Positions 1 through 31,012 of a DNA stretch of 31,012 bases are shown here, in pieces. Made by a program: the position numbers and the translations under genes. Source of the stretch: a virus. A model generated the notes under the pieces. It searched no databases and was not told the DNA's origin. It worked only from the letters and a program-made list of their open reading frames with translations. The DNA lies in IMG/VR virus record IMGVR_UViG_3300011997_000009, positions 1 to 31,012 of that record. One strand, given 5' to 3'. How positions within the stretch are numbered: position 1 is the first letter of the stretch; each line of letters begins with the position of its first letter.

Positions 1-1950
1 TTCAGGCGCGGGCGTGCTGGCGATCTTCTCGGCGACGGCGGCGAGGCCGGCGTTGTTCGCGTCTTGATTGGCCTTGGCCTGATCGGCGGCGGCTTGGGCG
101 GCGGCTGCGACCGCGTCGAGAGGCGCGGCGGTTTCTGTTGGTGCTGAAGTGCCGTTGTCGCTTTGCGTGGCGGGCTGGCGCTCCGAAGTTTTCGGGGGGA
201 TTGTCGTGCTGGCGGCGTCGAGGGATGTGGAGGTTTCTGCGGGTGCTGATACGAGAGATTCAGCCTGCTTTACCTGAGCGACACTGTTCGCGGATGTAAC
301 ATCGATTTGTTGCCCCGAAGAGGTCGTGATCGTGGATTTCTTCGGAAGCTCTGATGCTGCGACTTTTTCGCCACCCTCTTTTTGAAGTGTGCCGCCTTGG
401 TTAGGTTTCGCCGTTGCCACGGCGTTGAGCGCTTTGAAGGTATCAGAAAGGGCAGAAGTATTTTTGACTAACTCACCGGAATTTTGGTCGATGTGCTGGC
501 GCTGCGCGTCAAGCGCTTGCTTGTTTTGTTCGAGCGCTAACCGCTGGGCGGCACCACCGATATCTTTGGGCGTAAGCGCGGTGAATTGATTGAGTGCAGC
601 CTGCGCGGTGTTTATCGCCTTTGTATCGCCCGATAATTTTGCGGACGCGAGTTGAGCCTGGAGTTCCTTCTGCTTTGCAACGATCTGCTTCTCTGTTTCC
701 GCATCGGTCTTCAGCGCCTCCGTGCGCGCTTTGGCATTCGTTATACTCTTCCCCTCGTCTTCGATCGCCCGAGTCTCAGAAATAAGTGGTTTTCGCGCGG
801 CTTCAGCAGCTTTGACCGATTCGTTTGTGATGCGCGTTTTTGCGACATCTTTTTCGGTCTGCGTTACCACCTCCTGAATGCCTTGCGTCGTGGTCTTCGC
901 CTGTCCTTGTTCCTGTTGGAGTTGGCCAACGCTCGCGGCATGGCTCAGTTGGGCTTCGAGAGCGGCAACTTTATTTTGCGCATCAGTGATCTGCTTGATC
1001 TGTTCAGGAGACTGAATGTCAGTCGAGCCAGCGAACTGCTGCAGCGAAGTCAGCTCGGATTTCTTTGCCCGCAATTGCGCTTCCAGCTGCAATCGTTCAG
1101 TGAGAGCTTTTGTCGCTTCTACTAGCGCTTCATCGGCCTTTTTAAGTTCGGCCTTTTTTTTGGCAAGATCGGTCTCCGCGATCGTCAATTCATTCGCACT
1201 TTCTTTTAGCTTTTGCGCGCGCAAGGCGTCTTCGCGGTCGCGCTGTTTGGCCAAAAGATCGGTTTCGACTCCTTGAATTTGTTTGGCCTTTTCCGAATCG
1301 GTTGACAGCGGATTATTTTGAATCTGGGCGATTTTCGTGGCAGCCGCGACTTCATCGCGTTTGCCCTGCAGGTCCAACTGTTCACGAAACAGTTCATTCG
1401 CTGCCTGTATCTTAGTCTTTACTGTGTCCAGTTCGCGCTGGAGCACATCCATTTTCACTTTTCCGACGGCGCTACCGAATGCTTCTGCCTGTTTGAATTT
1501 ATTGGCTAAATCCTCGGCTGATTCCTTCGTCGTGCCGAATTTCGCGTTCAGCTTATCGACGAGAGGGATCAGGACCTGCAATGCGGCTGAACCGAGGATG
1601 AAAATCCCCCCGATCAGATTCGTCTTCAGCAGAAGGCCCAGCGCTTTGATCGAGTAGCCGAGGCGCCCGATCTGTGAGATATTGCCCTGAGCGACTTCGG
1701 AGAGCACCCGGCCGGCGTCCGCACCTTCGAGATAGCCTTTGCCCAACTCATGAACGCTGTGCGCAGCTTCGTTGGTGGATTGCGTGCTTTTCTTGCCGGC
1801 TTCGCTGGCTTTGTCGCCGAGATTCGTCAGCGGCGTGCCGGTGTCGGTCGCGGCCGTGCCGAGGCCATCGATCGCTTTTTTGGTGTCGGCGACCGCCGCG
1901 GTGTCGGCCGTGGTCGTGATCCTGATATTTAGCTCGGGGGAGTCGGGCAT
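1..1950 (-). CDS. Tape-measure-like tail protein, 3' end outside window
   Basis: The reading frame starts at the ATG at 1950 and stays open for 650 codons to position 1, so the C-terminus is missing. The N-terminus (MPDSPELNIRITTTADTAAV) is followed by a short hydrophobic stretch near residues 105-125 (LLLKTNLIGGIFILG). After that come several hundred residues rich in Ala, Lys, Glu and Gln with heptad-like spacing, as expected of a long coiled coil. A tape-measure protein sets tail length and sits inside the tail tube. The call rests on composition, length and position at the end of the tail block. No peptidase or lysozyme domain is visible in the part present. A long tail-associated coiled-coil protein of another kind is the alternative. 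The start lies four bases beyond the stop of the upstream gene. Confidence 0.65.
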   Translation of the reverse strand, partial: MPDSPELNIRITTTADTAAVADTKKAIDGLGTAATDTGTPLTNLGDKASEAGKKSTQSTNEAAHSVHELGKGYLEGADAGRVLSEVAQGNISQIGRLGYSIKALGLLLKTNLIGGIFILGSAALQVLIPLVDKLNAKFGTTKESAEDLANKFKQAEAFGSAVGKVKMDVLQRELDTVKTKIQAANELFREQLDLQGKRDEVAAATKIAQIQNNPLSTDSEKAKQIQGVETDLLAKQRDREDALRAQKLKESANELTIAETDLAKKKAELKKADEALVEATKALTERLQLEAQLRAKKSELTSLQQFAGSTDIQSPEQIKQITDAQNKVAALEAQLSHAASVGQLQQEQGQAKTTTQGIQEVVTQTEKDVAKTRITNESVKAAEAARKPLISETRAIEDEGKSITNAKARTEALKTDAETEKQIVAKQKELQAQLASAKLSGDTKAINTAQAALNQFTALTPKDIGGAAQRLALEQNKQALDAQRQHIDQNSGELVKNTSALSDTFKALNAVATAKPNQGGTLQKEGGEKVAASELPKKSTITTSSGQQIDVTSANSVAQVKQAESLVSAPAETSTSLDAASTTIPPKTSERQPATQSDNGTSAPTETAAPLDAVAAAAQAAADQAKANQDANNAGLAAVAEKIASTPAPE

Positions 1951-1954
1951 GGGC

Positions 1955-2827
1955 TTAGCGGCCCGTCGGCGTGATCAGATACGTATTCAGCAGCGTGTGC
2001 AGATCTGCGACCTCAGTGCTGGTCAGGGTGCCGTCCGTGAAATAGGCGACTGCGCAGCGCCCTTTCCAATACGTGATCGTGCCATTTTCATCCGCACCCA
2101 TCAGCCGGATGCCTCTGTCGCTCGCTCCCGATGCGCTATCTGATGTCGTGTTGGTTGCGAGTGAAGCACCATCCTTGAACAATTCACGGCTGGTCGCGCT
2201 TGAGCGCTGCCCATAATAATCGCCGTTCGTCGCAGCGGTTGAATCGCCTGCGCCGTTGCCGGCGTTTCCCCAGCGAAAACTTCTGACGTTTGAACGCAGG
2301 TCCAGGACGAATCGATTGGTGCCACCGCTGTTATAGCAGCCAACGGGCTCGACTGATGTCCCAGTAAAATCAATACTGTTTTCCCAATAACCAAAACCTC
2401 CGTTGCTGCCTGAGCCCAGTTGGCCAGGTGCGAATGCCAGCGTGAATATCTTGTTGGAGCCGTTACCCTTCAACCCCGTGGACGGCGAAAAATCTGCGTC
2501 GACAAAATTTGTGTTCGTCGCAGTGGCCGAAATCCCGAGTCGATTGATCAGCGCCACACGACACGCCGCCACATTCTGCCCGAGCATCGGAAGAAGATGA
2601 ACGATCTTGTCGCGAAATGTTGAGCGGTTGATCGCCTCGATAAGTCCGCGGGCGATGATCACGTCGTTCGTGCTCAGCGTCCCGCCGGCGATGTACACAT
2701 TTTTAACCCAACTGGTCAGCTGAGAATCATCCTTGTGCGCGTTGAGCCCGGCCAATGCTGTCGGCCCGAGACTCGCCTGGAGGTTGACCGTGAAGAGTAG
2801 TGCCATCCAAATAAAGAATCGATTCAT
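1955..2827 (-). CDS. Secreted or fibre-like tail protein with Sec signal
   Basis: 290 aa. It opens with a classical signal peptide (MNRFFIWMALLFTVNLQASLG, probable cleavage after QAS). The body is rich in Gly, Ser, Thr and Asn, with strand-like segments such as GFGYWENSIDFTGTSV and RFVLDLRSNVRSFRWG. It ends in GTLTSTEVADLHTLLNTYL, a type of ending often seen in concanavalin/LamG-like phage surface proteins. It lies between a fibre-like gene and the tape-measure-like gene, which suggests a tail tip or receptor-binding protein. The signal peptide is odd for a virion component, so a protein exported to the lysogen's surface is also possible. The specific function is not recognised. Confidence 0.6.
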   Translation of the reverse strand: MNRFFIWMALLFTVNLQASLGPTALAGLNAHKDDSQLTSWVKNVYIAGGTLSTNDVIIARGLIEAINRSTFRDKIVHLLPMLGQNVAACRVALINRLGISATATNTNFVDADFSPSTGLKGNGSNKIFTLAFAPGQLGSGSNGGFGYWENSIDFTGTSVEPVGCYNSGGTNRFVLDLRSNVRSFRWGNAGNGAGDSTAATNGDYYGQRSSATSRELFKDGASLATNTTSDSASGASDRGIRLMGADENGTITYWKGRCAVAYFTDGTLTSTEVADLHTLLNTYLITPTGR

Positions 2828-2830
2828 GGC

Positions 2831-4426
2831 TCAGGTGTCGTTCGGTGAACTCGTCGTGTAGATCACCTTTATGCCATAGAGTCGCGCGACGACCGTCATC
2901 GTGTCCGAAGCGTCGGCAGCTTTTCGGTAGATGCGGAAATAGACCGTGTCTCCTGCTGCGGGTGTGCCGGCAATCGTGATTGCTGAGCTTGCCGCTGTAA
3001 TGTACTGGGTATCGGTCGTGCCGCCGGTGTCAGTCACCGTCTGCGCTGTCCCATAACTAACAATGAGGGTGTCTCCATCGCTGACTGCGACGCCCTGGGC
3101 GCCCCAGACGGTGCCGAAGTTCGTCGTCGTCGAAGGATGCGACCAGATGAACTGAACGACGACCGTCGAGTCATTCCAGCTCTTTGGCATCGCAACATTA
3201 AACTGAGCATATTGCTCCGTGCTGGGATCGAACTCGACATACTGCAGATCAGGCTGGCCGCTCGCACCGGCGACTAGCTTGAGAGTCGTGCAGCCGTTCG
3301 TATAGGCAGGCGTCAACGCGGCCGCTGGAATATAGATCGTCTGTGCGCCGATGGGGTTGATGTCGGCGATAGTCTTGCCGCCATCCTTCAACAGTTTTCC
3401 GGTCGTTGTATCAAAGGAGGCGATGCGCGAATCTACGGCGCTCGAAGGGCCAACGACATCCCCCGAGCCACTGCCGGCGGTTGCGGTAAGAGCGCCGGCG
3501 GAAAGACTCAAACCGCTTCCAACTGTGATTTCCTCGATTGCTCCGGTGCTAGCTGTCGTGCGGCCAAGCAAAGTGCCCGTGGACATGGTGTAGCCGGATG
3601 ACGTAATCGATCCGCTGGCGCCGGCGCCCGCACCTGCGGCGACCCAGCCGGTGTTTCCTGTGCCGCTTTCTTTGATGTAGAGCGTGGTCGCGGTTCCGCC
3701 GTCGGTGCGGTGAAAGGTTGAGCCGACTGCGGCAGTGACTGCGCTCTCGGGTGAGCCGGTGCCGTAGGTTTCCGTCACGCTGCCGGTGAAGATGATTTTA
3801 GGCGCGGTGATGTCGGTCGTGAATATGGGGCTCGTGCCGAGCACTACGGCGCCGGTGCCTGTCTCGTCGCTGATGACTCCGGCGAACTGGAGCGAGGTCG
3901 TAGCTGCGAACTGTGCGAGCGTACCGGATGTGACCGCATCGCCGGCGCCGGCCGGCACCGCGAGCGTGCCATCGTCGCGGAGAAACTTAGTGCCGTCGGG
4001 TGTGCCGGTCGCGAGGTTCGCGACGGGAATCACCCCTGAGATATTCGCTGCGGGGATCGCGGTGAGATTTGCCGCAATGGCAGCGGGTAGCGTCGCCGGG
4101 AAGCGCGCATCTGGCAGCGTGCCGCTGGTCAGATCGCTGGCGCTGCGGGTCGCTAGATCGGCCAGGCTGCTGCCGGTTTTGTTAACCCATAGCCAGGTGA
4201 CTTGATCGTTCGCGAGCGTGAGCGTGCCGAGCGAATAATTGAACGTGCCCGTGCCTGTGAGCGTGCCGGCATTGGTCAGAGTGGCGCCTGAAACGATCGA
4301 GCCGGTCGAGCCGTTGATCGAGGGGTTGGTTAGCGGCGTGCCCGACGGTAACGCGGCGTGCACGCACGTTGCAGCGACGATGCAGAGGAGTGAGAAAAGT
4401 TTTCGCATGGGATGATTCGCGCTCAT
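2831..4426 (-). CDS. Tail fibre-like protein
   Basis: About 531 aa from the ATG at 4426, which overlaps the upstream stop as ATGA. A second candidate start at 4408 gives MRKLFSLLCIVAATCVHA directly, a clear signal peptide. Longer in-frame extensions upstream lie inside the neighbouring gene and look spurious. The body has low-complexity Thr/Gly/Ala/Ser repeats (for example NAGTLTGTGTFNYSLGTL) typical of beta-helical or trimeric fibre shafts. A more globular C-terminal domain has motifs such as VYFRIYRKAADASDTMTVVA. Position in the tail block supports a fibre or receptor-binding role. The Sec signal is unexpected and is discussed as a finding. Confidence 0.65.
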   Translation of the reverse strand: MSANHPMRKLFSLLCIVAATCVHAALPSGTPLTNPSINGSTGSIVSGATLTNAGTLTGTGTFNYSLGTLTLANDQVTWLWVNKTGSSLADLATRSASDLTSGTLPDARFPATLPAAIAANLTAIPAANISGVIPVANLATGTPDGTKFLRDDGTLAVPAGAGDAVTSGTLAQFAATTSLQFAGVISDETGTGAVVLGTSPIFTTDITAPKIIFTGSVTETYGTGSPESAVTAAVGSTFHRTDGGTATTLYIKESGTGNTGWVAAGAGAGASGSITSSGYTMSTGTLLGRTTASTGAIEEITVGSGLSLSAGALTATAGSGSGDVVGPSSAVDSRIASFDTTTGKLLKDGGKTIADINPIGAQTIYIPAAALTPAYTNGCTTLKLVAGASGQPDLQYVEFDPSTEQYAQFNVAMPKSWNDSTVVVQFIWSHPSTTTNFGTVWGAQGVAVSDGDTLIVSYGTAQTVTDTGGTTDTQYITAASSAITIAGTPAAGDTVYFRIYRKAADASDTMTVVARLYGIKVIYTTSSPNDT

Positions 4427-5109
4427 TCGATCGCGATGTATTCGAGATAGTAGGTCGTGTCGGGGATCGCGCCGGTGAAGTCGCAATCGAAGCCGTCGAC
4501 GGTATAGCTCGGTTGGTTAGGTATCGCGCGGATGTCCTGGCCTCCGCTCGGTCGCGAAATCCACGCCCACACCGTCGTCGGCACGGCGGACAGCGGGGTC
4601 GAGAAGGTGACGGTCTTGCCGACATCGGCCGCCGTGAGTTGGATGGAGCCGCGGCGTCTCACGATGAAATCATCTGCGGGATCGGGCGACGCTGGGAGAT
4701 CGGCGGGCACGTCGGTCGTGAAGGCACCGCCCTTGATCGTGTATTGCACCGTGACTCGTACCGCATCGAGGCGTTGCATCTGCAGCTGCACGATGGCGCC
4801 AGAGAGATAGAGGTCTTCGATATCCGCTCCTTCGCCGGCTTCCCAAGTGACCGCGCCCTGACGCGCCACGTCGGCGCGGTGCGTGAGGAAGAATTTCTGC
4901 GCGAGCCGAACGGTGTCGAAATGCCGCTCGACGCGAAACTGCAGCACGACATTTTCCCCGGCGCGATCGAAGTAAGTCTTCGTCGCGGCGCGAAAGAACG
5001 GGACCACATCCTCGATCGACTCGCCGTTGAGCGACATGCCGGCAGGGCCGACCATGCCGGTGGCGAGGGCGGAATCACAGAGCAGTGTATTGTCAACGAG
5101 GATGCGCAC
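4423..5109 (-). CDS. Phage tail protein, function unknown
   Basis: 228 aa from a GTG start at 5109. The sequence is mixed alpha/beta. Its middle (VTWEAGEGADIEDLYLSGAI, VTVQYTIKGGAF) suggests beta-rich packing, and the C-terminus carries a compact beta segment (VPTTVWAWISRPSGGQ, TTYYLEYIAIE). No signal peptide or membrane segment is present. It lies between the putative tail tube gene and the fibre gene, whose start overlaps its stop by four bases. A baseplate or distal-tail role is inferred from position only. Confidence 0.6.
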   Translation of the reverse strand: MRILVDNTLLCDSALATGMVGPAGMSLNGESIEDVVPFFRAATKTYFDRAGENVVLQFRVERHFDTVRLAQKFFLTHRADVARQGAVTWEAGEGADIEDLYLSGAIVQLQMQRLDAVRVTVQYTIKGGAFTTDVPADLPASPDPADDFIVRRRGSIQLTAADVGKTVTFSTPLSAVPTTVWAWISRPSGGQDIRAIPNQPSYTVDGFDCDFTGAIPDTTYYLEYIAIE

Positions 5110-5156
5110 ACGTGTGGAGGCTTTAGGCTGTAGGCTTTAGGCGAGAGGCTCGTGGA

Positions 5157-6332
5157 TCAGGCCGGTGCGGCGGCGCCGATGTAGAAGAGCGGGTTCGCGA
5201 CGCCGGACGTGAAGGTGCGAGTGGCCTGCCAGGTGAGTTCGCCCATGCGGTCGAGCTTGCTGCTCCAGAGAGCAGGACCTCCGACCAATGCGGCAGCGTA
5301 GAGCCGCACATAAACGCCCGTGCCCTCGATGTTGTAATCACTGCCAGCGAGCGAGCGGCCACGCGTGGCACCGGCTCCCTGCAGCGCGATCGCGGTCATG
5401 AGGTCGGAGAGGCTTGGCCCCATCGGCTGCGCTTTCGCGGTGAAAGCGAGTGCGGAAATGCGACGGGTGAGAATCCCCGACGCATCATCCTCGACTGCTT
5501 CGAGGCTCAGCGTCGGATCAACCTTGATGCCGGTCTTGGTGTAAACGCTGGCCCACGGCGCGGCGCCCCAGGTAAACGCGTAGGGCTGCGTGAGGATGTC
5601 CGCCGGATCGAAGCCGCTATCGGCAAACGTCGCTGTGTCGATCGTGTAGAGAGACGCGGCGGTGCTCCAGGCGATGCCGTTTTTCGCGAAGCACTCGAAC
5701 TCGACATCGCCCCAGAGCGTCGCGATCGAACTGAGTACGAGCGAAGGCATTTTCGATACGGCGGCATTGTGCAGCGTGATGCGCGTGCCATCGTTGCCGA
5801 TGATCACGAGCGCTTTTTGGATCACGAACGCGAGGTCACCGGAGCCGATGGCCGTGATGTCAATCGCACTCGTGGCCGCGATGGCGGCGGCGGCGGTGAG
5901 ATGCACCGTGCGCAGGCCGGCAGCATCGGCGCTCAAATAGTAGAGCGTCGCGGCGGTGAGGCCCGTCGGCATTGTGTCCGTGGTGCCGAACGAAACCGGC
6001 GTGCCGGCGGCGAGGCTTGTCGCGGCCACGGCAACGGTGTCGGCAGTCGCATCGACTGCGCTCACCGGATAACGCGGTGTGATCAGACTCCCGATCGCGC
6101 TGGAGAGATACGGGAAGAGCACCGAGAGATCGCTGAAGATGCCTTCAGGTGTGAAGCTCACCTTGACCGGCTGGCCCGAGACGCGCTTATCGACCGCACC
6201 GTAGAGATCGTTGACGACATCGAAGGTGTCGAGTGAGAGGTTGAGGGTAACGTCGCCCTTCGATCGGAAGGTCGACCCGTCATATTGAATGAGGCAAGGG
6301 CCTCCGATGATTGTGGCGAGGTTTGTGGACAT
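5157..6332 (-). CDS. Probable major tail (tube) protein
   Basis: 391 aa, starting MSTNLATIIGGPCLIQYDGS. The early segment (FRSKGDVTLNLSLDTFDVVNDLYGAVDKRV) and the central segment VEFECFAKNGIAW resemble the beta-sandwich layout of phage tail tube proteins. The C-terminal third (ISALAFTAKAQPMGPSLSDL and a closing TRTFTSGVANPLFYIG) is also strand-rich. An insertion around residues 90-170 is Ala/Thr-rich and may be an added Ig-like or linker domain, making the protein longer than a typical tube subunit. The gene follows the tail-terminator-like gene, the normal place for a tube gene. No sheath gene is seen in the window, which favours a non-contractile tail. Confidence 0.6.
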   Translation of the reverse strand: MSTNLATIIGGPCLIQYDGSTFRSKGDVTLNLSLDTFDVVNDLYGAVDKRVSGQPVKVSFTPEGIFSDLSVLFPYLSSAIGSLITPRYPVSAVDATADTVAVAATSLAAGTPVSFGTTDTMPTGLTAATLYYLSADAAGLRTVHLTAAAAIAATSAIDITAIGSGDLAFVIQKALVIIGNDGTRITLHNAAVSKMPSLVLSSIATLWGDVEFECFAKNGIAWSTAASLYTIDTATFADSGFDPADILTQPYAFTWGAAPWASVYTKTGIKVDPTLSLEAVEDDASGILTRRISALAFTAKAQPMGPSLSDLMTAIALQGAGATRGRSLAGSDYNIEGTGVYVRLYAAALVGGPALWSSKLDRMGELTWQATRTFTSGVANPLFYIGAAAPA

Positions 6333-6371
6333 AAAAAAAGTGGGAGTGAAAGGGACTGAGGGAGTGAGGGA

Positions 6372-7076
6372 CTAAGTGACGGATTGCTGGGCGATGTCGC
6401 TTTGCTGGCTGCCGGTTTTTTCGCCGGCGACACGGATCACGGTGCCGCTTGCAGGCGTCGTGAAAGGGGCGGAATAGAGCGTTGCAGCGGTGTTGCTGGC
6501 GCTCGGATAAGACTCGTCGGTCGTGTAGTAGATCGCGGCGCCGCTGGTCGCGCAGGCGAGCGTGACGTTGGTGTCGATCGTGATCGTCGGGCGGATCACC
6601 TTCGACGGAACGGCCAGTTGCACGAAGCTCGTGAACGTGACGACGTATGCGCGCAAGCCGGGGAGACTCTCGTCGGGCACGATCGCGTTTTGATCGCCCA
6701 CGAAAACCTGCGTGACACCATACGGCACGAAGTGGTGGAAGAGCTGGAGCGCGGCGATCGCGAGCTGCTCGGCGCTCTTGCCGGTGCCTTGGGCGCTGGC
6801 ATTGTGCGTCGGGTGCTCGATGATCAGCAACTGCTGCACGGGCGAGGTGCGCGGGCCCGGCACGTTGGGATCGACCACATCGAGCACGGGCAGCTTAACG
6901 ATTACGCATGCGCCGACTTTGCTCGCGCGGCCTTTGAGCACGCCGAGCTGGCCGCTGATTTCATCAACTGTGAGGGCGCGGCGCTGTTGGATGATCGCCA
7001 CGTCGGAGAAATACGGCTCGGCCAGGAGCCGGCCTTCGAAGTCTTCCTGAATTCCTGCGATGGGATTCCGGCTCAC
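6372..7076 (-). CDS. Tail terminator-like protein with C-terminal CHB_HEX-type domain
   Basis: 234 aa from a GTG at 7076 that overlaps the preceding stop (GTGA). Residues 1 to about 160 look like a small tail-completion protein. They include a helix with QLAIAALQLFHHFVPYG and the strands ACVIVKLPVLDVV and LLIIEHPTH. Residues from about 165 form a separate unit: PTITIDTNVTLACATSGAAI, then YYTTDESYPSASNTAATLYS, APFTTPASGTVIRVAGEKTG. This matches the layout of the chitobiase/beta-hexosaminidase C-terminal Ig-like domain (TTDGS-P...YtgPf...TT-I-A). The N-terminal call rests on gene order between the gpG-like and tube genes; the C-terminal call rests on motif. Confidence 0.6.
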   Translation of the reverse strand: MSRNPIAGIQEDFEGRLLAEPYFSDVAIIQQRRALTVDEISGQLGVLKGRASKVGACVIVKLPVLDVVDPNVPGPRTSPVQQLLIIEHPTHNASAQGTGKSAEQLAIAALQLFHHFVPYGVTQVFVGDQNAIVPDESLPGLRAYVVTFTSFVQLAVPSKVIRPTITIDTNVTLACATSGAAIYYTTDESYPSASNTAATLYSAPFTTPASGTVIRVAGEKTGSQQSDIAQQSVT

Positions 7077-7651
7077 GAGGCACCTCCCGGCCAGGCGCTC
7101 TCGATGGCGGCGCTGACGGCTTTCGAATAATCTGCCTCGCGCTCGGTGATCGTGGAGAAAATGAATGAGCGCTTCGGCATCTTCATGTGACGGCTGTGCG
7201 CCTTCACGAAAGCGACGCCAGAGGCGGTACGCTTCGCGGTCTTGCGGCGACGAATACGACCGTCGGCGAGGCTGACCTGCGCAACGCCGACCTCGGTTTG
7301 GTTGCGCGTCTGCACCTTGCGGCTGAACGCGCTGACCTGCACCGTGCTGTCGAATCCGAACTCGTGCACACCGGCATATTTCACATTGGAGCCGATCGCG
7401 GATTCTGCAGTCATCTCGCTAACGACCGCGTTGCTCTTGCGGATCGAGGAGCGAAGCCGGTTGCTGACGACGCCGAGCACGTCAGGGCGCGGGCCGCTGA
7501 GCTTGTTCCTCTGCATCGCACCGATCGAGAGTTCGTTTTGCAGATCGAGCGCCTTGGCGATCGCCTGCTGCATCGCGGGCGTGAAGCGGCCGAGCGCAGC
7601 GACAATCTCCGCTGCGTTGGAACTGAGCGTGATGACCAGGACGTCGCTCAT
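7073..7651 (-). CDS. HK97 gp10 / Mu gpG-like virion morphogenesis protein
   Basis: 192 aa. The sequence shows the family pattern: an N-terminal helix (AAEIVAALGRFTPAMQQAI), a central segment with YAGVHEFGF (the conserved YA.vHEfG motif), and a C-terminal MPKRSFIFSTITE (the conserved 'P.RpFl' motif followed by a helix). These proteins complete the head-tail joint and are required for tail attachment. A basic loop (IRRRKTAKRT) lies between the two motifs. The gene overlaps both neighbours by four bases, so it is translationally coupled between the connector and the tail-terminator-like gene. Confidence 0.8.
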   Translation of the reverse strand: MSDVLVITLSSNAAEIVAALGRFTPAMQQAIAKALDLQNELSIGAMQRNKLSGPRPDVLGVVSNRLRSSIRKSNAVVSEMTAESAIGSNVKYAGVHEFGFDSTVQVSAFSRKVQTRNQTEVGVAQVSLADGRIRRRKTAKRTASGVAFVKAHSRHMKMPKRSFIFSTITEREADYSKAVSAAIESAWPGGAS

Positions 7652-8283
7652 GTCAGAGTGTGGCGCACGTAATCGCGCAGGGTTCGCTCGACCAGGGGAA
7701 CTAGATCAACGCCCGCAGCGGCGGCGGGCGTGCTCGCCTTTTCGGCGATCGAGAGGCCCAGCTTGTCGCGCTGGCTCCAGACGTATTCGCATTGGAAAAG
7801 CCACGCGAAGAAGAGATCGTTGGGCAGCGCAGTCGAACCGGTCGGCACCGCGGTCGGATAGCCAACGTCGGCGGGCTCCAGCGTTTCGAAAAAGTATCCA
7901 CCGGTGTAGGTCAGCCGGATCCGCGAATCGGACGAACCGAAGATGCCGTTGAAGCGCACGAGTCCGGCTGACTCGGAGAGGTTCAGAATGTTGTCGTTGA
8001 CCGCGCCCTGATCGACGTAGCCATCGGTCAGCGTGTCGCGCAGCTCCACCTTGGTGATCTCCTCGATCGGATAACGCGGTAGCACGATGTGGCTGCGATC
8101 GGCGCTGAACTCGAACGTGTCGGCGGCGACTCGACCGAACACGCGGTTGCAACGCTTCTCCATGAGCGCTGCAACGCCCTTGCCGAGGTTGGCAATGGGC
8201 GTGTCGTAATCCGTGCCGGAGACGAGCGCCGCGGTGAGCAGGTGCGTCTTGAGCGTGGAGAGATTGCCGAGACCGAGGTTCAT
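7648..8283 (-). CDS. Head-tail connector / head completion protein
   Basis: 211 aa. The protein starts with a helical segment (LSTLKTHLLTAALVSGTDYD). It then has LEKRCNRVFGR-like and LPRYPIEEITKVELRD sequences, characteristic of gp6-type connector proteins ('R.PI..i..v...d'). A strand-rich middle (IRLTYTGGYFFE) and a C-terminal helical region with LVERTLRDYVR follow. It is likely to form a ring below the portal. Position after the capsid gene and before the gpG-like gene supports this. The family assignment is by motif and order. Confidence 0.7.
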   Translation of the reverse strand: MNLGLGNLSTLKTHLLTAALVSGTDYDTPIANLGKGVAALMEKRCNRVFGRVAADTFEFSADRSHIVLPRYPIEEITKVELRDTLTDGYVDQGAVNDNILNLSESAGLVRFNGIFGSSDSRIRLTYTGGYFFETLEPADVGYPTAVPTGSTALPNDLFFAWLFQCEYVWSQRDKLGLSIAEKASTPAAAAGVDLVPLVERTLRDYVRHTLT

Positions 8284-8288
8284 GAGAC

Positions 8289-8363
8289 TTAGCGGGTGAT
8301 GATGGGGAGCGGGCGCTTGATCGGCGCGGGCATCGGTTTTTTGACTGGTGGTTTAGGAAGCAT
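8289..8363 (-). CDS. Possible 24-aa Pro/Lys-rich peptide
   Basis: A short frame between the capsid hairpin and the connector gene encodes MLPKPPVKKPMPAPIKRPLP and four more residues before a stop at 8289-8291. It fills most of the gap between the two genes on the same strand. It is strongly basic and proline-rich. No convincing ribosome binding site precedes the ATG, so it may be untranslated. Small basic proline-rich peptides occur in this position in some phages, but no function is known to me. Confidence 0.35.
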   Translation of the reverse strand: MLPKPPVKKPMPAPIKRPLPIITR

Positions 8364-8379
8364 TTGAGGGCTCTCTAAA

Positions 8380-8407
8380 GCCCTGCGCCAAGAGGCGCGC
8401 AGGGCTG
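8380..8407 (-). terminator. Hairpin after the capsid gene
   Basis: A perfect 10-bp stem (AGCCCTGCGC / GCGCAGGGCT) with an 8-base loop lies just downstream of the major capsid stop codon on the leftward strand. Only three T residues follow it on that strand. It is better viewed as an attenuator or mRNA 3' stabiliser than a strong terminator. It would help raise capsid mRNA above the downstream connector and tail genes. Confidence 0.55.
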
Positions 8408-8425
8408 CTAAGAGAACTCAGCCGT

Positions 8426-9829
8426 TTAGCTTGCGGCAGTCTCCAATCCGCCGACGGCGCCCAGGGCCATCAGACCGATCGTGAAGCGCTCCAACGCGCG
8501 GACCAGAATCTCGTCGGTCGTGAAGCCGGCCTCCTTCGAGGTCGCGATCTCCATGCCCTTGCGGACGCCGAGATACTGATAGGACACGTCGCCGAACAGG
8601 ACGAACACGGTGGAGACATTCGCGCTTGTATCGTAGGCGGGCATCACATCCACCCAGCGGATCGGAAAGCCGTCGAGGCTCGCGCCCTGGATGCCGTTCG
8701 CGATATAGGGCTTGTCGCCCGAGCTGTTCATCGCGGCCAGCGTCTGCTCGAACGTCGGGTGCATGTAATATGCCGAGGTGCCGAGCGCAGCGGCATCGAC
8801 CTTGGATCGGGTGAGGCGAAGATTCGCGAGGGTGATGTCGCTGTACTTTGTCTTCGTGGCAGCCTGCTGCACGACCTTCGAGTTGGTGATCGTCGAGTAC
8901 GTGAGTCCCTCGACGGCGCCCTGCGTGCTGCCATCGCCAACGAAGAAGAGCGTGTCTTCCGCCTTGGCCATCTGGCGCGCACAGTAGCGACCGAGGAATT
9001 GACCCATTGCGACAATCGAATCTTCATCCAATTCGGATGGCAGCGTGATGAGGCCGCCGGTTTTTTCCGGCGTGAAGGTCACGAATACGATCGTCGGTGA
9101 CTTCGCCGTGACGGCCGCACTGGAAGCGATCAACCCGAAAGCGGTGTCGGTGCCCAGCTGCGGGAGCTTGACGACGCCGGCGCCGAGCGGGAATACGGTG
9201 CCGTACTTGCGAGCCGCACCGAATTGGGAAACCAATTCAACGACCTCGCCCTGCCACTGCGTCGGGATCGGAATGTCGCTCGTGGTGAGAGATGCCTTGG
9301 CTTCGATGCCGAGGCATTCGCGAATCTTGGCCTCGACATCGCTAACGCGGAGATTGCTGAGCTTGTCCTGATTGCGCGCAGCGAGCAGGTAAACGCCGCC
9401 GAGGAATTTTGCGGCCCCATCGGACAGGAAGCCAGGCTTCGGTGCACGCTGGGAGATCGCGCTCTGAGCCAGCGAGAGCCGGCGGAACTCGATCATTTCC
9501 TTCTGCACTTCAGCGACGAGCTTCACAACTGACTCGTAGTCGCCTCTGTTTTTCTCGATGGCCTTTTCGATCTCGTCGATCTTGCCGAGGCGCTTGTTGA
9601 TCGCTTCGAGGGAATCGACGAGGGTCTTGTTGACCTGCTTCGTTTCCTCTTCGGAGGTGATGCCGAGGGCGAGCGGGGCCATGTGCAGGCCGCCGGTCTT
9701 GAGCAGATTATAGGCAGTCATCAGCGTGACCGCTGCGACCCAGAGAAGCACCGGCTTGGCGCTGTCGAAGCCTCGCGCGAAGAGCAGCGAGAGGCAGTTG
9801 AACTTTAGCTTGTGAGCAAACGATTTCAT
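8426..9829 (-). CDS. HK97-fold major capsid protein
   Basis: 467 aa. Residues 60-125 form a charged coiled coil (INKRLGKIDEIEKAIEKN, VAEVQKEMIEFRR), the usual scaffolding delta domain removed by the prohead protease. The rest has capsid-family features: VKLPQLGTDTAFG, FTPEKTGGLITLPSELDEDS, the helix MGQFLGRYCARQMAKAEDTLFFVGDG, and a closing segment YQYLGVRKGMEIATSKEAGF. The start is unusual. Residues 1-50 contain a hydrophobic stretch (KPVLLWVAAVTLMTAYNLL) that looks like a membrane or signal segment. An internal ATG at 9682 (MAPLALGITSEEE) would avoid it. The protease gene directly upstream supports the call. Confidence 0.85.
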   Translation of the reverse strand: MKSFAHKLKFNCLSLLFARGFDSAKPVLLWVAAVTLMTAYNLLKTGGLHMAPLALGITSEEETKQVNKTLVDSLEAINKRLGKIDEIEKAIEKNRGDYESVVKLVAEVQKEMIEFRRLSLAQSAISQRAPKPGFLSDGAAKFLGGVYLLAARNQDKLSNLRVSDVEAKIRECLGIEAKASLTTSDIPIPTQWQGEVVELVSQFGAARKYGTVFPLGAGVVKLPQLGTDTAFGLIASSAAVTAKSPTIVFVTFTPEKTGGLITLPSELDEDSIVAMGQFLGRYCARQMAKAEDTLFFVGDGSTQGAVEGLTYSTITNSKVVQQAATKTKYSDITLANLRLTRSKVDAAALGTSAYYMHPTFEQTLAAMNSSGDKPYIANGIQGASLDGFPIRWVDVMPAYDTSANVSTVFVLFGDVSYQYLGVRKGMEIATSKEAGFTTDEILVRALERFTIGLMALGAVGGLETAAS

Positions 9830-9836
9830 GTGAGAT

Positions 9837-9854
9837 GTCCGCGCGTGGGCGGAC
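9837..9854. other. Small hairpin ahead of the capsid gene
   Basis: GTCCGC and GCGGAC flank a 6-base loop in the 32-bp gap between the protease and capsid genes. A run of six T follows on the + strand, but the genes here are read leftward. The structure would therefore lie in the 5' leader or inter-gene segment of capsid mRNA, preceded by an A-run. A role in mRNA stability or translation is a guess. Confidence 0.35.
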
Positions 9855-9861
9855 GGATTTT

Positions 9862-10581
9862 TTAGAGGTGGGATTGTATCGACGCTATCAATGCGAGCTT
9901 CGTCCGCGGAGAGGTGGCGTCGGCGTCCGCGGAGATGGCGGCCGGCGCTACGTTTTTCGATGCTGCAACTGCAGCGGCAAATTTATCGATGTCCTCCTCG
10001 TTGAGGCATCCGGCTTTATAGGCACGCGCCAAAGCGTTCGGATTCGCACCGATCACGCACGCGCTGAGTTCAATCTGTTGCTGCTTGATGTAGATCGTGC
10101 CAACCTTGGCCGCGATTTCTGCGGACAGCTTCATGTCCATGGCGGCTTGGGAATGCTCGGCGGCATTAGTCCAACGCGAAGTTGCCTTCACGGGTACAAA
10201 TCCGACGGATACCGCTTTGAGAAAATGAGCGACCGTCATTTTCCAGCCGAGATCGGCGAGCGGGTTGCCAATGCCGATCGCCCACTGCACGCCTTCAATC
10301 AACTGGCCTTTCTCGATCCGCCAGGAGATCACGCGACCAAGAAGTTTCTCGATGGTGCTGTAATCGTGGCTGTCGGGAAACGGCGCATTTTTCTCGAAGA
10401 TGTCGAACATCCAACCGCTCGCGCTCACGATCTCGTTGTAGCAGTCGAGCGTTTCGTCGCTGGCGACATATTCACAGGTGCCGTCTTTCTCGGAAAGCAC
10501 GCGAACCGTAGGATGAATTTCGCGGCGAAGCGGCGCGGAGAGCCCGGCGCGTGCAAGGAGAGTTTGGAGATCGGTTTTCAT
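9862..10581 (-). CDS. HK97-type prohead protease
   Basis: 239 aa. The layout fits the U35 herpesvirus-assemblin-like serine proteases. A core strand (ETLDCYNEIVSASGW) is followed by a helix and FPDSHDYS, containing the conserved His (about H72). LKAVSVGFVP contains the catalytic Ser (about S124) in the typical 'vSiGF.p' context. The C-terminal 70 residues are Ala-rich and likely self-cleaved. The enzyme matures the capsid by removing the delta domain of the adjacent major capsid protein. The start overlaps the stop of the portal-MuF gene by four bases. Confidence 0.85.
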   Translation of the reverse strand: MKTDLQTLLARAGLSAPLRREIHPTVRVLSEKDGTCEYVASDETLDCYNEIVSASGWMFDIFEKNAPFPDSHDYSTIEKLLGRVISWRIEKGQLIEGVQWAIGIGNPLADLGWKMTVAHFLKAVSVGFVPVKATSRWTNAAEHSQAAMDMKLSAEIAAKVGTIYIKQQQIELSACVIGANPNALARAYKAGCLNEEDIDKFAAAVAASKNVAPAAISADADATSPRTKLALIASIQSHL

Positions 10582-12857
10582 GAATCGGAAGATTTGGGGG
10601 CGGCGACGGAGATGCTGACGCAGTGGCAGTTGATGACGTTGGCGGCGCTGCCGCCTTCTTCGCCGGGGTACATGAGCGACTCACCATCGACGACGAAGGG
10701 CTCATCGATCGGGATCGCGCGCTCGGGCGGATAGTCGGCACCGGCCTGCAGGTGCGCGGCACGCACGTTGTCGTTGCCGCTCGTGAGCCAGGCTTTGTAC
10801 TGCACGCCGGCCTGCTTCATCGCCTGATCGCGGCCGGCACCATAGGCGGCGCCTGTCTCCGTGAGCGCGATACTCTTCGCGCGCTCGTCGCTGATGCCGT
10901 TGAAGGCGCCGCGCACGCGTGCGGCGAGTTCATCGGCGGTGTCGCCTTTGTTGAGACCTTCTTCGAGCGTGGCTTTGATTTCCTCGTAGATTGAGGTCGG
11001 CACGTCGCGCAGCTTGTTCTCGCGGCCCGCGAGGAAATCGAGCACCTCGGCCGCAGGATACGTGAATGGATCATCCTTGCCCACTTCTCCGAGCAGTTGC
11101 TCACCGGCGGTCTGCAGCGCAGACTTCTGCTGCTTGCGCATAGTGGCCGTGAAGGCGTCGGTGAATTTCGCGAGGTCGAAAAGGAAATCGACGGCAGCCG
11201 CCTTCGTGGTTGCCGAGCGCTCCAGGCCAGCGCCGGCCATGCTGTCGAGCTTGCGCAAGACTTCCTGCCGCGCACCCATGACGACGCGGCCGATGGCGCT
11301 TTGGAAACTCTTCACCGTCGCGCGGCGTTTCGACATCAGCGTTTTCCACTGGGCGATTTGCTTCGGGGTCTGCGCTTTGTTCTCCGCGGGCTGAAGGCTG
11401 GTCTTAAACGCGAGATGCGCGGGGCATTGGCAGCGGAACATCGCGAACTCGTCGGACGGCTCATCGGGGACGGTTCGCCCTACCTTTTCGCAGGACATGC
11501 GCGAGCGCGTGGCGATGAGCGCCTTGATCTGCGCGATCTCGGGCAGGTCGGGTGTGACGTTCTTTGGTTCGGCGAGCGTGGGGTCCTTCGAGGGATCGAC
11601 GGCCGGCGTGGCATCGCCCGTCGCCGAAACGCTGAAGGGCAGATAACCAACGTCCCAGCCGGGGAAAGGATCGAGACCGAGATCGAGGTAATCGTTCGCG
11701 ACGGAGACCGGCACGCCGACGCCCCAGAGCTTGAGCAGGGAATCAATGCGGCCGTTGCGCACCTCGACCATGACGGGATGATCATCCCAGTCGAGTTCGG
11801 CGGTAAGCGTGCGGCCAGCCATGCGGCTGCCGACCTTCGCGAGCGTGCTGGCGATCGCGTTGCCTGTCGGCATGCATGTCGCGGTGATGAGCTGGTAGCG
11901 GTCGCTGTCTTTGCCGACCGAATACGATTGCTTCACCGTTGCCATCGACGGCGGAACGCCGAAAGCAATGAAGATTTCCTGCGCGGAGAGTGAGAGCGTG
12001 CCGAGGAGATCGGTGCTGGCGGAGCGCTCGGGCGGGCGCTCGATCGTGATGTCGCCGGTGAAAAAGGAATCGACCGCGATACCACGACGCAGCGAGGCAC
12101 GCTTCGCGCGGAGATCGGCTTTGATTTGATCGCGCTGCGCATCGTCAACGACGCCGTTCTTCGCGATGACGTTCATCCCCTGATCGCCGTTGTTCCGCAT
12201 CAGATCGCGGATGTAAACGCCGGTGGAGAACGCGCTCTCGCTCGCGATGCGCGCGGCGGCCAGCGCGCCCACGCCGCGCCAGTCGTCATACGCATTGTAA
12301 TCTTTCCAGTGCACGACCTGCTCAGGCAGGAGGATGATCTGCCGGCCGCCGGGTTCGGAGTACCGCCAGCCGACAAGCGTATCGCCCTGCACGATGACCT
12401 GCATGCGCGACGGGTTCGCAATGATGAAGGGCGTGAGTGAGGCGGGATTGCGCGACGCGGTGGCGAGCAGCCACGCGTCATCGAAGAGCAGAAAGAATTC
12501 GCCTTCGCCGGAGGCCCACGAAGCGAGATCGCGCAGCACATCGGCGCGCGTGAGGCGTGGCTGCGCGGCGCCGAGCGTCTTCGGCCCGAGAGCGGGCGCT
12601 TCCCACCAGGCGACGAAGGCAGGATCGGTGACCTCGTTTTCGCCGTCGTAGAATTTCAACGCCCGGCCGGAGATTTCTCCCGAGATGGCGCGTTGCGCGG
12701 CGCGTATCCAGGAGGATTGACTATAGGGCTCGCTGAGCCGGTTGGGCTGGACGTTGTCGGCCATATCGTCGCCGCGCGACCACGACGCGGCGAACGCGGC
12801 GAAGGATTTGCCCGTGACGGCGAAGAGAGCTGCGTTGACGCGTGCGGCGAAACTCAT
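10578..12857 (-). CDS. Portal protein fused to MuF-like minor head protein
   Basis: 759 aa. Roughly residues 35-430 look like an HK97/Mu-type portal: LASWASGEGEFFLLFDDAW, RMQVIVQGDTLVGWRYSEPG, VVHWKDYNAYDDWRGVGALA (the conserved 'r.iS.l' type loop), and IFIAFGVPPSMA, the family's 'afgVPp..l' motif. A Cys-bearing linker follows near residue 475 (FRCQCPAHLAF). The C-terminal 200 residues resemble Mu gpF: a helical repeat region, IALTETGAAYGAGRDQAMKQ, and a final NVINCHCVS, the metal-binding 'N..NCrC' motif. Portal and MuF proteins are separate genes in Mu but act at the same vertex, so the fusion is functionally sensible. The large terminase gene lies four bases upstream. Confidence 0.85.
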   Translation of the reverse strand: MSFAARVNAALFAVTGKSFAAFAASWSRGDDMADNVQPNRLSEPYSQSSWIRAAQRAISGEISGRALKFYDGENEVTDPAFVAWWEAPALGPKTLGAAQPRLTRADVLRDLASWASGEGEFFLLFDDAWLLATASRNPASLTPFIIANPSRMQVIVQGDTLVGWRYSEPGGRQIILLPEQVVHWKDYNAYDDWRGVGALAAARIASESAFSTGVYIRDLMRNNGDQGMNVIAKNGVVDDAQRDQIKADLRAKRASLRRGIAVDSFFTGDITIERPPERSASTDLLGTLSLSAQEIFIAFGVPPSMATVKQSYSVGKDSDRYQLITATCMPTGNAIASTLAKVGSRMAGRTLTAELDWDDHPVMVEVRNGRIDSLLKLWGVGVPVSVANDYLDLGLDPFPGWDVGYLPFSVSATGDATPAVDPSKDPTLAEPKNVTPDLPEIAQIKALIATRSRMSCEKVGRTVPDEPSDEFAMFRCQCPAHLAFKTSLQPAENKAQTPKQIAQWKTLMSKRRATVKSFQSAIGRVVMGARQEVLRKLDSMAGAGLERSATTKAAAVDFLFDLAKFTDAFTATMRKQQKSALQTAGEQLLGEVGKDDPFTYPAAEVLDFLAGRENKLRDVPTSIYEEIKATLEEGLNKGDTADELAARVRGAFNGISDERAKSIALTETGAAYGAGRDQAMKQAGVQYKAWLTSGNDNVRAAHLQAGADYPPERAIPIDEPFVVDGESLMYPGEEGGSAANVINCHCVSISVAAPKSSDS

Positions 12858-12861
12858 GGGG

Positions 12862-14220
12862 TCAGCAAAGGGTCAGGGAGATGGTGGTGGCGCGCTCGCC
12901 GGCGGCGCGCATGGCCAGTGCAAGGGCGGTGCAGCGGTCGCTGTGACCTTCGGCCGTGCGCGGGGCGGCGTAGCTGTACTCTCCATTGCGCACGATCTGT
13001 TTCATCGCGTGAAAATCCTCGCGGCACGCCGTTGAGATCGGCACACGGACTTTCGTCGGCGCTTCGAAAGCGCGGCGAAGTTTCGGAAAAATATCGCGCT
13101 TAAAATTTGCAGTGAAGGTGCACAATTCGATCTTGCCGAACTTGTGCTTCGCCGGATCCCACTCGCCGTGACGTTTCACCAGGTAATCACCAAGGCCGAT
13201 ACCAGGGCCGGTATAATCGAAGCAAACACGGCTCGCCCGCTCGATCCGGTGCTCAAGCATTTTTTCTTGGTCCGGCGTGGAGATGCCGCGCTCGCATAAT
13301 ACTTCGCGGGTCATCTGAATATCGCCGACGCGCTCCAGCGCATAGCACACGGTGGGATCGTTCGTGCGGCCAAAGTCGATCCCGAGCACGACGGAGTTGC
13401 CGCCGCGCACATCCCAGAACGCCGGATCACAAAACTCGCTGGCCTCCGCACTCTCGGCCAGCGCGATTACATCATATGGCAGGAGCACGTTCGAGGAATC
13501 GAGAAACTCGCACTCGAACTCCTGCGCGAAGCCTTCGGGGTCATCCATCGCCTCGCGCAGCTCTTCGATGTCGATCGCGAGGCCGGCCGCTTTAGCATCG
13601 TGGATCGTGACCTTGCGGCAGTTCCATTTTTGTTTCCGTGCGGGATCAGGGCTGACAAAATTCTTTTCCCAGATCGACCACACCATGTCGCCCTTGCCGT
13701 TGGGCGTCGTGATTACGCGGACCTTCTTCTGCCCGCCGCGCAGCGGATTGGTGATCGAGGGCAGCAGTGCGCGCCAGGTCTCGTTTACTTTTTCGAAAAA
13801 GCCGAACTCGGTAAGGAGCACGTTCGCGGAAAAACCGCGCACCGTCTCCGGTTTGCCTGGCACGGCGATCACGCGGCTCTGGTTGGGCAACACGATCGTG
13901 CTCGATTTGAGGAGCGACTGCGGGCCGGCCTCGCGCTCCTCCAAAATATCTTCGATCGCGTATTTGAAGGCCTCGCACCATTCCTTGGCCTTCGCGAGCG
14001 TCTCCTGCGACTGGCGCTCGGAGGGGCCGGCGATCAACCAGGTGTTCTTCGGCGTGCGATAGGAATCCTCGATCACGGCCTCGGTGGCCGTGAAGTCCTT
14101 GCCGGTCTGCCGTGCCCAGAGGTCGAACTGGAAACGCGCGCTATCGTTCGCCGATTCCCGTTGATACGGGAGGAGGAGCGATTTTGGGCTGAACGTTTTC
14201 TTTGAGGAGCGGATAGACAT
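12862..14220 (-). CDS. terL: Terminase large subunit
   Basis: 452 aa from the ATG at 14220, which overlaps the preceding stop (ATGA). The frame remains open upstream, but that part is a shadow of two other genes. Residues 30-45 hold a Walker A-like motif (FDLWARQTGKDF). The Walker B region near 133-141 reads NVLLTEFGF, with Thr where Asp is usual. VRVITTPNGKGD is the ATPase coupling motif. The nuclease domain begins at VLGIDFGRTNDPTVCYALE, with FDYTGPGIGLGDYLVKRHG and EGHSDRCTALALAMRAAG following. The protein would package headful DNA, as gp28 does in Mu. Neighbouring small-terminase-like and portal genes confirm the context. Confidence 0.85.
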   Translation of the reverse strand: MSIRSSKKTFSPKSLLLPYQRESANDSARFQFDLWARQTGKDFTATEAVIEDSYRTPKNTWLIAGPSERQSQETLAKAKEWCEAFKYAIEDILEEREAGPQSLLKSSTIVLPNQSRVIAVPGKPETVRGFSANVLLTEFGFFEKVNETWRALLPSITNPLRGGQKKVRVITTPNGKGDMVWSIWEKNFVSPDPARKQKWNCRKVTIHDAKAAGLAIDIEELREAMDDPEGFAQEFECEFLDSSNVLLPYDVIALAESAEASEFCDPAFWDVRGGNSVVLGIDFGRTNDPTVCYALERVGDIQMTREVLCERGISTPDQEKMLEHRIERASRVCFDYTGPGIGLGDYLVKRHGEWDPAKHKFGKIELCTFTANFKRDIFPKLRRAFEAPTKVRVPISTACREDFHAMKQIVRNGEYSYAAPRTAEGHSDRCTALALAMRAAGERATTISLTLC

Positions 14221-14732
14221 CAGGCGTGGATTCCAAACACGGCCTTGATCCGTGATTCCTTTTCCTCGGGTGTCAGATCCTCGTCGCCAGCGATACCCTT
14301 CGCTTGCTTTGCCTGCTCGGCGGCGGCCTCCAGGAGCGCGACCCGGCGCTCGGCCAGCTGCTGCTCTTGTTCCTTTAGCCGGAGTTTCCGCAGGGCGACG
14401 TGCGACTCGATGTCCTGCGTCGCGATCGTGAACTGCTCGAAGGCAATGTGCGCTGCTTCCGAGGACTGCTCGGCATTCAGCCGCAGATTCGGATTGGCCG
14501 TGAGCGCTTGCTGGAACTGCTGCGCGTAAACCGCAACCCGCTCCAAGGGCCGCGAAAAGGGATACCACGCCAAGAACTTTTGCAGCATGCTGACGGACAC
14601 CTTCACGCCATGATTCGTCCTGACCCACTCCACCCCGAGAGGCAGCGTGATCTTGACAGTGGCCTCCCAGATCGCCTTTTGAACGGCGTCGGGCAGGTTC
14701 TTCAGAATGGCGTCGCCGCGTGGCTTTTTCAT
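14220..14732 (-). CDS. Small terminase-like protein (Mu gp27 position)
   Basis: 170 aa. The N-terminal half has LKNLPDAVQKAIWEATVKI followed by GVEWVRTNHGVKVSVSMLQK, resembling the DNA-binding end of the DUF3486/Mu gp27 family, where a helix-turn-helix motif chooses packaging DNA. The C-terminal half is a charged helical region (LRLKEQEQQLAERRVALLEA). In Mu-like phages this gene directly precedes the large terminase, as here, with overlapping stop and start. The family link is by motif and position, not by a full-length match. Confidence 0.6.
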   Translation of the reverse strand: MKKPRGDAILKNLPDAVQKAIWEATVKITLPLGVEWVRTNHGVKVSVSMLQKFLAWYPFSRPLERVAVYAQQFQQALTANPNLRLNAEQSSEAAHIAFEQFTIATQDIESHVALRKLRLKEQEQQLAERRVALLEAAAEQAKQAKGIAGDEDLTPEEKESRIKAVFGIHA

Positions 14733-15124
14733 GCATTGCGGGTTTGGCTGATGGCGAGGCCGGGAAACATCCGATGGCCAAAGTAGGGGTTTGGCTGATG
14801 CAGGGAGGCCTCTGGTTGCCTTGCATAGGCTCTTGCATGCCTTGCAGAGCTTCGACCCTTGGTGTTGGTACGGCCAAACGCGCTAAAGCGAAAAGAATGG
14901 CCTCCAGCCGTCCGAGCCGCGGATTCGGCCCGGACGGCGTGCTGAGCCGGCATGCTTCCCATTGGGTTTAGTTCCAAATTACACAGCTGGCCGGCAGCGT
15001 GGGCGGGAAGATAAGCCGCCGTATTGCTTGCGCCGACAACAACAACGGCGCCTGTATCGAGACAGGAACCGGCCAGCTGGTTAGACTCCGCAGCGCGGAA
15101 AGAGATTGGAGCGATGGCGGTCAT
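14729..15124 (-). CDS. Hypothetical protein of unusual composition
   Basis: 131 aa. The frame joins both neighbours tightly: its ATG overlaps the upstream stop (TGATG) and its stop overlaps the downstream start (ATGA), which argues that it is translated. The product (MTAIAPISFRAAESNQLAGS onward) resembles no family I know and is rich in Ala, Ser, Arg and His. The C-terminus carries many His, Pro and aromatic residues. The underlying DNA holds long inverted repeats and a direct repeat, so part of it may be inserted DNA kept in frame by chance. Confidence 0.45.
   Translation of the reverse strand: MTAIAPISFRAAESNQLAGSCLDTGAVVVVGASNTAAYLPAHAAGQLCNLELNPMGSMPAQHAVRAESAARTAGGHSFRFSAFGRTNTKGRSSARHARAYARQPEASLHQPNPYFGHRMFPGLAISQTRNA
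14984..15079. repeat. Inverted repeat with 11-bp arms
   Basis: CAGCTGGCCGG at 14984-14994 is repeated in inverted orientation as CCGGCCAGCTG at 15069-15079, followed directly by GTTAGAC. Smaller hairpins lie inside (GCGCCG...CGGCGC and CTGT...ACAG). The whole block sits in the frame of the 131-aa hypothetical gene. It looks like a structured recombination or regulatory site, but lacks the unpaired spacers of the attC sites at 27-28 kb. Confidence 0.5.
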
Positions 15125-15246
15125 CAGATGAGGCCGCAGGCGGCGAGCGCGAGCGCGCCGAAGAGCAGGCAGAAGCCAGTCACGACCAGGATCGCGACGA
15201 CTTTCATCGCGTTGATCGAATCCTGGTATTGGTCGGGAGTGAGCAT
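15124..15246 (-). CDS. Small membrane protein, 40 aa
   Basis: A short frame starting MLTPDQYQDSINAMKVVAIL continues as one hydrophobic helix (VVTGFCLLFGALALAACGLI) and stops. The stop overlaps the start of the next leftward gene (TGATG), and the start lies four bases after the upstream stop, so it fits the operon spacing. Position among the lysis-region genes suggests a holin or holin accessory, but the sequence alone shows only a single transmembrane segment. Confidence 0.55.
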   Translation of the reverse strand: MLTPDQYQDSINAMKVVAILVVTGFCLLFGALALAACGLI

Positions 15247-15250
15247 GGCT

Positions 15251-15514
15251 TCAGGGATTCTGCGCCAGCCAGAGTCGGCCGGCGTCCGTCATGTCGAATT
15301 TGCGGCCACGCTCCGTCTTCACTGCTACGCAGAGCCGATCGATATCGATCGCACGGATCGCAGCATCGATCTCGGCCGTGGTCGGCTGGAGATAATCGAT
15401 CTTCACCTCGCAGGATTCGCGAAGCGGCAGTTCAAGCACGGGATAGCCCTGGCAATCAGCCAGGGAGCGGAGCAGTGCCCGCTTGATGAGAAACGCGCGG
15501 TCGCCGGGGCTCAT
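15251..15514 (-). CDS. Hypothetical phage protein
   Basis: 87 aa, MSPGDRAFLIKRALLRSLAD onward. The pattern of helix, strand (CEVKIDYLQPT), helix (TAEIDAAIRAID), strand pair (CVAVKTERGRKFDMTDAGRL) and a final helix looks like a winged-helix fold. Proteins of this size and position occur in Mu-like phages between the lysis genes and the small terminase (Mu gp25/gp26 region). I do not recognise a specific family. Its start overlaps the upstream stop (ATGA). Confidence 0.65.
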   Translation of the reverse strand: MSPGDRAFLIKRALLRSLADCQGYPVLELPLRESCEVKIDYLQPTTAEIDAAIRAIDIDRLCVAVKTERGRKFDMTDAGRLWLAQNP

Positions 15515-15930
15515 TTGAAAATGCCTTTGAGCTGGCCGCGGATTTCGCCGAGGCCGGTGAGCACATCGCCCAGGCGGTTCGTGAGGCCGAGATTGTCGGC
15601 CTTCATCTCGCTGCGGATGTTGGCTTGCTCTACTTTGATTTCGGAAAGCGCCTTCGACTGCTGGAGATTTTGATCCGTGACCACGCCCACGCCAATCTTC
15701 AGCTCTTCGATTTCCTTATGCATCTTCTCGCGGGACTCCGAGCCGGCTTTCGACAGCGCCGCGAGGCGGGCATCGACTTCGTTCTTCAGCTCTTCGTGTT
15801 CCTGTTTGCTCGCGAACTCCTGATGCAGCGGGGGATTCCGGCGCATGCCCCAGAGCGCAGAGACGACGAGGATGATCGCAATCAGGCACCCGCAGAAAAT
15901 TCCGAACTGAGTGAAAGTGACGTTTTCCAT
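15511..15930 (-). CDS. Membrane-anchored coiled-coil protein
   Basis: About 139 aa from the ATG at 15930; a GTG one codon earlier is also possible. Residues 10-30 form one transmembrane helix (FGIFCGCLIAIILVVSALWG). The rest is a charged coiled coil (EHEELKNEVDARLAALSKAG through EIKVEQANIRSEMK). This layout fits an inner-membrane spanin-like or other lysis accessory protein. The neighbouring gene encodes a lipoprotein, so the two could form an i-spanin/o-spanin pair. That is inference from topology and adjacency. Confidence 0.65.
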   Translation of the reverse strand: MENVTFTQFGIFCGCLIAIILVVSALWGMRRNPPLHQEFASKQEHEELKNEVDARLAALSKAGSESREKMHKEIEELKIGVGVVTDQNLQQSKALSEIKVEQANIRSEMKADNLGLTNRLGDVLTGLGEIRGQLKGIFK

Positions 15931-15936
15931 CACGAG

Positions 15937-16407
15937 TTATTTCGCGGCGGGCGTGGGTTGGGCCGCGAGAATGGCGAGCGCGTCGTTGAGGCCGTCGCGG
16001 AATGCGCCGATGTAGAGCTTCACGGTCGGGTCGGCCGTGCTCACCACCTGCGTCTGATAGGTGGATACGTAGGCGGTGTAGATTGTCTGAGCGAGCGAGG
16101 TGAACACGATCGCATCAGTGGGCGGCAGGCCTTTGCGGGCGCACACATCGGCGACGAAGCGAGCGATCACTGCAGGGCTGAGCTGCGCGTTCTCCGTTGC
16201 GATTGCGTCGATGCCGGCGACGAGCGCCTCGGCGGCGGGGATGTAGAGCGGATTCTTGGCGAGCGAAAGCGTGGCCGCAGTGGAAACCGTGATACGCACA
16301 GCGGTCGCGCCTTGCTCGGGAGAAGGCTTGGAGAGTTGCGGGCCAGAGGCGCAGCCGGCAAAGGCCAGGGCCGTGAGAGTGAGGGTGAGAGTGACGAGGT
16401 TTTTCAT
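15937..16407 (-). CDS. Lipoprotein in the lysis region
   Basis: 156 aa from the ATG at 16407, chosen because it gives a clean lipoprotein signal: MKNLVTLTLTLTALAFAGCA, with lipobox AFAGC. The mature part is mostly helical (AVRITVSTAATLSLAKNPLY, AAEALVAGIDAIATENAQLS, KLYIGAFRDGLNDALAIL). It overlaps the holin-like gene by four bases. An outer-membrane spanin role is possible beside the membrane coiled-coil protein, though it is larger than most o-spanins. The longer upstream frame is a shadow of the holin-like gene. Confidence 0.65.
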   Translation of the reverse strand: MKNLVTLTLTLTALAFAGCASGPQLSKPSPEQGATAVRITVSTAATLSLAKNPLYIPAAEALVAGIDAIATENAQLSPAVIARFVADVCARKGLPPTDAIVFTSLAQTIYTAYVSTYQTQVVSTADPTVKLYIGAFRDGLNDALAILAAQPTPAAK

Positions 16408-16712
16408 GCGGTTGGTGTCGATGGCTCTGAGGGTGCGGAGGTGTCTCGCGAAGGAAGTGAAGGGCTCGGCAAAAGAGGCGCCGTGGGCTCGGGCATCTTC
16501 GAGGGCACAGGAAATTTCTTGAGGAAGCTCGCGGCGTAAACGCCGGCGAGCATCACCATCGAGATCGCAATTTGCTTCGGCGTGACGCTCGGGACATTGG
16601 TGACGAGCTGCGCGGCGGTGTTGCCGCCCATGACCGCGAGATAAGCGTCCGAAGCGCCCTCGATGATCTGTGCGGCCAGCTCTGCGGCCCACGCTGAGAA
16701 ACGGGCTTTCAT
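16404..16712 (-). CDS. Putative holin-like membrane protein
   Basis: 102 aa from the ATG at 16712, which overlaps the stop of the gene before it (ATGA). The N-terminal 45 residues are helical (AWAAELAAQIIEGASDAYLA). One hydrophobic helix follows near residues 48-66 (QIAISMVMLAGVYAASFLKK), and the tail is Pro/Ser-rich. Size, a single clear transmembrane helix and location ahead of a lipoprotein and a coiled-coil membrane protein suggest a holin or related lysis factor. No endolysin is recognised next to it. Confidence 0.5.
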   Translation of the reverse strand: MKARFSAWAAELAAQIIEGASDAYLAVMGGNTAAQLVTNVPSVTPKQIAISMVMLAGVYAASFLKKFPVPSKMPEPTAPLLPSPSLPSRDTSAPSEPSTPTA

Positions 16713-17218
16713 AGCAACCGGCCTCCTGGTTTCAGGACAGGCGCCTGGTTGCCGTCGGTGAGTTGTTCCTGCTGCGCGGGCTTCTTCGACCAAGAGACGA
16801 AGCCCTGATAAAGATGATCGATGTTGTGATACGCGCACGCGGCGCGCTTGGTCTTGAAGCGGCCGGCGCGATAGTCAGCGAGCGCGGCGCGATATTTCGC
16901 GCGCTGCTCTTCGGACATTTCGCGTTGATTGCCGAGAGCCTCGGGCGGAAGATCGGGGAAGCGCAGCGTCTGCGCGTCGCCGCTCGCAACGTCGTCGAAC
17001 GACGGCAGCGGGTTTAGGTTGTGATCAACCGGGCCGCGGCACTTTTGCACGAACTCCGACAGATCGGCGCGGACGAAGACGACGCCTTCCGAAGTCTGAA
17101 AATGAAACGCGACCTGCTGATTTTCCTTGGTGACCTCGATCGCATAGGCGGTGTAACGCGCTCGGTAGGAAACGACGTTCCGATGGGAACTGGCTCGACT
17201 TTGTTGTGCGCTCGGCAT
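16709..17218 (-). CDS. Hypothetical protein, first gene of the late operon
   Basis: 169 aa, not recognised. The N-terminal half contains AYAIEVTKENQQVAFHFQTS and EGVVFVRADLSEFVQKCRG, suggesting a small beta-rich domain. The C-terminal half has a charged helical segment (EMSEEQRAKYRAALADYRAG) followed by KTKRAACAYHNIDHLYQGFV, which could be a helix-turn-helix. It is the first leftward gene after the hairpin at 17292-17316, so its promoter should lie in 17219-17291. Its start codon falls inside a short stem-loop. Confidence 0.6.
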   Translation of the reverse strand: MPSAQQSRASSHRNVVSYRARYTAYAIEVTKENQQVAFHFQTSEGVVFVRADLSEFVQKCRGPVDHNLNPLPSFDDVASGDAQTLRFPDLPPEALGNQREMSEEQRAKYRAALADYRAGRFKTKRAACAYHNIDHLYQGFVSWSKKPAQQEQLTDGNQAPVLKPGGRLL

Positions 17219-17228
17219 TTCGATGCCG
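17213..17228. promoter_or_regulatory. Stem-loop over the first late start codon
   Basis: A six-bp perfect stem (CGGCAT / ATGCCG) encloses a four-base loop and includes the ATG of the leftward gene at 17218. On the mRNA the start codon would be paired. This could dampen translation until ribosomes or a factor open it. Only the sequence symmetry is seen. Confidence 0.35.
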
Positions 17229-17291
17229 GCGACAATATAGGGTTAGTCCAAGCGCGTCTTGGTCACGGTCCGCCCTATCCGCCCCATCCGC

Positions 17292-17316
17292 AAAGTTTCA
17301 CGGAGCGTGAAACTTT
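17292..17316 (-). terminator. Hairpin ending the lysogeny operon
   Basis: AAAGTTTCACG and CGTGAAACTTT form a perfect 11-bp stem with a 3-base loop just after the stop of the Cys-rich gene at 17324. The arms carry AAA/TTT at the base, giving a short U-tract on either strand. It separates the repressor operon from the late operon, so a (possibly bidirectional) terminator is the simplest reading. Confidence 0.65.
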
Positions 17317-17323
17317 AGCGGGA

Positions 17324-17563
17324 TCAACTCACAGCGATGACCAAGCACCGACAGTACGGTTTACACCTACAGTCGGCGGGAGGAACCATCGGCGTTTCTT
17401 CGATCAAATATTCATCGTGCGTCAGCGCTAAACACGCGCTGCACTCATCGGCGTTTCCGCTACCGATCACGCGCACCGTCGAAATGCCCGCACTCTTCAT
17501 CTCGATCAAGCGGCCGGCGATAAGCTCCGCGAGTTCCCGATTTGCCTTCAGCTTTTTCGGCAT
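17324..17563 (-). CDS. Small Cys-rich protein of the lysogeny operon
   Basis: 79 aa from the ATG at 17563 (MPKKLKANRELAELIAGRL); a longer form from 17617 would add a basic leader but overlaps the upstream gene more. The C-terminal half has a Cys pattern, DECSACLAL then ADCRCKPYCRC. This resembles the 'C..C...P.H..CrC' metal-binding segment of MuF-type and related phage proteins. The N-terminal helix is basic. It is likely a zinc-binding protein co-expressed with the repressor. Function is unknown; a lysogenic-conversion or exclusion role is a guess from operon position. Confidence 0.55.
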   Translation of the reverse strand: MPKKLKANRELAELIAGRLIEMKSAGISTVRVIGSGNADECSACLALTHDEYLIEETPMVPPADCRCKPYCRCLVIAVS

Positions 17564-17982
17564 ACGCCTTCGACGATATCGCCAAGCGCCCACCAGAAAA
17601 GAGCGGAGAACGCGCATCCTATACCGATCTGAAAATAAATTCCGCCCGCTCCCAAAAGTGAAGCGATGATCAAACCGACGGTGGATAGTATGCCGAGAAT
17701 GGCAGCGAAATGGCAGAAGCTCGCGGAGAGTGGCTTCTTCGAATGATGAACCATAGGTTCTGTCACGTCCTTAGATAAAGATAATGGCTGTTGAGCCGAA
17801 GGGCCGGAGACTCGCAGATCCTTCAGAATATCTTCGGGTGGCGCAGAAGTTTTGGCGGATGTATCGGAAGCACTTTTAGCCCATTTATTGATCTCCGCCT
17901 GCTGTTCGGAAGTAAGTTTCGGCCATTGTTCGGCCCGATCTTTAAAGGTGAGCATTTGCCACCATTGCACAGTGTCCATCAT
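17548..17982 (-). CDS. Membrane protein co-transcribed with the repressor
   Basis: 144 aa, start overlapping the repressor stop. The first 80 residues are soluble and polar (FKDRAEQWPKLTSEQQAEIN). Two adjacent hydrophobic helices follow (FCHFAAILGILSTVGLIIAS and GIYFQIGIGCAFSALFWWAL). Expression with the repressor means it should be made in the lysogen. Two-helix membrane proteins in this position are often superinfection-exclusion or immunity factors. That is general knowledge about prophage layout, not proof here. Confidence 0.6.
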   Translation of the reverse strand: MMDTVQWWQMLTFKDRAEQWPKLTSEQQAEINKWAKSASDTSAKTSAPPEDILKDLRVSGPSAQQPLSLSKDVTEPMVHHSKKPLSASFCHFAAILGILSTVGLIIASLLGAGGIYFQIGIGCAFSALFWWALGDIVEGVCRKS

Positions 17983-18452
17983 GGTTCGGTTTCCGTCGGC
18001 GTGAATTCGTCGAGCGGCAGGGCTTTCTTCAGTTTACGCAAAACAAAATGGTAGGGGACGGCTTCAGCAGCGGCGGCATCCAGCACGCTCTTGATATAGG
18101 CCTCACACTCCTCACGCGAAGACTGATCAGCTTTAGGGGCGTGACGCGGATTAACCATCGGGGAAACCCTGATTGGTCCACCCGGAGTCTTTCCAGCAGG
18201 AGAACTACGTAAATTTACGTAGTCCGCCGCCTCTTCTTGAATAGAACTAGATTCAATCTGTTTTTCCAGCAGTTCAATTCCAGAACGGCGCAAAACTTCC
18301 TCCAAGCGAAGCCGGATGTCGTCAGATCCCGCCACCTTACCGTTTAGAATTTTACTCAACCATTCGGGCGTAATGCGCAGCTGAGCAGCCAGCTGCTGCG
18401 AGTTCAGCTGAAGCGCGTCTTGGGAGCGGCGAAGTTGATCCTTAAGAGTCAT
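17979..18452 (-). CDS. XRE-family phage repressor
   Basis: 157 aa. Residues 1-55 form a lambda-type helix-turn-helix: LRRSQDALQLNSQQLAAQLR, ITPEWLSKILNGKVAGSDDI, RLRLEEVLRRSG. The remainder has no peptidase-like (LexA) catalytic motif; it is a charged linker and a helical C-terminus (ECEAYIKSVLDAAAAEAVPY). It faces the small HTH gene across an operator region with TTGAAC/GTTCAA palindromes, the classical arrangement of Mu c and ner. The protein probably maintains lysogeny by blocking the rightward early promoter. A 20-bp perfect palindrome lies inside the coding sequence at 18206-18225. Confidence 0.8.
   Translation of the reverse strand: MTLKDQLRRSQDALQLNSQQLAAQLRITPEWLSKILNGKVAGSDDIRLRLEEVLRRSGIELLEKQIESSSIQEEAADYVNLRSSPAGKTPGGPIRVSPMVNPRHAPKADQSSREECEAYIKSVLDAAAAEAVPYHFVLRKLKKALPLDEFTPTETEP
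18206..18225. repeat. 20-bp perfect palindrome within the repressor gene
   Basis: ACTACGTAAA followed by its exact reverse complement TTTACGTAGT. It is AT-rich inside a GC-rich gene and encodes a YVNLR stretch. It does not match the TTGAAC operators, so it may bind another protein or arise by chance. Confidence 0.7.
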
Positions 18453-18469
18453 CCGTGACGAAAATGTAA

Positions 18470-18522
18470 ATTGAACTTACTTCAATTTTGTTCTTGAACT
18501 GAGTTGGTTCAAACGTTTGAAC
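18470..18522. promoter_or_regulatory. Divergent operator region with nested TTGAAC palindromes
   Basis: Three symmetric elements lie in the gap between the repressor and the small HTH gene. ATTGAA-5 bp-TTCAAT is at 18470-18486. TTGAAC-7 bp-GTTCAA is at 18494-18512. A perfect 16-bp palindrome, GTTCAAAC/GTTTGAAC, is at 18507-18522. A further GTTC-TT-GAAC is at 18490-18499. Overlapping sites of this kind suit competition between the repressor and a Ner/Cro-like protein. The leftward and rightward promoters should lie here, but no strong -35/-10 pair could be fixed by eye. Confidence 0.75.
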
Positions 18523-18538
18523 TGACATCAAGACCACG

Positions 18539-18727
18539 ATGGCATCACGACTTCAAGCCCAAAAAAAGTTACGAAAGGTCATAAAGCGTAAGCTGATCGA
18601 CCGCGAACTGACGGTTCGCCAACTCGCCTTGAACGTCGGCCACGATGAGGCGACCGTTTCAAAAGCCATCAATCATGGGCGCTATCCGCGCGTCGTGATC
18701 AAGGTAAAGGAGGCCCTCAGTGTCTGA
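18539..18727 (+). CDS. Ner/Cro-like small DNA-binding protein
   Basis: 62 aa, basic. The sequence contains a helix-turn-helix: LTVRQLALNVGHDEATVSKAI, then NHGRYPRVVIKVKEAL. It is the first rightward gene past the operator, the place of Ner in Mu and Cro in lambda. It probably turns down early and repressor transcription during lytic growth. It is shorter than Mu Ner and the match is to the fold rather than the family. The next gene begins eight bases before its stop. Confidence 0.7.
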   Translation: MASRLQAQKKLRKVIKRKLIDRELTVRQLALNVGHDEATVSKAINHGRYPRVVIKVKEALSV

Positions 18728-19001
18728 GGTCGATAAGTTCCAGGAGGCGCGCGAAGCGGGATTCCGCAACGCCATGTGCACGGCCGCGGTCGTGGCGTTC
18801 CGCCACATCGGCGATGTGGATATCAGCGAGCGCGAGTCTGTGCTCGTGACGCTGATCGAGCTGCTGCCGGAGTCCGAAGCAGAACTTGCCGAGGGCGTGC
18901 TCTATCACCTCCGCGAATCCAACAAGAAGCAGCTAAAGCTGCTCGGGATTCTCGATGCTCCGCCGGCTCGGCGCGGGCGCGAACTGAATTTTTCCAGATG
19001 A
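18720..19001 (+). CDS. Hypothetical early protein, 93 aa
   Basis: GTG start overlapping the preceding stop; its own stop overlaps the next start (ATGA). The product is largely helical (FQEAREAGFRNAMCTAAVVA, LVTLIELLPESEAELAEGVL). No family is recognised. The overlaps on both sides and codon use like its neighbours support translation. It belongs to the small regulatory or host-takeover genes that follow ner in Mu-like phages. Confidence 0.65.
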   Translation: MSEVDKFQEAREAGFRNAMCTAAVVAFRHIGDVDISERESVLVTLIELLPESEAELAEGVLYHLRESNKKQLKLLGILDAPPARRGRELNFSR

Positions 19002-19216
19002 GCACCATAATCCAAAATCGAATCCGCGCGCTCCGTGATCGCGCTGTCACCATCGGCCTCAACGAGGAGGAAGAGAAACTCCTGCGCGCCTTGGCCGCCA
19101 TCCCCGCGGAGAGCGCGAGCCGGCTCGATGAGCTGTCCGCAAGCCTCAGCGAACCAATGCGCACACCGGGCGCGCTGGCCGCGTTTTTCAAGAGCTTCGA
19201 CCAGCCCAACGGCTGA
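18998..19216 (+). CDS. Hypothetical early protein, 72 aa
   Basis: ATG overlapping the previous stop. The product starts MSTIIQNRIRALRDRAVTIG and continues as alternating charged helices (LNEEEEKLLRALAAIPAESA), ending in AFFKSFDQPNG. No motif is recognised. An upstream in-frame extension exists but lies inside the preceding gene. The coupling and operon position support it as a real gene. Confidence 0.6.
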   Translation: MSTIIQNRIRALRDRAVTIGLNEEEEKLLRALAAIPAESASRLDELSASLSEPMRTPGALAAFFKSFDQPNG

Positions 19217-19247
19217 GTTGCCCACGGAACACACGGATCACACGGAA

Positions 19248-19469
19248 ATGAAAAGCCCTCTTCAGTCAGTGGTCATTGATGACTTCGTTCTCGACCTCGC
19301 AATCTGCGGATCGGGTCAACCCGTGCGTCGGCCGGTCGTTCACTTCGCTGTCGACGTAGCTACGCGGAGGATGATCGCACTGGGCCAGCATGGCTTTTGC
19401 GTCCCTAGAAATATCGGGGATTTTTCCAAAGCTAGCGCCGGTAAATCACCGTCAGGTGTTTCGCGCTGA
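19248..19469 (+). pseudogene. Stray fragment of a MuA-type transposase catalytic domain
   Basis: 73 aa from the ATG at 19248. Residues 8-46 read VVIDDFVLDLAICGSGQPV then RRPVVHFAVDVATRRMIALG. The complete transposase at 20551-22779 has IVIDDFELDCMC and AMDVATRRKLHWGIG in the same order and similar spacing. So this frame carries the first catalytic-Asp strand and the next strand of an rve fold, then diverges completely (HGFCVPRNIGDFSKASAG). It lacks the second and third catalytic residues and all DNA-binding domains, so it cannot be an active transposase. Its stop overlaps the next start (TGATG), so it may still be translated. It could be a decayed copy or a retained regulatory fragment. Confidence 0.65.
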
Positions 19470-19795
19470 TGCCTGAGCAGCTCCAGTTTCCGTTTGCTTC
19501 GCTGGATTTTCCGGGGCGCTCCTCACTCTACCCGCACGAGATCAGCGCACGCGTGGGCATGTCGGTCGATCAGATCTACGATCTTGTCGACGACGGTTCG
19601 CTCGTCGCGATCAACATCAGCTCGACCGCAAACAAGACCGGGCGCCGCGCGCTGCGCATCCCGATCGAGAGCTACCGCAATTTCATCGTCGCACGCATGA
19701 CCGGCCCGATGCGCTTCGACCTGCTGCGGCACGTACCGAAGGCCTCGCTCCGCGAGCTGGTGCGCGAGATCAGCGATTTTCTCAAAGCCGCCTGA
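19469..19795 (+). CDS. Excisionase/MerR-like DNA-binding protein
   Basis: 108 aa. Residues 20-75 have a winged helix-turn-helix layout: SLYPHEISARVGMSVDQIYD, LVDDGSLVAINISS, then RRALRIPIESYRNFIV, the typical 'r.ri...dl..fi' wing. The rest is a short helical tail. Such proteins bind DNA at phage regulatory or end sites; in a transposable phage it could be a transcription factor or a transposition accessory. The start overlaps the stop of the transposase fragment. Confidence 0.65.
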   Translation: MPEQLQFPFASLDFPGRSSLYPHEISARVGMSVDQIYDLVDDGSLVAINISSTANKTGRRALRIPIESYRNFIVARMTGPMRFDLLRHVPKASLRELVREISDFLKAA

Positions 19796-19819
19796 GCGCG
19801 GGCAACCATCTCACTCTCC

Positions 19820-20533
19820 ATGCCCAAAGGAAAACAATCTCAGCCGACCGCGCTCCTCGTGCTCAGCGATCCCCAAATATGCACTACCGGTGCAAATTTG
19901 AAGAAGCTCCAGAAGGCTGCGATTGCGCAACTGAAGCAAATCCGCCAGCTCGAATCCGAATCAGCACTACGCGCCGTGTTCGTCGGCTTCGCGTTTCACC
20001 GGATCAAGGGCAGTTTGAAGCACGGCCAGTTTCTGCCGTGGATCAAGGCTAATGCCGACAGCACAGGCTACCGCCAGGCGAACTACTACATGCGACTCGC
20101 GATCGCGTTCATCGAGCACGGCCATCTCTCGCGAAAGGAACTTCTCGCACTGCCGGCAAACGCGAAGGGCGTATCGCTTTCCGCAAGCAGTGGACCGCTG
20201 GCCGATTTCATCACCAAGGCTGAAAAATTTGTCGGTGGAAAATCGCTGAACGAACTCCTCGACGAGTATGGCATCAAGGATGCAGGCAAGCTCGGCGGAG
20301 CACGGGCGAAGTCTCCGGCCGAGATCGACGCACCGGCCGACGCCGAGCAGCTCTACCTTTTCGCCCGCGATGAGATCGGCGGCGTGATCCTGCAGGCTGA
20401 GTCACTGCTGCTCAAAGAAAACCGGCTGCAGCACCTCTCCGGACACCCGGAGGAAATCGCGGGCGTCGTGATCAGCCTGCGCGAGCTGGCCGACAAGGTC
20501 GAAGCCGCTGCGAAACCATTTCTGAAAAAGTAA
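19820..20533 (+). CDS. DUF3102-like protein
   Basis: 237 aa. The central part (FHRIKGSLKHGQFLPWIKAN then GYRQANYYMRLAIAF) matches the signature of DUF3102-type proteins: a helix with 'k.gl.hG.f..wl' followed by 'f..r.A..ym.la'. These are found in phages and plasmids beside replication or transposition genes and are thought to bind DNA. The C-terminal part is helical (ADAEQLYLFARDEIGGVILQ). It lies directly upstream of the transposase gene. The role is not established. Confidence 0.6.
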   Translation: MPKGKQSQPTALLVLSDPQICTTGANLKKLQKAAIAQLKQIRQLESESALRAVFVGFAFHRIKGSLKHGQFLPWIKANADSTGYRQANYYMRLAIAFIEHGHLSRKELLALPANAKGVSLSASSGPLADFITKAEKFVGGKSLNELLDEYGIKDAGKLGGARAKSPAEIDAPADAEQLYLFARDEIGGVILQAESLLLKENRLQHLSGHPEEIAGVVISLRELADKVEAAAKPFLKK

Positions 20534-20550
20534 CCCCGCACTTTCGAACC

Positions 20551-22779
20551 ATGAACGCCGCCCTTCTCTTGCAGACCACAGATAACGAGCTTGCACAGCC
20601 TTTGTCGTTCTCGGTGCCGATCGCCGACATGACCGCGTTTTCCGAGTTGCCCGAAGCGAGGCGCACGGAGGTGCAGGTGTATCTGAAGTTGATCGAGCGC
20701 GTGCACGCGCTGCGCGGGCCGGAAGCCAGCCTGGAGCGGGCGGTGCAGACGGTCGCGGCCACGAGCCGGCACATCATGCGGGGATGCTCTCCGGTGAATT
20801 TGCGCCGCAAATACGACGCCTTCTTTTCTCTCGATGAGGATGGCAAGCCGATCGGCTGGCGCGGGCTCGTCGCGCACTTCAAGGCGCCATCGAGCCAACC
20901 GGATGCGTTCAAAAACTACGTCAAAAAAGTCGCGGAGGAAAACCAACGCAGCCAGACGCAAGCTTTCGAATTGATCCGCCAGCAGTGGCGCGATGGTCAT
21001 CCCATCCCCGGTTACGGCACTTGGATTGAACATCACATCCGCATATACCCGATGCGGCCGGTGCCGAAGATCTGCCCGCGTTTATTTTTCCCGACGGGCT
21101 GGAGCATTCGCAACCTGCGCAACATGGCCCCGAACAAGGGCGCGAGAATGCTCGCGCTGCGCGGCACGGCGGCGGCGAAGAAATTCTTCGCGTCGATGAA
21201 GCGCGACCCGTCGGGCCTGCGGCCTTTCGAGATGATCGTGATCGATGACTTCGAACTCGATTGCATGTGCGTCTTCCCCGGTGACACGACGCACAAACCA
21301 CAGATCGGCCGCGTGGCGGGATTGCTGGCGATGGACGTGGCGACGCGCCGAAAGCTTCACTGGGGCATCGGCCAGCGCCTGGAGCGCACCGAAGAACAGC
21401 CCGACGGAACGGTGAAGACGGTGCGGACCGGCATCACCCGCGTCGACGTGCAGCTGCTGCTGCACGGGCTGTTCGCCAAGTATGGGATGCCCGAATACAT
21501 CGTCACGATCCTCTGCGAAAACGCCGCTGCCGCGATTTCTCCTGAGCTGGAGCTGGCGCTGACAACTCTCTTCGAAGGCCGCGTGCGTGTAGAGCGCACC
21601 GGGCTGATCGATCACAAAACGCTTTCAAACGGTTACTGCGAGAAGGGTGGCAAGCCGTGGGAGAAGGGCTGGATCGAAAGCACGTTCAACCTCCTCTGGA
21701 ACAAGCTGGGCAACATGCCCGGCTACAAGGGCAGCAACCAACGGCTCAACGCACCGGGCGACCTCGATGCCAAGATCGCCTACACGAAACTCCTGCTCGG
21801 CCAGGGTGAGCGGGCGCTGAACTTGCCGCCGGAAAAAATCATTCTGCTGCGTCTGCCTTTCCCGTCTCCGCAGGCCGTCGAGCAGGCGTTTGCCTGGGCG
21901 TGCTCAGCGAGCGACTGCAACGATAATCACCGCTATCTCGGTTTCGAACGCGTGACGGAATACGTGATCGAAGAGGGTGCCGACCCGGTGCCGTTCACGG
22001 CGCTGGCGCTGCTCCCGCCCGAGGCGCAGGCGCTCGTGACACCCGTGCCGCGCATGGAGACATCGCTGGAGCGGTTTGGCCGGCTGATGATGAATGTGAC
22101 GATGCACGCGATCCCGCCGTCGGTGCTGGCGCTGATGCTGCTGACGCCGAAGAAGGTCACGTATCGCAACCATGCGGTGACGTTCGTGCACGACCGCGCG
22201 GGCTACAGTTATCTCGACGGCGCGGGCAACGTGCTGCGCGACGTACAGGACGGCACGGAGTTTCTCGGGTACGTCGATCTAAAAGCCCCGGAGCAATTGC
22301 ACCTCGCCACGCTCAAAGGTGCCTTCGTGGGCACGCTCACGCGCCTTGGCGGGCACAAGGGCATGATCGACATCCGCAACAAGGCGGCGCTGAAGGAAGG
22401 CGCGGCACTGCAGGCCACCGTCTTCAATCGCGAGCTAGCAACTGTGCGCGAGCGCCACGCCGACCAGGACGCGCAGCTAGCGCAGGACCGCGCGCACAAC
22501 GCAGCACTCGTCGAGCAGCACAAGATCGAGACCGGCGGCATGAGCGCCGCCGAGAAGATCGCGGCGGCGGCCGGCGAGAACGCGGCGCGAAAGTACGAAG
22601 AGGACAAACGCGCCGCGAAGGCCGCGCGTCCAGTGCCTGCGCAAGTGGCCGGCAAGGGCCTTGCCGACCTGTTGCACGATGAAGGCACGCCAGCACCGGC
22701 CACGATCACCGCGCACAACGCCGTCGAGCGCGAAGAGGGCTCCGACGACACGCCAGGCACGCTCTCTGACATCACCTGA
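20551..22779 (+). CDS. MuA-type DDE transposase
   Basis: 742 aa, close to MuA's 663 plus insertions. Residues 25-200 contain helical DNA-binding regions (FSELPEARRTEVQVYLKLIE, AVQTVAATSRHIMRG). The rve-type catalytic core runs from about 225 to 390: MIVIDDFELD (D232/D233), LLAMDVATRRKLHWG, YIVTILCENAAAA (E323) and WEKGWIESTFNLLWNKLG (E376). The second catalytic position is Glu in a C-E-N context, where MuA has Asp in I-D-N. The C-terminal part has a beta-barrel-like region (VTYRNHAVTFVHDRAGYSYL) and an Ala/Glu/Arg-rich tail that would contact the MuB-like partner. The ATPase gene follows 41 bp later. It would catalyse replicative transposition. Confidence 0.9.
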   Translation: MNAALLLQTTDNELAQPLSFSVPIADMTAFSELPEARRTEVQVYLKLIERVHALRGPEASLERAVQTVAATSRHIMRGCSPVNLRRKYDAFFSLDEDGKPIGWRGLVAHFKAPSSQPDAFKNYVKKVAEENQRSQTQAFELIRQQWRDGHPIPGYGTWIEHHIRIYPMRPVPKICPRLFFPTGWSIRNLRNMAPNKGARMLALRGTAAAKKFFASMKRDPSGLRPFEMIVIDDFELDCMCVFPGDTTHKPQIGRVAGLLAMDVATRRKLHWGIGQRLERTEEQPDGTVKTVRTGITRVDVQLLLHGLFAKYGMPEYIVTILCENAAAAISPELELALTTLFEGRVRVERTGLIDHKTLSNGYCEKGGKPWEKGWIESTFNLLWNKLGNMPGYKGSNQRLNAPGDLDAKIAYTKLLLGQGERALNLPPEKIILLRLPFPSPQAVEQAFAWACSASDCNDNHRYLGFERVTEYVIEEGADPVPFTALALLPPEAQALVTPVPRMETSLERFGRLMMNVTMHAIPPSVLALMLLTPKKVTYRNHAVTFVHDRAGYSYLDGAGNVLRDVQDGTEFLGYVDLKAPEQLHLATLKGAFVGTLTRLGGHKGMIDIRNKAALKEGAALQATVFNRELATVRERHADQDAQLAQDRAHNAALVEQHKIETGGMSAAEKIAAAAGENAARKYEEDKRAAKAARPVPAQVAGKGLADLLHDEGTPAPATITAHNAVEREEGSDDTPGTLSDIT

Positions 22780-22820
22780 TTTTCTGTTTCGCACCTCAAC
22801 CTTCAACCCAACGATTCAAC

Positions 22821-23984
22821 ATGACGACAACGACTGACACCGCGGGCTTCGCGGACAACGACAACAAACCTGCCGCGCTCCCCGAGTGGGATGGCACCAA
22901 TCTCGCCGGCGACGTGGCCGAGGCGGGGATCCGCAAAAACCATCCGGAGTATCACGATGATCTGCGCTGGTGGTTTCGCTACACGATCGAGCGGCAGATG
23001 AGCCAGGCCGAGGCGGCGCGCACGCTCGGCGTCGACGGCGGCACGTACTCGAAAGTTTTTCGCGGCGAATACAAAAACGGCGCGGGGCTGATCCTGGCGC
23101 CCCCGGCGAAGATGCTCTCGCGCATCCGCGTGATGCGCGACCAGGAGAGGGACAACGCCGTGCTGCGCATCAAGGGCCGCGTGATGACGCCGACCGTCGC
23201 GGAAATTCACAACGTGTGCCGCAAGGCGTGGAATGACCAGAACATCGCTTTCATCTTTGGCGAGTCGCACATCGGCAAGACCGAGGGCCTGCTGTGGTTT
23301 CGCGATGAAAACAACCATGGGGCGACGATCTTCGTCGACCTGCAGGGCGTCGCAGGCGAGCAGGATGTTTACCGGGCGTTTGCCCGAGCGCTCAAGATCA
23401 GCGCCGACACGCCGATCGCGAAGCTGAAGCCGCGCGTGTTTGCCGCGATCGACCGCACGAACCTCGTGCTCGTCGATGAGTTTCACGCGATCACCTATGC
23501 CTACCAAAAAGGTGGCGCAGTGCGGATGATCAACGCGCTGAAGGCGATCAAGGACAAGACCGGCTGCGCGATGGTGATCTGCTCGACCAATGTAGGCCGC
23601 GACGAATTCGACGAGAAGACGGGGCACGAGTCGAAGCTGCTCAAACAACTCTGGCGCCGTGGCGTGATCAAGCTGCAGCTGCCGGACGCCCTGCGCGTGG
23701 GCGACGTGCGCGCGTTTGCGGAGGCGTTCAGCCTGCCATTCCCCGAAGAGCCCGAGGGCGCGGCCGACACGTGGAAGAACCTGCGCGCATATCACCCGAC
23801 GTTCGAGGGTTTGGACGTGTGCGAGAATATCGCATACAATTACGGCGTGAAGCACCTCGTGTGCGTCATCCAGGACGGCGCGAAGTTCGCCCAGAAGCGG
23901 AAGGAAAACAAAGAGCTGCGCTGGGCCGACGCGATCAAGGCGCAGGCCGTGTATGATTCGCTCAGCGCGAGAAAAGCCGTGTGA
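22821..23984 (+). CDS. MuB-type AAA+ transposition ATPase
   Basis: 387 aa. Residues 58-82 form a helix-turn-helix (MSQAEAARTLGVDGGTYSKV), as in MuB's N-terminal domain. The ATPase core has Walker A FGESHIGKTEG (147-154), Walker B NLVLVDEFHA (about 214-222) and a sensor-1 strand MVICSTN (251-257). A small C-terminal helical domain follows (NIAYNYGVKHLVCVIQDGAK). MuB-type proteins bind target DNA, give target immunity and activate the transposase. Position right after the transposase is canonical. A long open frame on the opposite strand is a GC-bias shadow. Confidence 0.9.
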   Translation: MTTTTDTAGFADNDNKPAALPEWDGTNLAGDVAEAGIRKNHPEYHDDLRWWFRYTIERQMSQAEAARTLGVDGGTYSKVFRGEYKNGAGLILAPPAKMLSRIRVMRDQERDNAVLRIKGRVMTPTVAEIHNVCRKAWNDQNIAFIFGESHIGKTEGLLWFRDENNHGATIFVDLQGVAGEQDVYRAFARALKISADTPIAKLKPRVFAAIDRTNLVLVDEFHAITYAYQKGGAVRMINALKAIKDKTGCAMVICSTNVGRDEFDEKTGHESKLLKQLWRRGVIKLQLPDALRVGDVRAFAEAFSLPFPEEPEGAADTWKNLRAYHPTFEGLDVCENIAYNYGVKHLVCVIQDGAKFAQKRKENKELRWADAIKAQAVYDSLSARKAV

Positions 23985-23995
23985 GGCCCACGCCG

Positions 23996-24445
23996 ATGAA
24001 AAACAAAAAACTTTCTACGGCTCTGCGCGATTTGGCCGCAGCCCTCAGTGAGTCCATCGAATCGAACGCGACCAACCTCACGGCGCTCCCCGACATCGCC
24101 GAGCTTCTCTCCGTGCTCGCTCGTATAGTCGAAGGCAAGACGATCGACAAGGCGTTCGGAGCGCCCGGCGACTGGGGCTACGGCACACCGATCGGCGACG
24201 GGATCTTCGCCATGCTCAAAGAGCCAGCGGAGCCCGTTGCGTTGGAGTGGAACTTCCGCCCCGAGTTACCCGACGACGAAGTGCGCGTGCTCTTCGCGGC
24301 CGGCGATGAAGTCGAGACCGGCCATCACGAGGGCGACCATTGGGAAACGACGGAAGGCGCCTCATACGACGAAAGCGATGTCTACGCCTGGGCGCATCTT
24401 CCCGCCGCACCCGAACTGCCAGCGACGAAAGGTGGTGCGAAGTGA
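23996..24445 (+). CDS. DUF551-like early protein
   Basis: 149 aa from the ATG at 23996, preceded by GAGG at suitable spacing; a GTG at 23981 would add five residues. The N-terminal half is helical (LSTALRDLAAALSESIESNA) with a conserved-looking DWGYGTPIGDGI. The C-terminal part (DDEVRVLFAAGDEVETGHHE ... WETTEGASYDESDVYAWAHL) follows the layout of DUF551: 'vlv...geve.g....g.w......v.hW..lP.pP'. DUF551 domains are common in phages and have no known role. The stop overlaps the next small gene. Confidence 0.6.
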   Translation: MKNKKLSTALRDLAAALSESIESNATNLTALPDIAELLSVLARIVEGKTIDKAFGAPGDWGYGTPIGDGIFAMLKEPAEPVALEWNFRPELPDDEVRVLFAAGDEVETGHHEGDHWETTEGASYDESDVYAWAHLPAAPELPATKGGAK

Positions 24446-24534
24446 GCATAACCCTCCTGCAGTCCGCGCTCTTCCTCGCGCTCGTGATCCTCTGCGTCGT
24501 GTGGCTGATCCAATATCGGGGAGGCCGGCCATGA
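24442..24534 (+). CDS. 30-aa membrane peptide
   Basis: GTG start overlapping the preceding stop. The whole product is one transmembrane helix with short ends (VSITLLQSALFLALVILCVV then WLIQYRGGRP). The stop overlaps the next ATG (ATGA). The tight coupling on both sides is the main support, since the length alone would not convince. Confidence 0.55.
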   Translation: MSITLLQSALFLALVILCVVWLIQYRGGRP

Positions 24535-24719
24535 TCGCTTTTCTCCTCCTGATTGTCGTGATTCTGATCGTCGCGATGTGCGTGCTCGGGCTGCTGCTCT
24601 GGGTCACCGCGGAAGAGGCTCGCGAGCGGCGCGAGGATAACGAACGGCTTTCACAGGTCATTCGCGAAGCCAACGACGCCCGCGATCCCTGGTCGAAGCA
24701 CTGGAGCGTGAAGCCATGA
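24531..24719 (+). CDS. 62-aa membrane protein with charged tail
   Basis: Starts MIAFLLLIVVILIVAMCVLG, one transmembrane helix, followed by a charged helical tail (EEARERREDNERLSQVIREA). Both ends overlap neighbouring genes. It resembles small membrane proteins that phages express early, but no family is recognised. Confidence 0.6.
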   Translation: MIAFLLLIVVILIVAMCVLGLLLWVTAEEARERREDNERLSQVIREANDARDPWSKHWSVKP

Positions 24720-24940
24720 ACGCCGACAATCTCGATCTGGCGATCGGTGCAATCGATAGTCACTGCGGCGAGGTGCGCGCGTGGATCGTGTATTGCCGCA
24801 CTCACCGCGCCACGGGAAATCCTGATTCGTGTGCGCGCATGATCCGCGCCGCTCGGCGCTCGCTGGCCGATGCTAAAGCCTATGTCGCCTGGGCGGATGA
24901 GATCATCGCTACGCGCGCGAAGAAGAAGGGCCGGTCGTGA
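24716..24940 (+). CDS. Hypothetical 74-aa early protein
   Basis: Helical, soluble, basic at the C-terminus (SLADAKAYVAWADEIIATRA then KKKGRS). Two or three Cys residues lie in the middle (HCGEVRAWIVYCRTH). It overlaps both neighbours by four bases. No family recognised. Confidence 0.6.
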   Translation: MNADNLDLAIGAIDSHCGEVRAWIVYCRTHRATGNPDSCARMIRAARRSLADAKAYVAWADEIIATRAKKKGRS

Positions 24941-25143
24941 AACATTATCCAGCTTCACGCGGTCCGGCGCAGATCGAGGGGCTCACGATCTCCGGGCCAA
25001 GCCCGCGCGTGTTTGTGGTCCGGCGCTCCACGGCGCTGCTGATCCTCGCGGTGGTAGCATCTCTTTTTTTCTTCGGCGGCGCGATCGCGTTCGGCGCGGC
25101 GCTCGTCGGTCAACACTCCACTCCAGTCTCCAACTCACTATGA
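24937..25143 (+). CDS. 68-aa membrane protein
   Basis: GTG start overlapping the preceding stop. A polar N-terminus (KHYPASRGPAQIEGLTISGP) leads to a basic patch and a single transmembrane helix (STALLILAVVASLFFFGGAI). The stop overlaps the next start (ACTATGA). Function unknown. Confidence 0.6.
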   Translation: MKHYPASRGPAQIEGLTISGPSPRVFVVRRSTALLILAVVASLFFFGGAIAFGAALVGQHSTPVSNSL

Positions 25144-25421
25144 AATACGTTATCTTTGAAAAAGCAGCGGGCGGGCTCTTCGCCGTGCTCGGCCTCGGAA
25201 TCGGTGCGAACCATGACGCGCTCGCAGCGGGCTTCACCAGCATGCGCCCGGTCAGTGCCGGCCGTGTGCGGTTCTCCGATACAGGCCTGGCCGAAGTCTA
25301 TGGCCATTCCGAATCGCTGAACCTCGTGCCGCACGCCGACGACGCACGCTTTCTCACCGCATTTTACCGCACGGAAACCGGGAGCGCTCCGTCGTTCTCA
25401 GCTCAAAAAATATCCGCATGA
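25140..25421 (+). CDS. Hypothetical 93-aa early protein
   Basis: ATG at 25140 overlapping the previous stop; the stop overlaps the Gam start. The product begins MKYVIFEKAAGGLFAVLGLG and continues with FTSMRPVSAGRVRFSDTGLA, VYGHSESLNLVPHADDARFL. The compact strand-helix pattern with AGRVRF... and ...VYGHSESLN resembles small phage proteins of unknown role. An extension upstream in the same frame lies over other genes and is ignored. Confidence 0.65.
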   Translation: MKYVIFEKAAGGLFAVLGLGIGANHDALAAGFTSMRPVSAGRVRFSDTGLAEVYGHSESLNLVPHADDARFLTAFYRTETGSAPSFSAQKISA

Positions 25422-25978
25422 ATCCCACCGAACAAATTCCCACCGCCGCCGCGATCGACCGAATCGACACGCTGGCCGCCAGCTACTCCAACGTCCGCAA
25501 GCTCGTCGCCACGCGCTTGACGCATCTGCAGGAAGAGCAGCGGATCAGCCACAAGCGGCTGATCGGCGGCATCAAGTCGGCCGTGGCCGAGGCGAAGGAT
25601 ATCCAGGCTAAACTCACGGCGGCAATCGACGAGCGGCGCGATCTCTTCGTGCAGCCGCGCACCTGGACGCTGCACGGGATCAAGCTCGGTCTGCGCAAAG
25701 GCAGCGGCAAAATGAAATGGCCGAAGGTCGAAGCGCTGCTCGCGTTGATCAAAAAGAATTTCTCGCCGGCGACGTGCGAGGGCCTGATCAAGCAAGTCGA
25801 GCAGCCGAACAAAGACGCGCTGAAAGAGCTGCCTGCACTGGTGCTGAAGAAGCTCGGCGTCGAGATCGAAGGCACGGGCGACTGCGTGTTCGTGAAACCG
25901 ACCGACGGCGAAGTGGACAAGCTCGTCGAGCATCTGCTCGGCGAAGGCTCAATGGAAGAGACCGAGACCGAGGGCTGA
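25418..25978 (+). CDS. gam: Gam-like host-nuclease inhibitor
   Basis: 186 aa. N-terminal helices (IDTLAASYSNVRKLVATRLT, IGGIKSAVAEAKDIQAKLTA) lead to the family signature: DLFVQPRTWTLHGIKLGLRKGSG, with WTLHGIKLG close to the Gam consensus. KNALKELPALVLKKLGVEIE-like and TGDCVFVKPTDGEVDKLVEH segments follow, also typical. Mu Gam dimers bind DNA ends and block exonucleases, and are related to Ku. In Mu the gene lies among the early genes after B, as here. Confidence 0.85.
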   Translation: MNPTEQIPTAAAIDRIDTLAASYSNVRKLVATRLTHLQEEQRISHKRLIGGIKSAVAEAKDIQAKLTAAIDERRDLFVQPRTWTLHGIKLGLRKGSGKMKWPKVEALLALIKKNFSPATCEGLIKQVEQPNKDALKELPALVLKKLGVEIEGTGDCVFVKPTDGEVDKLVEHLLGEGSMEETETEG

Positions 25979-25998
25979 GAGCGAAGACTGAGAGCGAA
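25975..25998. repeat. Short tandem repeat after gam
   Basis: CTGAGAGCGAA occurs twice, 13 bases apart (25975-25985 and 25988-25998), beginning in the gam stop codon. Similar purine-rich or GGCTTTAGGC repeats occupy the gaps at 5115-5145 and 6335-6371. Function is unknown; replication slippage would explain it. Confidence 0.6.
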
Positions 25999-26011
25999 AC
26001 TTTTTAGAACC

Positions 26012-26416
26012 ATGAAAATAAAAAACCTGATACTTCTCGCGGTCGCGCTTTGCGCTGCCGCTATTTGCTCCACTCGTGCAGCGTCACTGGTTGTCGTGTG
26101 GGACTATGTGCACACGGAAGAAACCGGCTTCATCATCGAGCGAGCGCCGGCGGGCTCGACGGCGACGTTTGCCGAGGTCGCCCGCGTGCCTGCCACGGTG
26201 CTCTCCTACACGGACGCGAATCTGCCCGGCAAAACGGTGTTTCAGTATCGCGTGCGCGCGTTCAACGCGGATGTGACGAGTCCGCCGTCGAATATCGCGA
26301 GCGCTACAACCTCGCCGAATCCGCTGCTCGCTCCGGGCAACGTGAAAGTTTCGGCACCCGTGCTGACTGTGAATGTGCCAGCGGGCACGACGCTGGTCAT
26401 CGCCGCGACAAAGTAA
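26012..26416 (+). CDS. Secreted fibronectin type III protein
   Basis: 134 aa. The signal peptide is clear (MKIKNLILLAVALCAAAICS then TRAAS, probable cleavage after ARAA-like TRA). The mature part is one FnIII-like domain: LVVVWDYVHTEETGFIIERA, AEVARVPATVLSYTDANLPG, KTVFQYRVRAFNADVTSPPS (the conserved 'Y.yRVrA.N....S..S'), ending in a short Thr/Val-rich tail. Its product would be exported. It lies between gam and the sigma factor in the early operon. Surface modification of the host or virion decoration are possible roles. Confidence 0.65.
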   Translation: MKIKNLILLAVALCAAAICSTRAASLVVVWDYVHTEETGFIIERAPAGSTATFAEVARVPATVLSYTDANLPGKTVFQYRVRAFNADVTSPPSNIASATTSPNPLLAPGNVKVSAPVLTVNVPAGTTLVIAATK

Positions 26417-26438
26417 GCGACGCGAGACGACGCACGCC

Positions 26439-27026
26439 ATGCAAGATCACGACGACGAGACATTGGTGAGGCTCTTCCAGGAGGGCGACGCGCGCGCTTT
26501 CGATGAGATCGTGCGGCGGTATCGCCCGAAGATGTGCCGAGTGGCGGAGCGCGTGTTGAGCAATCACGCCGATGCGGACGACGTGGTGCAGCAATCGCTC
26601 GTGAGCGCGTGGCGGAGCCTGGGGCGATTCCGCGGCGAGTGCAGTTTCAGCACGTGGCTCTTCACGATCACGAAGCGGCGCGCATTCAATCGGTACAAGA
26701 GCCGCTGGATGAGGCAGCGCAAAGCATCGATCTCGCTCGATGCGAAGATCGGCGAGAGCGAGCAATCGGCGGCGGACAGCGTCGCATGCAAAGCGCCGCA
26801 GCCGGGCGATGAGTGCGAGACGACCGAGCTGGCGGACTCGCTCACGCGTGGGCTGGAGCGGCTGTCGGAAGAACATCGGGAGGTTCTGATTTTGCGCACG
26901 GTGCACCATCACAGCTACGAGCATATTGCCGCGGTGCGCTCGATCCCAGTCGGGACGGTGAAAAGCAAACTCTCCCGCGCGCGTGCGAGCCTGCGCATGA
27001 GAGTGAATCAGGAAGTGTTCGCGTAA
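26439..27026 (+). CDS. ECF-type sigma factor
   Basis: 195 aa from the ATG at 26439; an upstream extension overlaps the preceding gene. Sigma region 2 spans about residues 20-90 (FDEIVRRYRPKMCRVAERVL, HADADDVVQQSLVSAWRSLG, GECSFSTWLFTITKRRAFNR). Sigma region 4 spans about 138-186 (LERLSEEHREVLILRTVHHH, YEHIAAVRSIPVGTVKSKLS, RARASLRMRV). No anti-sigma gene lies beside it. Mu uses Mor and C to activate middle and late genes; no Mor/C homologue is seen here, so this sigma may take that role (inference). Its stop codon overlaps the first attC. Confidence 0.9.
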   Translation: MQDHDDETLVRLFQEGDARAFDEIVRRYRPKMCRVAERVLSNHADADDVVQQSLVSAWRSLGRFRGECSFSTWLFTITKRRAFNRYKSRWMRQRKASISLDAKIGESEQSAADSVACKAPQPGDECETTELADSLTRGLERLSEEHREVLILRTVHHHSYEHIAAVRSIPVGTVKSKLSRARASLRMRVNQEVFA

Positions 27027-27112
27027 CAACTCGGGTCAGAAATGACCCTCTAACCAATAACCAAATCACCAGCGGGCACCGCAGGGTCATTTTCTGTAGC
27101 CGCTGGTTATGC
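27021..27112 (+). other. attC site 0 (sigma gene / cassette 1)
   Basis: Read in order: R'' GCGTAAC (27021-27027, containing the sigma stop TAA), 9-nt spacer, L'' CAGAAATGACCCT (27037-27049), a 33-nt variable loop, L' AGGGTCATTTTCTG (27083-27096, one extra base), 9-nt spacer, R' GTTATGC (27106-27112). R'' and R' pair with only one G-T wobble. R'' departs from the RYYYAAC consensus at one base. The loop also contains ACCAGCGG, which could pair with CCGCTGGT just before R'. The full hairpin architecture is that of an integron attC. Confidence 0.75.
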
Positions 27113-27134
27113 TCCGTAAATTTAAACTTTCGCT

Positions 27135-27488
27135 ATGAATACAACGACCAAAAAACCTGAATGTAAAATCGAAGGCGTGACCTTCTTTCCGGTTCCGACC
27201 GTGCCCTCGTTCGCTCCTGAATCTGCCTATTTCCCGCGCCGTAAAACGCCGGAGATTCCGCGAGAATACGAAGACATGGCGAACAACCTTTTCTTCAAGG
27301 GTGGCGCACTCCCTGAAATGTCGCCGCTCGTGGACAGGGCGAAGGCTTTCGCTGCCGTCCGCAACTGGCTCCAGAGCTTCAATCCGGCTCACGAAGTCAA
27401 GACGGCCACCGTGGGATACGCTCTCTGGCTGTGGTGCGACCATGAAACTCTGTCTTTGCATAACGCACAAGCTGAGCCACGTAGGTAA
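27135..27488 (+). CDS. Cassette 1 product, hypothetical
   Basis: 117 aa in a 420-bp cassette (27107-27526). The start lies 23 bases after the R' core, the compact spacing usual in integron cassettes, and the frame ends inside attC site 1. The protein starts MNTTTKKPECKIEGVTFFPV. It has a Pro-rich N-terminal half and a helical C-terminus (AKAFAAVRNWLQSF, HEVKTATVGYALWLW). No family is recognised. The DNA is visibly less GC-rich than the flanking phage genes, pointing to a separate origin. No promoter of its own is evident. Confidence 0.65.
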   Translation: MNTTTKKPECKIEGVTFFPVPTVPSFAPESAYFPRRKTPEIPREYEDMANNLFFKGGALPEMSPLVDRAKAFAAVRNWLQSFNPAHEVKTATVGYALWLWCDHETLSLHNAQAEPRR

Positions 27489-27532
27489 GTGGCTCGGCAC
27501 TTACCGAAGTTGGCTCTAGCGAATGGTTGGGC
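27458..27532 (+). other. attC site 1 (cassette 1 / cassette 2)
   Basis: R'' GCATAAC (27458-27464) is the exact reverse complement of the GTTATGC that starts cassette 1. A 9-nt spacer, L'' GAGCCA (27474-27479), an inner hairpin GGTAAGTG/CACTTACC with a 6-nt loop (27484-27505), L' TGGCTC (27511-27516), a 9-nt spacer and R' GTTGGGC (27526-27532) follow. An unpaired T after L' provides the extrahelical base. Recombination would occur between G and T of GTTGGGC. Confidence 0.88.
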
Positions 27533-27548
27533 TCCGTCTAAAACGCTC

Positions 27549-27854
27549 ATGAAAAAACTAATCAGAATACTAACACGCTGGGCATGGGTGCCCGTGCTAA
27601 GAGAAGCCGAACAAGAACGCTGGGACTTAGAGAAACACCGCGATGCGCTCAAGGGTCTGTATAACGACACGAAGCCGTGGACGGACCAACTCCAAGACGA
27701 GAACGCACGGCTGCGCAATCTGGCATTCCAGATGCGGATGAGCTTCCGCCGGGCCAAGGGGCGCTCGATGCAATGCACGCCTTACAACTGGCCGAATACC
27801 GACCGCCTTCCGCGTCTGCCCAACGGTCGGGATGAGCCGATGCGCAGCCAATGA
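27549..27854 (+). CDS. Cassette 2 product, hypothetical
   Basis: 101 aa in a 377-bp cassette (27527-27903), start 17 bases after the R' core. The product begins MKKLIRILTRWAWVPVLREA and has a charged helical middle with coiled-coil character (ERWDLEKHRDALKGLYND, QLQDENARLRNLAFQMRMSF). Basic residues dominate the C-terminus. The frame runs through R'' and the first arm of attC site 2. No family is recognised. Confidence 0.6.
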   Translation: MKKLIRILTRWAWVPVLREAEQERWDLEKHRDALKGLYNDTKPWTDQLQDENARLRNLAFQMRMSFRRAKGRSMQCTPYNWPNTDRLPRLPNGRDEPMRSQ

Positions 27855-27909
27855 CTCACGACCAACAGAACGGGCAAATATGCGCATTGGCTCTGTCCCG
27901 TGGTTAGGC
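27818..27909 (+). other. attC site 2 (cassette 2 / cassette 3)
   Basis: R'' GCCCAAC (27818-27824) is the exact reverse complement of the GTTGGGC that starts cassette 2. Then come a 9-nt spacer, L'' GAGCCGATGCGC (27834-27845), a 36-nt loop, L' GCGCATTGGCTC (27882-27893, pairing with one G-T wobble), a 9-nt spacer and R' GTTAGGC (27903-27909). The L boxes share the GAGCC/GGCTC core with site 1. The spacers can pair partly as GGGA/TCCC. Confidence 0.88.
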
Positions 27910-27925
27910 TCCGAATTTTCAACCC

Positions 27926-28147
27926 ATGATACCGATGAATGCACGTAAAGAACTAGCGATCCAAGCCCTGCAAAACATGAAGGGCGATGACACCTATCGC
28001 GCTCGCTCCGCCTTTCGCGGAATGAACGCTGACCAGATGAAAGAACAGCATGGCATGAGCGGGAAAACTCGCGCCCAAATACTCGCGGAATACGAAGTCC
28101 ACGACGCCCAGATTGAAGCGGCAATCGCGTGGGTTCGCTCTGCCTAA
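27926..28147 (+). CDS. Cassette 3 product, hypothetical
   Basis: 73 aa, starting 16 bases after the R' core; a second Met is at residue 4. The product is helical (ARKELAIQALQNMKGDDTYR, HDAQIEAAIAWVRSA) with a central polar region (GMNADQMKEQHGMSGKTRAQ). The stop TAA lies inside R'' GCCTAAC, as the sigma stop lies inside its R''. No family is recognised. Confidence 0.6.
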   Translation: MIPMNARKELAIQALQNMKGDDTYRARSAFRGMNADQMKEQHGMSGKTRAQILAEYEVHDAQIEAAIAWVRSA

Positions 28148-28148
28148 C
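28142..28148 (+). other. Half attC (R'' of cassette 3) abutting intI
   Basis: GCCTAAC is the exact reverse complement of the GTTAGGC that opens cassette 3, so it is that cassette's R''. The expected second half (L' and a GTTRRRY core) is missing. Instead the intI ATG follows after 33 bases. The array therefore ends in a truncated site. Confidence 0.75.
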
Positions 28149-28181
28149 AGGTGATTCTGGGAAGCGCTCTTCGTATATCAG

Positions 28182-29240
28182 ATGCTCACTCAGGCACAGC
28201 GCACGGCGACGGAAATCAGGGTGCAATGGTTGCGCCTGCATCCGAAGCAGCGGGCCGCGATCGAAACACAAATCGAGGCCACGCGCACGGGCGTGCGGTT
28301 GCGCAAATGGTCTTACACCACGGAGCGCTGCTATTGCGCCTGGGTGCGACGCTACGGGGTCTGGCTTGCGTTCTCGGCTGAGGCTCGCGCCGCGAAGGAT
28401 TCGACGGAGCGGTTGACGCTTTATCTCGCACACCTGGTCAACGGTCCGACGCCGCGCTCGGCGACGACGTTGAAACAGGCTTTAAACGCGCTTGTCTGGT
28501 ATTATAAAGACGTGCGCAAAGAGCCGATCGGCCGGCTCGGCGATATCCCGCGCCCGAAGATGGCACCGCGCGCGCCGCACGTACTCACGCGCGAGCAGGT
28601 CAAGGCGCTGATCGGAGCGGTCAGCGACACAGCGGATCAGCCTTATAAGCTCATTTGCCGGCTGCTTTATCACACGGGCATGCGCATTTCCGAGGTGCTC
28701 GATCTTCGGGTGCAGGATATCGGCTGGGAACACTCGGAAATAATGCTGCGCGCGGCCAAGGGAAACAAGGATCGCACGGTGCCGTTGCCGGCGGCGTTGA
28801 TGGTCGAACTCCGTGCGCAGCTCGACCGCGTGCGCACACTCTGGCAGCGGGATCAACTCGACGGCACGCCGGTGGCGTTGCCCGATGGCGTGTTTAATAA
28901 GTGCCCGCGCTATGGGCTGGCGTGGCCGTGGTTTTTTGTCTTCGCGGCGGCGGGTCGTTGCACACATCCGCGTCTCGGCCATCTCGTGCGGTGGAGGTTG
29001 CACGATAAGACGCTGCAGACAGTCGTGCGCGGGGCAGCGGAGCGCGTTGGCCTGCTCGGAATCGCAACACCTCACCGGCTGCGTCACGCCTACGCGACGC
29101 ATCTGCTGGAGAGCGGCGTCGATATCCGGTCGGTGCAAGATATTTTGGGGCACGTCGATGTTGCGACGACGATGATCTATACGCACGCGAGCGTGCGCGG
29201 CGTGCACGTGCGCGCGAGCGTGGAGGCGCTGGCTTGCTGA
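28182..29240 (+). CDS. intI: Integron integrase (IntI-family tyrosine recombinase)
   Basis: 352 aa. The N-terminal core-binding domain has the IntI pattern LRKWSYTTERCYCAWVRRYG and TLKQALNALVWYYKDV. The catalytic domain shows HTGMRISEVLDLRVQDI (R168), AAKGNKDRTVPLP (K193), ATPHRLRHAYATHLLESG (H298, R301) and ILGHVDVATTMIYTHASVRG (H324, Y333). Between patches it carries VALPDGVFNKCPRYGLAWPW followed by FFVFAAAG, the added segment found in integron integrases and not in XerC/D. It should recombine attC (and attI) sites. It lies next to three attC-flanked cassettes but is read in the same direction as them. Its stop overlaps the next start (TGATG), so it is part of the phage operon. Confidence 0.93.
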   Translation: MLTQAQRTATEIRVQWLRLHPKQRAAIETQIEATRTGVRLRKWSYTTERCYCAWVRRYGVWLAFSAEARAAKDSTERLTLYLAHLVNGPTPRSATTLKQALNALVWYYKDVRKEPIGRLGDIPRPKMAPRAPHVLTREQVKALIGAVSDTADQPYKLICRLLYHTGMRISEVLDLRVQDIGWEHSEIMLRAAKGNKDRTVPLPAALMVELRAQLDRVRTLWQRDQLDGTPVALPDGVFNKCPRYGLAWPWFFVFAAAGRCTHPRLGHLVRWRLHDKTLQTVVRGAAERVGLLGIATPHRLRHAYATHLLESGVDIRSVQDILGHVDVATTMIYTHASVRGVHVRASVEALAC

Positions 29241-29812
29241 TGACTGCCGGCCAAACAGCCATGTATTTCGCCGAGTTCGGCAAGCTGCGCGACGTGCTCC
29301 GTGCGCGGGGATGGTCATCGACGCGGATCGAGCAGCACCGGGCCGCGATCACCGTGAAAGCGCTCGGGAAGCAGAAGTCTTCGAAGGTCTTCACGAATGG
29401 TGATCTCGACAAGGTGCTGGCGGTGATCACAGCTGATCGCGCGCCGGCGGATTTCGACGCTCAGATGCGGTTGCAGGACATGCCGGAAAAGCGCGTTGAG
29501 TTGATCATGGCACGGATCCGCTCGCTCAGTCTCAACGTCGGGCTCGATGAGGGCCATGAAAGCAGTTACGTTGGAGGGATATCGCTCCGGATGTTTGGCA
29601 CGCGGTCTTATGAGACGTTGACGGTGCAGCAGCTCGGCGTGATCGAGGGCGTATTGCGGCGCCGGCTGAAGCAGCGGCACTTGACGGTCGAGAAGATTCA
29701 GGAGATCGAGCGCGAGGCCGCGGAGTACGCGGCGGAAATCGTGGCTATCACGTCGCCGGAAATCGACCGGCAGCAGGCAAGGAAGCAGCTGGTCGTGGGC
29801 GAGGATTTTTGA
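29240..29812 (+). CDS. Phage protein, possibly gp16/GemA-like
   Basis: 190 aa from the ATG at 29240, overlapping the intI stop; an upstream TTG is less likely. The N-terminal half has YFAEFGKLRDVLRARGWSST, HRAAITVKALGKQKSSKVFT, NGDLDKVLAVITADRAP. This pattern recalls the regulatory gp16/GemA-type phage proteins ('lg..SskdltN.dld.vl'). The C-terminal half is helical (VIEGVLRRRLKQRHLTVEKI). Early-operon position agrees with GemA in Mu, but the family link is tentative. Confidence 0.6.
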   Translation: MTAGQTAMYFAEFGKLRDVLRARGWSSTRIEQHRAAITVKALGKQKSSKVFTNGDLDKVLAVITADRAPADFDAQMRLQDMPEKRVELIMARIRSLSLNVGLDEGHESSYVGGISLRMFGTRSYETLTVQQLGVIEGVLRRRLKQRHLTVEKIQEIEREAAEYAAEIVAITSPEIDRQQARKQLVVGEDF

Positions 29813-29815
29813 GTG

Positions 29816-30175
29816 ATGAGCGACGCGGTCGAAACTCCGGTGCCGTCTGTGACTCACGGAAACGTGCGCTGGCTCGTAGGGGCGTTGAAGACCGCCGGAG
29901 TTTGGAAGAAGCGCAACGAGCTGGGGATCGAGGAGCGCAAGGCTCGCCGGATCGCCTCAGTCGCGCGGCCGGTCGTCGTGAGTTATCCAGGCTCGCCGGG
30001 ATATTGCCATATCGACTTTGTCGATGACGGGGAGTTGGAGCACTGCATCAACGCGCACCGGGCCGTTGCTCGTGATGCGACTTGCACCGCTAATCTCTAC
30101 CAGCACGCGCTGAATCAGCGGCGGTTGAAGGCCTCGGCGCCTCGCATGCAATCCGAGCTGGCGCTCGATGTCTGA
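29816..30175 (+). CDS. Hypothetical phage protein
   Basis: 119 aa from the ATG at 29816; a GTG one codon earlier directly follows the preceding stop. GAGGA upstream may serve as ribosome binding site. The product has VRWLVGALKTAGVWKKRNEL (helical) and VVVSYPGSPGYCHIDFVDDG (strand), then a helical end with NLYQHALNQRRLKAS. No family recognised. Confidence 0.6.
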   Translation: MSDAVETPVPSVTHGNVRWLVGALKTAGVWKKRNELGIEERKARRIASVARPVVVSYPGSPGYCHIDFVDDGELEHCINAHRAVARDATCTANLYQHALNQRRLKASAPRMQSELALDV

Positions 30176-30177
30176 CC

Positions 30178-30822
30178 ATGGATGTGCTGGGGCAATTCCT
30201 GCAGCAGTCAGAGCCGGCCACCGATGCCAAGGCACGCGCGGCGGCCGATCTGGATCGACACAAGGCGGCCGAGGCGTGGCAGCTGGGCAGCGGAAAGACG
30301 CCAGAGGCCCGATTGCTGGCGTTTGACCGCTGGGTAAGGATCGAGCTGGCGGAGCGCCTGGAATGGGCTTGGGCGGGCGCGCATAAAGAGCGTCGAATCG
30401 AGCAATGCCGGATCAAGCTGGAGAGCGTCGTGCTCGATCTCTGGCGGCGCGGTTGGATGATCGACGGCCACCGGCTAGCGGCGAGGATCACGGAGCTGCT
30501 CAATGCCGCCGGCAAGTACCAGCGCGCCGGCAAAGTCGCTGATTTTTGGGCGTATTTCGGGGTCGCGTGCGACCGCTACGTCGGCGCCAATGCCGAAGAG
30601 ATCCGCGACGAATCGATGCGGGCGGGCGCGCATGTCTCGCAGCTGCTCGGGGCGCTCGGGATCCAGGCAGGCGCGAAGGCGCCCGCGTTGCCCGAGTTGA
30701 TCGCCCAGCGCGCCGACGAGATCGTGAAGGCGAAGGCCGAGACGCTGCGGGAAAAACTGAGCCGTGCACGAGCCCGTCAGGCCGCTTGCAAGGCCGATGC
30801 ACAGCAGCCACAACTGTGGTGA
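30178..30822 (+). CDS. Hypothetical helical protein, last gene of the operon
   Basis: 214 aa, almost entirely helical. It contains DRWVRIELAERLEWAWAGAH, CRIKLESVVLDLWRRGWMID, LAARITELLNAAGKYQRAGK and a C-terminal coiled region (IVKAKAETLREKLSRARARQ). No catalytic motif seen. It starts two bases after the preceding stop. It is followed by about 190 bp without genes that may be the phage's right end. Confidence 0.6.
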   Translation: MDVLGQFLQQSEPATDAKARAAADLDRHKAAEAWQLGSGKTPEARLLAFDRWVRIELAERLEWAWAGAHKERRIEQCRIKLESVVLDLWRRGWMIDGHRLAARITELLNAAGKYQRAGKVADFWAYFGVACDRYVGANAEEIRDESMRAGAHVSQLLGALGIQAGAKAPALPELIAQRADEIVKAKAETLREKLSRARARQAACKADAQQPQLW

Positions 30823-30830
30823 GCGGGCGC

Positions 30831-31012
30831 GCTGATTTACCTCTGAAGCGCCGCGAACATTCTCAAACCATTGACCGTTTATTGATTTTGTGCGGATTTC
30901 TTCTCAAATCGAACTGGTCGCGCTGATTTCCTGTAAGTCTCTGATCCATGCGATAAAAGCCGGTCAAATCGCGTGATTTCTTTTATTCTCAAAGCTGCCT
31001 TCCTCCCTCAGC
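30831..31012. repeat. Repeated motifs, possible right-end transposase sites
   Basis: No gene is present. GCG(C)TGATTT-type motifs occur at 30831-30838, 30892-30899, 30922-30929 and 30972-30979. TCTCAAA occurs at 30861-30867, 30902-30908 and 30987-30993. GATTTC followed within a few bases by TTCTCAAA occurs twice. TTGACCG (30871-30877) is mirrored by CGGTCAA (30961-30967). AT content is higher than in the genes. Repeated 20-25-bp binding sites at both termini are a hallmark of Mu-like phages, but the other end is outside the window, so this is unproven. Confidence 0.45.

Follow-up and report, generated by a model that had tools for sequence, protein, structure and literature searches.

A putative integron with reversed cassette genes in the early operon of a Mu-like phage

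Results

Phage setting of the locus

The window, meaning the whole stretch of DNA that was analysed, is a 31-kb linear virus record of 31,012 nt (IMG/VR IMGVR_UViG_3300011997_000009). Its late genes (head, portal and terminase) occupy the minus strand, and from ~19.5 kb onward the plus strand carries the early genes. Near the start of the early operon is a MuA-like transposase (20551–22779, plus strand; phrog_310, E 1e-18), which has homologues in seven other viral contigs, followed by a MuB-like transposition protein (22821–23984, plus strand; phrog_296, E 1.5e-22). The presence of both a MuA-type transposase and a MuB-type ATPase in this operon identifies the phage as Mu-like.

Downstream in the same operon, an ECF sigma factor gene (26439–27026, plus strand; Pfam Sigma70_r2 and r4) marks the outer edge of a gene cassette array, and its stop codon lies inside the outer core of the first attC site (attC0). 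As it ends within the outermost attC core in the way the cassette open reading frames (ORFs) do, this gene may be a former cassette without its attC. The array runs up to an integron integrase gene, intI (28182–29240, plus strand), which is followed by three conserved phage early genes on the plus strand. The first (29240–29812) is coupled to intI through TGATG and has tblastn matches in four relatives without an integron (L025, L026, L030 and L031); the second (29816–30175) has a homologue in L025 in the same order, and the third (30178–30822) shows 55–56% identity in L025 and L031. The sequence-only reading had described flanking early genes on the same strand and a TGATG coupling of intI to the next gene, and both are present.

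The phage closest to the window by its transposase, L025, keeps all three genes that follow intI, and a search of it for IntI and attC found neither. The integron can thus be regarded as an accessory module in a phage operon. At the corresponding place in L025 (16577–17913), ASCH-like and DUF5131-like genes were recognised by eye; these are the same kinds of gene as those found in cassettes of other phages.

A phage-only clade of integron integrases

The intI product scored 279.9 bits against TIGR02249 (cut-off 265) in a profile search, and its scores against the XerC and XerD models fell far under the cut-offs of those models. Alignment showed the catalytic R, K, H, R, H and Y residues, as well as the insertion (additional domain) specific to IntI, which bears out the earlier proposal of an IntI-type integrase with its diagnostic insertion. 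In the phylogenetic tree, the window integrase and six phage homologues formed a single clade (support 100/100) on a long stem (length 1.49); this clade was nested within IntI and Xer lay outside it, as the IntI reading had predicted. In known IntI proteins, two histidines stack on the extrahelical base; W and R take their places in all seven clade members. With both of these positions altered, site recognition by the clade may differ from that of known IntI.

The six homologues, all from phage contigs, are 73–80% identical to the window IntI. Two of them come from Mu-like phages (L003 and L004) whose transposases are just 27–29% identical, and in both the intI gene and its array occupy the same part of the genome as in the window. 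The other four contigs carry terminase, portal or tail genes, and no close MuA match was found in them. No clade member was found in INPHARED. A search of 373 Opitutales genomes recovered a single clade IntI, in Geminisphaera colitermitum TAV2 (712 bits; next 241), and this copy is identical to that of a prophage contig (G002); apart from this prophage copy, no host integron IntI in those genomes was close to the phage proteins. Many of the loci compared in this work are metagenomic contigs.

attC sites of the array

A covariance model of attC was trained on sites taken from chromosomal Opitutales integrons, from the class 1 integron of P1 and from phage integrons of Vibrio and Shewanella; the training set excluded the window's own family. 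With the search filters off, the model matched three sites in the window, all on the minus strand: attC0, outermost and distal to intI (27021–27112, E 3.8e-4), attC1 (27458–27532, E 5.9e-12) and attC2 (27818–27909, E 4.5e-4), the E-values being rough owing to a short calibration. Two of the three scores are modest, and the default settings returned only the best site, attC1. The same model gave no match in phage TJE1. An Rfam search also gave no match; we know of no attC family in Rfam.

When folded as plus-strand DNA, each site was more stable than 200 shuffled sequences (z −3 to −4), so that the covariance scan and the folding proposed by the sequence-only reading both favoured attC sites. 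The mirrored cores noted in that reading (GTTATGC/GCATAAC, GTTGGGC/GCCCAAC and GTTAGGC/GCCTAAC) are at their reported positions. R and L boxes, spacers and extrahelical bases were all recognised in the window. The 9-nt spacers were confirmed, and two extra bases, 6 nt apart, were observed in the right-hand arm (plus strand) of attC0 and attC1; attC2 has no clear inner extra base.

The attI-like element and the polarity of the array

Directly before intI lies a conserved element (28142–28180, minus strand) that consists of a variable core, GCCT, and then the conserved AACAGGTGATTCTGGGAAGCGCTCTTCGTATATCA up to the start of intI. The copies were collected with a gapped pattern, as the length of the element differs between them. 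Ten copies, drawn from eight phage contigs, were compared; eight of them are alike and the remaining two represent a divergent version. Variation in the core begins outside AAC; the window and its relatives share the form AAC-RRGTGATTCTGG...TTCGTATATCA, with the divergent version in two others. At the intI-proximal junction, the variable core exactly complements the start core of the neighbouring cassette in all eight arrays compared. Judged by its sequence, the element is an attI-like site with a G/TT junction, read on the minus strand. Its place beside intI on this strand gives the order intI, attI, cassettes, which is classical.

Within this element, a short palindrome (28161–28173) reads GAAG-N4-CTTC in the window and GAAC-N4-GTTC in relatives, keeping its pairing despite changes on both sides. 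It may be an operator or part of attI, and a LexA box was considered for the GAAC-N4-GTTC form. Two unusual arrangements were also recorded. Phage G004 (L002) has three attI copies (4623, 9733 and 18818), each ending a cassette cluster, and a single intI after the middle copy. A 70-kb viral contig (L108; IMGVR_UViG_3300000271_000006) carries attI and three attC sites within positions 1–1000; no IntI was found in this record, so that an integrase acting in trans would have to serve its array.

The extrahelical bases of known attC sites are found on the R''-L'' arm; when they are transferred to the opposite arm, the other strand is used (PMC2727003). The right-hand arm that holds the extra bases in the window holds them also in most scored attC sites of its relatives, often as two bases 6 nt apart, and it is the L'' arm when read on the minus strand. 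Control integrons from Vibrio and Shewanella, placed in the same orientation, have their extra bases in the same arm, and almost all of their annotated cassette genes occupy the minus strand, i.e. run in the classical direction. The attC model, moreover, matched the strand opposite intI in the window and its relatives. These three observations, the extra-base arm shared with controls whose genes lie on the minus strand, the strand of the model matches and the attI-like element adjoining intI, indicate a minus polarity of the window attC sites. The minus strand would then read intI (divergent), attI, cassette 3, attC2, cassette 2, attC1, cassette 1, attC0.

The sequence-only reading had taken the array in plus polarity. 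In such an arrangement attC would belong to the plus strand, the cassettes would be classical and intI would just follow the array at its distal end. As in classical cassettes, the ORFs do begin right after GTTNNNC and run to the next core, and the attC sites are near-palindromic. Nevertheless, we regard the plus polarity as most improbable: it places the extrahelical bases in the wrong arm, it runs against an independent attC model, and it leaves the last cassette without attC and the array without an upstream attI, yet a conserved attI-like element adjoins intI. The integron and its phage setting were thus correctly recognised, and the polarity was not. Under the minus polarity favoured here, the cassette starts and ends of that reading are swapped, and the core at 28142–28148 becomes the attI junction.

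Direction of the cassette genes

The three cassette ORFs of the window lie on the plus strand, pointing toward attI in the same direction as the phage early genes and intI. Cassette 1 encodes 117 aa (27135–27488; weak phrog_36680 match), the ORF of cassette 2 (27489–27854) begins with a GTG inside attC1 or with an ATG at 27549, and that of cassette 3 (27926–28147, 73 aa) has its stop codon in the attI core. By the polarity deduced above, these genes are inverted with respect to both attC and attI, a feature that the earlier reading missed. Integron cassette ORFs are expected to follow the attC polarity and to be read from a Pc promoter in intI or attI; those of the window run against that polarity. 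Since a unit of minus polarity consists of an attC and the body to its right, each attC would precede its own gene as a 5' leader instead of following it as a tail. Several ORFs of the related phages begin inside attC (L002, L003, L006 and L007).

The direction was compared across integrons by ORF length, with margins beyond the cassette edges because ORFs start or end inside attC. Using ATG starts, chromosomal Opitutales integrons gave 38 classical and 3 reversed cassettes, whereas the window's family (family 1) gave no classical and 12 reversed ones, with 7 of its 19 cassettes unclear (38:3 versus 0:12, Fisher p 1.7e-9); the known phage integrons gave 7 classical and 1 reversed. A codon score assigned 17 cassettes of the window's family as reversed and none as classical; the control arrays lay below the floor of this score, and the contrast between chromosomal and phage integrons was accordingly drawn from ORF length with ATG starts. 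When GTG and TTG starts were allowed, family 1 gave 0 classical, 10 reversed and 9 unclear, and a second phage family, described below, gave 4, 6 and 15, a weaker contrast that is attributable to the long antisense frames common in GC-rich phages. Protein family matches on the plus strand (phrog_12600, ASCH, DUF5131 and C5 DNA methylase) agree with the reversed direction; for most cassette proteins, Pfam gave no function.

These results bear on whether the locus could be an ordinary host integron fragment caught by chance by a prophage and carried as passive luggage. Capture of host fragments has been documented in Vibrio and Shewanella phages (PMC9892861), and the attC sites of the window resemble chromosomal Opitutales ones, e.g. 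L099. Against this, the seven phage integrases form one long-stem clade far from host IntI, the module recurs in a corresponding region of the genome in diverged Mu-like phages and is present in other phages too, and the phage ORFs are reversed, unlike those of host arrays. Chance capture of this kind is therefore very unlikely.

Cassette turnover and further phage integron lineages

The arrays upstream of intI differ among the members of the window's clade, and some cassettes are held in common, between L002 and L006 (64%) and between L005 and L007 (52%). The clade lacks a near-identical pair of phages, and turnover within it rests on these shared and different cassettes among diverged phages. 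A near-identical pair was observed in another lineage. Viral contigs L008–L019 carry a different IntI, ~40% identical to that of the window, and several have phage tail, terminase and integrase genes. Two of them, L015 and L017, are >99% identical in intI and the nearby flanks; entire cassettes distinguish them, and the breakpoints fall at attC sites, which is direct evidence, at the level of sequence, of cassette turnover in this second lineage. The cassette-exchange slot that had been proposed for the phage fits these data, as the related Mu-like phages L003 and L004 have the same slot with cassettes that differ between phages.

The array could alternatively be a decayed or immobile relic, in which IntI and attC persist without recombining and the cassettes are nothing more than phage early genes of the usual kind. 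No excision was seen, the array is short, with three cassettes, and the replaced histidines of its integrase clade would fit such a state. We nonetheless consider a relic unlikely: seven phages of the clade have intact reading frames and all catalytic residues, the core at the attI junction always matches the resident cassette, and cassettes are common to different phages.

In the second lineage, the attC matches again lie on the strand opposite intI. The codon score assigned 21 of its ORFs as reversed and 1 as classical, and the length of ATG ORFs gave 11 reversed, 2 classical and 12 unclear. Its cargo includes a Mom-family protein and an exonuclease. L017 also carries a phage reverse transcriptase (18862–19857; phrog_1423), possibly part of a diversity-generating retroelement. 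A further Mu-like phage (L021) has a third, distant IntI with three attC matches upstream (8073–10954), and its cassettes are too few to settle the ORF direction. Taken together, the cargo of the other phage integrons includes a Mom-like DNA modification protein, C5 DNA methylase, ASCH, DUF5131 and exonuclease, families that suggest roles in host takeover or anti-restriction.

Discussion

The locus combines an IntI of a phage clade, attC and attI-like sites, and cassette ORFs that run against their polarity, all within a phage operon. We consider it highly probable, on sequence grounds, that it is a phage-borne integron in the early operon of a Mu-like phage, with the normal integron order and polarity and reversed cassette genes, in which the cassettes would recombine and the operon would express them.

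The general idea of integrons in phages is already known. They were described in 2023 by Qi et al. in Vibrio phages, P1 and Shewanella M16-3, along with CALINs in virulent phages, and the complete ones have a host-type or class 1 IntI (PMC9892861). The sequence-only reading, which knew of no integron as part of a transposable phage, was thus too broad for phages at large and stands for transposable ones: among open-access papers, with many journals outside this set, we found no description of a transposable phage with an integron, of an IntI clade specific to phages or of reversed cassettes. The phage integrons of Qi et al. resemble the window in having intI, attI, attC and cassettes within a phage genome and cargo that includes DNA methyltransferases (PMC9892861). 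They differ in that their ORFs were classical in the two tested, whereas the window has an IntI of a separate phage clade and reversed cassettes.

Chromosomal Opitutales integrons share with the window their attC sequence and geometry (e.g. the GAGCCAACG L box) and the intI-attI-attC order; their cassette ORFs, however, point away from intI and those of the window toward it, and their integrases are ~33–42% identical to its own. The Treponema arrangement can be understood as a flipped integrase gene with normal cassettes. As in the window, intI and cassette genes of these chromosomal integrons have the same direction, but there intI is transcribed toward attI (PMC3607928), whereas the window intI diverges from attI and it is the cassette genes that are turned round with respect to attC. 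Cargo slots of Mu-like phages, such as the mom region, likewise hold exchangeable accessory genes in a transposable phage, and the second phage family includes a Mom-like cassette; in the window, by contrast, exchange would proceed by site-specific recombination at attI and attC. To our knowledge, Mu itself has no integron.

In the mechanism that we propose, the mobile unit would be an attC followed by its gene. IntI would recombine the folded plus strand of attC with the attI beside its own gene, and all captured cassettes would enter in one orientation. Transcription would come from the early operon rather than from an integron Pc promoter; as the operon is read in the direction of attI, expression would be limited to cassettes whose genes are reversed. 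Such an orientation filter would keep the cassette pool largely phage-specific, and through the slot the phage could exchange small early genes, whose products may help against host defence. We lean, with some reserve, towards the broader reading that phages evolved integrons of their own more than once, with attC as a 5' leader, arrays expressed by the early operon and a pool of exchangeable early genes that is exclusive to phages, gene orientation separating it from host cassettes.

Integrons are known as gene-shuffling devices of bacteria. A dedicated phage integron, if confirmed, would mean that viruses use the same single-stranded recombination for early and probably counter-defence genes. 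The reversed cassettes cast doubt on the idea that transcription of cassettes always starts at Pc, and they yield a clear prediction, namely that orientation separates the host and phage cassette pools. The arrays further provide a short list of small phage genes that may be of interest against host defence.
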